In this document: positions 1 to 64,000 of the stretch, in pieces
Layout of the letters: each line of letters starts with the position of its first letter
Position numbering within the stretch: position 1 is the stretch's first letter
From: Streptomyces rapamycinicus NRRL 5491
GTDB taxonomy: Bacteria > Actinomycetota > Actinomycetes > Streptomycetales > Streptomycetaceae
Assembly (NCBI RefSeq): GCF_024298965.1
Contig: NZ_CP085193.1
Coordinates: forward strand, 7,254,001 to 7,318,000
DNA: 64,000 bases
Direction: 5' to 3'
Translations under genes and position numbers: made by a program
Notes under the pieces: model-generated
Told to the model about the DNA's origin: nothing
Seen by the model: the letters and a program-made list of their open reading frames with translations, nothing else
Database searches by the model: none

Positions 1-1430
1 CGGGCGGCCTGGGCGGCCAGCAGCTCCGGGAGGGTGGCGCCGGAGGTGGGGTGCGCCGTGTCGCCCGGCGCGCCCAGGACCCGCCGGCGCTCCTCGGCGG
101 ACAGCAGCTCCAGCGAGCCGACGGTCCGCCGCATGTCGGAGGTGTCGGAGAGGGTGCGCAGCAGGCCGAGATAGCGCTCCCGGTGGCCGATGAGGGCGTC
201 CTCGGTGTAGAGGTTGGAGTTGGCGTTGAGGTCGATCCGGATACCGGTGCCGTCGGACCGGTCGTACCCCATGATCGAGAGGTCCTCGACGGTGCCGTTG
301 GAGAGGTTGTGCGCCCTGACCCGGTGACCGGCGAAGTGGAAGTCGTAGTCGTACGTCATGATGTTGACGTGCGGGCCGAGCAAACCGTTTCCGCCGTCCG
401 GCAGTCGCAGATCCCGGGCCAGGTCGATACGGCGGTATCGCTGATGGCGAAGGGCCTGCCTGACTTCCCGTGAGATCTGCCGGACCAGCTCCCGTATTCG
501 CATATCGGCGCGCACCTGGATGCGCAGCGGCACCACATTGGCGAACATCCCGGGAATGGCGCGGGAAGTGACATCGGTACGGCCGGATACGGGCAGCGTC
601 AGAATGATGTCCGATTTACCGGTCAATCGGTGCAGATACAGCGCGGTCGCCGCAATGATCATAGCGGACCAGTGGGTGGCGTATTTACGCGCGGCGGCCC
701 GCAGCTCGACCGCTTCCGCCTCGGTCAGGTAGGCGGTCTGGCGGAGGACGGTGGAAAGTTCCCTGGTGGGGTGGGTGGAAAGCCGCGCCGGGCGCGGGGA
801 ATCACCGAAGTGTTCCAGCCAGTACGCACGGTCTTTGGCGAAATCCGGTGAGGCCCGGTATTCCGCGTCCTGGTCGAGCATCGCCCGCAGGGAGCCGAAG
901 ACCGTTTCCCCCTCGGCCGGGTCGGTCCCCTCGACGAGCGCGGTGTACACCTCGGCGGTCCGCCGGCCCAGCAGGGCGGCCGAACCGGCGTCCGAGACGA
1001 TGTGGTGGGTGCCCTGGTACCAGAGGAAGCGCTCGGCCTCCACCTTGATCAGGGCGAATGAGAACGCCGGGTGGTCGCCCAGCTTGAGCGCCCCCGTGGC
1101 CAGGTCGTTCTTCATCCACCGCTCGGCCGCGGCCCAGGGGTCGTCCTCGGCGGTGAGGTCCGGCTTCGGGAGCTCCCAGTCGGTCACCGGGTCAAGGGCC
1201 TGCCAGGGCTCCCCGTCGTCCTCACCGACCCGGATGTTGTAGGGCTCGGCCTCCGCCACGGCCCTGCGCAGGGCCCGCTCGAATAGCTCGGTGTCTATCG
1301 GTCCTTGTATCTCCAGGTACTCACCGACCCGGAAGGTGGTGCTCTCCGGCGGCTCCAGCTGCTCTATGAACCAGATTTCACTCTGGCCGGTCGAGAGCGG
1401 CAGACGGGCGGCCGGTACGGCGGGCTGCAC
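1..1430 (-). CDS. Non-ribosomal peptide synthetase, N-terminal condensation domain (partial)
   Basis: The first about 476 residues of an NRPS whose 3' part lies beyond the left edge. The protein opens with a condensation-domain entry motif (LPLSTGQSEIWF, residues 10-21). It carries the C3 motif as HHIVSDA at residues 142-148 (canonical HHxxxDG, with the Gly replaced by Ala) and a NVVPLR motif typical of C5. The last visible residues (LPELLAAQAA) look like the start of an adenylation domain. I chose the GTG at 1430 because it sits behind a GGGGGA and just ahead of the C-domain motif. Starting with a C domain suggests a lipo-initiating (C-starter) module or an in-trans acceptor downstream of another synthetase; the product cannot be told. 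It acts in the cytoplasm on carrier-protein-bound substrates. Confidence 0.9.
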   Translation of the reverse strand, partial: MQPAVPAARLPLSTGQSEIWFIEQLEPPESTTFRVGEYLEIQGPIDTELFERALRRAVAEAEPYNIRVGEDDGEPWQALDPVTDWELPKPDLTAEDDPWAAAERWMKNDLATGALKLGDHPAFSFALIKVEAERFLWYQGTHHIVSDAGSAALLGRRTAEVYTALVEGTDPAEGETVFGSLRAMLDQDAEYRASPDFAKDRAYWLEHFGDSPRPARLSTHPTRELSTVLRQTAYLTEAEAVELRAAARKYATHWSAMIIAATALYLHRLTGKSDIILTLPVSGRTDVTSRAIPGMFANVVPLRIQVRADMRIRELVRQISREVRQALRHQRYRRIDLARDLRLPDGGNGLLGPHVNIMTYDYDFHFAGHRVRAHNLSNGTVEDLSIMGYDRSDGTGIRIDLNANSNLYTEDALIGHRERYLGLLRTLSDTSDMRRTVGSLELLSAEERRRVLGAPGDTAHPTSGATLPELLAAQAA

Positions 1431-1714
1431 ATTTCCCCCACTGAGAATGGGACCACGGTCGAAGAATGTGCCCGCCGACCGGGAGTAGATTTCCGCGCGG
1501 TCACAGGCACCACACGTGACCCTATGAGACGGAATTGCACTCAGTGCGGGGGTCAGGAGACCGTTCGGTGGCGAGACTGTGAAAATCGCCGAGCCCTAGG
1601 TGTTTACCTGGAGTATCCACAGTGCCGAACGGCATGAGCGCGTGCATGAGCATGCGCCCTACGGACGCAAGTGTCCAGAGGATGTCGGGGAGTTCACCGA
1701 GCGGCAACCCAATG

Positions 1715-1740
1715 CGCGGGCGCCGAGTGAGGCGCCCGCG
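1715..1740 (-). terminator. Hairpin downstream of tRNA-Cys
   Basis: A perfect 10-bp stem (CGCGGGCGCC / GGCGCCCGCG) with a 6-nt loop lies 8 nt beyond the encoded CCA end of the tRNA-Cys gene on the minus strand. There is no T-run, as is usual in high-GC actinobacteria. The rest of 1431-1714 holds no gene I can support; it is the leader/promoter region of the NRPS gene. Confidence 0.65.
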
Positions 1741-1748
1741 CCGGGGTG

Positions 1749-1823
1749 TGGAGGCCGTGGCGGGAATCGAACCCACGTAACTCGATTTGCAGTCGAGCCC
1801 CTCAACCACTCGGGCACACGGCC
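1749..1823 (-). tRNA. tRNA-Cys (anticodon GCA)
   Basis: Cloverleaf read on the minus strand. The acceptor GGCCGTG pairs with CACGGCC. The anticodon stem CTCGA/TCGAG encloses loop CTGCAAA with anticodon GCA. The T-arm is GTGGG-TTCGATT-CCCGC. The discriminator is U73 (characteristic of tRNA-Cys) and CCA is encoded at 1749-1751. The total of 75 nt is normal. Confidence 0.95.
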
Positions 1824-2001
1824 GATGTCGTGCTGTGTTCCCGACGATAGGACCGGGGCGGGGCGGGCACAACGGAGCGGCGGGGGCTGCCATACGACTG
1901 ACACACTGCGTTCACGGCCGCCGTTCATGGCCCGCCGGGCGCGCCCCCGCCGGGTCGCGCCCCGGCTCCCCTCACGGCGCGGGCACGCGGCCCGTCCCCG
2001 C

Positions 2002-2074
2002 CGCGTGGGGCGCCTTCACCGCGGGGGGCGCTGCGTTTCGCTGCGTGGGGCGCTTCACCGCGTGGGGCGCTGCG
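2002..2074. repeat. Imperfect 39-nt tandem repeat over the hydrolase stop codon
   Basis: Two near-identical copies (2002-2035 and 2041-2074) built from short G-rich words (GTGGGGCGC, TTCACCGCG, GGCGCTGCG). The minus-strand hydrolase gene ends at a TGA (2057-2055) inside the second copy, so its last residues are encoded by repeat sequence. The rest of 1824-2054 holds no gene. Confidence 0.75.
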
Positions 2075-2930
2075 CCAGGAAGTCCTCGACCACCTGGCGG
2101 AAGAGGTCCGGCTCGTCGACCCACGGATAGTGGCCCACCCCGGGCAGTGGCCGCGCCCGGCCGTCCGGGAAGGATCCGGCCACCAGCTCCCCGGCCCGCA
2201 TCCCGGTCACCGCGTCCCGGTCGCCGGTGATCGCCAGTACCGGGCACGGCACCTCGTGCAGCCGGGCCAGCACCGCGCGCCGCCCCGCCTCGTCGACGCC
2301 CTGCCAGAAGCCCGCCCGCGCCACCCGACCCAGCTGCTCGCCCTCGCTCTCGGCGTGTGCCCGCTGGGGCTCCTCCCAGCGGCCGTACGCCATGGGGGCT
2401 GCCTGGAGCAGCAGTCTGCGCATCTCGGCGAGGTCGGTGGTGTCGGGCAGCAGCTGCACCGCCGCGTACGCGTCCTGCCACCAGGGTTCGTCGGCGCGGG
2501 ATTCGAAGATCTCCCGGGCGTCCTCGGGGAGTTCGCCCTGCAGCCGCGCGCCCGGGCTGACCAGGATCAGCCGGCTGAGCCGCTCGGGGTGGGCGGCCGC
2601 GTACGCCTGGGCGGTGGCGGCGGCCGCGTCATGGGCGAGCAGCGGGAAGCGGACGAGGTCCAGATGGCGGCGGAGCGCCTCGAGGTCCTCGGCGAGCCCG
2701 GGGAAGGCGTAGCCGATGGGGTCGAAGGCCGGCGGGGAGTCCCCGGTGCCGCGGCTGTCGGGGATGAGGAGGGTGTGGTGGGCGTCCAGCCCGCCGAGGT
2801 CGCCCAGATACGCGGCGTTCCGCCCCGGCCCGCCCGCCAGGCAGATCAGCGGTGGGCCCGCCGAGCCGTCCCGGGCCTCCAGGACGCGGTAGGCCAGCTC
2901 GGTTCCGTCGTACGAGGTGTAGTGCGGCAT
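2055..2930 (-). CDS. Alpha/beta hydrolase with an aspartate-type nucleophile elbow
   Basis: A 291-residue alpha/beta-hydrolase fold protein resembling proline iminopeptidase-like hydrolases. It has an oxyanion-region LAGGPG (usually HGGPG), a late-strand acid in ITGDRD and a C-terminal His in GVGHYPW. At the nucleophile elbow, where family members have GxSxG, it reads LLAHDAAAA. This puts an Asp after a His, the arrangement of haloalkane dehalogenases and epoxide hydrolases (GHDxG). Substrate unknown. Start taken at the ATG 2930 (MPHYTSYDG); an in-frame ATG at 2957 would add nine residues, and neither has a strong ribosome binding site. It is transcribed divergently from the LysR gene, 229 bp apart, with an operator-like element between them, so the LysR protein may control it. 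Confidence 0.85.
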   Translation of the reverse strand: MPHYTSYDGTELAYRVLEARDGSAGPPLICLAGGPGRNAAYLGDLGGLDAHHTLLIPDSRGTGDSPPAFDPIGYAFPGLAEDLEALRRHLDLVRFPLLAHDAAAATAQAYAAAHPERLSRLILVSPGARLQGELPEDAREIFESRADEPWWQDAYAAVQLLPDTTDLAEMRRLLLQAAPMAYGRWEEPQRAHAESEGEQLGRVARAGFWQGVDEAGRRAVLARLHEVPCPVLAITGDRDAVTGMRAGELVAGSFPDGRARPLPGVGHYPWVDEPDLFRQVVEDFLAQRPTR

Positions 2931-3110
2931 GGGGTCAGCTTGCCCCAGCTTCGTCATCTTGACCGTGCTTGACCGGGTGTCCTCGGGCACCGGGTGTGGC
3001 GCCGGGCCGTGGCGCGGCTCCGGCCCGGCTCCGGCCGGGCTCGGTGGTCCGGCTCCGTGGCGCGGCGGTCCGCGTGACGCAAAAGCGCCGGTAGGGGCGA
3101 TCTTGTGCGG

Positions 3111-3129
3111 CCCCAAATCCCGCTTATGG
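3111..3129. promoter_or_regulatory. Candidate LysR operator, copy 1
   Basis: On the minus strand this reads CCATAAGCGGGATTTGGGG, an imperfect ATAAG-N-CTTAT-like dyad 31 bp before the LysR start codon. A near match (CCATAAGCGGATCTTGGGG) lies just after the LysR gene at 4074-4092, ahead of the cysteine dioxygenase gene. The repetition at both promoters suggests a LysR-binding element. Confidence 0.55.
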
Positions 3130-3159
3130 TTTCGGTTCCGGGCTCCGTATGATGCGAGT

Positions 3160-4065
3160 GTGTTCGATTCCCGGCACATCAAGACGTTCCACGAGGTGGT
3201 CCGCTCCGGCTCCTACTCCGGGGCCGCCCGTGCCCTCGGCTACACCCAGCCGGCCATCACCCAGCAGATGAAGGCGCTCGAACGGGCCGTGGGCAGTCCG
3301 CTGTTCATCCGGGTCGGCCGGGGAATGCGGCTCACCGAGGCGGGGGAGACCCTCGCCCGGCACGCCGACACCATTCTGACCAGCATCTCCACCGCCCAGC
3401 AGCAGATGAGCGCCATCACCCGGCTGCGCTCGGGCCGGGTGCGGGTCTGCGCCTTCCCCAGCGCCAACGCGACCCTCATCCCCGAGGCCATGGCCCGGCT
3501 CGCCGCCGCCCATCCGGGGGTGCGGGTGGAACTGCTGGAGGGCGAGCCGCCGGATTCGCTGGGGCGGGTGGTGCGCGGGGAGTGCGACATCACCCTCGCC
3601 TTCACCTATCCGGGGCTGCGCGAGGAGACCCCCGCCGAGCTGGTGGAGATCCCGCTGCTGGAGGACCAGCTGACGGTGCTGCTGCCGACCGGCCATCCGC
3701 TGGCCCGGCGGCGGGCGGTCAAGCTGGCCGAGCTGAGCGAGGAGCGCTGGATCGCCGGATGTCTGCGGTGCCGCGCCAACTTCCTGCACGAATGCGCCGA
3801 GCAGGGCTTCGCCCCGGACATCGCCTTCACCACCGACGACAATCTGGTGGTGCAGAGCATGGTCGCGGCCGGGCTCGGCGTGGCGATGATGCCGGGCCTG
3901 GTGCTGTCGTTCCTGTGCCATCAGAAGGTCACCGGGCGCGCCCTGGACCCCGCCTCGCGCCGCCATGTCTCGGCGTACGTCCTCCGCGAGCACCTGGGGA
4001 TACCGGCCACCGCGCGGGTGCTGGAGGAGCTGAAGACCGTGGCCGGGAACCGCGTCGGATGCTGA
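3160..4065 (+). CDS. LysR-family transcriptional regulator
   Basis: A 301-residue LysR-type regulator. The N-terminal winged HTH covers residues 1-60 (SRHIKTFHEVV, GAARALGYTQPAITQQMKALE), followed by a LysR substrate-binding domain that includes the late motif SMVAAGLGVAMMPG. I chose the GTG at 3160 because it places the HTH at the very N terminus as in the family; the ribosome binding site is weak. It stands between a divergent hydrolase and the downstream cysteine dioxygenase-YeiH pair. In E. coli, yeiH lies next to the LysR gene yeiE, whose homologues respond to sulfite, so a sulfur-related ligand is a reasonable inference here. The matching operators on both sides suggest control of the 4149-5854 operon and autoregulation. 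Confidence 0.93.
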   Translation: MFDSRHIKTFHEVVRSGSYSGAARALGYTQPAITQQMKALERAVGSPLFIRVGRGMRLTEAGETLARHADTILTSISTAQQQMSAITRLRSGRVRVCAFPSANATLIPEAMARLAAAHPGVRVELLEGEPPDSLGRVVRGECDITLAFTYPGLREETPAELVEIPLLEDQLTVLLPTGHPLARRRAVKLAELSEERWIAGCLRCRANFLHECAEQGFAPDIAFTTDDNLVVQSMVAAGLGVAMMPGLVLSFLCHQKVTGRALDPASRRHVSAYVLREHLGIPATARVLEELKTVAGNRVGC

Positions 4066-4073
4066 CCCCTCAC

Positions 4074-4092
4074 CCATAAGCGGATCTTGGGG
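4074..4092. promoter_or_regulatory. Candidate LysR operator, copy 2
   Basis: Reads CCATAAGCGGATCTTGGGG on the plus strand, matching the element at 3111-3129 in inverted orientation. It ends 56 bp upstream of the cysteine dioxygenase ATG, where an activator would sit for that promoter. Confidence 0.55.
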
Positions 4093-4148
4093 AGGGCTCA
4101 ACAACCTGTCGTTGGACGTGATGGTGCGGGCGGCAGGACGCTGCCGCC

Positions 4149-4802
4149 ATGACCACCCCGACCGCGTATCCGTCCTCCCGTCTTCTCACGGCACGCCTCG
4201 GCGCGTTCGTCGGCGACGTCCGCGAGGCCGTCGGCCGGGGTCTGGCGCCCGATGTGACCGCCTATCTGGTCGGTGAGCGGCTCGCGCCCCACCTCGGCGC
4301 GGACGATCTGCTCACCCCCGGGCAGCGCGAGGGCGACCCCGACCGCTACCGCCAGCACATCCTGCACGCCGAACCCGACGGCAGCTTCTCGATCGTCGCG
4401 CTGGTGTGGCTGCCCGGCCAGCGCACGGCGATCCATGACCATGTGTCCTGGTGTGTGACCGGCGTCCACGAGGGCGAGGAGCACGAACGGCGCTACCGCC
4501 TCGTCCCGGACGGCCCGGGCTCGCGGCTGATCGCGGTGGAGGACGTGATCAACCCGCGCGGCGCGGTGTGCGGATTCGCGCCGCCCGGAGATATCCACAG
4601 GGTGTGGAACGCCTGCGGGACGAAGGCGATCTCGATCCATGTCTACGGGGCGGACATCGCCCGCCTGGGCAGCAGCGTCCGGCGGGTCTACGACCTCCCG
4701 ACGGCGGACGATCATCTTCCGGTAGCGGACGGCCACCTTTCGACCGCAGACGGCCACCTTCCGACCGCGGACGGCCACCTTCCGACGGCGGACGGTCAGT
4801 GA
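4149..4802 (+). CDS. Cysteine dioxygenase type I family (cupin), with C-terminal heptad repeats
   Basis: A 217-residue cupin thiol dioxygenase, predicted to oxidise cysteine (or a related thiol) to the sulfinate with Fe(II) and O2. The metal ligands are visible: His96 and His98 in IHDH, and His150 in GDIHRV. The last 35 residues (183-217) are five tandem copies of a seven-residue unit (consensus LPTADGH) not expected in the family; they look like a recent 21-nt repeat expansion. The stop codon overlaps the GTG start of the YeiH gene (GTGA), so the two are translationally coupled. Together they would convert cysteine sulfur toward sulfite/sulfate and export it. Confidence 0.88.
   Translation: MTTPTAYPSSRLLTARLGAFVGDVREAVGRGLAPDVTAYLVGERLAPHLGADDLLTPGQREGDPDRYRQHILHAEPDGSFSIVALVWLPGQRTAIHDHVSWCVTGVHEGEEHERRYRLVPDGPGSRLIAVEDVINPRGAVCGFAPPGDIHRVWNACGTKAISIHVYGADIARLGSSVRRVYDLPTADDHLPVADGHLSTADGHLPTADGHLPTADGQ
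4695..4799 (+). repeat. Five 21-nt tandem repeats encoding the dioxygenase tail
   Basis: Five 21-nt units in frame encode LPTADDH, LPVADGH, LSTADGH, LPTADGH and LPTADGQ. They run to the last codon of the dioxygenase gene and up to the start of the next gene. Confidence 0.85.
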
Positions 4803-5854
4803 CGCTGACCGCCGCGCCCGGCGGGGCGCGGCAGGCCACCGGATGGCGGCCGCCCGCCCCGGCGTACGGGCTCGGGCTGGCCGTGGCCGGGGTCGGGGCC
4901 GCCTGGGGCGTCCACCGGCTGCTCCCCGCCGTCCCCCTGCTGACCGCCGCCGTGGTGCTGGGCATCGTCGCCGCGCATCTGCCGGGGGCGCGCGGCCTAG
5001 TCCGGGGCGTCTGCCGGGCCGGGCTCTCGCTCGCCGGAAAGCGGCTGATGCGCCTGGGCATCGTGCTGCTCGGCCTCAAGCTCAGTCTGAACGACGTGCT
5101 GGGCCTGGGCTGGGCCACTGTGGCGATGGTCCTGGGCGTGGTCGCCGCCACCTTCTGCGGCACCTGGTGGCTCGGCCGCCGGATGGGGCTGAGCGGCGAC
5201 CAGCCGCTGCTGATCGCGACCGGCTACTCGATCTGCGGGGCGTCCGCGATCGGCGCGGTGGGCGAGGTGTCGGACAGCGATGAGCGCGATGTGGCCACCT
5301 CCGTGGCGCTGGTGACGCTGTGCGGCACGCTCGCCATCGCCGTCCTGCCGCTGCTCCAGCACCCCTTGGGGCTCGGCGACGAGGCGTTCGGCCGGTGGGT
5401 GGGTGCCAGCGTGCACGACGTGGGCCAGGTGGTGGCCACCGCGCAGACCGCGGGGCCGTCGGCGCTGGGCGACGCGGTGCTGGTCAAGCTGGTGCGGGTG
5501 GCCCTGCTCGCGCCGCTGGTCGCGGTGCTCGCGACGTCCGTACGGGCGCGGGGGCGCGCCAATGGGGCGGGGGGCGGGGAGGCGGAGCGGCGGCGGCCGC
5601 CGCTGGTGCCGCTCTTCGTCCTCGGCTTCCTCGCGATGACGGCTCTGCGCAGCACGGACGTGCTGTCCGCCACCGTCCTGGACGGCGCCGCCACGGCCCA
5701 GGAACTCCTCCTCGCCGCCGCCCTCTTCGGCCTCGGCAGCGCCGTCCACCTCCCCTCCCTCACCCGCACCGGCGCCCGGGTCGCCGCGCTGGGGCTGTGC
5801 GCGTGGGTGGTGATCGCGGGCGCGTCGTACGGGGGCGTCCTGCTCACCACGTAG
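4799..5854 (+). CDS. YeiH family putative sulfate/sulfite exporter
   Basis: A 351-residue membrane protein of the YeiH/UPF0324 family (Pfam Cons_hypoth698). It has about ten predicted hydrophobic segments and family motifs LGIVLLGLKLSL, ATGYSICGASAIGA, SDERDVATSVAL and ASVHDVGQVVATA. The GTG start at 4799 overlaps the TGA of the dioxygenase gene by four bases. The family is thought to export sulfate or related sulfur oxyanions; the cysteine dioxygenase upstream supports removal of sulfite/sulfate released from cysteine catabolism. Likely co-regulated by the upstream LysR protein. Confidence 0.9.
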   Translation: MTLTAAPGGARQATGWRPPAPAYGLGLAVAGVGAAWGVHRLLPAVPLLTAAVVLGIVAAHLPGARGLVRGVCRAGLSLAGKRLMRLGIVLLGLKLSLNDVLGLGWATVAMVLGVVAATFCGTWWLGRRMGLSGDQPLLIATGYSICGASAIGAVGEVSDSDERDVATSVALVTLCGTLAIAVLPLLQHPLGLGDEAFGRWVGASVHDVGQVVATAQTAGPSALGDAVLVKLVRVALLAPLVAVLATSVRARGRANGAGGGEAERRRPPLVPLFVLGFLAMTALRSTDVLSATVLDGAATAQELLLAAALFGLGSAVHLPSLTRTGARVAALGLCAWVVIAGASYGGVLLTT

Positions 5855-5942
5855 GCCGTCAGCTGTACCTAGGCCCAGCGGCCGAGCGCGGCTCCGTCCC
5901 GCGACAGGTGTGACGGCCCGGGACGCCACTTACCCTGACGCC

Positions 5943-7487
5943 ATGACCCCTCGCGACCCCCTCGATGTCGGTGCCACCGACGCCGCCGTCGCGGACAGCG
6001 CCCTGCCGCCCCAGGCGGCCGCCGCCTCCGCCGTCCACCCCGAGCCGGCCGCCGGAGACCTCGGCCCGGCTGCCGCCGGTGACCTGGACCTGGCGGGCGA
6101 CGGCGACGACGGCGGCACCGGCGGCACCGTACTGGGGAGGCGCTACCGCGCCCTCACCCTCGGCATCGTCACCGTCGTCTCCCTCATCGCCTTCGAGGCG
6201 AGCGCGGTCAACACCGCGATGCCGGTCGCGGCCCGCGCGCTGGACGGGGTCGAGCTCTACGCGTACGCGTTCTCCGCCTACTTCACCGCGAGCCTGTTCG
6301 CGATGGCCCTGTCGGGGGAGTGGTGCGACCGCAAGGGGCCGCTGGCGCCGCTGTTCGCCGGGATCGCGGCGTTCGCCGCCGGGCTGCTGGTGGCCGGTTC
6401 GGCACAGCGGATGTGGATGTTCGTGGGCGGGCGCGCGGTGCAGGGCATAGGCGGCGGGCTGGTGATCGTCGCGCTGTACGTGGTGGTGGGCCGCGCCTAT
6501 CCGCAGCGGCTCCAGCCCGCCGTGCTGGCGGCCTTCTCCGGCGCCTGGGTGCTGCCGGTCATCGTCGGCCCGCTCGCCGCCGGGGCCGTCACCGAACACG
6601 CGGGCTGGCGCTGGGTGTTCCTCGGCATCCCGGTGCTGGTGCTGCCGCCGCTCGCGGTGATGCTCCCCGCGCTGCGCGCACTGCCCCCCAGCGAGCTCTC
6701 CGCGGGCATGAACCGCCGCCGCATCCTGCTCGCGCTCGCCGTCGCGGTGGGCGCCGGACTGCTGCAGTACGCGGGCCAGGACCTCAACTGGCTCTCCCTC
6801 GTCCCGGCCGCCGCCGGGCTCGCCCTGCTCGTCCCCTGCGTGCTGCGGCTGCTGCCCAAGGGCACCTTCCGCGCCGCCCGCGGCCTGCCGTCGGTGATCC
6901 TGCTGCGCGGGGTGGCGGCGGGGTCCTTCCTGGGCGCGGAGAGCTTCGTCCCGCTGATGCTGGTGACCCAGCGCGGACTGTCCGCGACCGCCGCCGGGCT
7001 CTGCCTCACCGGCGGCGGCCTCACCTGGGCCCTGGGCTCCTACACCCAGAGCCACCCCCGCCTGGAGCCGCACCGCGAACGGCTGATGGGTCTCGGCATG
7101 CTCCTCATGGCCGTCTCCATCGCCATGGCGCTCCTGGCCCTCATCGACTCCGTACCCGCCTGGATCGTGGCCGTGGCCTGGGTGATCGGCGGCTACGGAA
7201 TGGGGCTGGCCATCTCCAGCGGGAGCGTGCTGCTGCTGAAGCTCTCCCGCCCGGAGGACGCGGGCAGCAACTCCGCCTCCCTCCAGGTCTCCGACGCGCT
7301 CGGCAACATCACACTGGTCGGCCTCAGCGGTGTCCTCTTCGTCACCTTCGGCGGCGGCGAGATCGCCCCCACCGGCACCGCGGCCAGCCACCAGCCGGCC
7401 GCCTTCGGGGCGGTCTATGTGGCGATGACGGCGGTGGCGCTGGCGGGCGTCTGGGTGACGACGCGGTTGCGGCCCGAAAGCCGATAG
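5943..7487 (+). CDS. MFS transporter (drug:H+ antiporter type)
   Basis: A 514-residue major facilitator protein. It has a cytoplasmic Pro/Ala-rich N-terminal tail of about 60 residues and then the first transmembrane segment (IVTVVSLIAFEASAVNTAMP). The loop 2-3 motif SGEWCDRKGPL and the drug-antiporter motif C-like GAWVLPVIVGPLAAG follow. It probably exports a small molecule; the substrate is not deducible. The ATG at 5943 was chosen; an in-frame GTG at 5910 would add eleven residues, and neither has a convincing ribosome binding site. It stands alone between yeiH and the toxin-antitoxin pair. Confidence 0.85.
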   Translation: MTPRDPLDVGATDAAVADSALPPQAAAASAVHPEPAAGDLGPAAAGDLDLAGDGDDGGTGGTVLGRRYRALTLGIVTVVSLIAFEASAVNTAMPVAARALDGVELYAYAFSAYFTASLFAMALSGEWCDRKGPLAPLFAGIAAFAAGLLVAGSAQRMWMFVGGRAVQGIGGGLVIVALYVVVGRAYPQRLQPAVLAAFSGAWVLPVIVGPLAAGAVTEHAGWRWVFLGIPVLVLPPLAVMLPALRALPPSELSAGMNRRRILLALAVAVGAGLLQYAGQDLNWLSLVPAAAGLALLVPCVLRLLPKGTFRAARGLPSVILLRGVAAGSFLGAESFVPLMLVTQRGLSATAAGLCLTGGGLTWALGSYTQSHPRLEPHRERLMGLGMLLMAVSIAMALLALIDSVPAWIVAVAWVIGGYGMGLAISSGSVLLLKLSRPEDAGSNSASLQVSDALGNITLVGLSGVLFVTFGGGEIAPTGTAASHQPAAFGAVYVAMTAVALAGVWVTTRLRPESR

Positions 7488-7494
7488 CACCATG

Positions 7495-7512
7495 TGGTAC
7501 CACGCGGTACCA
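7495..7512. promoter_or_regulatory. Palindromic operator of the RHH-Doc operon
   Basis: A perfect inverted repeat, TGGTACC-ACGC-GGTACCA, ends 7 bp before the antitoxin ATG. RHH antitoxins usually bind such palindromes to repress their own operon. Confidence 0.75.
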
Positions 7513-7519
7513 TCGGCTC

Positions 7520-7717
7520 ATGGCAGCACTGAACCTACGCTTTACGGACGAGGAGCTCGACGCCTTGCGCAAGCGCGCGGAGGCGGAGGGCCGGAGCATG
7601 CAGTCGTTCGCCCACGACGCGGTGATCGCTGCGATCAACGAGCACTCCCGGCTGTTCAACGAGGCCGCCGCCCATGTGCTGCGGGCGAGCGAAGAGCTCA
7701 ACCGGAGGCTCGCCTGA
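7520..7717 (+). CDS. Ribbon-helix-helix antitoxin
   Basis: A 65-residue protein with an N-terminal ribbon-helix-helix DNA-binding region (LNLRFTDEELDALRKRAEAEGRS) and a C-terminal helix likely to neutralise the toxin. Its stop overlaps the toxin start by one base (TGATG). The palindrome at 7495-7512 is a probable autoregulatory operator. It is the partner of the Doc-like protein downstream. Confidence 0.88.
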   Translation: MAALNLRFTDEELDALRKRAEAEGRSMQSFAHDAVIAAINEHSRLFNEAAAHVLRASEELNRRLA

Positions 7718-8091
7718 TGCACTACCTCACCCTGCCCGAGCTGCTGAACCTCGCGGAGCGGCTCGGGGCCGACGAGGTGCGCGACTACGGGCTGCTGGAG
7801 TCCGCGCTGGCCCGTCCGCAGGCGAGCGTGTTCGGACAGGACGCCTACCCGGACGTGTGGCAGAAGGCGGCGGCGCTGATGGAGTCGCTGGCCCGCAACC
7901 ACGCCTTGGTGGACGGCAACAAGCGCCTGTCCTGGTACGCGACCTGGGTTTTCCTCCACATCAACGGACACCCGCTGAACGCGGACTTCGACGTCGACGA
8001 GGCCGAGCGCTTCGTGCTGAGCGTCTGCCAGGGCGAGCTGGACGTGCCGAAGATCGCGGAGGGGCTGACCCGGTTCACCAACGGAATGTGA
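7717..8091 (+). CDS. Doc-type Fic toxin (death on curing)
   Basis: A 124-residue Fic/Doc-fold protein with the active-site loop HALVDGNKR at residues 62-70 (family HxFx(D/E)(A/G)N(K/R)R, with Leu in place of Phe). Phage P1 Doc phosphorylates EF-Tu; the same activity is plausible here but not shown. The protein has the usual Doc length and its start is fused to the antitoxin stop (TGATG). A strong hairpin follows directly, so this is a self-contained two-gene operon. Confidence 0.92.
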   Translation: MHYLTLPELLNLAERLGADEVRDYGLLESALARPQASVFGQDAYPDVWQKAAALMESLARNHALVDGNKRLSWYATWVFLHINGHPLNADFDVDEAERFVLSVCQGELDVPKIAEGLTRFTNGM

Positions 8092-8092
8092 G

Positions 8093-8120
8093 CCTGGTCC
8101 CACCCTCGGGTGGGATCAGG
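8093..8120 (+). terminator. Terminator of the RHH-Doc operon
   Basis: A 13-bp stem (CCTGGTCCCACCC / GGGTGGGATCAGG, with one G-U pair) and a 2-nt spacer starts two bases after the doc stop codon. No T-run. Confidence 0.7.
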
Positions 8121-8202
8121 GCGTACCCCCGAAGCGTGAGGACGGCACCGGTAGGCTGACGCGGTTCCCGATCGACCCCGCCGAGCCAGCCCGACGGAGA
8201 CC

Positions 8203-9999
8203 GTGAGTACTACTGCCGCCTCCACCAGCCATCACCTCTCGCCCGCCTTTCCCGGCCGGGCGCCTTGGGGTACCGCGAGCAAGCTGCGCGCCTGGCAGCA
8301 GGGCGCGTTGGACAAGTACATCCAGGAGCAGCCGCGGGACTTCCTCGCGGTGGCGACCCCCGGCGCGGGGAAGACCACCTTCGCCCTGACCCTCGCCTCC
8401 TGGCTGCTGCACCACCACGTCGTCCAGCAGGTGACGGTCGTCGCGCCGACCGAGCACCTGAAGAAGCAGTGGGCGGAGGCCGCCGCGCGGGTCGGCATCA
8501 AGCTGGACCCGGAGTACAGCGCGGGCCCGCTGAGCCGCGAGTACCACGGCATCGCCATCACCTACGCGGGCGTCGGCGTACGGCCCATGCTGCACCGCAA
8601 CCGGATCGAACAGCGCAAGACGCTCGTCATCCTCGACGAGATCCACCACGCCGGCGACTCCCGCTCCTGGGGCGAGGCGTGCCTGGAGGCTTTCGAGCCG
8701 GCCACCCGGCGGCTGGCCCTCACCGGCACCCCGTTCCGGTCCGACACCAACCCCATCCCCTTCGTCACCTACGAAGAGGGCAACGACGGCATCCGGCGCT
8801 CCTCGGCCGACTACACCTACGGCTACGGCAACGCGCTGGGGGACGGCGTCGTGCGCCCCGTCATCTTCCTCTCCTACAGCGGCAACATGCGCTGGCGCAC
8901 CAAGGCGGGCGACGAGATCGAGGCGCGGCTCGGCGAGCCGATGACCAAGGACGCCGTCTCCCAGGCGTGGCGCACCGCGCTCGACCCGCGCGGCGACTGG
9001 ATGCCGAACGTGCTGCGCGCCGCCGACCAGCGGCTGACCGAGGTCCGCAAGGGCATCCCCGACGCGGGAGCGCTCGTCATCGCCTCCGACCAGGACTCGG
9101 CCCGCGCCTACGCCAAACTGATCCGCGAGATCACCGGCACCAAGGCGACGCTCGTACTCTCCGACGAGGCGGCGGCCTCCCAGCGGATCGAGGACTTCAC
9201 CCACTCCGACGACCGCTGGATGGTCGCGGTCCGCATGGTGTCGGAGGGCGTGGACGTTCCCCGGCTGGCGGTCGGGGTGTACGCGACCACCATCTCCACC
9301 CCGCTCTTCTTCGCCCAGGCCGTCGGCCGCTTCGTACGGTCCCGGCGGCGCGGCGAGACCGCCTCCGTCTTCCTCCCCACCATCCCGAACCTGCTCGGCT
9401 TCGCCAATGAGATGGAGGTCGAGCGCGACCACGTCCTGGACAAGCCGAAGAAGGACGACGAGGAGGAGAACCCGTACGCGGAGGAGGAGAAACTCCTCGA
9501 GGAAGCCGAGAAGCAGCAGGACGAGGACACCGGCGAACAGGACCAACTGCCCTTCGAGGCACTGGAATCGGACGCGGTCTTCGACCGGGTGCTGTACGAC
9601 GGCGCCGAATTCGGCATGCAGGCGCATCCGGGCAGCGACGAGGAGCAGGACTACCTCGGCATCCCGGGACTCCTCGAACCCGACCAGGTGCAGATGCTGC
9701 TCCAGAAGCGCCAGGCCAAGCAGATCGCGCACAGCCGCAAGAAGCCGGACACGGAGGCGGATCTGCTGGAGCTTCCGGCGGAACGGCGGCCGGTGGTCAC
9801 CCACAAGGAGCTACTTGAGCTCCGCAAGGAGCTCAACTCGCTGGTCGGGGCGTATGTCCACCAGAGCGGAAAGCCGCATGGTGTGATCCACACCGAACTG
9901 CGCCGGGTGTGCGGTGGGCCGCCGAGCGCGGAGGCGACGGCGGGGCAGATCCGCGAGCGGATCAAGAAGGTCCGGGAGTGGGCAACCCGCATGCGCTGA
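8203..9999 (+). CDS. DEAD/DEAH-box superfamily 2 helicase
   Basis: A 598-residue SF2 helicase. The Walker A is ATPGAGKT (residues 51-58), motif II is DEIH (145-148), motif III is LTGTPFR and motif V/VI is SEGVDVPRL ... QAVGRFVRS. A highly acidic, lysine-rich linker (KPKKDDEEENPYAEEEK and following, about residues 405-455) separates the helicase core from a C-terminal helical region. The organisation resembles the chromosomal DEAD/DEAH helicases conserved in actinobacteria; a nucleic-acid remodelling or repair role is inferred only from the family. The GTG start at 8203 has GGAGA five bases upstream. It follows the Doc terminator and is probably its own unit. Confidence 0.9.
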   Translation: MSTTAASTSHHLSPAFPGRAPWGTASKLRAWQQGALDKYIQEQPRDFLAVATPGAGKTTFALTLASWLLHHHVVQQVTVVAPTEHLKKQWAEAAARVGIKLDPEYSAGPLSREYHGIAITYAGVGVRPMLHRNRIEQRKTLVILDEIHHAGDSRSWGEACLEAFEPATRRLALTGTPFRSDTNPIPFVTYEEGNDGIRRSSADYTYGYGNALGDGVVRPVIFLSYSGNMRWRTKAGDEIEARLGEPMTKDAVSQAWRTALDPRGDWMPNVLRAADQRLTEVRKGIPDAGALVIASDQDSARAYAKLIREITGTKATLVLSDEAAASQRIEDFTHSDDRWMVAVRMVSEGVDVPRLAVGVYATTISTPLFFAQAVGRFVRSRRRGETASVFLPTIPNLLGFANEMEVERDHVLDKPKKDDEEENPYAEEEKLLEEAEKQQDEDTGEQDQLPFEALESDAVFDRVLYDGAEFGMQAHPGSDEEQDYLGIPGLLEPDQVQMLLQKRQAKQIAHSRKKPDTEADLLELPAERRPVVTHKELLELRKELNSLVGAYVHQSGKPHGVIHTELRRVCGGPPSAEATAGQIRERIKKVREWATRMR

Positions 10000-10019
10000 C
10001 GCGCGCACCTTTCCCCTCC

Positions 10020-10460
10020 CCGACGCCTGACGCTATGCGACTACGCCACACGGCAGGGACTCCGCCCCGGGATCCGGGGGCGGGCCCGGACGCCCCCTGG
10101 CGCGCTGGCCTCCTGGTGCGCCGGGGCGGCGGGCCCTGGTGACTGGGGTGGCGTGTCTTTCCCCTTCCCGCCCCTTCCCGTAACAGGGGCTTCGCCCCTG
10201 GCCCCTGGGCTCGGGGGTGGAGCCCCGGCCGCCCCCTTGCGCGCTGGTGCGCCAGGACGGGGCCCCGCCCCTTCCCGCAGCGTCGATATGCGGCTCAGCC
10301 GCGTGGCAGGGGCTTCGCCCCTGGGTCCCGGGGGTCGGGGGCGGGGCCCGGACACCTTCTGGCGCGCTGGCCCGCCCGGGGCTTCGCCCCAGGTCCCGGG
10401 GTCTGGGGCGAAGCCCCAGTTACGGGGAGGGGCGGGGAGGGGAACAGCCCGCCGCAGGCG
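10020..10460. repeat. Dispersed BIME-like palindromic repeat cluster (copies in two orientations)
   Basis: The 10010-10460 spacer is filled with a composite repeat. It has C-rich boundary words (CCCCTTCCCG), hairpins of the type GGGGCTTCGCCCC / GGGGCGAAGCCCC, and the module CCGCATATCGACGCTGCGGG read on the minus strand at 10267-10292. The same modules recur at 42.8-43.1, 49.4-49.7, 53.6-53.7 and 63.4-63.5 kb. No coding potential is supported here. Confidence 0.75.
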
Positions 10461-10492
10461 TCCCGCCCTCCGCAACCCCCTTTCGAAAAATT

Positions 10493-10620
10493 TCATGAAC
10501 CGGTCGCAGACCCCCCTCATGAAACCGGGCAAACCGGGATGGTTTGGGGCGCTCCCGCGCCGCATCCTTTGGCAGCTCCGCTCGTATTCTGGACAAACCC
10601 TTCCGCAAAACGGACCAGCT
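10493..10620. promoter_or_regulatory. Candidate promoter/operator region of the IclR gene
   Basis: Gene-free stretch between the repeat cluster and the IclR gene. It contains a direct repeat of TCATGAACCGG (10493-10503) and TCATGAAACCGGG (10517-10529). It also contains a small dyad TCCG-CAAAA-CGGA (10602-10614) of the kind IclR proteins can bind. Nothing else recognisable occurs up to 10776. Confidence 0.35.
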
Positions 10621-10776
10621 CGCTAGCGTTCGGGCACGCACACGCCCCGTGGCAGCGCCGCCGCGGAGCGCAGCCGGTGCGTGACCACCGCGACCGGCGG
10701 CCTCTTCGCGCGCCGTCGTCGGGACCGGCGGGGCACCGCACGAGGAGCCGCCACTCATCACCGAGGAGGGGGCGTC

Positions 10777-11418
10777 GTGACCGCGGAGACCTCTCAGACG
10801 CTCGATCGGGGACTGCGCGTCCTCAAACTGCTCGCCGACACCGACCACGGGCTGACCGTGACCGAGCTGTCCAACAAGCTCGGCGTCAACCGCACCGTGG
10901 TCTACCGGCTGCTGGCCACCCTCGAGCAGCACTCCCTGGTCCGCCGGGACATCGGCGGGCGGGCGCGCGTCGGGCTCGGCGTGCTCCAGCTCGGCCGCCA
11001 GGTGCATCCGCTCGTACGGGAGGCGGCGCTGCCCGCGCTGCGTTCCCTCGCCGAGGATGTCGGCGCGACCGCCCACCTCACCCTGGTCGACGGCACCGAG
11101 GCGCTCGCCGTCGCGGTCGTCGAGCCGACCTGGACCGACTACCACGTGGCCTACCGGGCCGGATTCCGGCATCCGCTCGACCGGGGCGCCGCCGGGCGCG
11201 CGATCCTCGCCGCCCGTGCCGGCCGCCCCGACGACCCCGGGTACGCCCTCACCCACGGCGAACTGGAGGCGGGCGCGAGCGGCGCGGCCGCCCCGCTCAT
11301 CGGGGTGACGGGGATAGAGGGCAGCGTCGGGGTCGTGATGCTCTGCGACTCGGTCCCGGAGCGGGTCGGCCCCCGGGTGGTCGACGCGGCCCGAGAGGTT
11401 TCGGACGCCTTGAGGTGA
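10777..11418 (+). CDS. IclR family transcriptional regulator
   Basis: A 213-residue IclR-type regulator. The N-terminal winged HTH (TLDRGLRVLKLLAD, TVTELSNKLGVNRTVVYRLLATLE) spans about residues 1-65 and is followed by the IclR effector-binding domain (HLTLVDGTEALAVAVVEP, HPLDRGAAGRAILA). It is somewhat shorter than the usual 240-260 residues, mainly within the effector domain. The GTG at 10777 has a very strong ribosome binding site (GAGGAGGGGG). The ligand is unknown and no catabolic operon is adjacent, so the target cannot be read from context. Confidence 0.92.
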   Translation: MTAETSQTLDRGLRVLKLLADTDHGLTVTELSNKLGVNRTVVYRLLATLEQHSLVRRDIGGRARVGLGVLQLGRQVHPLVREAALPALRSLAEDVGATAHLTLVDGTEALAVAVVEPTWTDYHVAYRAGFRHPLDRGAAGRAILAARAGRPDDPGYALTHGELEAGASGAAAPLIGVTGIEGSVGVVMLCDSVPERVGPRVVDAAREVSDALR

Positions 11419-12357
11419 GGGCGGGCCGCCGCCCGGCGGCCCGGTGGTGGCGCTGGGCCCGTGCCCGGCGCGGCCGGGGGCACGCACCCCCTGAACCCGC
11501 CCGCCCGCGCGGGGCCCCGCGCGGGCCCGTATCGGGCGGCCGGGCGCCACGGTCGGGTCAACGCCGCCCCCGGGCGGCCCCGTGGGGCCGGGGTGGCGGC
11601 TCGTGCCTCCCGGCGGTCAACTAGATTCGCACCATGCCTGCCGTCTCCCGCCGCGCCCGCACCCTCGCGCTCTGCTCCGCGCCCGTGCTCGCCCTGCTCG
11701 CGGTGGCCGCGTTCGCGCCGCTGCCGTTCACTGTCGCCCAGCCCGGTTCGACCGTGAACGTCCTGGGTTCCGACCGCGGCAAGCAGGTGATCAGCGTCTC
11801 GGGGACCGGTACCCGCAAGACGGCCGGGCAGCTGCGGATGACGACGATCCTGGCGACCGGCCCGGAGGCCACCGTGCGGGTGAAGGACGTGGTCAGCGGC
11901 TGGTTCGCCACCGACCGCGCCGTCATGCCGCATGACTCGGTCTACGTCGGCGGCACCACCAAGGAGATCGAGCGGCACAACTCCGAGGAGATGCGGGAGT
12001 CCCAGTCCTCGGCCACCAGCGCCGCGCTCGGCTATCTCCACCGCTCCCCGCGCGACGTCAAGGTCACCCTGCGCCTCGCCGACGTCGGTGGTCCGAGCGC
12101 CGGGCTGCTCTTCTCCCTCGGCATCGTCGACAAGCTGGATGGCGACGGCCGCGGCGGCGACCTCACCGGCGGCCGGACGATCGCGGGCACCGGCACCATC
12201 GACGCCAAGGGCAAGGTCGGGGCCGTGGGCGGGGTCCCGCTGAAGACGCAGGCCGCCAAGCGGGACGGCGCCACGGTCTTCCTGGTGCCGAAGGCCGAGT
12301 GTGCCGACGCCACGGCCGAACTGCCCAAGGGGCTGCGGCTGATCCCCGTCACGACCC

Positions 12358-16432
<4,075 letters not shown>

Positions 16433-16437
16433 CCTCT

Positions 16438-16465
16438 GACCGCCCCGCACGCCGGTGGGGCGGTC
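16438..16465 (+). terminator. hppD terminator hairpin
   Basis: GACCGCCCC and GGGGCGGTC form a 9-bp stem around a 10-nt loop, five bases after the hppD stop, followed by six C residues rather than a T-run. Confidence 0.65.
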
Positions 16466-16540
16466 CCCCCAATTCCGTGCACATGCGCCCACACTCCCGT
16501 ACCCATGCGCCGCTGGTGCCAGAAAATGCGAACACCTGAA

Positions 16541-16554
16541 TGGGAGCGCTTTCT
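16541..16554. promoter_or_regulatory. Candidate CebR/LacI-type operator
   Basis: TGGGAGCGCTTTCT matches 11 of 14 positions of the streptomycete CebR box TGGGAGCGCTCCCA. It lies 70 bp upstream of the Tat-exported lectin-like gene. Only one half-site is intact, so this is tentative. Confidence 0.4.
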
Positions 16555-16623
16555 CACCGTCTACACTCACGGCGATCTGTTCACTCCAACACGGCGTGAT
16601 CACACGGGAGTTGTTGAGTATCA

Positions 16624-17649
16624 ATGCACACGGAAAAGTACACTGCGGGCCGTTTGACCAGGCGTAGGTTCACCCTCGGCGGGGGAGTCGCCGCGGCCGG
16701 CGCGCTCGGTGCCTTCGCCGCCCGCGCGGGGGCCACCACCGTGGCGGGCGGCCGGTTCGACCTGTCGGTGCCCTCCACCCAGCTGATCCGCGAGAAGACC
16801 CCGCACAACTCCACCGTGCTGCAGTCGTTCGCGTTCGACGACGTGGGCGGGCACGTCTACACGATCCAGCTGATGGAGGGCGGGATCCGGCTCAGCGGGG
16901 AGTCCGCCCCCGTCTCCGGCGCCGACCGCGCCGCCGATGGCGATCTGTGCGTCACCAAGCTGTCCCTGGCCGGGGCGGAGCTGGGCTCGATGTACCTCAA
17001 GGGGTTCGGGCACGGCGTCGCCATGGGCTGTGAGCCGGTCGGCTCCACGGCCTATCTGTGGACCGAGTCGGACGCCAACCCCGACTCCGGCTACGGCCGT
17101 GCCATCAGCCGCTTCAAGTTCGCCGACGGCACCGTGCTGTCGTCCGGTTCGTCCTCACCGGCCAAGCACCGCCCGGTGGCGGGCTCCACCAGCAATCAGC
17201 CCGCCGTCGACATGCTCAACCGCCGGCTGCTGCTGCGCTACCGCCTCGACGGCGAGGTCCGCTACCGGCTGATGAGCCTGTCCGGGGTCAGCGCGGGTGA
17301 CTACACCGCCGTGTACGACGACATACCCCAGACCGGTGTCGAGGACGGCGAGGTCTTCCAGGGCTTCACGGTCCTCGGCGACTACGTGTACCAGCTGACC
17401 GGTACCGCCTACACCGGCGAGGACGGCGCCAACCCGCCCTCCGGCCACGGCAACACCTATGTCTCCTGCGTCGATCTGCGCACCGGCGAGCTCGTCCAGC
17501 GCGCCCGCACCCAGGCCGCCTACTCGCTGAGCTACCGCGAGCCCGAGGGGATGGCCGTCCAGCTGTCCAGCCCGCGGCGGCTGTGCATGGGCTTCGCCTC
17601 GGGCGCCGCCGGGGACCGTAAGGCCAGCGTCTACTACAAGGCGCAGTAG
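16624..17649 (+). CDS. Tat-exported P68/TagC-like surface protein (teichoic acid biosynthesis protein C family)
   Basis: A 341-residue secreted protein with a twin-arginine signal (LTRRRFTLGGGVAAAGALG, about residues 13-31). It resembles streptomycete proteins annotated as teichoic acid biosynthesis protein C or P68 surface lectins, which have a beta-propeller-like fold. Shared motifs include FDLSVPSTQLIREK, TVLQSFAFDDVGGHVY, GFGHGVAMGCEPVG, YLWTESDAN, SYREPEGMAVQ and GFASGAAGDRKAS. No catalytic site is evident; binding to cell-wall or extracellular polysaccharide is the likely role. A CebR-like box upstream hints at control by a sugar-responsive repressor. It stands alone. Confidence 0.8.
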   Translation: MHTEKYTAGRLTRRRFTLGGGVAAAGALGAFAARAGATTVAGGRFDLSVPSTQLIREKTPHNSTVLQSFAFDDVGGHVYTIQLMEGGIRLSGESAPVSGADRAADGDLCVTKLSLAGAELGSMYLKGFGHGVAMGCEPVGSTAYLWTESDANPDSGYGRAISRFKFADGTVLSSGSSSPAKHRPVAGSTSNQPAVDMLNRRLLLRYRLDGEVRYRLMSLSGVSAGDYTAVYDDIPQTGVEDGEVFQGFTVLGDYVYQLTGTAYTGEDGANPPSGHGNTYVSCVDLRTGELVQRARTQAAYSLSYREPEGMAVQLSSPRRLCMGFASGAAGDRKASVYYKAQ

Positions 17650-17754
17650 CGCCCACGACGCCCGCCACTGCACGGCCCTCCCGGCGGTTCCCCGAGGTAA
17701 TCCGTACGCTCCCGCGATCTTCCCCGGGCGCTCCCCGGGTGCGAGTCTGGAGAT

Positions 17755-19122
17755 ATGACGGACCTCATCGAGCTGCTGCGGGAGGGCCTCCCCGAGGAGG
17801 CGGTGCTCACCGACCCCGATGTGACCGGGGCCTACGCCAATGACATGGCGAGCTTCTGCGAGGCGGGCGCGCCCGCCGTGGTCGTTCTCCCGCGCACGGT
17901 GGAACAGGTGCAGCACGTGTGCCGCACCGCCACCGCGCTGCGCGTCCCGATCGTGCCCCAGGGCGCGCGCACCGGGCTGTCGGGCGCGGCCAACGCGTCC
18001 GACGGCTGCGTCGTGCTGTCCCTGGTCAAGATGGACCGGATCCTGGAGATCAACCCGGTGGACCGGATCGCGGTCGTCGAACCGGGCGTGATCAACGCGA
18101 CCCTGTCCCGCGCGGTCATGGAGAAGGGCCTCTACTATCCGCCGGACCCCTCCAGCTGGGAGCAGTGCACGATCGGCGGCAACATCGGCACCGCGTCCGG
18201 CGGGCTGTGCTGTGTGAAGTACGGCGTCACCGCCGAATACGTCCTCGGGCTCGATGTCGTCCTCGCCGACGGCCGGCTGCTGAAGACCGGCCGCCGCACC
18301 GCCAAGGGCGTCGCGGGCTACGACCTGACCCGGCTCTTCGTCGGCTCCGAGGGCAGCCTCGGCATCGTCGTGCGCGCGGTCCTCGCCCTCAAGCCCGCCC
18401 CGCTCGAACAGCTCGTGCTCGCCGCCGAGTTCCCCTCCACCGCCTCCGCCTGCGACGCCATCTGCCGGATCATGGAGCGCGGCCACGCCCCCTCGCTGCT
18501 GGAGCTGATGGACCGTACGAGCGTCCGCGCGGTCAACGCGATCGGGAACATGGGCCTGCCGGAGTCCACCGAGGCCCTGCTGATGGCGGCCTTCGACACC
18601 CCGGACCCGGCCCCCGACCTCGCCGCCGTGGCCGAGCTGTGCACGGCGGCCGGTGCCACGGAGGTGGTCCCGGCCGAGGACGCCGCCGAGTCCGACATGC
18701 TGCTCCAGGCCCGCCGGATGACGCTTCCGGCGCTGGAGGCGGTCAAGGGCGTCACGATGATCGACGACGTCTGTGTGCCCCGCTCCCGGCTCGCCGAGAT
18801 GATCGACGGCACGGCCGCCATCGCCACGAAGTACGGCCTGACCATCGGCGTCGTCGCCCACGCCGGGGACGGCAACACCCATCCCACGGTGTGCTTCGAC
18901 CCCGCCGACCCCGATGAGTCCCGCCGCGCCCGGGAGTCCTTCGACGCCATCATGGCGCTGGGCCTCGAGCTCGGCGGCACCATCACCGGGGAGCACGGCG
19001 TCGGCGTCCTCAAGCGGGAGTGGCTGGCGCGTGAACTGGGCCCGGTGGGCATGGAGATGCAGCGCGGCATCAAGCAGGTCTTCGACCCGCTGGGCCTGCT
19101 CAACCCCGGCAAGCTGTTCTGA
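17755..19122 (+). CDS. FAD-binding oxidase, glycolate oxidase GlcD-like
   Basis: A 455-residue flavoprotein of the FAD-linked oxidase (PCMH-type) family. It has the FAD-binding motifs PQGARTGLSGAANA and DPSSWEQCTIGGNIGTASGG, then a C-terminal FAD-linked oxidase domain with GVVAHAGDGNTHPTVCFDP and GGTITGEHGVGVLKREWL. It likely oxidises a 2-hydroxy acid (glycolate or D-lactate) with an unknown electron acceptor. No GlcE/GlcF partners are adjacent, so it probably works as a single-chain dehydrogenase. Monocistronic; a hairpin overlaps its stop codon. Confidence 0.9.
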   Translation: MTDLIELLREGLPEEAVLTDPDVTGAYANDMASFCEAGAPAVVVLPRTVEQVQHVCRTATALRVPIVPQGARTGLSGAANASDGCVVLSLVKMDRILEINPVDRIAVVEPGVINATLSRAVMEKGLYYPPDPSSWEQCTIGGNIGTASGGLCCVKYGVTAEYVLGLDVVLADGRLLKTGRRTAKGVAGYDLTRLFVGSEGSLGIVVRAVLALKPAPLEQLVLAAEFPSTASACDAICRIMERGHAPSLLELMDRTSVRAVNAIGNMGLPESTEALLMAAFDTPDPAPDLAAVAELCTAAGATEVVPAEDAAESDMLLQARRMTLPALEAVKGVTMIDDVCVPRSRLAEMIDGTAAIATKYGLTIGVVAHAGDGNTHPTVCFDPADPDESRRARESFDAIMALGLELGGTITGEHGVGVLKREWLARELGPVGMEMQRGIKQVFDPLGLLNPGKLF

Positions 19123-19157
19123 GGCCGCCCGGACCCGGGGGTGGTCCGGACGGCCTC
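19121..19157. terminator. Hairpin between the convergent GlcD-like and ADH genes
   Basis: GAGGCCG-CC-CGGACC pairs with GGTCCG-GA-CGGCCTC around a short loop. It starts within the stop codon of the oxidase and could also end the minus-strand ADH transcript. Confidence 0.65.
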
Positions 19158-19190
19158 GGTCTCAGCGGCTGATCGCGCCTGAGTAGCCGA

Positions 19191-20240
19191 TCACGCCTTG
19201 AGCGAGGCGATGTCGATCACGAAGCGGTACCGCACATCGCTGCTCACGACGCGGTCGTAGGCCTCGTTGATCCGCTCGCCGTCGATCACCTCGATCTCCG
19301 CGCCGAGCCCGTGCTCGGCGCAGAAGTCGAGCATCTCCTGGGTCTGCCGGATGCCGCCGATCTTGGATCCGGCCATCGACTTCCGGCCCATGATCAGCGA
19401 GAACTGGTTGAACGCGCTGGAGTTCTCCGGCGCGCCCACGTGCACCAGCGTGCCGTCCAGCTTCAGCAGCGACAGATAGCCGTCCAGCGGGAGGTTCGCC
19501 GAGGTCGTGTTGACGATCAGGTCGAAGATGCCCGCCAGCTCGGTGAAGGTGGACTCGTCGCTGGTGGCGTAGAAGTGGTCGGCGCCCAGCCGCAGCCCGT
19601 CGTCCTTCTTGCGGAGCGTCTGGCTCAGCACCGTCACCTCGGCGCCCATCGCATGGGCGATCTTCACGCCCATGTGGCCGAGGCCGCCGAGGCCCACGAT
19701 GGCGACCTTCTTGCCGGGACCGGCGTTCCAGTGGGCCAGCGGGGAGTAGAGGGTGATCCCGGCGCACAGCAGCGGGGCGGCCACGTCCAGCGAGATCCCC
19801 TCGGGGATGCGCAGTACGTAGTTCTCGTCCACCACGGTGTGGGTGCTGTAGCCGCCGTAGGTGGGGGCGCCGTCGTACTCGTTGCCGTTGTACGTGGGCA
19901 CCTCGCCCTTGAGGCAGTACTGCTCCTCGCCCGCGAGGCAGTTCTCGCACTCGCGGCAGGAGTCGACGAAGCAGCCCACGCCGACCCGGTCGCCGACGGC
20001 GTACTTGGTGACGGCGGAGCCGACCTCGGCGACCACACCGGCGATCTCATGGCCGGGCACCATAGGGAAGAGGGCGGTGCCCCACTCCTCGCGGGCCTGG
20101 TGGATGTCGGAGTGGCAGATACCGGCGTAGGCGATCTCGATCAGCACGTCGTGCTCGCGCAGGGCACGGCGCTCGACGGTGGTCCTTTCCAGCGGGGCCT
20201 TCGGAGCGGGGGCTGCGTAGGCGGTGACGCTGGTGGTCAT
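19191..20240 (-). CDS. Zinc-dependent NAD(P) alcohol dehydrogenase (cinnamyl alcohol/YahK type)
   Basis: A 349-residue medium-chain dehydrogenase. Catalytic zinc ligands lie in GICHSDIH and PGHEIAG, the structural-zinc cysteines in [17 protein letters not shown], and the Rossmann nucleotide motif in [10 protein letters not shown]. The sequence type ([23 protein letters not shown]) is that of the aldehyde reductase/CAD-like group (YahK, AdhA), which reduce aldehydes with NADPH. The ATG at 20240 follows GGGAG. Both this gene and the MmyB-like regulator upstream run leftward, so the regulator may control it. Confidence 0.93.
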
Positions 20241-20269
20241 AAACGTGTCTCCCTGTGACGAACTAGGAA

Positions 20270-20365
20270 AAAGAGGGTGGGTGAAGGGAAGGGGGAAGTA
20301 AGGAGGGGGAAGGGGGAAGGGTGTGCGGGGGAAGGGGGGAAGGGTGCGCGGGGAAAGGGGTGGGA
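20270..20365. repeat. G-rich polypurine tract
   Basis: About 95 bp of nearly pure purine on the plus strand, with recurring GGGGGAAGGG words, fills the gap between the regulator (ends 20366) and the ADH gene. It would be C/T-rich in the minus-strand transcript and could form G-quadruplex or triplex structure on the other strand. Confidence 0.7.
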
Positions 20366-21286
20366 TCAGGGGGAGACGTCGGAGGACGGTCCCCCCGAAG
20401 GACGCGCTTCGGACGAGGGCGCGGACGGATCGGCCGAGGGAGTCGCGGTCCAGCTCGCCAGCAGCCGCAGGGCCGCCTCGGAGGGGGAGCCGGGCACGAC
20501 CGTGTAGATGCACAGCGCCTGGTCGGGATCGCCGGGCACGGTCACGTTCTCGTAGGCCAGCGTCATGTCCCCGACCACCGGATGGTGGTAGAGCTTGACG
20601 CCGTGGGTCTTCTCCCGCACGTTGTGGTCGGCCCACCAGGTGCGGAACTCAGGGCTCTTGATGGTGAGCTCGCCCACGAGCTCGGTCAGCCGGGGATCGT
20701 CGGGATGGCGCCCGGCCTCCAGCCGGAGGGACGCCACCATCTCCGCCGCGACCGTCTCCCACTCCGGCCACAGCGAACGGGCCGCCTCGTCGAGGAACAT
20801 GAAACGGGCCATGTTCCGCTCGTGGTACGGGAGCGCCTCGAAGTCGATGATCAGCGCCCGGGCCAGCTGGTTGGAGGCCAGCACATCGCCCCTGCGCCCG
20901 AGGACGAAGGCCGGTGAGACCCCGTCCAGCATGCGCAGCAGCGCGTGCACCCCGGGTCGCACCCGCTGGGGGCGGGGCGGCCGGCGGCGCGCCGTGCGCC
21001 GGGGGCGCGGCCGGGTCAGCTCGAAGAGGTACGCACGTTCGGTTTCGTTCAGCTGAAGAGCGCGGGCCACGGCGTCCAGCACCGTCTCCGACACATTGAT
21101 GTGACGGCCCTGCTCCAGGCGCGTGTAGTAGTCCGTACTCACGCCTGCCAGCTGCGCCAGCTCCTCGCGGCGCAGCCCCGGCACCCGACGGGGGCTGTCG
21201 TTGCTCACGCTCACGCCCGCGTCGCCGGGGCCCAGACGTGCCCTGCGGCTCCGCAGGAACTCACTGAGCTCGGTGTTGCGGTCCAT
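20366..21286 (-). CDS. XRE-family HTH regulator with MmyB-like ligand-binding domain
   Basis: A 306-residue regulator. The N-terminal helix-turn-helix ([26 protein letters not shown]) is followed by the MmyB-like domain ([61 protein letters not shown]). Streptomycete genomes often place such regulators next to short-chain or zinc dehydrogenases. They are proposed to bind fatty-acid-like ligands through the PAS-like domain. The start at 21286 gives [18 protein letters not shown], typical of the family. Its low-complexity Ser/Pro C terminus leads into the polypurine tract. Confidence 0.92.
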
Positions 21287-21589
21287 GGGTTCCAGTATTG
21301 GCAATGGAAAAGGCATCTGAGCGTGCCAAAGTAGGTCTGCTGAACCTAGGCCGGGCGGGGCCATGCGGGCCGTCGCCGCTCGTACGGCTTCGTGGCGCTC
21401 GCACGGGAGAGTGGTGGCGGGAGCGGTGGGCTGGTGCCGGTGGGCCGGTCTGATAGACCTTGACCGCGCGCTCCGGGTTGCACTGCGGCTCCTGTACGGC
21501 AAACTGCTTACGCCCCACCCTCACCGCGAGGCACCGCAAAGGCGCAGCGCAGTACAGCACGGCCGAGCAGATATGGGACATCGGAGATC

Positions 21590-23368
21590 ATGAGCGCCCC
21601 TACCTCAGGATCCGCGGACGGCAGCTCCATTCCTGGCTTTTATCCTGATCCGTCCATCCCTGGCTACATCCGTTACTGGAACGGTGCCGCCTGGGTGCCC
21701 GGCACCAGCCGTCCCGCCCCGGCCGAGGGCGAGGCCATGCCCGCGCCGCCGCCCGGGGTCACCCACACTCAGGTGATCAGCCCGCCGCCGGATGAGACGG
21801 GCCCGATGTTCCTGGACGAGGATCCGGCGCCGCGGGCCGCCGAGGAGACCGGCAGCGCACTGCCCGAGCTGCGCCGCAGGGCCGAAATGGACGTCCGGGG
21901 CGCGGGCGGGCCGCCCGAGGCGCCGGGCGGTGGCATGGGGACCCAGCCGGTGCCGCCCGGCGGGGTCTCGGCGTCCGTGGATTGGAACGACCCCCAGCGG
22001 CTGCACGGCACCCACCCCGACGCCGGTACGGCCTGGCACGCGGACGCCGCCCAGCAGGGCGGATTCGGCGGTGAGCAGGACCGCCGGGTCTCCTGGGGCT
22101 CGGAGCCGGGCGCGCCCGGCGACGCCCAGTCCGGTGGGGGACAAGCCGGTGGTGGGCAAGCCGATGGTGGCGGACAGTGGCCCGGGGTGCCCGACCCGCG
22201 GCGCGCGGGCCCGGGTGAGGACGCCGGGCGCGATGACGGCACGCTGACCATGCGCGCGGGCGGCGGGCGCACGGCGGACCGCTCGACGCAGGCCCTGCCG
22301 CCCGTCCGCCGGGCCCCGGAGCTGCCCCCGGCGGACGACGGCGAGACCCCCGCCCCGGCGGGCGACGGGACGATGACCTTCCGCACGGTGGGTCGCGGCG
22401 GCGGAGCGGCACCCACGACCGGCCAGGGGCAGGGGCAGGGGCAGGGGCAGGGGCAGAGCCAGGGTCACGGGCAGGACCAGGGCCGGGGCCAGGCGGCCGG
22501 CCGGGACGACGGGACGATGGCGATCCGGGCGATCGGCCGCGGCGGCGCGCGCAAGGGCGCCGAGGCCGCACCCCCGGCCCAGTCCCCGCACCAGCCCCAG
22601 CATCCCGCGCAGACACACCAGCCCCAGCAGCCCGCGCAGCCGCACCAGCCTCAGCAGCCCTTCGGCGGTATCCCCGTCCAGGGCGGCGGCCCGGCCTGGC
22701 AGCCGCAGGGGCAGTTCGCCCAGCGGCCCGGCCCGCCGCAGAGCCCGCCGCAGGCCGCCCCGCACGCTCCCCAAGCGGCCCCGCAGGCGGCCCCGCACGG
22801 CGCTGGCCCGGGCGCGCCCGAGGGTGTCATCCCCTGGAAGCCGCCCGTCGACAACCCCTTCCTCCTGGCCGCCCAGGCCGAGGGCCGGCCCGCCTCGCTC
22901 GGCCGCCGCCTCGCCGCCCGGCTGATCGACTCGGTCGTGCTGCTCGGCGTCGTCGGCGCCGTCGCGTTCCCGCTGTGGAGCAAGGCGAGCGACCACATCG
23001 ACGAGAAGGTCGAGGCGGCCAAGCAGAGCGGCGAGACCGTCACGGTCTACTTCCTGGACGGCACCACCAGCGGCTATCTGGGCATCGTCCTCGGTCTGCT
23101 GCTCGTCCTCGGCGTCGTCCTGGAGACGCTGCCGACCGCCAAGTGGGGCCGCACGCTCGGCAAGAGGCTGTGCGGGGTGCGGGTGCTGGACATCGAGGAG
23201 CACGACACCCCGTCCTTCGGCACCGCGCTGCGCCGCTGGCTGGTCTACTCGGTGCTGGGGCTGCTCGTCATCGGCGTGCTGAACGTGCTGTGGTGCCTGT
23301 TCGACCGCCCGTGGCGGCAGTGCTGGCATGACAAGGCGGCCCGCACCTTCGTCGCGTCGGCCGACTGA
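21590..23368 (+). CDS. DUF2510-RDD membrane protein with long Gln/Gly/Pro linker
   Basis: A 592-residue protein. A DUF2510-like N terminus (GFYPDPSIPGYIRYWNGAAW, residues 16-35) is followed by about 400 residues of low-complexity linker, including a GQ-repeat encoded by a GGGGCA tandem at about 22426-22460 and a QP-rich stretch. It ends in a C-terminal RDD domain (GRRLAARLIDSVVLLGVV ... GRTLGKRLCGVRV ... RQCWHDKAARTFV) with two to three transmembrane helices. The RDD family is of uncertain function; some members act in ion (Na+/H+) transport. The ATG at 21590 follows GGAG. First of three tandem RDD paralogues; its stop lies in a 16-nt repeat array. Confidence 0.88.
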   Translation: MSAPTSGSADGSSIPGFYPDPSIPGYIRYWNGAAWVPGTSRPAPAEGEAMPAPPPGVTHTQVISPPPDETGPMFLDEDPAPRAAEETGSALPELRRRAEMDVRGAGGPPEAPGGGMGTQPVPPGGVSASVDWNDPQRLHGTHPDAGTAWHADAAQQGGFGGEQDRRVSWGSEPGAPGDAQSGGGQAGGGQADGGGQWPGVPDPRRAGPGEDAGRDDGTLTMRAGGGRTADRSTQALPPVRRAPELPPADDGETPAPAGDGTMTFRTVGRGGGAAPTTGQGQGQGQGQGQSQGHGQDQGRGQAAGRDDGTMAIRAIGRGGARKGAEAAPPAQSPHQPQHPAQTHQPQQPAQPHQPQQPFGGIPVQGGGPAWQPQGQFAQRPGPPQSPPQAAPHAPQAAPQAAPHGAGPGAPEGVIPWKPPVDNPFLLAAQAEGRPASLGRRLAARLIDSVVLLGVVGAVAFPLWSKASDHIDEKVEAAKQSGETVTVYFLDGTTSGYLGIVLGLLLVLGVVLETLPTAKWGRTLGKRLCGVRVLDIEEHDTPSFGTALRRWLVYSVLGLLVIGVLNVLWCLFDRPWRQCWHDKAARTFVASAD

Positions 23369-23445
23369 AGCAGCGGCCGACTGAAGCAGGGGCCGACTGA
23401 AGCGGTGGCTGACTGAAGCAGCGGCCGACTGAAGCGGCAGCCGAC
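23359..23445 (+). repeat. 16-nt tandem repeat across the RDD stop codon
   Basis: Five copies of a 16-nt unit (consensus GGCCGACTGAAGCAGC) plus a partial sixth begin in the last codons of the RDD gene. Each copy contains TGA, and because 16 is not a multiple of three the array puts stops in all three frames. The remainder of 23446-23561 holds no gene. Confidence 0.9.
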
Positions 23446-23561
23446 CCGGCCGCCCGCCGCCGAACCGTCCATCCGCCCCGGCTGCGGCGGATGGACGATC
23501 CCGGTCGCCCGAACGGGGCGCGCCGGATGCGGCGGTCCCGGCTCCGGGGTCGACTCGGGCC

Positions 23562-24146
23562 ATGAGCACCGACCAGCCGCCGCCCGGGCCCGATGAGCCC
23601 CGGGACCGGGACAGCAGCGATCCGTTCGCGAAACAACCGCGTGCGAACGGCTCCCCGTACGGGGACCACGGGGACCACACCGCGGGGCCCGAGCCATACG
23701 CCGGGATGCCCCCGCTCGCGCACCTCGGCCGCCGTCTGATCGCCCGGATCATCGACGCGCTGCTCATCGGCATCCCGGTCGGGCTCGTGGTGACCGCGAT
23801 CGCCGGGGGCTATGACCCGATCGAGGGCAGTGCGCGTTCGACCACCGTCACGCTGGTCTACGTCCTGGTCTACTTCCTCTACGAGGGGCTGATGCTGACC
23901 CGGGACGGCCAGACCGTCGGCAAGAAGGCGATGAAGATCCGGGTCGCCATGCTGGAGAACGGGCGGCCGCCGGCCGGCCAGGCGGGCTGGCTGCGCGCCG
24001 GGGTGTACGCCCTGCCCGAGATCGTGCCCTGCTGCGGCTTCCTCTTCTGGCTGATCAATGTGTTGTGGTGCACCTGGGACCGGCCCTACCTGCAGTGCCT
24101 GCACGACAAGGCGGCCAAGACCCTGGTGGTCTCGGCCGTACCCTGA
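23562..24146 (+). CDS. RDD family membrane protein (second paralogue)
   Basis: A 194-residue protein with a hydrophilic N-terminal tail of about 55 residues and an RDD domain. It has HLGRRLIARIIDALLIGIPVG with the R-D-D signature region, GQTVGKKAMKIRVAML and the terminal LQCLHDKAAKTLVV. Three to four hydrophobic segments. It lacks the DUF2510 domain and long linker of the upstream paralogue. Same strand and order as its neighbours, suggesting duplication in place; a transport or envelope role is a family-level guess only. Confidence 0.88.
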   Translation: MSTDQPPPGPDEPRDRDSSDPFAKQPRANGSPYGDHGDHTAGPEPYAGMPPLAHLGRRLIARIIDALLIGIPVGLVVTAIAGGYDPIEGSARSTTVTLVYVLVYFLYEGLMLTRDGQTVGKKAMKIRVAMLENGRPPAGQAGWLRAGVYALPEIVPCCGFLFWLINVLWCTWDRPYLQCLHDKAAKTLVVSAVP

Positions 24147-24227
24147 GCCCCCGAGGAGCCGCCCGGAGGCCCCGGAGGAGCCACCCTGAGCTTCCGGTCC
24201 TCCGGGAGCGCTGATGTAATCGGGGGC

Positions 24228-24734
24228 ATGGCCCCCGACCCGCTGTCCTCGCCCCCGCCTGTGATCCCCCCAGGGATGCCCCCGCTGGCCACCCCTGGTC
24301 AGCGCTTCACCGCCCGGCTCATCGACATCGTCATCCTCGGCGCGATCTGGACGGTGGCGCTCACGGCGACCGGCGCGCTCCAGTACACGATTGATCACCC
24401 GGGCGAGCAGGACATGGGCAAGGTGACCCTCGCGCTCATCATCACGATGGCGCTCTACTTCGGCTACGAGGGCGTCATGCTGGCCCGCAGCGGACAGACG
24501 CTCGGCAAGAAGGCGCTGCGCATCCGGGTGGCGATGCTGTCCGACGGGAATGTGCCGGCCGGTCAGGGCTGGGTCCGCGCGGCGGTCTACGTGCTGCCGG
24601 GGATGCTCATCCCGCTGCTGGTCGGCACGGTCTTCTGGCTGGTCAACTCGGCCTCACTGCTGTGGGACAAGCCGTTCCAGCGCTGTCTGCACGACAAGGC
24701 CGCGCGGACCGTCGTGGTGTCAGCCGTGCAGTGA
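24228..24734 (+). CDS. RDD family membrane protein (third paralogue)
   Basis: A 168-residue RDD protein closely similar to the preceding one (TPGQRFTARLIDIVILGAIW, GQTLGKKALRIRVAMLSDG, FQRCLHDKAARTVVV). The N-terminal tail is short and Pro-rich. It lies 81 bp after the second paralogue. Its 3' end overlaps the convergent small membrane protein gene by 15 bp. Confidence 0.88.
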   Translation: MAPDPLSSPPPVIPPGMPPLATPGQRFTARLIDIVILGAIWTVALTATGALQYTIDHPGEQDMGKVTLALIITMALYFGYEGVMLARSGQTLGKKALRIRVAMLSDGNVPAGQGWVRAAVYVLPGMLIPLLVGTVFWLVNSASLLWDKPFQRCLHDKAARTVVVSAVQ

Positions 24735-25007
24735 GTCGGCGTGCGCCCGGGTGTGCGCCCGTGCCGGGTCGGCCGGTCCGGACCCCGCCACGGGGCGGCT
24801 GGCGCGGACGGTGCGGCCGGGGCGGAACACCCGCACCCGGGCCACCGGCACGGTGACGGCGACGAGGAGCCCGAGAACCAGCCCGACCACGGTCACCACC
24901 GCCACCCCGAGCCCCGATCGGGTCTGGGAGAGCAGCAGCATGGCGAAGGTCGAGAGAACGACGGTGGCCGAACCATAGGCAAGCTGTGCAGGAGTCGGAC
25001 GCGGCAT
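24720..25007 (-). CDS. Small two-helix membrane protein
   Basis: A 95-residue protein (MPRPTPAQLAYGSATVVLST) with two hydrophobic segments (YGSATVVLSTFAMLLLS and GVAVVTVVGLVLGLLVAVTV) and a basic, Ala/His-rich C terminus. I do not recognise the function. It overlaps the third RDD gene tail to tail by 15 bp. The 319-bp gap from 25008 to the M6 protease start is a divergent promoter region in which I see no RNA or operator. Confidence 0.7.
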   Translation of the reverse strand: MPRPTPAQLAYGSATVVLSTFAMLLLSQTRSGLGVAVVTVVGLVLGLLVAVTVPVARVRVFRPGRTVRASRPVAGSGPADPARAHTRAHADSLHG

Positions 25008-25326
25008 GGCGGGATCCGTCCTCGGGGGCGATATGCAGGGGGCATGAACCAGGCTGAAGTGCACCGTCAGTCCTGACTCTACGGTCCTGCATGCCCGTGG
25101 GGAACGGAAGTAAGCGTGACCTCACCCACGGCGCCGTTGCACAGGGGGCGCACGGAATCATCGGGTGTGCCAACCGGCGTGCATGGCGCGCCCGTTGCTG
25201 TCCGTTAAACGGAACGTCGGGATCGCAGAACGTACTTGTCTCATCAGTCCAAGTCAAGGTCTGTCTTTTCTCCTGCCACTCCGGTCAAATGTCCGGCACT
25301 GGTGTGGAAAGGGGAGGACTGAGCGA

Positions 25327-27714
25327 GTGAACAGCCAACGGAGGACGGCCAGATCGGCCGCCATAGCCACAGTGGTGGCCGCGCTCGGAGCGGCGGCACT
25401 ATCGACCGGCATGGCCCAGGCGGACGCACCGTCTACGCGTGTCGAGCGCCATGATCCGGCGCCCGCGAAGACGGATGTCCGGCACGACCTCGAGGGTCCC
25501 TACAGCAAGCAGCGGGAAGCGCAGCGCCAGGAGGCGCTGCGGCAGGTCATCTCCGGCGACACCAAGGCGACCACGCGCGGGGCGTCCAAGGTCGTGAAGC
25601 TCGGCAAGGGCAAGTACGTCGAGCTGGCCCGGGAGAAGACCGACAAGATCTTCACCATCCTGGTCGAGTTCGGCGACAAGGTGGACGACACCACCATGTA
25701 CGACCCGGACGGGGACGGTCCCAAGCCGCCGGTGAAGAAGTACGGCGGCGACCCGGGCCCGGCGCACAACACGATAGGCCGGCCGGACCGCGCCGACGAC
25801 AACAGCACGGCCTGGCAGAAGGACTACAACCGCCAGCACTTCCAGGACCTCTACTTCTCCAAGGACAAGAAGAAGGAGTCCCTGAGGAAGTACTACGAGA
25901 AGCAGTCCTCGGGCCGCTACTCGGTGGACGGCGAGGTCTCCGACTGGGTCAAGGTCGACTGGAACGAGGCCCGCTACGGCTCCAACTACTGCGGCGACAC
26001 CAACTGCGCCAACGCCTGGGACCTGATCCGCGACGGCGTCAACCAGTGGGCCAAGGACCAGAAGGCGGCCGGCCGCACCGACGCGCAGATCAAGGCGGAC
26101 CTGGCCAAGTACGACCAGTGGGACCGCTACGACTACGACGCCGACGGCAACTTCAACGAGCCCGACGGCTACATCGACCACTTCCAGATCGTCCACGCCG
26201 GTGAGGACGAGTCCGCGGGCGGCGGGGTCCAGGGCGAGAACGCCATCTGGGCGCACCGCTGGTACGCGTACGGCACCGACGCGGGCAAGTCCGGCCCCGG
26301 CGGGAACAAGTCGGGCGGTACGCAGATCGGCGACACCGGCATCTGGGTCGGCGACTACACCATGCAGCCGGAGAACGGCGGCCTCGGCGTCTTCGCCCAT
26401 GAGTACGGCCACGACCTGGGCCTGCCGGACGAGTACGACACCACCGGCAAGGGGGAGTCGTCCGTCGCCTACTGGTCGCTGATGTCCGCGGGATCCTGGC
26501 TCGGCACCGGTAAGGACGCCATCGGCGATCTGCCCGGCGACATGAACGCCTGGGACAAGCTCCAGTTGGGCTGGCTGAACTACGCCTCGGCCAAGGCCGG
26601 TAAGAAGTCCACCCACACCCTCGGGGTGGCCGAGTACAACACCAAGAACAAGCAGGCGCTGGTGGTCGAGTTGCCCGCCAAGGCCGTCACCACCGAGGTG
26701 GTCGCCCCCGCCGAGGGCTCCAAGCAGTGGTGGAGCGGAATGGGTGACGACCTCAAGAACACCCTGACCCGGTCGGTGGACCTCACGGGCAAGTCCAAGG
26801 CCAGCCTGGACCTCCAGGGCTGGTGGGACATCGAGGAGAACTACGACTACCTCTACGCCGAGGTCTCCACGGACGGCGGCGCCAACTGGACGCCCGTCGA
26901 CGGCACCGCGGACGGCAAGGCCATCCCGCGCGACGCCGGTGACAAGCCCGCGCTGACCGGCACCTCCGGCGCGTACAAGAAGCTCTCCTTCCCGCTGGAC
27001 GCCTACGCGGGCAAGAAGATCGACCTGCGCTTCCGCTACCAGACCGACGGCGGTGTGGCGCAGAAGGGCTTCGCGGCCGACGCGATCACCCTGACCGCGG
27101 ACGGCGCCCCGGTCTTCAGCGACGGCGCCGAGGGCGACGACAACGGCTGGACCGCCAACGGCTTCTCCCGCATCGGCGGCTCCTTCACCAAGGACTACCC
27201 GCAGTACTACCTCGCCGAGAACCGCCAGTACGTGTCGTACGACACCACCCTCAAGACCGGTCCGTACAACTTCGGCTGGGCCTCCAGCCGGCCCAACTGG
27301 GTCGAGCACTTCCCGTACCAGAACGGGCTGCTGATCTGGCAGTGGGACACCTCGCAGCCGGACAACAACGTCGGCGTCCACCCGGGCAGCGGTCTGATCC
27401 TGCCGATCGACGCGCACCCCGCCGCCGAGAAGTGGGCGGACGGCGCGCTGATGCGCAACCGGATCCAGGCGTACGACTCGCCCTTCAGCCGGCTCCCCTC
27501 GGACGGCTTCACGCTGCACAACGACGGTAAGGCCGCCAAGGTGAAGCCGAAGCCGGGCATCCCGGTCTTCGACGACCACAAGGGTACGTATTGGGACAAG
27601 AGCAACCCGACCGGCAGTGTCGAGACTGCTGACACCAACACCCGGATCAAGATCCTCAAGGAGCTCCCGGGTGGCTCGACGATGACCGTCCAGGTCGGAC
27701 CGTCCGCCTCCTAG
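25327..27714 (+). CDS. Secreted M6 family metalloprotease (immune inhibitor A-like)
   Basis: A 795-residue extracellular zinc protease of family M6. It has an N-terminal signal peptide (about residues 1-36, ending MAQADA), a propeptide region, and the catalytic motif HEYGHDLGLPDEYD with zinc ligands His358 and His362 and the general base Glu359. Downstream are an MSAGSW Met-turn and immune-inhibitor-A-type C-terminal domains (DLQGWWDIEENYDYLYAEVS, VHPGSGLILPIDAHP). Bacillus InhA cleaves host antimicrobial proteins; in a soil streptomycete a general secreted protease role is likelier. The GTG at 25327 was chosen for the signal peptide; AGGGGAGGA lies about 10 bases upstream. A strong hairpin follows. 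Confidence 0.94.
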   Translation: MNSQRRTARSAAIATVVAALGAAALSTGMAQADAPSTRVERHDPAPAKTDVRHDLEGPYSKQREAQRQEALRQVISGDTKATTRGASKVVKLGKGKYVELAREKTDKIFTILVEFGDKVDDTTMYDPDGDGPKPPVKKYGGDPGPAHNTIGRPDRADDNSTAWQKDYNRQHFQDLYFSKDKKKESLRKYYEKQSSGRYSVDGEVSDWVKVDWNEARYGSNYCGDTNCANAWDLIRDGVNQWAKDQKAAGRTDAQIKADLAKYDQWDRYDYDADGNFNEPDGYIDHFQIVHAGEDESAGGGVQGENAIWAHRWYAYGTDAGKSGPGGNKSGGTQIGDTGIWVGDYTMQPENGGLGVFAHEYGHDLGLPDEYDTTGKGESSVAYWSLMSAGSWLGTGKDAIGDLPGDMNAWDKLQLGWLNYASAKAGKKSTHTLGVAEYNTKNKQALVVELPAKAVTTEVVAPAEGSKQWWSGMGDDLKNTLTRSVDLTGKSKASLDLQGWWDIEENYDYLYAEVSTDGGANWTPVDGTADGKAIPRDAGDKPALTGTSGAYKKLSFPLDAYAGKKIDLRFRYQTDGGVAQKGFAADAITLTADGAPVFSDGAEGDDNGWTANGFSRIGGSFTKDYPQYYLAENRQYVSYDTTLKTGPYNFGWASSRPNWVEHFPYQNGLLIWQWDTSQPDNNVGVHPGSGLILPIDAHPAAEKWADGALMRNRIQAYDSPFSRLPSDGFTLHNDGKAAKVKPKPGIPVFDDHKGTYWDKSNPTGSVETADTNTRIKILKELPGGSTMTVQVGPSAS

Positions 27715-27753
27715 ATCCACACCAGTCTGCGTTTTCGCAGGTCAGAGCGGTAG

Positions 27754-27783
27754 CGGCCGTCGCCCCCTAGCGGGCGGCGGCCG
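27754..27783 (+). terminator. M6 protease terminator
   Basis: CGGCCGTCGCCC and GGGCGGCGGCCG form a 12-bp stem (one G-U) with a 6-nt loop, 40 bp after the stop codon. Confidence 0.7.
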
Positions 27784-27848
27784 TTCGCGTTTAGATGCCC
27801 CTTAGACCTTCTTGTTGACACGACGTCTCACGGGGGACATGACCCGCA

Positions 27849-28163
27849 ATGGCCGACGGAGGATTTACCAAGCTGCCGGGCGGAAGTGTGGTGGTCGCAC
27901 TGACGCTGCCGCGCCCGCTGGGCGAGGGCGGCGTCCGCGTACTGGTACACGCCGCGAACCGCCAGCGAGCCCTGACCAGGCTCCGCAATCTCGGGCTCCG
28001 CGCTGTCTATCTGCGCGGCAACACCGCGCCGCCGACACCCGACGAGGTGACGGCGGTGCTCCACCATCCCGACGGGGTGGTCTGGCGCACCGCGCCGGAT
28101 CGCGGAGGGGAGCTCTGGCATCCCATGGCCGCCCTCCTCAGACCTCCGGCCCCGGCGCCGTAG
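27849..28163 (+). CDS. Conserved hypothetical protein
   Basis: A 104-residue protein (ADGGFTKLPGGSVVVALTLP) containing VHAANRQRALTRLRNLGLRAVYLRGN and DEVTAVLHHPDGVVWR. The sequence has good streptomycete codon bias and looks like a small alpha/beta domain, but I recognise no family. It stands alone between the M6 protease and a dispersed repeat. Confidence 0.65.
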   Translation: MADGGFTKLPGGSVVVALTLPRPLGEGGVRVLVHAANRQRALTRLRNLGLRAVYLRGNTAPPTPDEVTAVLHHPDGVVWRTAPDRGGELWHPMAALLRPPAPAP

Positions 28164-28169
28164 AGCGCC

Positions 28170-28330
28170 TGCGGCGGGCTGTTCCCCTACCCGCCCCTCC
28201 CCACAACTGGGGCTCCGCCCCAGACCCCGCTCCTCAAACGCCGGAGGGGCTGAAATCAGCCCGTCCGGGGTCCAGGGGCGAAGCCCCTGGTATCGGGAAG
28301 GGGCGGGTAGGGGAACACCCCGCAGCGTCA
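28170..28330. repeat. Dispersed BIME-like repeat copy
   Basis: Inverted-repeat element. The outer words GTTCCCCTACCCGCCCCTCC and GGGGCGGGTAGGGGAAC mirror each other, and internal hairpins include GGGGCTCCGCCCC and GGGGCGAAGCCCC. Same architecture as the copies near 10.2, 43, 49.5, 53.7 and 63.4 kb. It lies between convergent genes; 28331-28440 holds nothing recognisable. Confidence 0.75.
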
Positions 28331-28440
28331 CGATCCGTCGGACACCGTAGCGCCGGGGCCCGGAAGGGCGGCCGGTCAGGTCAGGCCGGTCAAGCCGTCG
28401 GGAAGGGGGCTGGGAGGCGCTGTGAGGGCCCTCGGCGCCC

Positions 28441-29025
28441 TCAGACGACCGGCTTGCCGCTGAGCTCGACCCCGGCCGCCCGCAGCTCCTCCAGGGCGCG
28501 CTCGGTCGTGCCCGCGGAGACGCCCGCGGTCAGGTCCAGCAGGACGTGCGCCGCGAACCCCTCGCGGCGCGCGTCCAGCGCCGTGGCCCGCACGCAGTGG
28601 TCGGTGGCGATGCCCACCACGTCGACCTCGGTCACCCCCCGCTCGCGCAGCCACTGGGCCAGCGGGGTGCCGTGCTCGTCGGCGCCCTCGAAGCCGCTGT
28701 ACGCCCCCGTGTACGCGCCCTTGTCGAAGACCGCGTCGATCGCGCCGGAGGCGACGGCGGGCGCGAAGTTCGGGTGGAACCCGACGCCCTCGGTGCCCGC
28801 GACACAGTGCACCGGCCAGGTGTGCTCGTAGTCCGGGTTGTCCGAGAAGTGATCGCCCGGATCGATGTGGTGATCACGGGTGGCGACGACATGCCGGTAA
28901 CCGGGCGTGGCCTCCCCGATCAGATCGGTGATCGCGGCGGCGACGTCGGCGCCCCCCGTCACCGCGAGGCTTCCGCCCTCGCAGAAGTCGTTCTGGACGT
29001 CGACGACGATCAGTGCCCGGTGCAT
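28441..29025 (-). CDS. pncA: Nicotinamidase
   Basis: A 194-residue isochorismatase-fold amidase converting nicotinamide to nicotinate in NAD salvage. The catalytic triad is visible: Asp9 (VVDVQNDF), Lys102 (FDKGAY) and Cys144 (GIATDHCVRATA). Metal-binding residues lie in TRDHHIDPGDHF. The start at 29025 (MHRALIVVD) puts the first strand at the N terminus. It follows pncB on the same strand, 75 bp apart; the two enzymes act consecutively in the salvage pathway. Confidence 0.95.
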   Translation of the reverse strand: MHRALIVVDVQNDFCEGGSLAVTGGADVAAAITDLIGEATPGYRHVVATRDHHIDPGDHFSDNPDYEHTWPVHCVAGTEGVGFHPNFAPAVASGAIDAVFDKGAYTGAYSGFEGADEHGTPLAQWLRERGVTEVDVVGIATDHCVRATALDARREGFAAHVLLDLTAGVSAGTTERALEELRAAGVELSGKPVV

Positions 29026-29100
29026 GTCACCGAGGGTAGACACTCCGCGCCGATTGCGGCAGTGGGCGTGCCCCGTGTTCCCGCTCATGACCCGCCCGCC

Positions 29101-30435
29101 TCAGGCCCGCGCGTACTCGGTGGGCAGGACCGGCTCCCCGCGCGAGAGCTGGGTCGCCGACAGCGGCAGCCCGGCCCGGGCCGCGATGTGCCGGTCCCGG
29201 GCCGCGTCCAGCGGCTCGCGGGCCACGATCTCGCCGCCGCGCACCAGCTCCACCAGCAGTTGATGGCCCGCCAGCTGCTCGGGGACCGCGCCGGTGCCGA
29301 TCACCTCGGCCTCGGCCACACCGTGCTCGTCCACCCGCCGCGCGGCCCATTTGCGGCCGCCCACCGAGGTCTTGGCGCCCATGGACTTCTTGGCCACCGG
29401 CAGCAGCGGCGCGTCCGCGTCGTCCGAAACGGCCCGTGCCACCAGCTTGTAGACCATCGAGCTGGTGGGGTGGCCGCTGCCGGTGACCAGCTGGGTGCCG
29501 ACCCCGTACGCGTCCACGGGGGCCGCGGCCAGCGAGGCGATCGCGTACTCGTCGAGGTCGCTGGTCACCACGATCTTGGTGTTCTTGGCGCCCAGCTCGT
29601 CCAGCTGCTGGCGCACCCGGTGGGCGAGCAGCAGCAGATCGCCGGAGTCGATCCTTACTGCGCCCAGGTCCTTGCCGGCCACCTCCACGGCGGTGCGTAC
29701 CGCCTCGGCGACGTCATAGGTGTCCACGAGCAGGGTGGTGTCGCTGCCGTGGGCCTGGACCTGCGCCGTGAAGGCGTCCCGTTCGCTGTCGTGCAGCAGG
29801 GTGAAGGCGTGGGCGCTGGTGCCCACGGTGGGGATGTTGTAGCGGAATCCGGCCGCGAGGTCGGAGGTGGTGGTGAAGCCGCCGACGTAGGCGGCGCGGG
29901 CGGCGGCCACGGCGGCCAGCTCATGGGTGCGGCGGGCGCCCATCTCGATGAGCGGCCGGTCGCCGGCGGCGGTGGACATCCGGGACGCGGCGGCGGCCAC
30001 CGCGGAGTCGTGGTTGAGGATGGAGAGGATGACCGTCTCCAGCAGCACCGCCTCGGCGAAGGTGCCCTCCACCCGGATGATCGGCGAGCCGGGGAAGTAG
30101 ACCTCGCCCTCGGGGTAGCCCCAGATGTCGCCGCGGAAGCGGTAGTCGGCGAGCCAGCCGAGCGTGGGCTCGTCCACGATCCGCTGCTGGGCGAGGAAGT
30201 CCAGCACGCCGGCGTCGAAGCGGAAGTTCTCGACGGCGTCCAGCACCCGCCCGGTGCCCGCCACGACGCCGTAGCGCCGGCCCTCGGGGAGGCGCCTGGT
30301 GAAGACCTCGAAGACCGAGCGGCGGTCGGCGGTGCCCGCCCGCAGCGCGGCCTGAAGCATGGTGAGTTCGTACCGGTCGGTGAAGAGTGCGGTCGACGGC
30401 ACGTCCACCGGCAGTCCCAAGTCCGCAGTGTCCAT
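29101..30435 (-). CDS. pncB: Nicotinate phosphoribosyltransferase
   Basis: A 444-residue nicotinate phosphoribosyltransferase, making nicotinate mononucleotide from nicotinate and PRPP with ATP. Family motifs: [19 protein letters not shown] at the N terminus, [14 protein letters not shown] and [16 protein letters not shown] with the catalytic-region residues, and [10 protein letters not shown]. Full length. It precedes pncA on the minus strand and is divergent from clpS (83 bp), the same order as mycobacterial pncB1-clpS. Confidence 0.96.
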
Positions 30436-30518
30436 GGTTGACGATGCTACCTCCCGTACTCGTCAGAGTGACGAGATCTGGGTGCCGGTTTAGGCGGCGG
30501 CCCGTGCCGGGTGGCAGC

Positions 30519-30830
30519 ATGGGACGTGTGAGTGTCGCGCCCGTGGAGATCGAACGTCCTGAATCCCGTGAAGCACCCTCGTCGGTGCCGGAACCCGACG
30601 TTCCGTGGGTGACGGTGGTCCATAACGACCCCGTCAATCTCATGAGCTACGTGACCTACGTCTTTCAGAGCTACTTCGGCTACTCCAAGGACAAGGCCAA
30701 CCGTTTGATGCTCGACGTCCACCACAAAGGCCGCGCGATCGTCTCGAGCGGCACCCGCGAGGAGATGGAGCGCGACGTGCAGGCGATGCACGGCTACGGC
30801 CTGTGGGCGACCCTCCAGCAGGAGCGCTGA
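30519..30830 (+). CDS. clpS: ATP-dependent Clp protease adaptor ClpS
   Basis: A 103-residue N-recognin that delivers N-degron substrates to ClpA/ClpC-ClpP. The core motif [20 protein letters not shown], the substrate-pocket region and the C-terminal [21 protein letters not shown] are all present. The start at 30519 ([10 protein letters not shown]) was chosen; a GTG three codons later is equally possible. Its stop overlaps the ATG of the DUF2017 gene by one base (TGATG), so the two are translationally coupled. Confidence 0.95.
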
Positions 30831-31441
30831 TGTCGGGACGTTTCGAACCCCTGCCGGGCGGCGGCGCCGCCATCGCCCTGGACGAGGTGGAGGTCTCCAT
30901 CCTGCGCAGCCTGGCCATGCAGCTCGCCGAGCTGATCGGCCCGGGTGACCAGCCCGCCGGGGGCGAGGACCCCTTGGCCGCGCTCTTCGCGGACGGCCCC
31001 AGCAAGCCGCCGGAGGATCCGGCGCTCGCCCGGCTCTTCCCGGACGCCTACTCCCCGCCGGACCGGGAGCTCGGGGCGCGGGAGGGGAAGGAGGCCCGGG
31101 AGGCGTCCGCGGAGTTCCGCCGCTTCACCGAGAACGACCTGCGGGCGCGCAAGCGCGACGACGCCCTGACAGTGGTGCGCGACCTGGACGCGCTGGGCTC
31201 CGGCGCCTCGGGCGGGACCCCGGGGGTGCTTCAGCTGGCGCCGGAGAAGTCCGGGCAGTGGCTGGGCGCGCTCAACGACCTGCGGCTGGCCATCGGCACC
31301 CGGCTGGAGGTCACCGACGAGGACGACGGCGGTGAGCTGCTGGGGCTGCCGGACTCCGATCCGCGCAAGCCGATGGTGATGGCGTACTTCTGGCTCGGCG
31401 GGCTCCAGGAAACCCTGATCGAGACCCTCATGCCGGAATGA
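30830..31441 (+). CDS. DUF2017 domain protein
   Basis: A 203-residue DUF2017 protein ([28 protein letters not shown] start; internal DPALARLFPDAY; ELREFRRFTENDLRARK-like region; C-terminal MVMAYFWLGGLQETLIE). The family is conserved right after clpS across Actinobacteria (Rv1332 in M. tuberculosis) and its function is not known. The one-base overlap with clpS suggests the product is needed together with ClpS. Confidence 0.92.
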   Translation: MSGRFEPLPGGGAAIALDEVEVSILRSLAMQLAELIGPGDQPAGGEDPLAALFADGPSKPPEDPALARLFPDAYSPPDRELGAREGKEAREASAEFRRFTENDLRARKRDDALTVVRDLDALGSGASGGTPGVLQLAPEKSGQWLGALNDLRLAIGTRLEVTDEDDGGELLGLPDSDPRKPMVMAYFWLGGLQETLIETLMPE

Positions 31442-31491
31442 TTCCCTCCGGCAACTACTGAGTGTTCGTTTAGAGGATGCTCAACTCCGGA

Positions 31492-31517
31492 TAACGATCG
31501 CATCACTGCGATCGTTA
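31492..31517. promoter_or_regulatory. Perfect 11-bp inverted repeat upstream of the permease
   Basis: TAACGATCGCA-TCAC-TGCGATCGTTA, a symmetric AT-richer palindrome in otherwise GC-rich DNA, 51 bp after the DUF2017 stop and 136 bp before the permease ATG. The sequence composition suits a repressor operator better than a terminator, but either is possible. Confidence 0.5.
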
Positions 31518-31652
31518 ACTTTATTGCGCAGCATAACTTTTGTCCGCTTCTTCCTGTGGTGTGCGCCACACGCGGCGCGGTCGATCAGTGTGGCGGTCGT
31601 GATAAATCTTCACGATCGCAGCCAGCCGCCACAGGGAGAAAGGCGCAGCAAT

Positions 31653-33068
31653 ATGACCTCAGCGGCTCCTGAAGAGGGCTATGAGCGCGGCCTGGGCAGT
31701 CGCCAGGTCCAGATGATCGCTATCGGCGGCGCCATCGGCGTCGGCCTGTTCATGGGTGCCGGGGCGAACATCGCCAAGGCGGGCCCGAGCATCATCCTGA
31801 TGTACGCCCTTGCGGGCGTGATCGTCTTCTTCATCATGAGAGCGCTCGGTGAGCTGCTCCTCTACCGGCGGTCCACGGGCTCCTTCGCGGAATACATCCG
31901 GGAGTTCCTGGGCCCGTTCTTCGGCTATGTGACCGGCTGGACCTACTGGCTCCTGTGGGTGGTGACCGGCATGGCCGAGCTCACGGCCGCCGCCATCTAC
32001 ATCAACTTCTGGTTCCCCTCGATCCCGCAGTGGGTCAGCGCCCTGGTCTTCCTGGTGGTGCTCTTCGGGGTCAACCTGATCTCGGTCAAGGTCTTCGGTG
32101 AGGTCGAGTTCTGGTTCTCGATGGTCAAGGTCACCGCGATCATCGGCATGATCGTGATCGGCCTCGGTGTGCTCACCCTCGGTTTCTCCGACGCCGGTGA
32201 CACCGCCGCCGCCTCGAACCTCTGGTCCCATGGCGGGTTCTTCCCCAACGGCATCGGCGACAGCCTGATGACCCTCCAGGGCGTGATGTTCGCCTACATC
32301 GCCGTCGAGCTCGTCGGCGTCACCGCGAGCGAGTCCGAGGACCCGGAGAAGACCCTGCCCAAGGCGATCAACACGCTGCCGTGGCGCATCATCATCTTCT
32401 ACGTCGGCGCCCTGGTGGTGCTGCTCGCCGTCGTCAAGTGGACCGAGTTCTCGGCCGGTGAGAGCCCCTTCGTGCACGGCTTCTCCAAGATCGGCATCCC
32501 CCTCGCCGCCGGTATCGTCAACTTCGTCGTCCTGACCGCGGCCCTGTCCTCCTGCAACTCCGGCATGTACTCCACCGGCCGGATGCTGCGCGACCTGGCG
32601 ACCAGCGGTGAGGGGCCGAGGATCTTCGCCCGGCTCAACCTCCGCAAGTCCCCGGCCATCGGCATCACCTTCTCCGTCCTCTTCATGGCCATCGGCGTGG
32701 TCCTCAACTACGTCGTCCCCGAGAAGGCGTTCACCTACGTCACCTCGGTGTCCACGGCCTGCGGCATCTGGACCTGGCTGATGATCCTGTTCGCCCACAT
32801 CCGGTACCGCCGCGCGTTCCGCGCCGGCCGGCTGCCCGCCTCGTCCTTCCCGGCTCCCGGCGGCTCGGTCTTCAGCTGGGTGGCGGTGGTCTTCCTGCTG
32901 TTCGTGACCTGCCTGGTCGCCTACGACAAGGACGGCCGGGTCTCCCTGTACGTCGGCGCCGGGTGGGCCGTCTGCCTGGTGATCGGCTGGTACGTCCTCA
33001 AGGCCCGCGGCGGGGCTCAGCCGCTCGACCAGAGCGAGGCGGCGGAGCCGGAGTACGCGCGGAAGTAA
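31653..33068 (+). CDS. Amino acid permease (APC superfamily, AAT family)
   Basis: A 471-residue 12-helix amino acid:cation symporter. It has the N-terminal family signature GLGSRQVQMIAIGGAIGVGLF, then AGPSIILMYALAGVIVFFIMRALGE, FGEVEFWFSMVKVTAII, and ELVGVTASESEDPEKTLPKAIN. The sequence type resembles the GabP/AnsP/CycA group; the exact substrate is not fixed. The ATG at 31653 follows AGGGAGAAAGG. Monocistronic, between DUF2017 and mec, ended by a strong hairpin. Confidence 0.93.
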   Translation: MTSAAPEEGYERGLGSRQVQMIAIGGAIGVGLFMGAGANIAKAGPSIILMYALAGVIVFFIMRALGELLLYRRSTGSFAEYIREFLGPFFGYVTGWTYWLLWVVTGMAELTAAAIYINFWFPSIPQWVSALVFLVVLFGVNLISVKVFGEVEFWFSMVKVTAIIGMIVIGLGVLTLGFSDAGDTAAASNLWSHGGFFPNGIGDSLMTLQGVMFAYIAVELVGVTASESEDPEKTLPKAINTLPWRIIIFYVGALVVLLAVVKWTEFSAGESPFVHGFSKIGIPLAAGIVNFVVLTAALSSCNSGMYSTGRMLRDLATSGEGPRIFARLNLRKSPAIGITFSVLFMAIGVVLNYVVPEKAFTYVTSVSTACGIWTWLMILFAHIRYRRAFRAGRLPASSFPAPGGSVFSWVAVVFLLFVTCLVAYDKDGRVSLYVGAGWAVCLVIGWYVLKARGGAQPLDQSEAAEPEYARK

Positions 33069-33101
33069 GCCGTATCGCCTTTCGGGCGCAGCATCTCAGC
33101 A

Positions 33102-33133
33102 GGCGGGCTCCGGACCTCTGTCCGGAGCCCGCC
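33102..33133 (+). terminator. Permease terminator
   Basis: A perfect 14-bp stem GGCGGGCTCCGGAC / GTCCGGAGCCCGCC with a CTCT loop, 33 bp after the permease stop. Confidence 0.85.
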
Positions 33134-33233
33134 CGCCCGTCTCCCGCCACCACCCTCAACGGAGGCTCCCCCAGACTCCGTCCGGGAGGTGCCCCCTGCG
33201 CGCCGCCCCCTTTTTCTTTCCTATTGTGTTGCC

Positions 33234-33659
33234 ATGCTGACCATCACCCAGGCGCTCCACGATCAGATCGTCGCGCACGCCCGCGCCGACCACCCCGACG
33301 AGGCATGCGGCGTGATCGCGGGCCCAGCGGGAAGCGGCCGCCCCGAGCGGTTCATCCCGATGCTGAACGCGGCCCGTTCCCCCACCTTCTACGAGTTCGA
33401 CTCGGGTGACCTGCTCAAGCTCTACCGCGAGATGGACGACCGGGACGAGGAGCCGGTGGTCGTCTACCACTCGCACACCGCCACCGAGGCGTACCCCTCC
33501 CGCACCGACATCTCCTACGCCAACGAGCCCGGTGCCCACTACGTCCTGGTCTCCACGGCCGACTGCGGCAATGACGAGGGACCCTTCCAGTTCCGGTCCT
33601 TCCGGATCGTGGACGGCGAGGTCACCGAGGAAGAGGTGGAGATCGTCCCGGGTGGCTGA
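33234..33659 (+). CDS. mec: JAMM metalloprotease (Mec) of the CysO cysteine pathway
   Basis: A 141-residue Mov34/JAMM (M67) peptidase. Its zinc site reads Glu23 (DEACGVIAG) and H79-S-H81 with Asp92 in YHSHTATEAYPSRTDI. In M. tuberculosis the homologue Mec+ releases cysteine from the CysO-cysteine adduct, the last step of the CysM/CysO pathway. The order mec, cysO, cysM is conserved here, with a leader peptide between mec and cysO. Start at 33234 (MLTITQAL) chosen by homology. Confidence 0.93.
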   Translation: MLTITQALHDQIVAHARADHPDEACGVIAGPAGSGRPERFIPMLNAARSPTFYEFDSGDLLKLYREMDDRDEEPVVVYHSHTATEAYPSRTDISYANEPGAHYVLVSTADCGNDEGPFQFRSFRIVDGEVTEEEVEIVPGG

Positions 33660-33674
33660 ATCGCCGCCCTGTCT

Positions 33675-33706
33675 CGTATCGCGGTCACTACCCGTCCGTA
33701 TCGCGG
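33675..33706. promoter_or_regulatory. Direct repeat upstream of the cysO leader
   Basis: CGTATCGCGG occurs at 33675-33684 and again at 33697-33706, exactly 22 bp (two helical turns) apart, followed by a TACGAT -10-like element at 33740-33745. This spacing is what an activator or repressor dimer would use at the leader-cysO-cysM promoter. Confidence 0.45.
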
Positions 33707-33750
33707 GAAGACCTACCCGAGTCCGGTTCGGGAATCGATACGATGAGTCC

Positions 33751-33867
33751 ATGGTTTTCGATGACGTGAGCGAGAAGACGCCGGGCATGCTGCTCGTGGC
33801 GCGGCTCCACGTCGACCTGTGCCGGCTCGCCAGCGCGATGTGTCCGCGCCGCGCCGTGGCCGCCTGA
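33751..33867 (+). CDS. Cys-containing leader peptide upstream of cysO-cysM
   Basis: A short ORF of 38 codons from the ATG at 33751 (or 26 codons from the ATG at 33787) ends RLHVDLCRLASAMCPRRAVAA. The LHVDLCR block is the hallmark of small streptomycete proteins annotated as putative leader peptides before sulfur-assimilation genes. Two Cys codons lie in the conserved part. It sits 92 bp before cysO. Translation of these Cys codons could report cysteine supply, but no clear terminator/antiterminator pair is visible in the 92-bp gap, so the mechanism is open. Confidence 0.75.
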   Translation: MVFDDVSEKTPGMLLVARLHVDLCRLASAMCPRRAVAA

Positions 33868-33959
33868 ACGCGCGCCCGAGACGCCCGACGCCCTTCGACG
33901 ACGCCTTCCCGGCCGCTCCCGGTCCGGGATCCACCCCGCCCTCCGACAGGAGCCCAGAC

Positions 33960-35242
<1,283 letters not shown>

Positions 35243-35440
35243 GGGGACCCCAGGGGCCGAATCGGCCTGCGGGGGGCATGGCCGGGCGGCACCCGGCTCC
35301 GTCCTGGTGATTCCGCCCACAACGCGGCCCCGTGGAGGAGCTGCCTGGGCTTTTGCGCCTTACGCTCGTGGGCACCGCATGACCCCCCGCACCCGCCCAT
35401 GGCCCTCGGCATGGGGACCCCTCAAGGAGGTTCCTGCTTC

Positions 35441-36193
35441 ATGAAGCTCACCGTCGTCGGATGCTCAGGGTCGTTCCCGTCCGCGGAATCGGCCTGCTCG
35501 AGCTACCTCATCGAGGCCGACGGCTTCCGGCTGCTCCTCGACATGGGCAATGGCGCCCTTGGCGAGCTGCAGCGCCACTGCGGTCTCTACGACCTCGACG
35601 CTGTGCTGCTGTCCCATCTCCACCCCGATCACTTCATCGACATGTGCGGATACTTCGTCGCGCGCTACTACCGGCACGACGGTGGCCGCGCCGAGGCGAT
35701 CCCCGTCTACGGCCCCGAGGACACCGAGCGGCGGCTGGTCCAGGCGTATGACGACGTGCCCGACGAGAAGTCGATGCGCGAGGTCTTCGACTTCCGCACG
35801 CTCACGCCCGGCAGCTTCGAGATCGGCCCCTTCACCATCCGCGCCGAGCGCGTCTGCCATCCGGTGGAGGCGTACGGCTTCCGGATCGGGTACGGCGGCC
35901 GCTCGCTGGTCTACTCGGGCGACACGGGCCCCTGTGAGGCCCTGGTGGACCTGGCCCGGGGCGGCGACCTCTTCCTGTGCGAGGCGGCCTTCACGCACGG
36001 CAAGGAGGACATCCCGGGGCTGCATCTCAACGGCCGCGAGGCGGGCGAGCACGCGCTGCGGGCGGGGGTCGGGGCCCTGGTGCTCACCCATGTGCCGCCG
36101 TGGACGGACCCCCAGATCAACCAGCGCGACGCCCAGGCGGTCTTCGGCGGTCCGGTGGAGCTGGCGAAGGCGGGCGCGGTCTACGAGGTGTAG
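35441..36193 (+). CDS. MBL-fold metallohydrolase (Rv1339-like cyclic nucleotide phosphodiesterase family)
   Basis: A 250-residue metallo-beta-lactamase-fold protein with the metal motif HLHPDH (SHLHPDHFID, residues 59-64) and further ligands in YSGDTGPCEALVDLA and LTHVPPWTD. The position in the mec-cysO-cysM ... rph-rdgB block equals that of Rv1339, an atypical class II cAMP phosphodiesterase, so a nucleotide second-messenger role is a fair inference. The ATG at 35441 follows AAGGAGG. Ended by a 19-bp hairpin shared with nagE2. Confidence 0.88.
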   Translation: MKLTVVGCSGSFPSAESACSSYLIEADGFRLLLDMGNGALGELQRHCGLYDLDAVLLSHLHPDHFIDMCGYFVARYYRHDGGRAEAIPVYGPEDTERRLVQAYDDVPDEKSMREVFDFRTLTPGSFEIGPFTIRAERVCHPVEAYGFRIGYGGRSLVYSGDTGPCEALVDLARGGDLFLCEAAFTHGKEDIPGLHLNGREAGEHALRAGVGALVLTHVPPWTDPQINQRDAQAVFGGPVELAKAGAVYEV

Positions 36194-36210
36194 GTGGGCG
36201 GTCCCCGTAC

Positions 36211-36253
36211 GCGCGAGGGCCCCGGAACCGGTTCGGTTCCGGGGCCCTCGCGC
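36211..36253. terminator. Bidirectional 19-bp terminator between the MBL gene and nagE2
   Basis: Perfect inverted arms GCGCGAGGGCCCCGGAACC (36211-36229) and their complement (36235-36253) around a GGTTC loop, lying between two convergent genes. Confidence 0.9.
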
Positions 36254-36271
36254 ATGGTGCGGGCCGGTGGC

Positions 36272-37522
36272 CTACGCCTTGGTGAGGTCCTCGACCTCTT
36301 CCTCGGGTTCACGGCCCGGGGTGGGCAGGTCGAACTTGGTGATCGCGAAGCGGAAGACCACGTAGTAGACCACCGCGAAGACGAGCCCCACCGGGATGAT
36401 CAGCAGTGGTTTGGTGGCATGGCTCCAGTTCAGCGCGTAGTCGATGAACCCCGCGGAGAAGTTGAAGCCCGCATGCACGCCCAGGGCCCAGGTGATCGCC
36501 ATCGAGAGGGCGGTCAGCACCGCGTGGATCACATAGAGCAGCGGCGCGATGAACATGAACGAGAACTCGATCGGCTCGGTCACGCCCGTCACGAACGAGG
36601 TCAGCGCCAGCGAGACCATCATGCCGAGCACGGCCTTGCGGCGCTCGGGGCGGGCGGTGTGCGCCATGGCCAGGGCGGCGGCCGGAAGGCCGAACATCAT
36701 GATCGGGAAGAAGCCGGACATGAACATGCCCGCGCTCGGGTCACCGGCCAGGAACCGGCTGAGGTCGCCGTGCACCGTCTCACCGGCCGCGTTGGTGAAG
36801 TCGCCGAGCTGGAACCAGGCCACGGTGTTCACGAACTGGTGCATGCCGATCGGGATCAGGGCGCGGTTGACGGCGCCGAAGAGGGCCGATCCCGCCGAGC
36901 CGAGCCCGGTCATCCACTCGCCGAAGTTGCTGATGCCGTCGCCGATGGGCTCCCAGACCAGGCCGAAGAAGACGCCCACCGCGATACCGGTGAAGGCCAT
37001 GATGATCGGCACCAGCCGGCGGCCGTTGAAGAAGCCGAGCCAGTCCACCAGCCGGGTGCGGTGGAACCGCTGCCACAGCACCGCGGTGAGCAGCCCCATG
37101 ATGATGCCGCCGAGCACCCCGGGGTCGTTGAACTTGGCCGGTATGTCCTCGCCCTTCTGGATCACCGCGTCGGCGACCGGGAACGCCTCCAGCACCTTGC
37201 TGTAGACCAGGAACCCGACCACGGCGGCCAGCGCGGTCGAACCGTCCGACTTCTTGGCGAACCCGATGGCCACGCCGACGCAGAACAGCAGCGGAAGGGC
37301 GCCGGTGAGCGCGCCACCGGCATTGCTGAACACGGCGGCGACCTTGTCCCAGCCCAGTCCGTCCGCGCCGAACACATCGGGCTGTCCGAGCCGGACCATG
37401 ATGCCGGCGGCGGGCAGGACCGCGATCGGCAGCTGAAGGCTGCGGCCGACCTTCTGCAGCCCTTGGAACAGACCGGCACCCCGCTTCTGGGCGGGCGCCG
37501 CCTGGGCGGTGGCCGTACTCAT
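36272..37522 (-). CDS. nagE2: N-acetylglucosamine PTS permease, EIIC component
   Basis: A 416-residue EIIC of the glucose/GlcNAc PTS family, ten or so transmembrane segments. Motifs LQLPIAVLPAAGIMVRLGQ, PIGMHQFVNTVAWFQLG and the substrate-binding GVTEPIEFSFMFIAPLLYVIHAVLT are present. It takes up N-acetylglucosamine with phosphorylation. The EIIB partner is encoded divergently (37721). Two back-to-back DasR boxes lie just upstream, as for nagE2 of S. coelicolor, so the gene should be repressed by DasR and induced by glucosamine-6-phosphate. Confidence 0.94.
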   Translation of the reverse strand: MSTATAQAAPAQKRGAGLFQGLQKVGRSLQLPIAVLPAAGIMVRLGQPDVFGADGLGWDKVAAVFSNAGGALTGALPLLFCVGVAIGFAKKSDGSTALAAVVGFLVYSKVLEAFPVADAVIQKGEDIPAKFNDPGVLGGIIMGLLTAVLWQRFHRTRLVDWLGFFNGRRLVPIIMAFTGIAVGVFFGLVWEPIGDGISNFGEWMTGLGSAGSALFGAVNRALIPIGMHQFVNTVAWFQLGDFTNAAGETVHGDLSRFLAGDPSAGMFMSGFFPIMMFGLPAAALAMAHTARPERRKAVLGMMVSLALTSFVTGVTEPIEFSFMFIAPLLYVIHAVLTALSMAITWALGVHAGFNFSAGFIDYALNWSHATKPLLIIPVGLVFAVVYYVVFRFAITKFDLPTPGREPEEEVEDLTKA

Positions 37523-37571
37523 CGGATTCCTCCTGGTGAGGCGGGCTCTCGGGGGAAGGGGCGGCCCGCTT

Positions 37572-37603
37572 TATGGTCTAAACCACATGTGGTGTAGACC
37601 TGT
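37572..37603. promoter_or_regulatory. Two adjacent DasR boxes (dre) in the nagE2 promoter
   Basis: TATGGTCTAAACCACA (37572-37587) and TGTGGTGTAGACCTGT (37588-37603) each match the dre consensus ACTGGTCTAGACCAGT at most positions. They abut directly, 50 bp upstream of the nagE2 start. Confidence 0.88.
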
Positions 37604-37671
37604 TGTAGCACGGAGGGATCCGATGAAGGAATCTATCGTTCCAAGTGACGTGTAACGTCTTCGCCCGGCAT

Positions 37672-37687
37672 AATGGTGTAGACCACT
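37672..37687. promoter_or_regulatory. DasR box (dre) in the nagF promoter
   Basis: AATGGTGTAGACCACT, a near-consensus dre, 33 bp upstream of the nagF ATG. Confidence 0.9.
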
Positions 37688-37720
37688 TGCCGCACGGCGA
37701 ACGGACGACAGGGAGCGAAC

Positions 37721-37954
37721 ATGGCCAGCAAGGCTGAGAAGATCGTCGAGGGGCTCGGCGGAATCGACAACATCGTCGAGGTCGAGGGCTGCATCACCCG
37801 CCTCCGCACCGAGGTCAAGGACGTCTCCCTGGTCGACGAGGCCCTGCTGAAGGCCGCGGGCGCCCATGGCGTGGTCAAGATGGGCACCGCGATCCAGGTG
37901 GTCATCGGCACCGACGCGGACCCCGTCGCCGCCGAGATCGAAGACTTGATGTGA
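37721..37954 (+). CDS. nagF: N-acetylglucosamine PTS EIIB component
   Basis: A 77-residue EIIB domain protein. The phosphorylated cysteine is Cys24 in VEGCITRLR, followed by the typical DEALLKAAGAHGVVKMGTAIQVVIG. It passes phosphate from EIIA-Crr to GlcNAc taken up by the EIIC protein encoded divergently. A dre box lies 33 bp upstream, and the leader AGGGAGCGAAC provides a good ribosome binding site. Full EIIB length. Confidence 0.95.
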   Translation: MASKAEKIVEGLGGIDNIVEVEGCITRLRTEVKDVSLVDEALLKAAGAHGVVKMGTAIQVVIGTDADPVAAEIEDLM

Positions 37955-38040
37955 CCCGCTGAGCCCATCGCCGCCCCCCGGAACACGGCCCCGCCGCGGA
38001 CGCGGACCGGGGGCCCGTGCGATGCCGATAGGCTCATCCC

Positions 38041-38772
<732 letters not shown>

Positions 38773-38852
38773 CGGCGGCATCGGGCAACCACCGCGCGGC
38801 GCCTGGCGTTTAGTCAGGTATCAGCACCTTTTCCCGGGGAAGGACCCACTCC

Positions 38853-39248
38853 ATGGCGCCGCGCCACCGTCACCGCCGTACCACCGCCATCACCGCCCTC
38901 GCCGCCGTCGCGCTCGCCGTGCCGGTCACCGTGGGCTGCGGCGCGGTGGAGAAGGCCCTGGACTGCGCCCAGCTCGCGGTCGAGATATCCAACGACGTGG
39001 ACAACCTCCAGGACGCCCTGGCCGGCGCCGCCGTCGACCCGCAGCAGGCCGACAAGATCCTGGACTCGCTCGACAAGGACATCGACAAGGTGGGCGACCG
39101 CACCGACAACGCGGACGTCGGCAAGGCCATCGACGACCTCCAGAAGGCCGTGGACAACGTCCAGAAGTCCGTCGACAGCGGCAAGGACCCCGATCTGACC
39201 CCGGTCAAGGACGCGGCGGGCGAGCTGACCAACGTCTGCTCGCCCTGA
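38853..39248 (+). CDS. Small secreted lipoprotein
   Basis: A 131-residue protein with a lipoprotein signal peptide (basic start MAPRHRHRRTTAITALAAVAL and lipobox VTVGC, lipidated Cys29). The mature helical domain is rich in Asp/Lys/Val (DNLQDALAGAAVDPQQADKI, DDLQKAVDNVQKSVDSG) and ends with a second Cys pair (DCAQL, NVCSP) that could form a disulfide. Amphipathic heptad-like repeats suggest a coiled-coil. No known function; it is inserted between rph and rdgB and conserved in streptomycetes as far as I recall. Confidence 0.8.
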   Translation: MAPRHRHRRTTAITALAAVALAVPVTVGCGAVEKALDCAQLAVEISNDVDNLQDALAGAAVDPQQADKILDSLDKDIDKVGDRTDNADVGKAIDDLQKAVDNVQKSVDSGKDPDLTPVKDAAGELTNVCSP

Positions 39249-39295
39249 CCGCCCCCCGATCGGCACGGATCACCCACCCTCGATAATCGAGAGCT

Positions 39296-39931
39296 ATGCA
39301 GCAACACACTGAGGGACACCCTCCGCACCCCCGCCGTCTCATCCTCGCCACCCGCAACGCCTACAAGATCACCGAGCTGCGCTCGATCCTGGGCGAGACC
39401 GGCCTCGACGTCGAACTCGTCGGCGCCGACGCCTATCCGGAGGTCCCGGACGTCAAGGAGACCGGCGTGACCTTCGCGGAGAACGCCCTCCTCAAGGCCC
39501 ACGCCCTGGCCCGGGCCACCGGCCACCCCGCCATCGCCGACGACTCCGGGCTGTGCGTGGACGTCCTCGGCGGCGCCCCCGGCATCTTCTCGGCCCGCTG
39601 GTCGGGCCGGCACGGCGACGACCGCGCCAACCTCGATCTGCTGCTGGCCCAGCTCGCCGACGTCCCCGACGAACACCGCGGCGCCCACTTCGCCTGCGTC
39701 GCCGCCCTCGCCCTCCCCGACGGCACCGAGCGCGCCGTCTCCGGCCGGCTCACGGGCACCCTCCGCCACGAGCCCGTGGGCGGCGGGGGGTTCGGCTACG
39801 ACCCGATCCTCCAGCCCCACGGCGAGACCCGCACCTGCGCCGAACTGGCCCCCGACGAGAAGAACGCCATCAGCCACCGCGGCAAGGCGTTCCGTGCCAT
39901 CGCCCCGGTCGTCCGCGAACTCCTGGGGTGA
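39296..39931 (+). CDS. rdgB: Non-canonical purine NTP pyrophosphatase (RdgB/HAM1)
   Basis: A 211-residue ITPase/XTPase that hydrolyses (d)ITP and XTP to their monophosphates, keeping deaminated purines out of nucleic acids. Motifs: LILATRNAYKITELRSIL, TFAENALLKAHAL, ADDSGLCVDVLGGAPGIFSARW, GGGFGYDPIL and the terminal SHRGKAF. Full length; it follows rph as in most actinobacteria. A perfect terminator lies 6 bp after its stop. Confidence 0.97.
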   Translation: MQQHTEGHPPHPRRLILATRNAYKITELRSILGETGLDVELVGADAYPEVPDVKETGVTFAENALLKAHALARATGHPAIADDSGLCVDVLGGAPGIFSARWSGRHGDDRANLDLLLAQLADVPDEHRGAHFACVAALALPDGTERAVSGRLTGTLRHEPVGGGGFGYDPILQPHGETRTCAELAPDEKNAISHRGKAFRAIAPVVRELLG

Positions 39932-39937
39932 CAAGCG

Positions 39938-39972
39938 GAGGGGCGCCTCCCTGTGTTTAGGAGGCGCCCCTC
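39938..39972. terminator. Bidirectional terminator between rdgB and tRNA-Leu
   Basis: Perfect 13-bp arms GAGGGGCGCCTCC / GGAGGCGCCCCTC around a 9-nt loop, directly between the rdgB stop and the 3' end of the minus-strand tRNA-Leu. Confidence 0.9.
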
Positions 39973-39978
39973 GCGATG

Positions 39979-40062
39979 TGCGGCCGGTGGGACTCGAACC
40001 CACACGGGATTTCTCCCACGGCGACCTAAACGCCGCGCGGCTGCCAATTTCGCCACGGCCGC
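39979..40062 (-). tRNA. tRNA-Leu (anticodon TAG)
   Basis: 84-nt class II tRNA on the minus strand. The acceptor GCGGCCG pairs with CGGCCGC, discriminator A73. The anticodon stem CGGCG/CGCCG encloses loop TTTAGGT with anticodon TAG (reads CTA, a rare codon in this genome). A long variable arm is present (GTGGGAGAAATCCCGTG region), and the T-loop is TTCGAGT. CCA is not encoded. Confidence 0.95.
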
Positions 40063-40116
40063 AGTCGCAGGACCATGCTACCGGGATGGCCTCTATGAGG
40101 ATATTGCAGTACGCGG

Positions 40117-41130
40117 CTACGCCGCAGTGCCAGCTCGCCTCTTCTGGACGCTCTGACGGTTCCGACACCATGTGTCGGTGATCGCGTGGCAGTTCGGGCA
40201 CAGGTACCGCAGATTCTCGGGGCGATTGTCGAGCCAGTCGCCGTTCACGTGATCAATCTGGAGCGTCATGCTCACTCCTTGCCACTGCCCAGTGTTGCCG
40301 CACCGCGCGCACCTGTACGGGCGGCCGATTTCATCCAGGGCTCTACGAAGCCGGGAGTGGTTGGTACGAGGAGAACCCGGCGGGCGGACCCGGAGCACCT
40401 CATCCGCCACGGGCTTCGACGCCACCGCTCGGGCCTGGCGCCGAGTGCGCCGCCTGAAGTGTGTGGTGTCCAGGCCCAATCGGACCGTCTGGCGGTGCAC
40501 ACGGCGGTGATTGGCATCGTTCACCGGTAGGCCCAGGGCGCGCACGACGTCCGCGTAACTCGTGCTGTCCGCGACGGCAGCGCGAAGGGGGCCTTCGGGG
40601 ATGGTGACGCGGGCGTGGGAGAAGTGCGAGGTGTCTATCCCGTGCTCGTTCAGCATGCGGCGCAGGGTGGCCCGTGACCGGCCGTCGTCGGAAACTCCCA
40701 GGAGTCGCGCGACGGACCGGACGCTGTCCCCAGAGAGGGCGGCTTCTCTCAGCTGTTCGCGGCTGAAGGGCAAGTCGATGTGCGGTCGGTTCAGCCCGGA
40801 GATGTGGCTGATATCGATGCTGGATGCCGCGATTCGTCTGCGGATGTGTGAAAGCGTCCCCGTCGCTGGGCGTGCTCCCAGCTTCTCGACCACTTCGCGC
40901 AACGTAGTCGACGTCGCCACGGCTTCCGCGATCGCCATGTCGGAGTACTTGCTCCACGGGCTGCGCTGCTTGAAGTGGCTGGTGTCGATGGCATGTGCTG
41001 CCGCGAGTTGCTGCAGGGCCCGACGTCTGCCACCGCTGGCCTTGACCTCTAGTAAGCGCATGAGTTCGGCCCAGCTCGATGACCGGGTCACCGCTTCGGC
41101 AAGGGCTTCGCGCGTGTATTCGGCTCGCAT
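40117..41130 (-). CDS. HNH endonuclease with four tandem DNA-binding-like modules
   Basis: A 337-residue protein. The C terminus is an HNH nuclease domain with two CxxC zinc knuckles (RCARCGN and LCPNCHA) and the catalytic block LQIDHVNGDWLDNRPENLRYLCPNCH. The preceding about 230 residues consist of four degenerate repeats of 50-60 residues, each with a helix-turn-helix-like segment and ending in a signature: IDTSHF, IDISHI, IDTSHF, LDTTHF. Such modules look like the sequence-recognition repeats of homing-type HNH enzymes. I chose the ATG at 41130 because TGAGGGGGA lies just before it. It stands alone between tRNA-Leu and a tRNA-Arg remnant; its codon usage is somewhat less extreme than its neighbours, consistent with acquisition. 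Confidence 0.85.
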   Translation of the reverse strand: MRAEYTREALAEAVTRSSSWAELMRLLEVKASGGRRRALQQLAAAHAIDTSHFKQRSPWSKYSDMAIAEAVATSTTLREVVEKLGARPATGTLSHIRRRIAASSIDISHISGLNRPHIDLPFSREQLREAALSGDSVRSVARLLGVSDDGRSRATLRRMLNEHGIDTSHFSHARVTIPEGPLRAAVADSTSYADVVRALGLPVNDANHRRVHRQTVRLGLDTTHFRRRTRRQARAVASKPVADEVLRVRPPGSPRTNHSRLRRALDEIGRPYRCARCGNTGQWQGVSMTLQIDHVNGDWLDNRPENLRYLCPNCHAITDTWCRNRQSVQKRRAGTAA

Positions 41131-41212
41131 GGTCCCCCTCACGGTGCGACCGTATGCCGCGTCATCGCACTGAGTAACGAATTGCTCGCCCATCGGTTAC
41201 GCGCGACAAGCC

Positions 41213-41243
41213 CGAGGTCCCGCACCTCGGGCGCGGGACCTCG
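41213..41243. repeat. Inverted repeat upstream of the HNH gene
   Basis: CGAGGTCCCGC and GCGGGACCTCG form an 11-bp stem, and a smaller alternative stem CCCGAGGT/ACCTCGGG overlaps it. It lies 83 bp upstream of the HNH start, in a 235-bp gap otherwise empty. Confidence 0.5.
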
Positions 41244-41365
41244 CAGGCGGAGTCCGATCGTCCCGGCCGGGCCGACGCCCTGAGGCTGGCTACGAACAGG
41301 TTCCGGTCGAGGTCCAGCCGGTCCGCGTGTCATCCCGGACCGTGATCGGTCCAGGGCGTATCGGC

Positions 41366-41418
41366 TGGTGCCCCGGCCGGACTCGAACCTGTGACACCCG
41401 GCTTGCGGCTTAGGAGAG
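41366..41418 (-). pseudogene. Decayed 3' half of a tRNA-Arg(CCT)-like gene; possible old attachment site
   Basis: On the minus strand the segment runs from an anticodon-loop-like CTCCTAAG through CAGGTTCGAGTCC to CCGGGGCACCA. This parallels the anticodon loop to CCA end of streptomycete tRNA-Arg(CCT). The T-stem has two mismatches, the variable region is enlarged, and the 5' half is absent. Truncation exactly at the anticodon loop is the pattern left at att sites of tRNA-targeting integrative elements. Confidence 0.45.
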
Positions 41419-41428
41419 CGGGTGTCAC
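41391..41428 (-). terminator. Hairpin over the bcp stop codon
   Basis: GTGACACCCG and CGGGTGTCAC form a perfect 10-bp stem with an 18-nt loop. The distal arm includes the bcp stop codon (TGA at 41427-41425), so this could end bcp transcription. Confidence 0.5.
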
Positions 41429-41892
41429 AGCCCCAGGTCTTTGATGATCTTGGCGACGTGGCCGGTGGCCTTCACGTTGTACAGGGCGCGCTCGACCTTG
41501 CCCTGCTCGTCCACGATGACGGTGGACCGGATCACGCCCGTCACCGTCTTGCCGTAGAGCTTCTTCTCGCCGAACGCGCCGTACGCCTCCAGGGTCTCCT
41601 TGGAGGGGTCGGCGAGCAGGGTGACCTTCAGATCCTCCTGGGCGCGGAACTTGGCCAGCTTCTCCGGCTTGTCGGGCGAGACGCCGATGACGTCGTAGCC
41701 GTGGCCGGAGAGGAACTCGAGGTTGTCGGTGAAGTCGCACGCCTGCTTGGTGCAGCCGGGAGTGAGGGCCGCGGGGTAGAAGTAGACGATCACCTTGCGG
41801 CCCGCGTGGTCGGCGAGCGAGACCTGCTTGCCGTCCGCGTCGGGGAGGGTGAAGGCGGGGGCGGTGTCGCCGGGCTGCAGTCGCTCGCTCAT
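41425..41892 (-). CDS. bcp: Thioredoxin-dependent thiol peroxidase (BCP, peroxiredoxin)
   Basis: A 155-residue atypical 2-Cys peroxiredoxin reducing H2O2 and alkyl hydroperoxides. The peroxidatic Cys47 lies in YPAALTPGCTKQACDF, with a likely resolving Cys52 five residues on. Start at 41892 (MSERLQPGDTAPAF) chosen by homology. The usual neighbour order (bcp divergent from a DUF3618 membrane protein) is kept. The stop lies in a hairpin. Confidence 0.96.
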   Translation of the reverse strand: MSERLQPGDTAPAFTLPDADGKQVSLADHAGRKVIVYFYPAALTPGCTKQACDFTDNLEFLSGHGYDVIGVSPDKPEKLAKFRAQEDLKVTLLADPSKETLEAYGAFGEKKLYGKTVTGVIRSTVIVDEQGKVERALYNVKATGHVAKIIKDLGL

Positions 41893-42033
41893 GGTCTGGT
41901 GCTCCTCGTGGCATCGGGGGTACACACCCGACATTAGCCAGCTTCCCGTCCGGGGGTGCCGTGGGGCGGTGAGGAGAGCGAGCTGACAGACTGTCCACTA
42001 CGAATCATCGAGACTGACGACGGAGGCAGCGCG

Positions 42034-42396
42034 GTGTCGGATGCCAGGACCCCTGCGCAGATCGAGGCGGACATCGCCCGCAGGCGGCAGCAGCTCGCCG
42101 TGACGCTCGACGAGATCGGGGTGCGGGTGCACCCGAAGACGATCATCGGAGACGCGAAGGCGAAGGCGGCGTCGGCCGTGGACCGGACCGCCGGGCGGGC
42201 CTATGTGTCCGTCAACCGAGTGGTGACGGGCGTGCGCGGCCAACTGGTGTCGGAGGAGGGCGGGCCCCGCATGGAGCGGATCGTGCCCGCCGCGCTCCTC
42301 GTGGCCGGGCTGGTCGGCCTGCTCGCGCTCTCGGCCAGGTCCTCCCGGTCCGCCAAGGCGTCCCGCTCCTCGTGGTGCGCCAAGCGGCGCCGGTGA
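42034..42396 (+). CDS. DUF3618 membrane-anchored protein
   Basis: A 120-residue protein starting VSDARTPAQIEADIARRRQQLAVTLDEI, the DUF3618 signature, with a single C-terminal transmembrane segment (IVPAALLVAGLVGLLALSA) and a Lys/Arg/Ser-rich tail. Function unknown; often next to bcp and the GroES-like gene in streptomycetes. The GTG start at 42034 has GGAGG eight bases upstream. Divergent from bcp by 141 bp. Confidence 0.88.
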   Translation: MSDARTPAQIEADIARRRQQLAVTLDEIGVRVHPKTIIGDAKAKAASAVDRTAGRAYVSVNRVVTGVRGQLVSEEGGPRMERIVPAALLVAGLVGLLALSARSSRSAKASRSSWCAKRRR

Positions 42397-42459
42397 GTAA
42401 GGCCGGCGGGCTCCGGCCCTGAGGCGTCATCCCGCCCTCCGGCCAGGTACGGTCATGGC

Positions 42460-42801
42460 GTGAGTGCGAACACGACCCATGACAAGCTGCCCATCCGGAT
42501 GCTGCACGACCGCGTGCTGGTCCGCACCGACATCCCGGAGGGCGAGCGCCGGTCGTCCGGCGGAATCGTCATCCCCGCCACCGCGGCGGTCGGCCGGCGG
42601 CTGGCCTGGGCCGAGGTGGTCGCGGTCGGGCAGAACGTACGGACCGTGGAGCCCGGTGACCGGGTGCTCTACGACCCGGAGGACCGGGCCGAGGTCGAGG
42701 TCCGCGGGGTCGCCTACGTACTGATGCGGGAGCGCGATCTGCACGCGGTGGCCGCGGAGCGGCTGGAGGGCGCGGACGACTCCACGGGCCTTTACCTGTA
42801 G
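42460..42801 (+). CDS. GroES-like co-chaperonin family protein
   Basis: A 113-residue Cpn10-fold protein (LPIRMLHDRVLVRTDIPEGERRSSGGIVIPATA ... VGQNVRTVEPGDRVLYDP ... YVLMRERDLHAV). It differs from the main GroES by divergent mobile-loop and roof regions and by a C-terminal extension. No groEL is adjacent, so it is a secondary paralogue of uncertain role. GTG start at 42460. Followed by a dispersed repeat. Confidence 0.88.
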   Translation: MSANTTHDKLPIRMLHDRVLVRTDIPEGERRSSGGIVIPATAAVGRRLAWAEVVAVGQNVRTVEPGDRVLYDPEDRAEVEVRGVAYVLMRERDLHAVAAERLEGADDSTGLYL

Positions 42802-42829
42802 GACTGCCTGCAGGACCGCCCAGGGGCGC

Positions 42830-43075
42830 CCGCCGGGCCTCGGCGCCTGCGGCGGGCCACGCGGCGGAGCCGCATATCGTTGCTTCCCCCTCCCCGCCCC
42901 TTCCCGATACCAGGGGCTCCGCCCCAGGACCCCCGGGCCCTGGGGCGGAGCCCTGCCACGCGGCGGAGCCGCATATCGATGCTGCGGGAAGGGGCGCGGC
43001 AGCCCCGGCCCGGGGTCTGGGGCGGAGCTCCAGTTGAGGGAAGGGGCGGGGAGGGGATCAGTCCGCCGCAGGATG
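42830..43075. repeat. Dispersed BIME-like repeat copy
   Basis: Contains CGGCGGAGCCGCATATCGTTG (42854-42874) and again CGGCGGAGCCGCATATCGATG (42961-42981), C-rich CCCTCCCCGCCCCTTCCCG and its complement, and hairpins of the GGGGCGGAGCCCC type. The remainder up to 43202 shows no gene. Confidence 0.8.
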
Positions 43076-43202
43076 TGCCCCGACCCCGACCTGCCGACGA
43101 TCGTCCGCGGCGCCGTCGTGGCTGGTCGCGCAGTTCCCCGCGCCCCTGCGGGGCGCCCCCAGCCGCACATCGACACAGCCCCGCGCCCCTTTAGGCGCCC
43201 TC

Positions 43203-45548
43203 TCAGCCGCCCACCGGGCCTCCTGGGTCGCCGGGATCGCCTGGGTCGCCGCCCGGGTCGCCGGGGCCGCCCGGTCCTGGCTCGGTCGTCGGACCGCCGG
43301 TGGGGAAGTCCGTCGGCGGGGTGGGGATCGTCGGCTCGTCCGTCGGCGGCGTCGGCGGGGTGTAGGTCGGCGCCGTGGGGACCGAGGTGTCCGGCGGCGC
43401 GCCGGTCGGGGGAGTGGTGACCGCCGGCGGCGGGGAGCCCGGAGGCTGCTGGGTCTCGGAGCCGTCGGGGGCGCCCGCGCCGTCCTCCAGCCGCAGATCG
43501 AACTCGGCCGGTTCCTTGCCGTCCAGCGCCCCCGATGTGTACTGCGCCCAGATCTCGGCGGGGTAGCCGCCGCCGTTGATCCGCTCCAGGCCCGTCGCCC
43601 CGTACAGCGACTTCTGTACGCCCGTATTGGAGTCCTGGCCCATCACCGCGACCACGGTCGCCAGGTCCGGGGTGTAGCCCGCGAACCAGGCGGCCTTGTC
43701 CTCCTCCGCGGTGCCGGTCTTGCCCGCCGCCGGGCGCTCGGCGGCCTGGGCGGCGGTGCCGGTGCCGCCGTCGACCACGCTCTGCAGTATCGAGGTGGTG
43801 GTGTCGGCGGCGCCGCGCGGGATGGCCTGGCGGCTCTCCCGCTCCGGGAGCTTGATCCGCTCACCGTCCTTGGTGACCTCCTCGACCAGGCTGTACCGGC
43901 CGTGCTCACCGTGGTTGGCGAGGGTCGCGTACGCCTCGGTCATGTCCAGCACGCTCGCGGTGGCCGGGCCGAGCGCGATCGAGGGGGAGGCGTGCAGATC
44001 GGGGGTGCTCTTGGGGACGCCCAGGTCGATGGCGGTCTGCTTGACCTTGGAGGGGCCGACGTCCTCGGCCATCTGCGCGTATACCGAGTTCACCGAGTTG
44101 TCGGTGGCCGTGGTGACGTCGATGTCGCCGTAGTCCACGTCGTCCTCGTTGGCGGGGGCGTAGCCGGTGGGCCCGTCGGAGCCGATGACCTCGCGCTTGT
44201 TGTCGCCGTTGTAGAGGGTGTCCGGGGTGATCGTCTGGCCGTCCTGGGTGGTGGCGCCGTAGCGCACCGCCGAGGTGAAGACGAATGGCTTGAAGGTGGA
44301 CCCCACCTGGTAGTCACGGCGGGTCGCGTTGTTGACGAACTGCTTGGTGTAGTCGATCCCGCCGTAGAGGGCGACCACCTTCCCGGTCTTGGGGTCGATC
44401 GAGGCGCCGCCCGCGCGGACGTAGGCGTCGACCTTGCGGTCCTTGCTGAGCTTGCTCATCAGCCGGTCGCGCACGGCCTCCGTGAAGGCGTCCTGCTTGT
44501 CCTTGTCGATCGTGGTGGTGATGCGGTAGCCGCCGCGCGCCAGGGTCTGCTCGTCGATGACCCCGTTGCTGGTGAGGTAGTCCTCGACGGCCTCGATGAG
44601 GTAGCCGCGCTGGCCGGACATGCCGGAGGGGGCCTTGGCCTCGGAGGGCCCGGGGAAGGTCATCTTCTGCCGCTCGGCCCTGGTCAGCCAGTGCTTCTTC
44701 ACCATGCCGTCGAGCACGTAGTTCCAGCGGGCCACGGCCCGGCCCTTGTTCTGCGGATGGGCGACGATGTCGTAGGAGCTGGGGGCGTTCAGCAGGGTGG
44801 CGAGATACGCGCCCTGGGCGGTGTTGAGCTCGCCGATGTCCTTGCCGTAGTACGCCTGGGCGGCGGCCTGGATCCCGTAGGCGTTGCGCCCGAAGTAGCT
44901 GGTGTTGAGGTAGCCCTCGAGGATCTTGTCCTTGCTCACCTCGCGGTCCAGCTTGATCGCGATGAAGAACTCCTTGGCCTTGCGGGAGACAGTCTGTTCC
45001 TGGTCCAGGTAGTAGTTCTTCACATACTGCTGGGTGATGGTGGAGCCGGACTGTTTGCCCTTGCCGGTGGCGGTGTTCCAGGCGGCCCGGATCATCGCCT
45101 GGGGGTCGATGGCCGACTCCGAGTAGAAGTCCCGGTCCTCGGCCGCCAGCACCGCGTGCTGGATCCGCTTGGGCACCTGGCTCAGCTGCACGCTCTCCCG
45201 GTTGACCGTGCCCTCGCGGGCCAGCTGGGAGCCGTCGGAGTAGAGGAAGACATTGCTCTGGGCGATGGCGGCCTTGTTGGCCGGGGGGATGTCGACGAGC
45301 AGATAACCGGTGACGAGCCCGCCCGCGATCAGCAGGACGATCAGCAGGAAGCCGCCGAGGACCATGCGCCAGGTGGGCAGCAGACGGCGCCATCCGGTGC
45401 GCTGGGGACGCCCCTTTCTGCCCTTGGCCGGTTTGCCCGCGGGGAGGCCGTCCGCACGGTGCGGCGTGTCGTGGTTGCCATCGTCGGTGCCGGGCCGGTC
45501 ACCCGTTCCGGCCGCGCCACCATCGATCAACTGGGGCTCGTCGCTCAT
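43203..45548 (-). CDS. Class A penicillin-binding protein (bifunctional transglycosylase/transpeptidase)
   Basis: A 781-residue peptidoglycan synthase. After a cytoplasmic basic N terminus come one transmembrane segment (MVLGGFLLIVLLIAGGLVTG), the GT51 domain (AVLAAEDRDFYSESAIDP with the catalytic Glu, then STITQQYVKNYYLDQ) and the transpeptidase domain. The transpeptidase motifs are SxxK (GSTFKPF), SxN (DNSVNSVYA) and KTG (GKTGTAEE). The extracellular C-terminal about 110 residues are a Pro/Thr/Gly tail typical of actinobacterial PonA-like PBPs and could bind or span the wall. Divergent from an ABC exporter with a 300-bp gap (45549-45848) in which I see no RNA. Confidence 0.96.
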   Translation of the reverse strand: MSDEPQLIDGGAAGTGDRPGTDDGNHDTPHRADGLPAGKPAKGRKGRPQRTGWRRLLPTWRMVLGGFLLIVLLIAGGLVTGYLLVDIPPANKAAIAQSNVFLYSDGSQLAREGTVNRESVQLSQVPKRIQHAVLAAEDRDFYSESAIDPQAMIRAAWNTATGKGKQSGSTITQQYVKNYYLDQEQTVSRKAKEFFIAIKLDREVSKDKILEGYLNTSYFGRNAYGIQAAAQAYYGKDIGELNTAQGAYLATLLNAPSSYDIVAHPQNKGRAVARWNYVLDGMVKKHWLTRAERQKMTFPGPSEAKAPSGMSGQRGYLIEAVEDYLTSNGVIDEQTLARGGYRITTTIDKDKQDAFTEAVRDRLMSKLSKDRKVDAYVRAGGASIDPKTGKVVALYGGIDYTKQFVNNATRRDYQVGSTFKPFVFTSAVRYGATTQDGQTITPDTLYNGDNKREVIGSDGPTGYAPANEDDVDYGDIDVTTATDNSVNSVYAQMAEDVGPSKVKQTAIDLGVPKSTPDLHASPSIALGPATASVLDMTEAYATLANHGEHGRYSLVEEVTKDGERIKLPERESRQAIPRGAADTTTSILQSVVDGGTGTAAQAAERPAAGKTGTAEEDKAAWFAGYTPDLATVVAVMGQDSNTGVQKSLYGATGLERINGGGYPAEIWAQYTSGALDGKEPAEFDLRLEDGAGAPDGSETQQPPGSPPPAVTTPPTGAPPDTSVPTAPTYTPPTPPTDEPTIPTPPTDFPTGGPTTEPGPGGPGDPGGDPGDPGDPGGPVGG

Positions 45549-45848
45549 GTCTCCTGAGACTCCTCGGCCGCCGTCGAAGGTTGCGCGGCGGCGGGATCGT
45601 GCACGGTCGGGCGATTCGCGTCGTACGCCCGATAAAACACTGTCGCATCATCCGTTCCGGGCCGAGGACGAGGCGCGCACCCGTGACTGGTCTGTGACCG
45701 GTCGAATGGATGATTCCGCTCACACCATCCGGTGAATAATGCCTGGCCGTCTCTCCCGTCACCCCGCTAGGCTCCGGATTTTGGCGCCGTTCGGGGCGGT
45801 GCGGCCAGGCCGGTCGGGCGGTGCGGTCGGGGAGGGAGGCAGGGGCGG

Positions 45849-46649
45849 ATGCGGCTGTACGCGGCCGTCGCGGTCAGCGGCTTCAAACGCTACGCGACAT
45901 ATCGAGTCGCCACGGTGGCCGGGGTCTTCACCAACACGGTTTTCGGCTTCATCCTCGCCTACACCTATGCCGCGCTGTGGGACGAGCGGCCGCACCTCGG
46001 CGGCTACGACCTCGCCCAGGCGCTGACCTTCGTCTGGCTCGGGCAGGCGCTGCTGGCGGCCGTCGGGCTGCTGGGCGGCGGCTTCGAGGAGGAGCTCCAG
46101 GAGCGCATCCGCTCCGGTGACATCGCCGTGGACCTCTACCGCCCCGTCGACCTCCAGACGTGGTGGCTGGCCACCGAGCTCGGCCGGGCGCTGTTCCAGC
46201 TGCTGGGGCGCGGTGTGGTGCCGATGGCCGTCGGGGCGCTGGCGTTCGAACTCCGGCTGCCCGCCTCGCCCTTGACCTGGCTGTGGTTCCTGCTCGCCGT
46301 GGCGCTCGCGGTGTGCGTCAGCTTCGCGCTGCGCTATCTGGTGTCGCTCGCCTCCTTCTGGCTGCTCGACGGGACGGGGCTGTCCCTGCTGAGCGGGCTG
46401 CTGTGCCTGTTCTTCTCCGGGATGACCCTGCCGCTCAACGTCTTCCCCGGGCAGCTGGGCGAGATCGCCCGCGCGCTGCCCTGGGCGGCGATGCTCCAGG
46501 TGCCCGCGGACGTCTTCCTGGAGGAGCGCCGGGGCTCGGGGCTGCTGGGGGCGTTCGCCTTCCAGACGGGGTGGGCGGTGGCGCTGCTGACGGCCGGGCG
46601 GGCGCTGCAAGCGGTGGCTACCCGGAAGGTGGTGGTCCAGGGTGGCTGA
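45849..46649 (+). CDS. ABC-2 type exporter permease 1
   Basis: A 266-residue permease of the ABC2_membrane_6 (DUF990) type, six hydrophobic segments (TVFGFILAYTYAALWDE, YLVSLASFWLLDGTGLSLL). The ATG at 45849 follows GGGAGGGAGGCAGG. First gene of a tightly packed three-gene exporter operon; its stop overlaps the start of the second permease by eight bases. Substrate unknown; this class has been tied to export of antibiotics or envelope compounds. Confidence 0.9.
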   Translation: MRLYAAVAVSGFKRYATYRVATVAGVFTNTVFGFILAYTYAALWDERPHLGGYDLAQALTFVWLGQALLAAVGLLGGGFEEELQERIRSGDIAVDLYRPVDLQTWWLATELGRALFQLLGRGVVPMAVGALAFELRLPASPLTWLWFLLAVALAVCVSFALRYLVSLASFWLLDGTGLSLLSGLLCLFFSGMTLPLNVFPGQLGEIARALPWAAMLQVPADVFLEERRGSGLLGAFAFQTGWAVALLTAGRALQAVATRKVVVQGG

Positions 46650-47460
46650 GTCCGCCGCGTCCACCGGGCTGCGGGCCTACGGCCTGATCGTCGCGATGTG
46701 GGTGCGCTCCACGATGGCGTACCGCACCTCGTTCCTGATCATGACGCTGGGGAACTTCCTCGCGACCGGTCTTGACTTCGTCGCGATCGCGCTGATGTTC
46801 ACCCACATCGGGGAGCTGGGCGGCTTCACCCTGGACGAGGTCGCCTTCCTCTACGGCACCACCAGCGTCGCCTTCGGCCTCGCCGATCTCGTACTGGGCA
46901 GCATGGGCCGGCTGGGCCGGCGGGTGCGCGACGGCACGATGGACACCCTGCTGGTGCGGCCGGTGCCGATACTCGCCCAGGTGGCCGCCGACCGCTTCGC
47001 GCTGCGCCGGCTGGGCCGGATCACCCAGGGGGTGGTGGTGCTCGGCTGGTCGCTGGCCAGGCTGGACATCGACTGGACGGTGGACCGGGCGCTGCTGATG
47101 CCGGTGATGCTGCTGAGCGGGGGCGTCATCTTCGGGGCGCTGTTCGTGCTCGGCGGCGCCTTCCAGTTCTGGGCCAAGGACGCCTCCGAGGTGCAGAGCG
47201 CCTTCACCTTCGGCGGGACCACGCTGCTGGAGTACCCGCCGACGGTCTTCGGCAAGGAACTGCTGCGGGGCGTCACCTTCGTCGTCCCGCTGGCCTTCGT
47301 CAACTGGCTCCCGGCGCTGCACATCCTGGGCCGCCCCGATCCGCTGGGGCTCCCGGCCTGGATCGGCTTCGCGGCACCGCTGGTCGCGGGCGGCTGCTGT
47401 GCGGTGGCGGGGCTGGCGTGGCGGGCGGGGCTGCGGGCGTATCAGAGCACGGGGAGCTGA
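46642..47460 (+). CDS. ABC-2 type exporter permease 2
   Basis: A 272-residue permease of the same ABC2_membrane_6 family (SFLIMTLGNFLATGLDFVAIAL, GLADLVLGSMGRLGRRVRDGT, DTLLVRPVPILAQVAADRF). GTG start at 46642 inside the upstream gene, eight-base overlap. The two permeases probably form a heterodimer with the ATPase encoded downstream. Confidence 0.9.
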   Translation: MAESAASTGLRAYGLIVAMWVRSTMAYRTSFLIMTLGNFLATGLDFVAIALMFTHIGELGGFTLDEVAFLYGTTSVAFGLADLVLGSMGRLGRRVRDGTMDTLLVRPVPILAQVAADRFALRRLGRITQGVVVLGWSLARLDIDWTVDRALLMPVMLLSGGVIFGALFVLGGAFQFWAKDASEVQSAFTFGGTTLLEYPPTVFGKELLRGVTFVVPLAFVNWLPALHILGRPDPLGLPAWIGFAAPLVAGGCCAVAGLAWRAGLRAYQSTGS

Positions 47461-47471
47461 GGGGAGTGGCC

Positions 47472-48485
47472 GTGGGGAATGGCGTGGGGAGTGCCGTGGG
47501 GAGTGCCGTGGACGATCTGATCGAGCTCGACGGCGTCGAGAAGGTGTTCCAGGTGCGGCGCAAGGCCGGGCTGATGCGCCGTGAGCGCCGCGAGGTGCGC
47601 GCCGTGGACGGCATCAGCTTCCGGGTGCCGCGTGGCGAGATGGTGGGCTACATCGGCCCGAACGGCGCCGGGAAGTCCACCACCATCAAGATGCTGACCG
47701 GGATCCTGGTGCCCAGCGGCGGACGGCTCAGGGTCGCCGGAATCGACCCCTCCAGGGACCGGACGAGGCTCGCGCGCCGGATCGGGGTGGTCTTCGGGCA
47801 GCGCACCACCCTGTGGTGGGACCTGCCGCTGCGCGACTCGTACGCGCTGGTGCGGCGGATGTACCGGATCCCCGACGACCGCTACCGGCACAACCTGGAC
47901 CGCTGTGTGGAACTGCTCAACCTCGGCGCGCTGTTGGACGTGCCGGTGCGTCAGCTCTCGCTCGGCCAGCGGATGCGCGGCGACATCGCGGCCGCCCTGC
48001 TGCACGACCCCGAGGTGCTCTATCTCGACGAGCCGACCATCGGGCTCGACGTGATCAGCAAGGCGAAGGTGCGGGAGTTCCTGCGCGATGTGAACGCCGA
48101 ACAGGGCACGACGGTGCTGCTCACCACCCACGATCTGACCGATATCGAGCTGCTGTGCAAGCGGGTGATGGTCATCGACCACGGGCGGCTGGTCTACGAC
48201 GGCGGGCTGGACGGGCTGCACGCGGTGGGGGAGAGCGAACGCACCCTCGTGGTCGACCTGGAGCGGGAACTGCCGCCCATCGAGGTCCCCGGCGCCCGGA
48301 CGGTGCGGGTCGAAGGGCCCCGGCAGTGGCTGGCCTTCCCGGCGACCAGCAGCGCGGCGCCGATCGTCGCGGCGGTCGCCGACGGCTGTCCGCTGGTGGA
48401 CCTCTCGGTGCGCGAACCCGAGATCGAGGACGTCATCGCGAGGATGCTGCACGGGGCGGAGGACCGGGCGGGGCGGACCTTGTGA
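47472..48485 (+). CDS. ABC exporter ATP-binding protein
   Basis: A 337-residue ATPase. Walker A GPNGAGKST, Q-loop region VFGQRTTLWWDLPL, signature LSLGQRMRG, Walker B VLYLDEPTIGLD, and the H-loop TTHD. The GTG at 47472 is placed five bases after GAGGGGA; a GTG two codons earlier is possible. The N-terminal residues are encoded by a 12-nt repeat (GTGGGGAGTGCC). The 3' end, including the stop codon, lies in a separate 17-18-nt tandem repeat. Third gene of the exporter operon. Confidence 0.93.
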   Translation: MGNGVGSAVGSAVDDLIELDGVEKVFQVRRKAGLMRRERREVRAVDGISFRVPRGEMVGYIGPNGAGKSTTIKMLTGILVPSGGRLRVAGIDPSRDRTRLARRIGVVFGQRTTLWWDLPLRDSYALVRRMYRIPDDRYRHNLDRCVELLNLGALLDVPVRQLSLGQRMRGDIAAALLHDPEVLYLDEPTIGLDVISKAKVREFLRDVNAEQGTTVLLTTHDLTDIELLCKRVMVIDHGRLVYDGGLDGLHAVGESERTLVVDLERELPPIEVPGARTVRVEGPRQWLAFPATSSAAPIVAAVADGCPLVDLSVREPEIEDVIARMLHGAEDRAGRTL

Positions 48486-48523
48486 GAGGGGCGGACCTTG
48501 TGAGGGGGCGGACCTTGTGCGAG
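48470..48523 (+). repeat. 17-18-nt tandem repeat over the ATPase stop codon
   Basis: Three copies of GGGGCGGACCTTGTGAG(A) begin in the last codons of the ATPase gene; the first copy supplies the TGA stop at 48483-48485. The remaining 48524-48610 is degenerate G-rich sequence without a gene. Confidence 0.85.
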
Positions 48524-48610
48524 GGCAAGGGCACGGTGTGCGAGAACCACGAGGGCACGGCACGGTGTGTGAGAGGGGCCAGGGCCGGTGCCCGCCATTA
48601 GTCTGTCCGT

Positions 48611-49405
48611 ATGACGAGCGCTGGTTCTTCCCAGGGGGCGAGCCCCGACCTCCCGGACCCGGCCGGGATGCGGGCATCCGACGCCGAGCGTGAGCGGATC
48701 GCCGAGGTCCTCCGCGAGGCGGTCGCCGAAGGCCGCCTGGACATGGAGGAGTTCGAGGAGCGGCTGGGCGCGGCCTACGCGGCGCGCACCCACGGCCAGC
48801 TGGAGCCGCTGGTGCGGGACCTCCCGGTGCCCGGCAGCGCCGCTCCGGCCCCGCCGTCCCCCGCCGACCGGACCGACCGCACCGGCTGGGCCGAGCGGAT
48901 CGGCGGCACCCCGACCTCGAAGTGGGCCGTGGCGATCATGGGCGGCTTCCAGCGCAAGGGGACCTGGACCGTCCCGCGTGCCTTCACCGCCTTCACCATC
49001 ATGGGCGGCGGTGAGATCGATCTGCGCGAGGCCCGGTTCGAGGGCCGCGATGTGGTGATCCGCTGCTTCGCCCTCATGGGCGGTATAGAGATCACCGTCC
49101 CGCCGGACCTGGAGACGCACGTCAGCGGCATTGGCCTCATGGGCGGTTTCGACCACACCGGATCCGCCGACGGGGACCCCACCGGGCCCCGGGTGACCGT
49201 CACCGGCCTCGCGCTCTTCGGCGGCGTCAGCGTCGAGCGCAAGCTCCGCAGGGAGGAGCACAAGCGCATGAAGGAGGAGCGCCGCCGGCTGAAGGCCGAG
49301 CACCGGGAGGAACTGCGCGCCGAACGCCGGGAACTGCGGGGCGCACGGCGCGATGAGCGTGAGGAGCGCCGGTTCTCCCTGGAGAAGGAACGCCGCGAGG
49401 ACTAG
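48611..49405 (+). CDS. DUF1707 / LiaF-like envelope-stress-type protein
   Basis: A 264-residue protein. The N-terminal DUF1707 domain (MRASDAERERIAEVLREAVAEGRLDMEEFEERLGAAYAARTHGQL, about residues 20-63) is followed by a LiaF/DUF2154-like beta domain with repeated GGF/GGG motifs (AIMGGFQRKGTW, TIMGGGEIDLREARF, ALMGGIEITVP, ALFGGVSVERK). The last about 50 residues are almost all Lys/Arg/Glu and predicted helical or coiled-coil. No transmembrane segment, so it is cytoplasmic. The role is unknown; LiaF domains sense envelope stress in Firmicutes. Confidence 0.88.
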   Translation: MTSAGSSQGASPDLPDPAGMRASDAERERIAEVLREAVAEGRLDMEEFEERLGAAYAARTHGQLEPLVRDLPVPGSAAPAPPSPADRTDRTGWAERIGGTPTSKWAVAIMGGFQRKGTWTVPRAFTAFTIMGGGEIDLREARFEGRDVVIRCFALMGGIEITVPPDLETHVSGIGLMGGFDHTGSADGDPTGPRVTVTGLALFGGVSVERKLRREEHKRMKEERRRLKAEHREELRAERRELRGARRDEREERRFSLEKERRED

Positions 49406-49419
49406 GGGCGACGGGCCGT

Positions 49420-49680
49420 GGCGCCTGCGGCGGGCGCGCGGCGGAGCCGCATATCGATGCTTTCCCCTCCCCGCCCCTTCCCGAAACTGGGGCTTCGCCC
49501 CAGGCCCCGGGGTGCGGGGGCGAGCCCCGGGGAAGGCGGGCTGAGCATCGGTAGGCGGCTCTGCCGCGTGGTGGGGTTCCGCCCCAGACCTCGGGGTCCA
49601 GGGGCGTAGCCCTTGCCACGCGGCGGAGCCGCATGTCGATGCTGCGGGAAGGGGCGGGGAGGGGAATGGCCCGGGCCGTA
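49420..49680. repeat. Dispersed BIME-like repeat copy (full length)
   Basis: The best-preserved element, about 260 bp. The left end has CGCCTGCGGCGGGCGCGCGG then GCCGCATATCGATGC and C-rich CCCCTCCCCGCCCCTTCCCG. Central hairpins follow (GGGGCTTCGCCCC). The right end has CACGCGGCGGAGCCGCATGT then GGGAAGGGGCGGGGAGGGG. The G-rich right boundary is the reverse complement of the C-rich left boundary. Confidence 0.85.
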
Positions 49681-49691
49681 GCCCTAGCCCT

Positions 49692-51017
49692 TTACAGCTC
49701 GGCCGCCGTGCGGCCTCGCAGGTGATCCAGGTTCAGCGCCCGCGCCATCGCGCGGTAGCCGTCGTCGCTGGGGTGCAGATGGTCGCCCGAGTCGAACATC
49801 GGGCGCAGTCGCAGCGGGCTGATCGGGTCGCGCAGCGCCTTGTCGAAGTCGACGACCTCGTCGAAGACCCGCCCGGCGCGGATCTGCGTGTTGACCTGCT
49901 CGCGCACGGCGTCCAGCCGGGGGGTGTAGCCGCGGTGCCCGTAGAAGGGCGTCAGGGTGGCTCCGATGACCCGCAGGCCCCGGGCGTGGGCCTGCTCGGT
50001 CAGCCGCTTCAGGCCCCATACGATCCGGTTGGGGTCGGTCTGGTGGGGGATGCGGAGTATGTCGTTGACGCCCAGCTCGATGATCACGGCCTTGACGCCC
50101 GTACGGGACAGCACGTCGCGGTCGAAGCGGGACAGCCCGCTGGGGTTGTTGGGCGGGAACTGCGTGCCGTCGCTCAGTACGCGGTTGCCGCTGATGCCCT
50201 GGTTGAGCACGCCGAAGCGGGGCGCCCCGGGCTCGCTGCGCAGCCGCTCGGAGAGGAAGTCGGTCCACCGGTGGTTGGCCCCGGCGGTGGAGGTGATGCC
50301 GTCGGTGATCGAGTCGCCCAGCACCGCGACGGCGCCCTCGGCCTGCTTGGACCACACGTCCACACCGGTCAGATAGCGCCAGTACGGGCTCTGCTGGGTG
50401 TAGGCGGAGCCCGCGGTGTCCTCCGTACGGTCGCCACGCGCCATGTACGACGTCTGGCGGGCGTGCGGGTGGTACGTCACGGACCCGGACGCCTGCGGGG
50501 TGTAGGTGGTGACCAGCAGATCGGCCGCGTCCGGGACGGCGAGCCGCACCGGGTCGCTGGTGGCGGCCTTACCGGGCGGGATCGTCACCCAGGTGCGGTT
50601 GTTGAAGCTGAGGCGGCGCATGGTGCCGGCGGCCGCGGTGGGGTTGCTGGGCGCGGCGGCCAGCGCCACCGAGGCATGTGTGATCGTCAGCGGACGGCTG
50701 CTGTAGAAGTTCGAGAGCTGGATCCGGGTGCTGGTGCCGCCGATGCTGGTGTGCACCACGTTCCGTATCGACATGCCCGAGGGGCCGCCGCGCAGCGTCC
50801 TCGGCTCGGCGGCCGCGGCCGACGTGGACCAGGTGCCCACCCAGGCACCTGCCGAGGCCGGGGCGGCCGAACCGCGGGCTCCCTGCGCACGGGGGTCCGA
50901 ACCGCCCTTGTCACCACCGAGCCCGATGAATATCGCGGTGGAGACGAGGATCACCACAGCCGCCAGCGCAGCGAGCACGGCATACCCCGTGCGTCTGGGC
51001 ATTGGGGGCATGCTCAT
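49692..51017 (-). CDS. Membrane-anchored SGNH/GDSL hydrolase
   Basis: A 441-residue esterase/lipase. It has an N-terminal transmembrane anchor (YAVLAALAAVVILVSTAIFIG) and a beta domain (WVGTWSTSAAAAEPRTLRGG), then a SGNH domain. Block I is VLGDSITDGITS (Ser nucleophile), the Gly is in NQGISGNRVL, block III is ELGVNDIL, and block V is DSGDHLHPSDDGYRA (Asp/His). Resembles streptomycete secreted GDSL lipases and rhamnogalacturonan-type acetylesterases. Start at 51017 (MSMPPMPRRTGY) has GAGGAGA upstream. It acts outside the membrane; substrate unknown. Monocistronic. Confidence 0.92.
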   Translation of the reverse strand: MSMPPMPRRTGYAVLAALAAVVILVSTAIFIGLGGDKGGSDPRAQGARGSAAPASAGAWVGTWSTSAAAAEPRTLRGGPSGMSIRNVVHTSIGGTSTRIQLSNFYSSRPLTITHASVALAAAPSNPTAAAGTMRRLSFNNRTWVTIPPGKAATSDPVRLAVPDAADLLVTTYTPQASGSVTYHPHARQTSYMARGDRTEDTAGSAYTQQSPYWRYLTGVDVWSKQAEGAVAVLGDSITDGITSTAGANHRWTDFLSERLRSEPGAPRFGVLNQGISGNRVLSDGTQFPPNNPSGLSRFDRDVLSRTGVKAVIIELGVNDILRIPHQTDPNRIVWGLKRLTEQAHARGLRVIGATLTPFYGHRGYTPRLDAVREQVNTQIRAGRVFDEVVDFDKALRDPISPLRLRPMFDSGDHLHPSDDGYRAMARALNLDHLRGRTAAEL

Positions 51018-51279
51018 GGGCGGGTTGTCTCCTCGGGCAGACGGAGCCCGAGGCTCCGGAAGTGGACGGGAACGGCGGGTGGTATCCGGCAATGCCGATG
51101 CGGTCCGGTCGGTCTCCCATGATCCCATGGTGGGACCCGGCTCCGCCCGTCGGCCTGCCCCCAATGTGCTGGGTCGCTCCCCCAGACAGACGACGGGAAC
51201 TCACCGTTCGTTCCACACATGGGCGACTGAGACCGGAAAGAGACAATGCATGGGGAGACGGGTCGACCAGGTGGAGCGT

Positions 51280-52602
51280 ATGGAGCGAAGAACGACTGGT
51301 GAGATGGCGTCCCCGCCGTCTCGGGGCGCGGCTGTGCCCTTCGTCGCGGACAGCCCCCTCGACGTGGAGCGGCGGCGCGGGGTGCGCCGGATGAAGGCGT
51401 TCGCCACCGGACTGCTGCTCGGCGTCGCACTGGTGTACGCGCTCGCCACCTGGGCGCGGTCCTCCGGTATCGGCGGCTGGCCCGGCTATGTGGCCGCGGC
51501 CGCCGAGGCGGGCATGGTGGGTGCCCTGGCCGACTGGTTCGCGGTCACCGCGCTCTTCCGGCGGCCCATGGGGCTGCCCATTCCCCATACGGCGATCATC
51601 CCCACCAAGAAGGACCAGCTCGGGGCCAGCCTCGGGGAGTTCGTCGGGGAGAACTTCCTCTCCGGCGACGTCGTACGGATGCGCCTGCGCGCGGTCGGCA
51701 TCGGCAGTCGGCTAGGCACCTGGCTCGCCGAGCCCGAGCACGCCGACCGGGTGACCGCCGAGCTGGCCACCGCGCTGCGCGGCGCGCTCACGGTGCTGCG
51801 CGACTCCGATGTGCAGGCGGTGGTGGGCGAGGCGATCACCCGCCGGGCCGACAGCCAGGAGATCGCGCCGGGCCTGGGCAAGCTGCTGGAGCGGGTGGTC
51901 GCGGACGGCGGCCACCGCCGCGCCGTGGACGTGGTGTGTCTGCGCGCCCACGACTGGCTGGTGGAGCACAACGACTCGGTGATGCAGGCGGTGACCGGCG
52001 GCGCCCCCGGCTGGACGCCGAGGTTCGTGGACCGCAAGGTCGGCGAGCGCGTCTACAAGGAACTGCTGCGCTTCGTGACCGAGATGCGGGACATGCCCGA
52101 CCATCCGGCGCGCGGCGCCCTGGACCGCTTCCTCACCGATTTCGCCGGGGACCTGCAGTCCGACACCGACACCCGGCTGCGGGTGGAGCGGGTGAAGAGC
52201 GAGGTGCTGGGGCGCGGCGACGTTCAGGACCTCATCGCCTCGGCCTGGGCCTCGGTGCGGGCGATGATCGTCGCGGCGGCGGAGGACGAGCGCAGCGAGC
52301 TGCGGCAGCGGGCGCGGGCGGCGATCCTGTCGCTGGGCAGGCGGATGGTGACGGACCGACGGCTGCGGGACAAGGTCGACGGCTGGCTGGAGGACGCCGC
52401 CGTCTATGTGGTGACGACGTATCGGGACGAGATCACCTCGCTGATCAGCGAGACGGTGGCGAGCTGGGACGCGGACCACACCTCGCGGAAGATCGAGGCG
52501 CACATCGGCCGGGATCTGCAGTTCATCCGGATCAACGGCACGGTGGTGGGTGCCCTGGCCGGGCTGGTGATCTATACGGTCTCGCGGGCGCTGGGCGCAT
52601 AG
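51280..52602 (+). CDS. DUF445 family membrane protein
   Basis: A 440-residue DUF445 (YjiN/YheB-like) protein. N-terminal transmembrane segment (FATGLLLGVALVYALATWA), then GYVAAAAEAGMVGALADWFAVTALFRRPMGLPIPHTAIIP, a long helical middle, and a C-terminal membrane segment (NGTVVGALAGLVIYTVSRAL). Family function unknown, probably a peripheral envelope protein. The ATG at 51280 has GGTGGAG six bases upstream. Divergent from the SGNH esterase by 262 bp. Confidence 0.92.
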   Translation: MERRTTGEMASPPSRGAAVPFVADSPLDVERRRGVRRMKAFATGLLLGVALVYALATWARSSGIGGWPGYVAAAAEAGMVGALADWFAVTALFRRPMGLPIPHTAIIPTKKDQLGASLGEFVGENFLSGDVVRMRLRAVGIGSRLGTWLAEPEHADRVTAELATALRGALTVLRDSDVQAVVGEAITRRADSQEIAPGLGKLLERVVADGGHRRAVDVVCLRAHDWLVEHNDSVMQAVTGGAPGWTPRFVDRKVGERVYKELLRFVTEMRDMPDHPARGALDRFLTDFAGDLQSDTDTRLRVERVKSEVLGRGDVQDLIASAWASVRAMIVAAAEDERSELRQRARAAILSLGRRMVTDRRLRDKVDGWLEDAAVYVVTTYRDEITSLISETVASWDADHTSRKIEAHIGRDLQFIRINGTVVGALAGLVIYTVSRALGA

Positions 52603-52695
52603 CGCGCGGGCGTCGGGCGTCAGGCGGTTGGCTTGCGGGCGGTTGGCTTGCGGGCGGCGGGCGGCGGGCGGCGGGCGGCGGGCGGCGGGCGGCGG
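52603..52695 (+). repeat. Low-complexity GGC/GGG tandem repeat after the DUF445 gene
   Basis: Directly after the stop are two copies of a GGCGGTTGGCTTGCG unit and then about seven copies of a CGGCGGG 7-mer. No gene; likely slippage-derived. Confidence 0.8.
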
Positions 52696-52777
52696 GTGGT
52701 CGGCCCGTGGCGCCCGGCGGGCGGATTGCCGCGTCGTGGCTCTGGAAGGTGTGTGCGGCCTGGCCTATGGTGCGCGC

Positions 52778-53560
52778 GTGCGACGTCGTGGAGGGCGTGC
52801 CGTGCTCGCCCGGGGGCTGTGGACGGCCGGTGAGCTCGCCGTCACCCTCGGGGTCGTGGTGCTGCTCTTCGTCGTCCACCAGCTGTGGTGGACCAACCAG
52901 CAGGCGAGGGCGGGCGCACGGCACGAGGTGTCGGTGCTGGAGCGGCGGTGGCAGGACGGGTCGGCGGGGTCCGTGACGCCGACGCCTGGGGCGACGGGAT
53001 CTCCCGGTTCCGCTCAGGGGGACGCACGCGACCGTGACCGTGACCGTGACCGGTCGGCCGGAAGCGGCGCCGGGGGCCAACGGCCGCGCCGGGACCAGGC
53101 GTACGCGGTGCTCAGGATCGCGCGTATCGGCCTTACGGTGCCCATCGCCGAGGGCGTGAGCCGCACGGCGGTGCTCAACAAGGGCTACGTGGGCCACTAT
53201 CCGCGCACCGCCCAGCCGGGCCAGGCGGGCAACGTCGCCCTCGCGGGCCACCGCAACACCCACGGCGAGCCCTTCCGGCAGCTGGACGAGGTGCGCCCGG
53301 GCGACACGGTGCGCATCGACACCGCCGACGCCCGCTTCACGTACGTGATCGAGCGCACCCTGCCGCGCACCTCACCCGCCGACGGCACGGTGATCGCGCG
53401 GGTGCCGTACAGCTCCGCCCACCCCCGCTACCGCTACACCGAGCCGGGCTACTACCTCACGCTGACGACCTGCACCCCCGAATTCACCTCCCGCTACCGC
53501 CTGGTGGTCTGGGCCCGGCTGAAGGCCGCAGCCCCCCGGGATGTCGGCGGGGGCCACTAG
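52778..53560 (+). CDS. Class E sortase
   Basis: A 260-residue class E sortase (housekeeping sortase of high-GC Gram-positives, recognising LAxTG). It has an N-terminal transmembrane anchor (LAVTLGVVVLLFVVHQLWW), a linker of DRDR repeats, and the sortase barrel with catalytic His in AGHRNTHGEPF, Cys in TLTTCTPEF and Arg in TSRYRLVVWA. GTG at 52778 chosen; a GTG at 52802 with GGAGGG upstream is an equal alternative. A LAATG-bearing surface protein is encoded 5.5 kb downstream and is a natural substrate. Confidence 0.93.
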   Translation: MRRRGGRAVLARGLWTAGELAVTLGVVVLLFVVHQLWWTNQQARAGARHEVSVLERRWQDGSAGSVTPTPGATGSPGSAQGDARDRDRDRDRSAGSGAGGQRPRRDQAYAVLRIARIGLTVPIAEGVSRTAVLNKGYVGHYPRTAQPGQAGNVALAGHRNTHGEPFRQLDEVRPGDTVRIDTADARFTYVIERTLPRTSPADGTVIARVPYSSAHPRYRYTEPGYYLTLTTCTPEFTSRYRLVVWARLKAAAPRDVGGGH

Positions 53561-53584
53561 GGCTAGGGGAAGTCGGGCGGTTGT

Positions 53585-53740
53585 GACGCCTGCGGCGGGC
53601 CGCGCGGCGGAGCCGCATATCGATGCTTTCCCCTCCCCTCCCCGCCCCTTCCCGTAACTGGGGGTCCGCCCCAGACCCCCGGACCGGGGCGCCCCTTCCC
53701 GCAGCATCGATATGCGGCTCCGCCGCGTGGCCGGCGATCT
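53585..53740. repeat. Dispersed BIME-like repeat copy
   Basis: Left half contains GCGGCGGAGCCGCATATCGA (53604-53623) and a C-rich tract; right half contains the same module inverted (TCGATATGCGGCTCCGCCGC, 53706-53725), so this copy is a near-complete palindrome with hairpins between. Confidence 0.85.
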
Positions 53741-53788
53741 GCTTAGACTGGCGTAGCCAGGAGGGGAGACCGGCCGGGAGAGGGGGAC

Positions 53789-54115
53789 GTGACGGTGTCG
53801 CGCCGACTCGAAGCGCTGCGGACGCATCTGGGCGTCTGTCTGTTCCTGCTGACCGGGGTTCTGCTGGCGCAGAGCGGTGTGGTCAGCGCCGTCGCCCTCG
53901 CCGCCACCGTCGCGACCACGACCGCCGTGGCCGCCGCGCTGGCCATGTGCGCGATCCTCGCCTCCCGTGGCCGAATGCCCGTCCCCGCCGGGCGGGTTCG
54001 CACCGCGATACGGGACCGGGAGCGCCGTACGGCGTTCCTGCCGCAGCGGGATCCCGACGCCGCTGGACGCCCGAGGCCCCGAGCGCCGGGCCGTCGCCCG
54101 CCGACGGCCGCGTAG
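53789..54115 (+). CDS. DUF6412-like small membrane protein
   Basis: A 108-residue protein with two hydrophobic segments (GVCLFLLTGVLLAQSGVVSAVAL and TTTAVAAALAMCAILAS) and an Arg/Pro-rich tail. It precedes the YidC paralogue, as DUF6412 proteins do in streptomycetes. GTG at 53789 used; a GTG two codons later has better ribosome-binding-site spacing. A role in YidC-linked insertion is only inferred from position. Confidence 0.75.
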   Translation: MTVSRRLEALRTHLGVCLFLLTGVLLAQSGVVSAVALAATVATTTAVAAALAMCAILASRGRMPVPAGRVRTAIRDRERRTAFLPQRDPDAAGRPRPRAPGRRPPTAA

Positions 54116-54289
54116 GCGCACTGTTTTCAGCCTCTCCAGGGGGCACCTCCCAGCGGTAGCTGGGGGAGATCGAGGAGCGGGGTCCGGGGCCGAGCCCCGG
54201 AAGCTCCAAGGTCTGTACCGCCGCGCCACGCGGCTCGTCACGCCGATGTCTTCCTCACTCCGGCACGACGAGACCCGCGGAGGGCTCCC

Positions 54290-54949
54290 ATGTCCCTTTT
54301 CTCTTCCCTCGGTTCCCTGTTGACCACCATGGCGGACGGCCTCGATCCGCTCTTCGGCGCGTCCGCGGCGGCGGCCGCCATCGTCCTGTTCACGCTGTGC
54401 GTCCGCGCCGCGCTGCATCCCCTCGCCCGGGCCGCGGTGCGCGGCGAGAAGGCACGGGCCGCACTCGCGCCGAAGATCACCGAGTTGGGCCGCAAGCACC
54501 GGGACGACCCGGAGCGGATGCGGCGCGCCATGGCGGAGCTCCAGACGAAGGAGGGCGCGTCACCGCTGGCGGGGTGTCTGCCGACGCTCGCCCAGCTTCC
54601 GGTCTTCTTCGTCATGTACCACGTGTTCTCCACCGGCAGCGGCGCCGGGGACCTCCTCGACCACACGGTCGCCGGGGCCCCGCTCGGCGCCCACTGGGGC
54701 GGGGTGCTCAGCGGTGGGCCGGGACTGGTCTACCTCGGGCTCTTCGCGCTGATCGCGGCCGTGGCGACCTGGACGTATCTCCGCGCCCGTAAGGCGACCG
54801 TCCCCGGGGCGCCCGGAGTGGCCCGGGCGCTGCCGCTGCTGTCTTTCGGCACCCTCGTCACCGCCGCCGTGGTTCCGCTGGCGGCGGCGCTCTACCTGGC
54901 GACCAGCGCGACCTGGACGGCGGTGGAGCGGGCCCTGCTGCACCGCTGA
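54290..54949 (+). CDS. YidC/Oxa1 family membrane protein insertase paralogue
   Basis: A 219-residue five-helix YidC/Oxa1 protein, shorter than the main chromosomal YidC (no periplasmic domain). It has the hydrophobic LCVRAALHPLARAAVRGEKA with the membrane-cavity Arg, and the conserved AGCLPTLAQLPVFFVMYHVF. It presumably inserts small membrane proteins. The ATG at 54290 has GGAGG eight bases upstream. Its partner gene (DUF6412) lies 174 bp upstream. Confidence 0.9.
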   Translation: MSLFSSLGSLLTTMADGLDPLFGASAAAAAIVLFTLCVRAALHPLARAAVRGEKARAALAPKITELGRKHRDDPERMRRAMAELQTKEGASPLAGCLPTLAQLPVFFVMYHVFSTGSGAGDLLDHTVAGAPLGAHWGGVLSGGPGLVYLGLFALIAAVATWTYLRARKATVPGAPGVARALPLLSFGTLVTAAVVPLAAALYLATSATWTAVERALLHR

Positions 54950-55087
54950 CGGCGGCACCCGCCGCGGTCACGCTTGAGACCGATGTCCCAGTCCGTGAAC
55001 GAGGTCTTGCGGGCTGGACGCCCCTGAAGGGAGGATCAATCGGCCGGTTGGCGCCTCGCACCGGCCTGTGACCTCGGGAGTCTTGGG

Positions 55088-55954
55088 ATGAAACTGCTGC
55101 GAGTCGGACCGGCGGGCGCGGAACGCCCCGCGCTGCTCGATCAGAACGGCACCCTGCGCGATCTGTCCGCCCTGGTCCCGGACATCGACGGCGCCCTCCT
55201 CGCCGATGGGGCCGCCCTCGCGCGGGTGCGCGCGGCGGCGGCCGCCGAGGGGGACGACGCGCTGCCCGCGATCGAGGACGGCGGGGTGCGGATCGGCCCG
55301 CCGCTCGGCCGTATCGGCAAGATCGTGTGCATCGGGCTGAACTACCACGACCACGCCACCGAAACCGGCGCGAGCATCCCCGAAGAGCCCATCGTCTTTA
55401 TGAAGGCCCCGGACACGGTCGTCGGCCCCGATGACACGGTCCTCGTCCCGCGTGGCAGCGTGAAGACCGACTGGGAGGTCGAGCTCGCCATCGTCATCGG
55501 CCGCACCGCCCGCTACCTCGACTCCGACGAGGCCGCCCTCGCCGCGGTCGCGGGCTACGCGGTGGCCCACGACGTCTCCGAGCGCGCCTTCCAGATCGAG
55601 CGCGGCGGCCAGTGGGACAAGGGCAAGAACTGCGAGACGTTCAACCCCCTGGGCCCCTGGCTGGTCACCGCCGACGAGGTCCCCGACCCGCAGGCCCTGG
55701 GCCTGCGCCTCTGGGTCAACGGTGAGCTCCAGCAGAACGGCAACACGGCGGACCAGATCTTCGGCGTGGCCCAGGTGGTCCGCTACCTCAGCCAGTTCAT
55801 GACCCTCTACCCCGGCGATGTCATCAACACCGGCACCCCGGCGGGCGTGGCCATGGGCCGCCCCGAGCCCAAGCCGTATCTGCGCGCGGGCGATGTCGTC
55901 GAGCTCGAGATCGACGGGCTGGGCCGCCAGCGCCAGGAGTTCAAGGACGCCTGA
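55088..55954 (+). CDS. Fumarylacetoacetate hydrolase family protein
   Basis: A 288-residue FAH-superfamily enzyme. The C-terminal catalytic domain has KIVCIGLNYHDHATETGASIPEEPIVFMK, DWEVELAIVIGRTARYL (metal-binding Glu-x-Glu), AHDVSERAFQ, and INTGTPAGVAMG. Acts on 2-keto acid or acylpyruvate-type substrates (hydrolase, hydratase or decarboxylase); the exact one is not fixed. hppD is 39 kb away, so it need not be the tyrosine-pathway FAH. ATG at 55088 follows GGGAG. A tandem repeat and a bidirectional terminator follow. Confidence 0.92.
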   Translation: MKLLRVGPAGAERPALLDQNGTLRDLSALVPDIDGALLADGAALARVRAAAAAEGDDALPAIEDGGVRIGPPLGRIGKIVCIGLNYHDHATETGASIPEEPIVFMKAPDTVVGPDDTVLVPRGSVKTDWEVELAIVIGRTARYLDSDEAALAAVAGYAVAHDVSERAFQIERGGQWDKGKNCETFNPLGPWLVTADEVPDPQALGLRLWVNGELQQNGNTADQIFGVAQVVRYLSQFMTLYPGDVINTGTPAGVAMGRPEPKPYLRAGDVVELEIDGLGRQRQEFKDA

Positions 55955-55962
55955 CGCGGGAC

Positions 55963-56034
55963 CGGATGACCCTGTTCGAGCGGTTGACCGTGTTCGAGCG
56001 GTTGACCGTGTTCGATCGGATGACCCTGTCTGAA
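55963..56034 (+). repeat. 18-nt tandem repeat after the FAH gene
   Basis: Four units of 18 nt (consensus CGGTTGACCGTGTTCGAG) start 8 bp after the stop codon. The outer units read CGGATGACC and the inner ones CGGTTGACC, so the array is mirrored. Confidence 0.9.
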
Positions 56035-56038
56035 CGGA

Positions 56039-56069
56039 GGAGGGGCGGCCCCGCCGGGGCCGCCCCTCC
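56039..56069. terminator. Bidirectional terminator between FAH and UPF0303 genes
   Basis: Perfect 14-bp arms GGAGGGGCGGCCCC / GGGGCCGCCCCTCC with a GCC loop between two convergent genes. Confidence 0.88.
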
Positions 56070-56090
56070 CTCGACTCGGCCCTGGGCCGT

Positions 56091-56579
56091 TCAGCCCCGG
56101 GCCGTTGACAGATAGCGCTCCAGCGCCTCCACCACCAGCGCGTGGTCCTCGGCCTGCGGCAGCCCCGAGACCGCGACCGCGCCGATGACGCCCGTGCCCG
56201 TCACATGGATCGGAAAGGCGCCCCCGTGCGCCGCGTACCGGTCGGGGTCGAGGCGCGAGGATTCCTCGAAGCTGCTGCCCTTGGCGCGGAAGCGGGTGCC
56301 GACCAGGAACGAGCTCGCCCCATAGCGCTCCACGACCCGGCACTTGCGCTCCAGCCAGGCGTCATTGTCCGGGGAGGTGCCCGGCAGGGCGCGGTGGAAG
56401 AGGCGCTGACCGGCCCGCTGGACGCCGATTGTCACGGCGGCGCCGCGCTCCTGGGCCAGGTCGGCGATGAGGCAGCCCAGCCGCCAGGCGTCGTCGTTGT
56501 CGAAGCGGGGCAGCCGCAGCCGGCGCTCCTGCTCCTCCAGCTCCGCCACGTGGGATATCGCGTCGGTGTGCTCGCTCAT
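56091..56579 (-). CDS. UPF0303 family protein (heme-degrading/GlcG-like fold)
   Basis: A 162-residue UPF0303 protein (LPRFDNDDAWRLGCLIADLAQE, VTIGVQRAGQRLFHRALPGTSPDNDAWLERK, HGGAFPIHVTGTGVIGAVAVSGLPQAEDHALVVEAL). The family shares the GlcG/HbpS fold; no enzymatic activity is established. Its ATG overlaps the stop of the Gfo/Idh gene (ATGA), so both are translated from one message and likely act in the same catabolic route. Confidence 0.9.
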   Translation of the reverse strand: MSEHTDAISHVAELEEQERRLRLPRFDNDDAWRLGCLIADLAQERGAAVTIGVQRAGQRLFHRALPGTSPDNDAWLERKCRVVERYGASSFLVGTRFRAKGSSFEESSRLDPDRYAAHGGAFPIHVTGTGVIGAVAVSGLPQAEDHALVVEALERYLSTARG

Positions 56580-57676
56580 GCGGGGACCTCGATCCGGACG
56601 GTACGGCGCTCCGCGGCCGCCACCCGGGCCGCCTCCAGCACATGCAGGGTGGCCGCGGCCTCGGCGGCGGTGACCGGCGGCGGGGTGCCGTCGCGGAGGG
56701 CGGCGGCGACGGCGGCGTAGTACGCGGGGTAGTCGCCCCGGAGGGTCTCCACCGGAACGCCGCCGCCGGTCGTCGGGGACTCTCCCGCGCCCAGCCGGCC
56801 CCAGTCGCCCTCCGGTTCGCCGCCCCATTCGACGGACGGGTCGCCGGGGCGCAGCCCCTCGCGCAGGGCGGCCTCCTGCGGGTCGAGGCCGTACTTCACA
56901 TAGCCCGACTCGCTGCCCAGCACCCGGAAGCGCGGACCGAGCTGGGCGGTGGTCGCGCTCATCCACAGATGGGAGCGGACCCCGCCGGTATGGGTGAGGG
57001 CGATGAAGGTGTCGTCGTCGGTCTGCGCTCCGGGGCGGCGCACGTCGACCTCGGCGTAGACGGACTCGACCGGGCCGAAGAGGGTGAGCGCCTGGTCGAC
57101 GAGATGGCTGCCCAGGTCGTACAGCAGCCCGCCGACCTCGGCCGGGTCGCCGGACTCCCGCCAGCCGCCCTTGAGCTGCGGCCGCCACCGCTCGAAGCGG
57201 GACTCGAAGCGCTGCACCTCGCCCAGCGCGCCCTCGGCGAGCAGCTTGCGGAGGGTGCGGAAGTCGTTGTCCCAGCGGCGGTTCTGGAAGACGGTCAGCA
57301 GCAGCCCGCGGGCCTCGGCGAGCGCGGCCAGCTCCTCGGCCTCGGCGGCGGCCGCGGCCAGCGGCTTGTCCACGACGGTCGGCAGCCCGGCCTCGAGGGT
57401 GGCGCGGGCGAGCGGGACATGGGTGCGGTTCGGGGAGGCGATGACGATCAGGTCCAGCTCATCCGTCCGGGCCCACAGCTCATCGGCGGTGTCCACGAGA
57501 CGGACGTCGGGGAACTCGGCGCGCGCCTGCCGCTGCCGCTCCGGGCTGGAGGTGACGATGGTGTCGAGGACCAGCCCCTCGGTGGCCGCGATCAAGGGGG
57601 CGTGGAAGACGGATCCGGCCAGGCCGTAGCCGATCAGTCCCACTCGGGTGGTGCTGCTGTCATCGGTGGCATCCAT
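56576..57676 (-). CDS. Gfo/Idh/MocA family oxidoreductase
   Basis: A 366-residue NAD(P)-dependent sugar/inositol-type dehydrogenase. N-terminal Rossmann fold (VGLIGYGLAGSVFHAPLI), the catalytic Lys in VVDKPLAAAA, and a C-terminal alpha/beta domain (GGLLYDLGSHLVDQAL with the family His/Asp). Substrate unknown, likely a cyclic sugar or polyol. Start at 57676 (MDATDD). First gene of the operon with the UPF0303 gene; the promoter lies in the 56-bp gap to the divergent ROK gene, filled by a 27-bp palindrome. Confidence 0.93.
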   Translation of the reverse strand: MDATDDSSTTRVGLIGYGLAGSVFHAPLIAATEGLVLDTIVTSSPERQRQARAEFPDVRLVDTADELWARTDELDLIVIASPNRTHVPLARATLEAGLPTVVDKPLAAAAAEAEELAALAEARGLLLTVFQNRRWDNDFRTLRKLLAEGALGEVQRFESRFERWRPQLKGGWRESGDPAEVGGLLYDLGSHLVDQALTLFGPVESVYAEVDVRRPGAQTDDDTFIALTHTGGVRSHLWMSATTAQLGPRFRVLGSESGYVKYGLDPQEAALREGLRPGDPSVEWGGEPEGDWGRLGAGESPTTGGGVPVETLRGDYPAYYAAVAAALRDGTPPPVTAAEAAATLHVLEAARVAAAERRTVRIEVPA

Positions 57677-57682
57677 GAAGGC

Positions 57683-57709
57683 CACTTTGGCAACAGTGTT
57701 GCCAAAGTG
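57683..57709. promoter_or_regulatory. 27-bp palindromic operator between Gfo/Idh and ROK genes
   Basis: CACTTTGGCAAC-AGT-GTTGCCAAAGTG, perfect 12-bp arms with a 3-bp centre, filling the divergent promoter region. The position and symmetry fit a ROK repressor controlling both directions. Confidence 0.88.
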
Positions 57710-57732
57710 CAAGCGGTGGCCACAATGGAGGG

Positions 57733-58920
57733 GTGAACAGCACGATGTCCGGAGCGGCCGGGCCCGGAGCCAATCTGACCGCCCTGCGCAGCCACAACGC
57801 GGCGCTCGTCCTGCGACTGCTGCGGGACGCGGGCGAGGACGGCGTCAGCCGGCCGGAGCTGGCCGGGCGCACCGGCCTCACCCCCCAGGCCGTCAGCAAG
57901 ATCACGGCCCGGCTGAGGGCGGAGGGGCTGCTGGCTGAGGCCGGTCAGCGCGCCTCGACCGGCGGCAAGCCGCCCACCGCGCTCCGCCTGGTCCCGGACG
58001 CCCGCCATGCGATCGGGCTCCAACTCGACCGCGACGAGGTGACGGCGGTTCTGGTCGACCTCGCGGGCACCTCGGTCGCCGCCCGCTCGGCCCCCTTCGA
58101 CTTCGGCGCGCCCGCGGAGGAGGCCCTCGCGGCGGCCACCGCCGAGGTCAGGGCGCTCCTCGCGGACGCGGCGGCGAGCGGCGTGACGGGCCGCGTGGCG
58201 GGCGGTACGGCGGCCGACGGCGTGGCGGGCGGAACGGCGGGCGCCGGTAGTGGCTTGGCGGCGGGTGGCGGGCTGCTCGGCGTCGGCGTCGCCGCGCCCG
58301 GACCGCTCGACCACGGCTCGGGCGTGCTGCACCGCGTCACCGGCTTCCCCCAGTGGGACGGCTTCCCGCTGCGCGACGCCCTCGCCGAGCGGCTCGCCCT
58401 CCCCGTCGTCCTCGACAAGGACACCAACGCCGCGGCGCTCGGGCTGGTGACCGCCGGGACCGCCGAGTCGGCCGCGTACCTCCACCTGGGCACCGGCCTG
58501 GGCGCCGGTCTGGTGCTCGGCGGGGATGTGTACCGGGGGGCGCGGACCGACGCGGGGGAGTTCGGGCACCAGGTCATACAGCTCGACGGGCCGCCCTGCG
58601 ACTGCGGCAACTACGGCTGTCTGGAGGCGCTGTGCCTCGCCGCCGTCGCGCGTGGCGACCGTACGGACGCCGCGCGGCTGCTCGGCATCGGCGCGACCAA
58701 CCTCGTACGGCTCCTCGACATCGACCGAGTGCTCCTGGGCGGCCGGATGGTGCTGGCCGACCCCGAGCCGTACGTTCGCGGTGTGGCCACGATGATCGCC
58801 GAGGACTCCGCCCGCGCCAGCCGCCCCCCGGTCTCCGTGGACGTCGTGGAGCGGGGCGAGCGGGCCGTCGTCGAGGGCGCCGCCCGGCTGGTGCTCGCAC
58901 CGCTGTTCGCACTGGGCTGA
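57733..58920 (+). CDS. ROK family transcriptional repressor
   Basis: A 395-residue ROK regulator. N-terminal winged HTH (NLTALRSHNAALVLRLLRD, SRPELAGRTGLTPQAVSKITARL) and a ROK sugar-kinase-like domain with GVGVAAPGPLDH, LDKDTNAAALG, and the zinc motif CDCGNYGCLE. A Gly/Ala-rich insertion lies at about residues 150-175. GTG at 57733 follows GGAGGG. It should repress the divergent Gfo/Idh-UPF0303 operon, with a sugar or sugar derivative as inducer; the 27-bp palindrome between them is its probable operator. Confidence 0.93.
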   Translation: MNSTMSGAAGPGANLTALRSHNAALVLRLLRDAGEDGVSRPELAGRTGLTPQAVSKITARLRAEGLLAEAGQRASTGGKPPTALRLVPDARHAIGLQLDRDEVTAVLVDLAGTSVAARSAPFDFGAPAEEALAAATAEVRALLADAAASGVTGRVAGGTAADGVAGGTAGAGSGLAAGGGLLGVGVAAPGPLDHGSGVLHRVTGFPQWDGFPLRDALAERLALPVVLDKDTNAAALGLVTAGTAESAAYLHLGTGLGAGLVLGGDVYRGARTDAGEFGHQVIQLDGPPCDCGNYGCLEALCLAAVARGDRTDAARLLGIGATNLVRLLDIDRVLLGGRMVLADPEPYVRGVATMIAEDSARASRPPVSVDVVERGERAVVEGAARLVLAPLFALG

Positions 58921-59038
58921 TCGAGGGGGATCCTGACCGCCAGTCGGGGGCAATCCGGGCCTGGTGCGGTGTGTCGGCGTGCGAACGCGGAATGTAGCGG
59001 AGTGCTCGGGGAAAACCGCAGCACAGCAGAGGTCACTC

Positions 59039-60628
59039 ATGCGCTTGCCCACCGCACTGTCCCTACGAGCTGTCCTTCCGGCGGCCGCGCTCGCGTTCGC
59101 CCCCGCCCTCTACGGGGTCCCGGCGTACGCCGCCGAGGCCGAGCCCGCCGCCTGCGGGGACCGGAACGCCTCCGACTTTCCGATCGAAGCCCATCTGCGC
59201 GGCGGGCCGGACCAGTACGCCCTGGGCGGCGGCTGGCGCGGCTGGCACCTCGAACTGCGCAACGCCACGGACACCGGCTGCCGCGCCATCCACCCCGTCG
59301 CCGTCCTGGTCGACCAGGCCCGTCAACTGCGGCCCCGCCATATCGGCTTCGAGTTCCTGGACCCCTCCGCGGACGGCGGCGCCACCTGGCGGAACGTCTC
59401 CTTCCAGACCACGGACGAGGACGAGAACATCGGGGTCTTCGACGACCACTTCAAGGGCTTCACCGTGCCCGCGCACAAGACCGTCGACGTCCAGGTGCGC
59501 ACGCGCTTCACCGCGGACGCGCCCGAGGGGCCGGTGACGGCCAACGCGATCGCCGTACAGCGGCGCGCGGACGACGGCGACTGGGTGGGGCAGTCGAACG
59601 ACTACGTCTTCCGTATTGGCGGGACGGCGACCGGGTCGGGTACGAGTACGGGGTCGGGTACGAGTACGTCGGGTACGGGTTCGGGCACGGAGGCCGGTGC
59701 TGCGGGCACCGGTTCCGGTACCGGTACCGGTACCGGAACCACGGGCCCGGACGCCGGAACGCGTACGAGGGCGGCCACGCGCTCCGGCGGGCTCACGGAG
59801 ACCGAGCCGGAACCGACCACCCGCTCCAAGCGCCCCACGGCCACGCCGAGCCGAACGTCCGAGGAGACCGACTCGGCCGCGCCGAGCCGGAAGCCGAGCG
59901 CCACCAGAAGCCCCGGCGCAACCCATAAGGAGAGCAGCCCGGCCGTGGTGCCGCCCCGTGCCGACAGCGACGTTGACGCCGACACGGAGGCGGACGCCGA
60001 TGTCGGCGAGGAGGCCGACATCGACACCGATCCCGGAGCCGAGGAGGACGCGGGGACCGGAGCGGGTACCGATACGGATACCGATACCGGTGCGGATTCC
60101 GAGTTGGGCGCGGATGTCGATACGGACATGGACACGGACCCGGGCTTGGACTCAAGCGCGGACGCCGATGCCGGTACCGACACCGAGACGGGTACTGACA
60201 CCGCCACCGACACCGGTACCGACACCGGTACCGACACCGGTACTGACCTCGACGAGGGCCTGGACACCGACACCGACACCGACACCGACCTCGGTACGGA
60301 GACCGACCCCGGCACCGACGTGGGTACCGACCCCGGCACCGACGTGGGTACCGACCTCGGCACCGACACCGGGCTGGGCACGGAGACCGACGACCCCGGC
60401 GCCGAAACCGACCCCGGGCGTGAACCCCAGACCGAGCCCAGCACCGGTACCGGCGGTGACGGCCGTCACGAGGAGGACGGCGGTCACGAGCGCGAGCACG
60501 AGCGGATGCCCGAACTCGCCGCGACGGGCCGTCACACCGCCCTGCTCGCGGGGCTCGGAGTCATCAGCGCCGCGCTCGTGACCTGCGGAACCGTCCTCGT
60601 GGTGAGGTCCCGGCGCTCGGGGGTCTGA
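59039..60628 (+). CDS. LAATG-anchored cell-surface protein with Asp/Thr/Gly repeat stalk
   Basis: A 529-residue secreted protein. Signal peptide (LPTALSLRAVLPAAALAFAPALYG), an N-terminal beta-type domain of about 170 residues (HLRGGPDQYALGGGWRGWHLELRNATD) and a long low-complexity stalk of (G/S)T then D(T/G)D(T/A) repeats, including many TDTGTD units. The C-terminal sorting signal is LAATG followed by a membrane segment and RSRRSGV. The LAxTG motif is that of class E sortases. The acidic, Thr-rich stalk is probably extended, perhaps glycosylated, and carries the head domain through the wall. The ligand of the head is unknown. Confidence 0.9.
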   Translation: MRLPTALSLRAVLPAAALAFAPALYGVPAYAAEAEPAACGDRNASDFPIEAHLRGGPDQYALGGGWRGWHLELRNATDTGCRAIHPVAVLVDQARQLRPRHIGFEFLDPSADGGATWRNVSFQTTDEDENIGVFDDHFKGFTVPAHKTVDVQVRTRFTADAPEGPVTANAIAVQRRADDGDWVGQSNDYVFRIGGTATGSGTSTGSGTSTSGTGSGTEAGAAGTGSGTGTGTGTTGPDAGTRTRAATRSGGLTETEPEPTTRSKRPTATPSRTSEETDSAAPSRKPSATRSPGATHKESSPAVVPPRADSDVDADTEADADVGEEADIDTDPGAEEDAGTGAGTDTDTDTGADSELGADVDTDMDTDPGLDSSADADAGTDTETGTDTATDTGTDTGTDTGTDLDEGLDTDTDTDTDLGTETDPGTDVGTDPGTDVGTDLGTDTGLGTETDDPGAETDPGREPQTEPSTGTGGDGRHEEDGGHEREHERMPELAATGRHTALLAGLGVISAALVTCGTVLVVRSRRSGV

Positions 60629-60676
60629 AGCCCCGGCGCCCGGACGCCCTCACGTCCGGCGTCGCGTACGTACGAA

Positions 60677-60865
60677 CTACTGGCCCCGGGGCCCCTCGCC
60701 CCGGCGGCGCAGTTCGTCGTCGACCTTGTCCGAGCCGGACTGGATCTGCTCCGAGTACTTGCCGCCGGTCTTCTTGTCCGCGGTCTCGGCTCCCTTACGA
60801 GCGCCCTTCCGAGCCTTGTCCGGGTTCTTGCTGATCGCGCCCTTGAGCTTGTCCATCATGCCCAT
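60677..60865 (-). CDS. Antitoxin of the Rv0909/MT0933 family
   Basis: A 62-residue Lys-rich helical protein (MGMMDKLKGAISKNPDKARKG, then GAETADKKTGGKYSEQIQSG) matching the antitoxin family paired in mycobacteria with SRPBCC-type toxins (Rv0909-Rv0910). No such toxin is adjacent here, so it is an orphan or has another function, as is common in streptomycetes. The ATG at 60865 has GGAGG seven bases upstream. Confidence 0.82.
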   Translation of the reverse strand: MGMMDKLKGAISKNPDKARKGARKGAETADKKTGGKYSEQIQSGSDKVDDELRRRGEGPRGQ

Positions 60866-61100
60866 CGCGGCCTCCTTACGGTCCGGCCTCACGGTCCGGC
60901 TCGTTCCACGGAGGGGCGGATTCCGCCCCTTCCCCAGGATCAGACACCTGTGCGGATCTGTCGCGCTGGGACGGGGCGCGAACGGACGGCGAAACGGACG
61001 GCGAACGGATCGTGCTCCGTAACACAGGGCGGTCTCCCCAGCGCTTTCCCCGGTTAGGCTGAGGTCGTCGCAGTGGCCGATTCCGAGCGGAGAGCAACCA

Positions 61101-61883
61101 GTGGCAGAGCGCAAGCCGATCGAGTCATGGCTCACCGACATGGACGGTGTGCTGATGCACGAGGGCATACCGGTGCCCGGTGCCGACGCCTTCATCAAGC
61201 GGCTGCGCGAATCCGACACGCCATTCCTGGTTCTCACCAACAACTCCATCTACACCCCGCGCGACCTCCACGCCCGGCTGTCCCGGATCGGGCTGGACGT
61301 GCCGGTGGCCAACATCTGGACGTCGGCGCTGGCCAGCGCCCAGTTCCTGGACGAGCAGCGCCCCGGTGGCACCGCGTATGTCATCGGCGAGGCGGGGCTG
61401 ACCACCGCGCTGCACGACATCGGCTACGTCCTTACGGATGTCGAGCCGGACTATGTGGTGCTCGGCGAGACGCGTACGTACAGCTTCGAGGCGCTCACCA
61501 AGGCCATCCGGCTGATCAACGACGGTGCGCGGTTCATCGCCACCAACCCCGATGAGATCGGCCCCTCCGCGGAGGGCGCGCTGCCCGCCACCGGCTCCGT
61601 GGCCGCGCTGATCACCAAGGCCACCGGCCAGAAGCCCTACTTCGTCGGCAAGCCCAACCCGCTGATGATGCGGTCCGGGCTGAACGCGATCGGCGCCCAC
61701 TCCGAGTCCAGCGCGATGATCGGCGACCGGATGGACACGGATGTGCGGGCCGGGCTCGAGGCCGGTATGGAGACCTTCCTGGTGCTCACCGGGGTGACCA
61801 AGGCGGGAGAGGTGGACCGGTACCCGTACCGCCCGTCCACGGTCGTCGAGTCCATCGCGAACCTCGTGGAACGCATCGCATGA
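61101..61883 (+). CDS. HAD superfamily IIA phosphatase (NagD-like)
   Basis: A 260-residue HAD hydrolase of subfamily IIA. Motif I TDMDGVLMHEG (Asp nucleophile and acid/base), motif II FLVLTNNS, motif III Lys in YFVGKPNPLMM, motif IV MIGDRMDTDVRAGLEAGM. Likely dephosphorylates nucleotides or sugar phosphates (NagD prefers UMP/GMP). GTG start at 61101 after CGGAGAGC. The stop codon lies in a 23-nt tandem repeat. Confidence 0.94.
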   Translation: MAERKPIESWLTDMDGVLMHEGIPVPGADAFIKRLRESDTPFLVLTNNSIYTPRDLHARLSRIGLDVPVANIWTSALASAQFLDEQRPGGTAYVIGEAGLTTALHDIGYVLTDVEPDYVVLGETRTYSFEALTKAIRLINDGARFIATNPDEIGPSAEGALPATGSVAALITKATGQKPYFVGKPNPLMMRSGLNAIGAHSESSAMIGDRMDTDVRAGLEAGMETFLVLTGVTKAGEVDRYPYRPSTVVESIANLVERIA

Positions 61884-61923
61884 CCCGCGCATGAGCCCTG
61901 GCATGACCCGCCGGTGAGCCCTG
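61878..61923 (+). repeat. 23-nt tandem duplication over the HAD stop codon
   Basis: Two copies of a 23-nt unit (GCATGACCCGC..TGAGCCCTG), the first containing the stop codon TGA (61881-61883). Confidence 0.85.
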
Positions 61924-62008
61924 TGCCCCCGGATGGCGCAGTAGGCGCCCGCAGCGGATGCGGGGCCCTGCCGGGCGCGTGAGCCTCTTGGTATCGGGAG
62001 GTTTCACC

Positions 62009-62608
62009 ATGCGCATTGTCGCACTCACTCTCTGTGGCGCAGCTTGTGCCGCCGTCGCGGCGGTGACGGCCGCCGCTCCGGCCCTCGCCGACCAGCGCCA
62101 CTCCGCCACCACCACGATCCGGATCAGTCCGCGGGCCCTCGCCCCCGGCGCCGAGGTCGAGGTCTGGGCCTTCGGCTGCCCGGCCCGGGTGGCCACCGCC
62201 TCGTCACCGGTGTTCGTGGACGACGCGGAGCTGACGCCCGAAGGGGACGCGCTCTTCAGCGAGGCGACGATCCGCTCGACGGCGGCCAAGGGGGCGCACC
62301 GGGTCACCCTGGACTGCGCGGACGGCGGCCTCGTACGCGAAGACGGATCGGGCGCGGACGGCGCGGACGGCGCGGGCGGGGACCGGCAGGGCGGCGCGGG
62401 CGGGGTCGCCCTCGCCGTGGAGCGCCCGCCCTCGCCCGTCGCCCCCGTCCGCGCCGGCGGGGGCGGCACCGCGCCCGACGAGGCGCGACCACGCGACGAC
62501 ATCGGCGCCGCGGAGGCGTACGGCCTGGTGCTCTCCGGCGGTACGGCCGTGGCCGTCGGCGGCCTCGCGGTCCACCGCCGCCGTCACCCCTCCCGTGCCG
62601 CGAGCTGA
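62009..62608 (+). CDS. Secreted/membrane-tethered protein paired with a class F sortase
   Basis: A 199-residue protein with a signal peptide (MRIVALTLCGAACAAVAAVT ... ALADQ), a small beta-type domain (ISPRALAPGAEVEVWAFGCP ... RVTLDCADGG), a Gly/Asp/Ala linker, and a C-terminal hydrophobic segment with a basic tail (GLVLSGGTAVAVGGLAVHRRRH). No clear sorting motif is present. The ATG at 62009 has GGGAGG upstream. It ends five bases before the sortase start; such pairs are common in streptomycetes, and the two products probably act together outside the membrane. Confidence 0.82.
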   Translation: MRIVALTLCGAACAAVAAVTAAAPALADQRHSATTTIRISPRALAPGAEVEVWAFGCPARVATASSPVFVDDAELTPEGDALFSEATIRSTAAKGAHRVTLDCADGGLVREDGSGADGADGAGGDRQGGAGGVALAVERPPSPVAPVRAGGGGTAPDEARPRDDIGAAEAYGLVLSGGTAVAVGGLAVHRRRHPSRAAS

Positions 62609-62613
62609 TCCCC

Positions 62614-63351
62614 ATGGATCTGGATACCGAGATGGACGGAAACATGGACGGCATCGGGAATCGCTTCTCCGGCCTCGGGCGGCTGGCCATCGGACTCGCC
62701 TGGGCGGCGCTGCTGCTGGGCCTGTGGATGTGGGGCCGCGACACCACGGAGGGGACGGGTGGTCCGGCGCCCATGACCGGGGACGTGGCCGCGGTCGGGC
62801 GGCCGTCCGCCCATCCGCTGCCCCCGGCGCACGCGCCGCTGGCCTCCGCCCGGCCGAAACGGGTCGTGATCGAGGCGGCGGGAGTCCGCGCCCCGATCGT
62901 CGCCAGCGACCTGGACCGCGACGGGGCCGTGAAGCCCCCGCCCGTCAGCCGCCCCGGCACGGTCGGCTGGTACCGCGCCGGCCCCGAGCCCGGCTCCCCT
63001 GGCGCCGCGCTGCTGGTCGGCCACCTGGACACCAAGAGCAAACCGGCGGTCTTCCACGAACTGAGCGACCTCAAACGGGGGGAGCGGGTGCGGGTCGCGC
63101 GATCGGACGGGACGACGGCGGAGTTCACGGTCGAGAACGTCGAGGTGGTGCCGGAGAAGCACTTCGACGCGCGACGGGTGTACGGGTCGCGGTCCCATGA
63201 CCGCGCGGAGCTGCGGCTGATCACGTGCGGGGGCAAGTACGACCGCTCGACCCGGACGTACTCGGCGAACGTCGTCGTCTCGGCCTACCTGACCGGGACG
63301 ACGCGCTCTCCGGGCAACGTGTCGGCGGGCAGCCGCGATGCCCCGCACTAG
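62614..63351 (+). CDS. Class F sortase
   Basis: A 245-residue sortase. N-terminal acidic Met-rich tail, one transmembrane segment (LAIGLAWAALLLGLWMW), and a sortase barrel with His in LLVGHLDT, Cys in RLITCGGKYD and Arg in STRTYSANVVV. The motif set is that of class F sortases, whose substrates are poorly known. Start at 62614; in-frame ATGs at 62632 and 62644 are alternatives. Directly downstream of the secreted protein gene. A dispersed repeat follows. Confidence 0.92.
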   Translation: MDLDTEMDGNMDGIGNRFSGLGRLAIGLAWAALLLGLWMWGRDTTEGTGGPAPMTGDVAAVGRPSAHPLPPAHAPLASARPKRVVIEAAGVRAPIVASDLDRDGAVKPPPVSRPGTVGWYRAGPEPGSPGAALLVGHLDTKSKPAVFHELSDLKRGERVRVARSDGTTAEFTVENVEVVPEKHFDARRVYGSRSHDRAELRLITCGGKYDRSTRTYSANVVVSAYLTGTTRSPGNVSAGSRDAPH

Positions 63352-63364
63352 CCGGTGGTGCGAC

Positions 63365-63500
63365 GGGTGGGCGCCTGCGGCGGGCAAAGCCCCCACCCCG
63401 CCCCTCCCCGAAACTGGGGCTCTGCCCCAGACCCCGGGGCCCAGGGACGAAGCCCCTGCCACGCGGCGGAGCCGCATATCGAAATGGTGCGGGAAGGGGG
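63365..63500. repeat. Dispersed BIME-like repeat copy
   Basis: Contains CGCCTGCGGCGGGC, CCCACCCCGCCCCTCCCC, hairpins of the GGGGC-loop-GCCCC type, GCGGCGGAGCCGCATATCGA and GGGAAGGGG. It ends about 30 bp before the GH6 start region. Confidence 0.8.
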
Positions 63501-63535
63501 GCCGTACCCACACCGGCATCCGCGGCCGTACTCGC

Positions 63536-64000
63536 GTGGTCTCCGTCGCCGCCGGGGCGCTCCTGTCGTGCGTCGTGGTCTCCGGGTGCTTCGGGGCCTC
63601 GGAGGGGGACAGTGACCATGCCTCGCTGGCCGGGCAGCAGCCGAAGCAGCGGCCCAAGGCCACGATCCCCTATTGGGTGAATCCGGATGGCAGCGCGGCG
63701 CGCCAGGTCGTGGCGTATCGGAAGAGGGGCGAGGACGGCGAGGCCAGGCTGGTAGAGAAGATCGCGGAGCAGCCCGTCGCGGAGTGGCTGGGGGTGGACG
63801 ACCCGGAGGGGCAGGCGCGGGGGTTCACCGCGGCCGCGGATCAGGTGAACCGGGATGCGCTGCTGGTCTTCTACAACATTCCGCACCGCGACTGCGGGCA
63901 GTACTCCAAGGGCGGCGCGGCCGACGGCGACGCCTATCGCACCTGGCTGGACCGGGTGGTCCGGGGGATCGGCGAGCGCCGGGCGACGGTCATCCTGGAG
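63536..64000 (+). CDS. Glycoside hydrolase family 6 lipoprotein (endoglucanase/cellobiohydrolase-like), partial
   Basis: The N-terminal 155 codons of a gene running off the right edge. A lipoprotein-type signal (VAAGALLSCVVVSGC) is followed by a linker and the GH6 opening YWVNPDGSAARQVVAYRK, then AVNRDALLVFYNIPHRDCGQ-like motifs and RTWLDRVVRGIGERRATVILE. This is the GH6 block with the conserved YNIPxRDC. GH6 enzymes invert beta-1,4-glucosidic bonds in cellulose. No ATG in this frame lies after the upstream repeat. GTG 63536 is used, but it omits the basic residues RTHTGIRGRTR just upstream, so the true start may be earlier. Confidence 0.75.
   Translation, partial: MVSVAAGALLSCVVVSGCFGASEGDSDHASLAGQQPKQRPKATIPYWVNPDGSAARQVVAYRKRGEDGEARLVEKIAEQPVAEWLGVDDPEGQARGFTAAADQVNRDALLVFYNIPHRDCGQYSKGGAADGDAYRTWLDRVVRGIGERRATVILE

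Follow-up and report, generated by a model that had tools for sequence, protein, structure and literature searches.

Genes for tRNAs are normally among the most conserved in a genome; why, then, does one of them differ between close species of Streptomyces almost independently of the species tree, and why does it do so beside a dedicated nuclease? The question arises from a stretch of 64,000 nucleotides of the Streptomyces rapamycinicus NRRL 5491 chromosome (the window), where an HNH nuclease gene lies directly 5' of tRNA-Leu(UAG), between rdgB and bcp. The original prediction described the nuclease gene as flanked by a tRNA and a tRNA remnant, and both are present; the tRNA, mentioned there as a mere flank, is the key partner of the nuclease. 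The locus holds the following features, in window positions:

39296..39931, plus strand: rdgB, flanking gene
39929..40165, no strand assigned: segment comprising the rdgB stop, a terminator-like hairpin, the tRNA, the spacer and the last ~15 nuclease codons, for which blastn gives no match in the close relative G096
39978..40062, minus strand: tRNA-Leu(UAG), 85 nt, diverging from the canonical Streptomyces gene
40063..40116, minus strand: spacer of 54 bp from the nuclease stop to the tRNA, read directly
40117..41130, minus strand: HNH nuclease gene, 337 aa, ATG at 41130
40165..40359, minus strand: HNH domain, CxxC...DH...N...CxxCH, residues 258-322, matching Pfam HNH and HNH_3, with invariant residues
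40456..40608, minus strand: module 4, residues 175-225, repeat and predicted three-helix unit
40621..40773, minus strand: module 3, residues 120-170, repeat and predicted three-helix unit
40801..40953, minus strand: module 2, residues 60-110, repeat and predicted three-helix unit
40972..41124, minus strand: module 1, residues 3-53, predicted three-helix unit
41366..41421, minus strand: remnant of the 3' half of tRNA-Arg(CCU), att-like, matching the host gene at 81% over 57 nt
41425..41934, minus strand: bcp, flanking gene

In G096, similar tRNA-Arg(CCU)-like copies stand ~7.4 kb apart, of which the window retains one remnant; the insert of ~7.4 kb adjoins bcp, and its end reads by eye like the C-terminus of a tyrosine integrase.

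Among 121 Streptomyces genomes, a nuclease match (E<=1e-20) was found in 69, bcp in 119 and rdgB in 119, and by eye none of the nuclease matches listed for these genomes lies away from the rdgB/bcp neighbourhood. The interval was fetched from 114 genomes, the other seven having their flanks on separate contigs or ~15 kb apart, or one flank missing. Four of the fetched stretches hold no tRNA (110 tRNAs used) and two no bcp (112 tree rows, 109 of them with a tRNA type), and that of G109 was truncated towards bcp. Usually rdgB comes first and reads towards a tRNA-Leu(UAG), one or more nuclease genes and bcp, which are all on the opposite strand. The nuclease gene ends roughly 10-80 bp before the 5' end of the tRNA, and a -10-like element in the spacer looks, by eye, conserved across several alleles. 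Many genomes hold two nuclease genes in tandem, and a few have extra genes or a rearrangement between the nuclease and bcp. An intact nuclease is present at 59 of the 110 loci and a detectable one at 73, a patchy distribution with empty and decayed alleles. The label "genomic-island-like", given to the gene earlier, does not fit a family that is resident at this place in many species, and neither is the gene conserved in all streptomycetes within a neutral context, as it is patchy and the adjoining tRNA varies along with it.

The nuclease gene belongs to an ATG-started open reading frame of 358 aa at 40117-41193 on the minus strand, where the start was set at M23, at which homologues begin, giving the 337-aa protein. 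A homologue search found 1250 proteins, of which the best 120 are mostly ~330-345 aa long, and the organisms named among these are all Streptomyces. The four repeats ending in (I/L)D(T/I)(S/T)H(F/I) that had been read from the sequence are real: they span ~50 residues each and end at residues 53, 110, 170 and 225, and all six module pairs score at z 6.5-11.8 (0/1000 shuffles each). The zinc-knuckle HNH domain is likewise intact. HNH and HNH_3, at the C-terminus, are the only Pfam families above the cut-off, no GIY-YIG domain appears among the eight Pfam families at E<=1, and the HNH/zinc residues are invariant in 66 aligned sequences, the window protein included. The same motif is intact in 20/23 single and 80/82 tandem Streptomyces ORFs. 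The PHROG_10822 HNH endonuclease profile matches the protein in four stretches (E 2.9e-71). An AlphaFold2 model (mean pLDDT 84, pTM 0.38, 66 sequences in the alignment) predicts four units of three helices each, followed by the HNH domain, arranged as beads on a string, in agreement with the suggestion that the repeats are HTH-like, and their structural matches to HTH domains are weak. One module was counted in 77/80 viral and 31/32 other bacterial proteins, two in 39 of the 41 distal tandem genes of Streptomyces, one to three in the proximal tandem genes and four in all 11 full-length relatives of the window protein, a series that would fit the idea of a longer composite DNA target. Nuclease dN/dS is 0.12-0.19 in six of seven pairs and 0.44 in the remaining one, with frames that run stop to stop and include some upstream codons, and dS is 2.2-3.8 times that of the flanks and higher in 7/7 pairs, values above 1 being near saturation. 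These figures support purifying selection on the nuclease, together with exchange between lineages.

The tRNA was compared with the gene of G080 as the canonical reference. At loci where almost nothing is inserted (gap <170 bp), tRNA-Leu(UAG) is at least 0.93 identical to it in 10/10 cases. Fifteen of the 110 tRNAs reach this value, 13 of them in loci with a gap <400 bp and no nuclease, one beside an intact nuclease and one in another setting. The 95 that remain below it comprise 58 with an intact nuclease, 14 with fragments, 13 other cases and 10 short loci without a detectable nuclease, and fall into 18 clusters; 58 of the 59 intact-nuclease alleles are thus in this group, the exception being G041, where two intact nuclease genes adjoin a tRNA of 0.94 identity. 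None of the 59 intact-nuclease alleles shares a run longer than 27 nt with the canonical tRNA, and in 23 "empty" alleles the longest such run is 11-87 nt (median 34). The tRNA of G107 was called tRNA-Pro(AGG) by ARAGORN, probably a miscall, because its sequence belongs to tRNA-Leu(UAG) cluster 4. A length of 73-80 nt, without the long variable arm, is found in 39/110 tRNAs; a tRNA-Leu(CAA) at G000:C1:8775608-8775682 is also short (76 nt) and without that arm. A canonical match was obtained by BLAST in 54/121 genomes, one each, with seven candidates per genome scored, and the 65 tRNA matches of the window genome include tRNA-Leu(UAG) just once, as the divergent gene; the gene appears to be single-copy. 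In the four-module alleles (11 full-length), the tRNA changes cluster in the D arm, anticodon stem and variable arm, and because they concentrate there the target of the nuclease may lie in these parts, although constraint on the T arm and acceptor stem could produce the same pattern.

A tree of rdgB and bcp requires no fewer than 67 changes of tRNA type (mean 74.7 and minimum 68 over 200 shuffles), a weak phylogenetic signal that is close to random. When scored in four identity bands, tRNA-Leu(UAG) changes 43 times against a shuffled mean of 48 (minimum 41), whereas the control, tRNA-Leu(CAG), changes 7 times against 27.6 over 106 rows, its bands being best listed identities typed by hand and three of the 109 rows being omitted, with their match outside those listed. 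This control gene is present in 121/121 genomes, in 87 at >=96%; in Streptomyces it exists in a few clade-specific versions, 84-87% identical to that of the window genome. Among 17 pairs with flanks at least 94% identical, the tRNAs are at most 0.82 identical in 14 and identical in the other three (the value of 0.11 for G046/G083 is an alignment artefact, counted as divergent), and in those 14 pairs rdgB is 0.89-0.97 identical over its final 120 nt. The nearest relatives of the window hold three alleles, and that of G055 has no nuclease and a canonical-type tRNA (0.95). Between the window and G096, rdgB is 97% identical over its last 299 nt, and the match of G000 with G096 ends at the end of rdgB and restarts in the last codons of the nuclease. 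As the nuclease DNA of these two genomes is 92% identical and their tRNAs are very different, the nuclease-tRNA unit can be split. That the tRNA gene has been replaced between close relatives is well supported by these sequence comparisons.

The gene probably encodes a freestanding HNH homing endonuclease that constitutes, with the adjacent downstream tRNA-Leu(UAG), a mobile selfish cassette that replaces the host tRNA gene, as a natural form of cleave-and-rescue. The modules would recognise the host tRNA-Leu(UAG) gene and the HNH domain would cleave it, and repair from a donor allele would then bring in both the nuclease and a tRNA-Leu(UAG) that is divergent but functional and free of the target. 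As the gene appears to be single-copy, the carried tRNA would both rescue the cell and block re-cutting. Upon decay of the nuclease, the swapped tRNA would remain as a scar, and a new cassette could invade. A homing endonuclease that hits a needed gene requires a carrier allele that is functional and uncuttable, which introns and inteins achieve by splicing; in the present case a different working tRNA seems to serve as the carrier allele. Such a cassette would account for the location of the nuclease, the tRNA diversity beside intact copies, the near-invariance where there is no insert, the scars without a nuclease and the decayed copies.

It could be argued that tRNA-Leu(UAG) is swapped for some other reason, such as tRNA-cleaving toxins or phage factors, and that the HNH gene only hitch-hikes at a recombination-prone spot. 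This we consider unlikely, although several observations speak for it: many divergent tRNAs stand without a detectable nuclease, a nuclease can persist while the tRNA beside it changes (as in G000 and G096), and a sign test on independent pairs is not significant (median p 0.06 at the 0.93 cut with 6 pairs, and 0.375 for clusters with 12 pairs). The first of these is most evident in family f17 (30 loci given, of 41 genomes), where tRNA-Leu(UAG) lies within ~0.55 kb after bcp in 29/30 loci, two of them on the opposite strand, in very different types (22/29 short, 7/29 long), and a nuclease match is present in just 5/30, two of these weak. Because this family and the 10 short loci have divergent tRNAs mostly without a nuclease, nuclease loss must be frequent if the cassette reading holds. 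Against hitch-hiking stands the nearly complete link between nuclease and tRNA among the best chromosomal and viral loci. When the 84,980 genomes of genome_contigs were scanned with a profile headed by the nuclease of a Citrobacter phage, at least 507 chromosomal loci were confirmed, and in 77 of the best 80 the next same-strand tRNA within 1.3 kb is tRNA-Leu(UAG), in Streptomyces, Nonomuraea, Microbispora, Streptosporangium, Rhodococcus, Nocardioides, Longispora and an Anaerolineales assembly. The remaining three are one locus with no downstream tRNA and two cyanobacterial loci, where the next tRNA is Leu(AAG) and Gln; the cyanobacterial relatives sit in arrays of 27 and 25 tRNA genes. In a class sample of 197 genomes, 12/12 nuclease loci outside Streptomyces are 5' of tRNA-Leu, 11 of them UAG. 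Genes for tRNAs occur within 2 kb in 78 of the best 80 viral loci, against 3/80 random viral loci (80 listed of 120, with contig size not matched to the nuclease loci). A same-strand tRNA at -40..+150 of the nuclease stop is found in 40/80 viral loci, 20 of the 40 being Leu, in comparison with 99/562 other long ORFs of the same loci. Moreover, proximal nuclease and tRNA similarity remain correlated once species distance is removed (partial r 0.32, 0/1000 permutations, n=67), and at the sequence level their co-variation is well supported. Where the HNH domain is at least 60% identical to that of the window, the tRNA is short in 2/17 cases, both borderline (60-61%), and with the remaining nucleases, below 60%, in 32/50. 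No clear phage donor of the divergent tRNAs was found, which, like the canonical-like tRNA beside the intact nucleases of G041, speaks against the cassette.

A second alternative, which seems improbable, is that of a domesticated defence factor directed at the tRNA-Leu genes of phages that enter the cell, with the divergence of the host tRNA serving to avoid self-cutting. The purifying selection on the nuclease would suit this function, as would the Leu-rich tRNA arrays beside its viral relatives (127/586 tRNAs near the best 80 viral loci). However, phages carry the same kind of nuclease in their own arrays (3/3 annotated phages inspected), and in hosts the nuclease is patchy and decaying. In addition, PADLOC matches it best with a homing endonuclease model and finds ZorE similarity over the HNH domain only, and with the Zorya ZorE equivalog the window protein scores 11 bits against a cut-off of 600. 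The original prediction had proposed a homing or otherwise self-propagating nuclease, or one for defence; the first part is favoured by the tree, the close pairs, the tRNA linkage and the modules, and for the second no evidence was found.

Alternatively, the protein might attack the tRNA itself, as RNA, and the linked tRNA would be the immune version of a toxin-antidote pair. That the tRNA of intact alleles differs in the D arm, anticodon stem and variable arm would agree with this mechanism, which is nonetheless very unlikely: the repeats are predicted three-helix units whose structural resemblance to HTH domains is weak, and the HNH families matched by the nuclease are known as DNA nucleases.

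Relaxed vertical evolution, where a rarely used tRNA drifts beside an old resident gene, has in its favour that the leucine codon CUA is rare in high-GC genomes, but it is disfavoured to the point of being barely credible by the near-invariance of the tRNA where almost nothing is inserted, by its nearly random changes on the tree and by a divergence that exceeds that of the flanks in 14/17 close pairs. Weakest of all is the idea of a cargo of an integrase-type island in tRNA-Leu, which the att-like tRNA-Arg remnants near bcp and the 7.4 kb insert of G096 might evoke, since the nuclease is on the 5' side of tRNA-Leu, the remnants are of tRNA-Arg and on the far side, and the interval of 1.5 kb holds by eye no other plausible gene.

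Beyond this locus, the cassette reading can be extended, more tentatively and at somewhat less than even chance, to a cleave-and-rescue drive that crosses phyla, in which HNH nucleases dedicated to tRNA-Leu(UAG) would have repeatedly replaced it in actinomycete chromosomes, with switches from class II to class-I-like tRNAs, and in Streptomyces the modules for recognition would have increased from one to four. Should the nuclease be responsible, there would be a natural precedent for cleave-and-rescue drives, the class switching of tRNA-Leu in actinomycetes would be explained, and a family with one to four modules could be useful for DNA recognition by repeat number.

Among known systems, SegB is a GIY-YIG nuclease and differs in this from the HNH protein of the window. 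SegB from phages T4 and T6 is a freestanding homing endonuclease of the tRNA region that promotes the inheritance or amplification of this region (PMC13096335, where Brok-Volchanskaya 2008 is cited), and its gene adjoins tRNA genes, like that of the window nuclease; it belongs to phage genomes, no isotype preference is reported in the section consulted, and the system is not a chromosomal single-tRNA replacement. HNH genes inside the tRNA clusters of mycobacteria and their phages have been suggested to spread tRNA genes (PMC5966550, PMC6409571, PMC6582537). Nucleases in such arrays, together with SegB, are already in print (also PMC10448857, PMC13096335). The mycobacterial and phage arrays are accessory and add tRNAs, whereas in the window system it is one chromosomal tRNA gene, apparently present once, that is replaced, and a single isoacceptor predominates; the likeness of their HNH proteins to that of the window is one of gene context. 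The PHROG_10822 profile links the window protein with viral relatives, but most of these bear one module instead of four. At the level of titles and abstract beginnings in the open-licence literature, replacement of a single chromosomal tRNA gene by such a nuclease was not found. In synthetic cleave-and-rescue drives, a nuclease is coupled to a modified but working version of the gene that it targets, as is proposed for the window cassette, where an altered copy of the tRNA, the presumed target, is linked to the nuclease and appears to have no second copy in the genome. Those drives are synthetic, while the cassette is natural, with a tRNA target, an HNH protein and putative cleavage.
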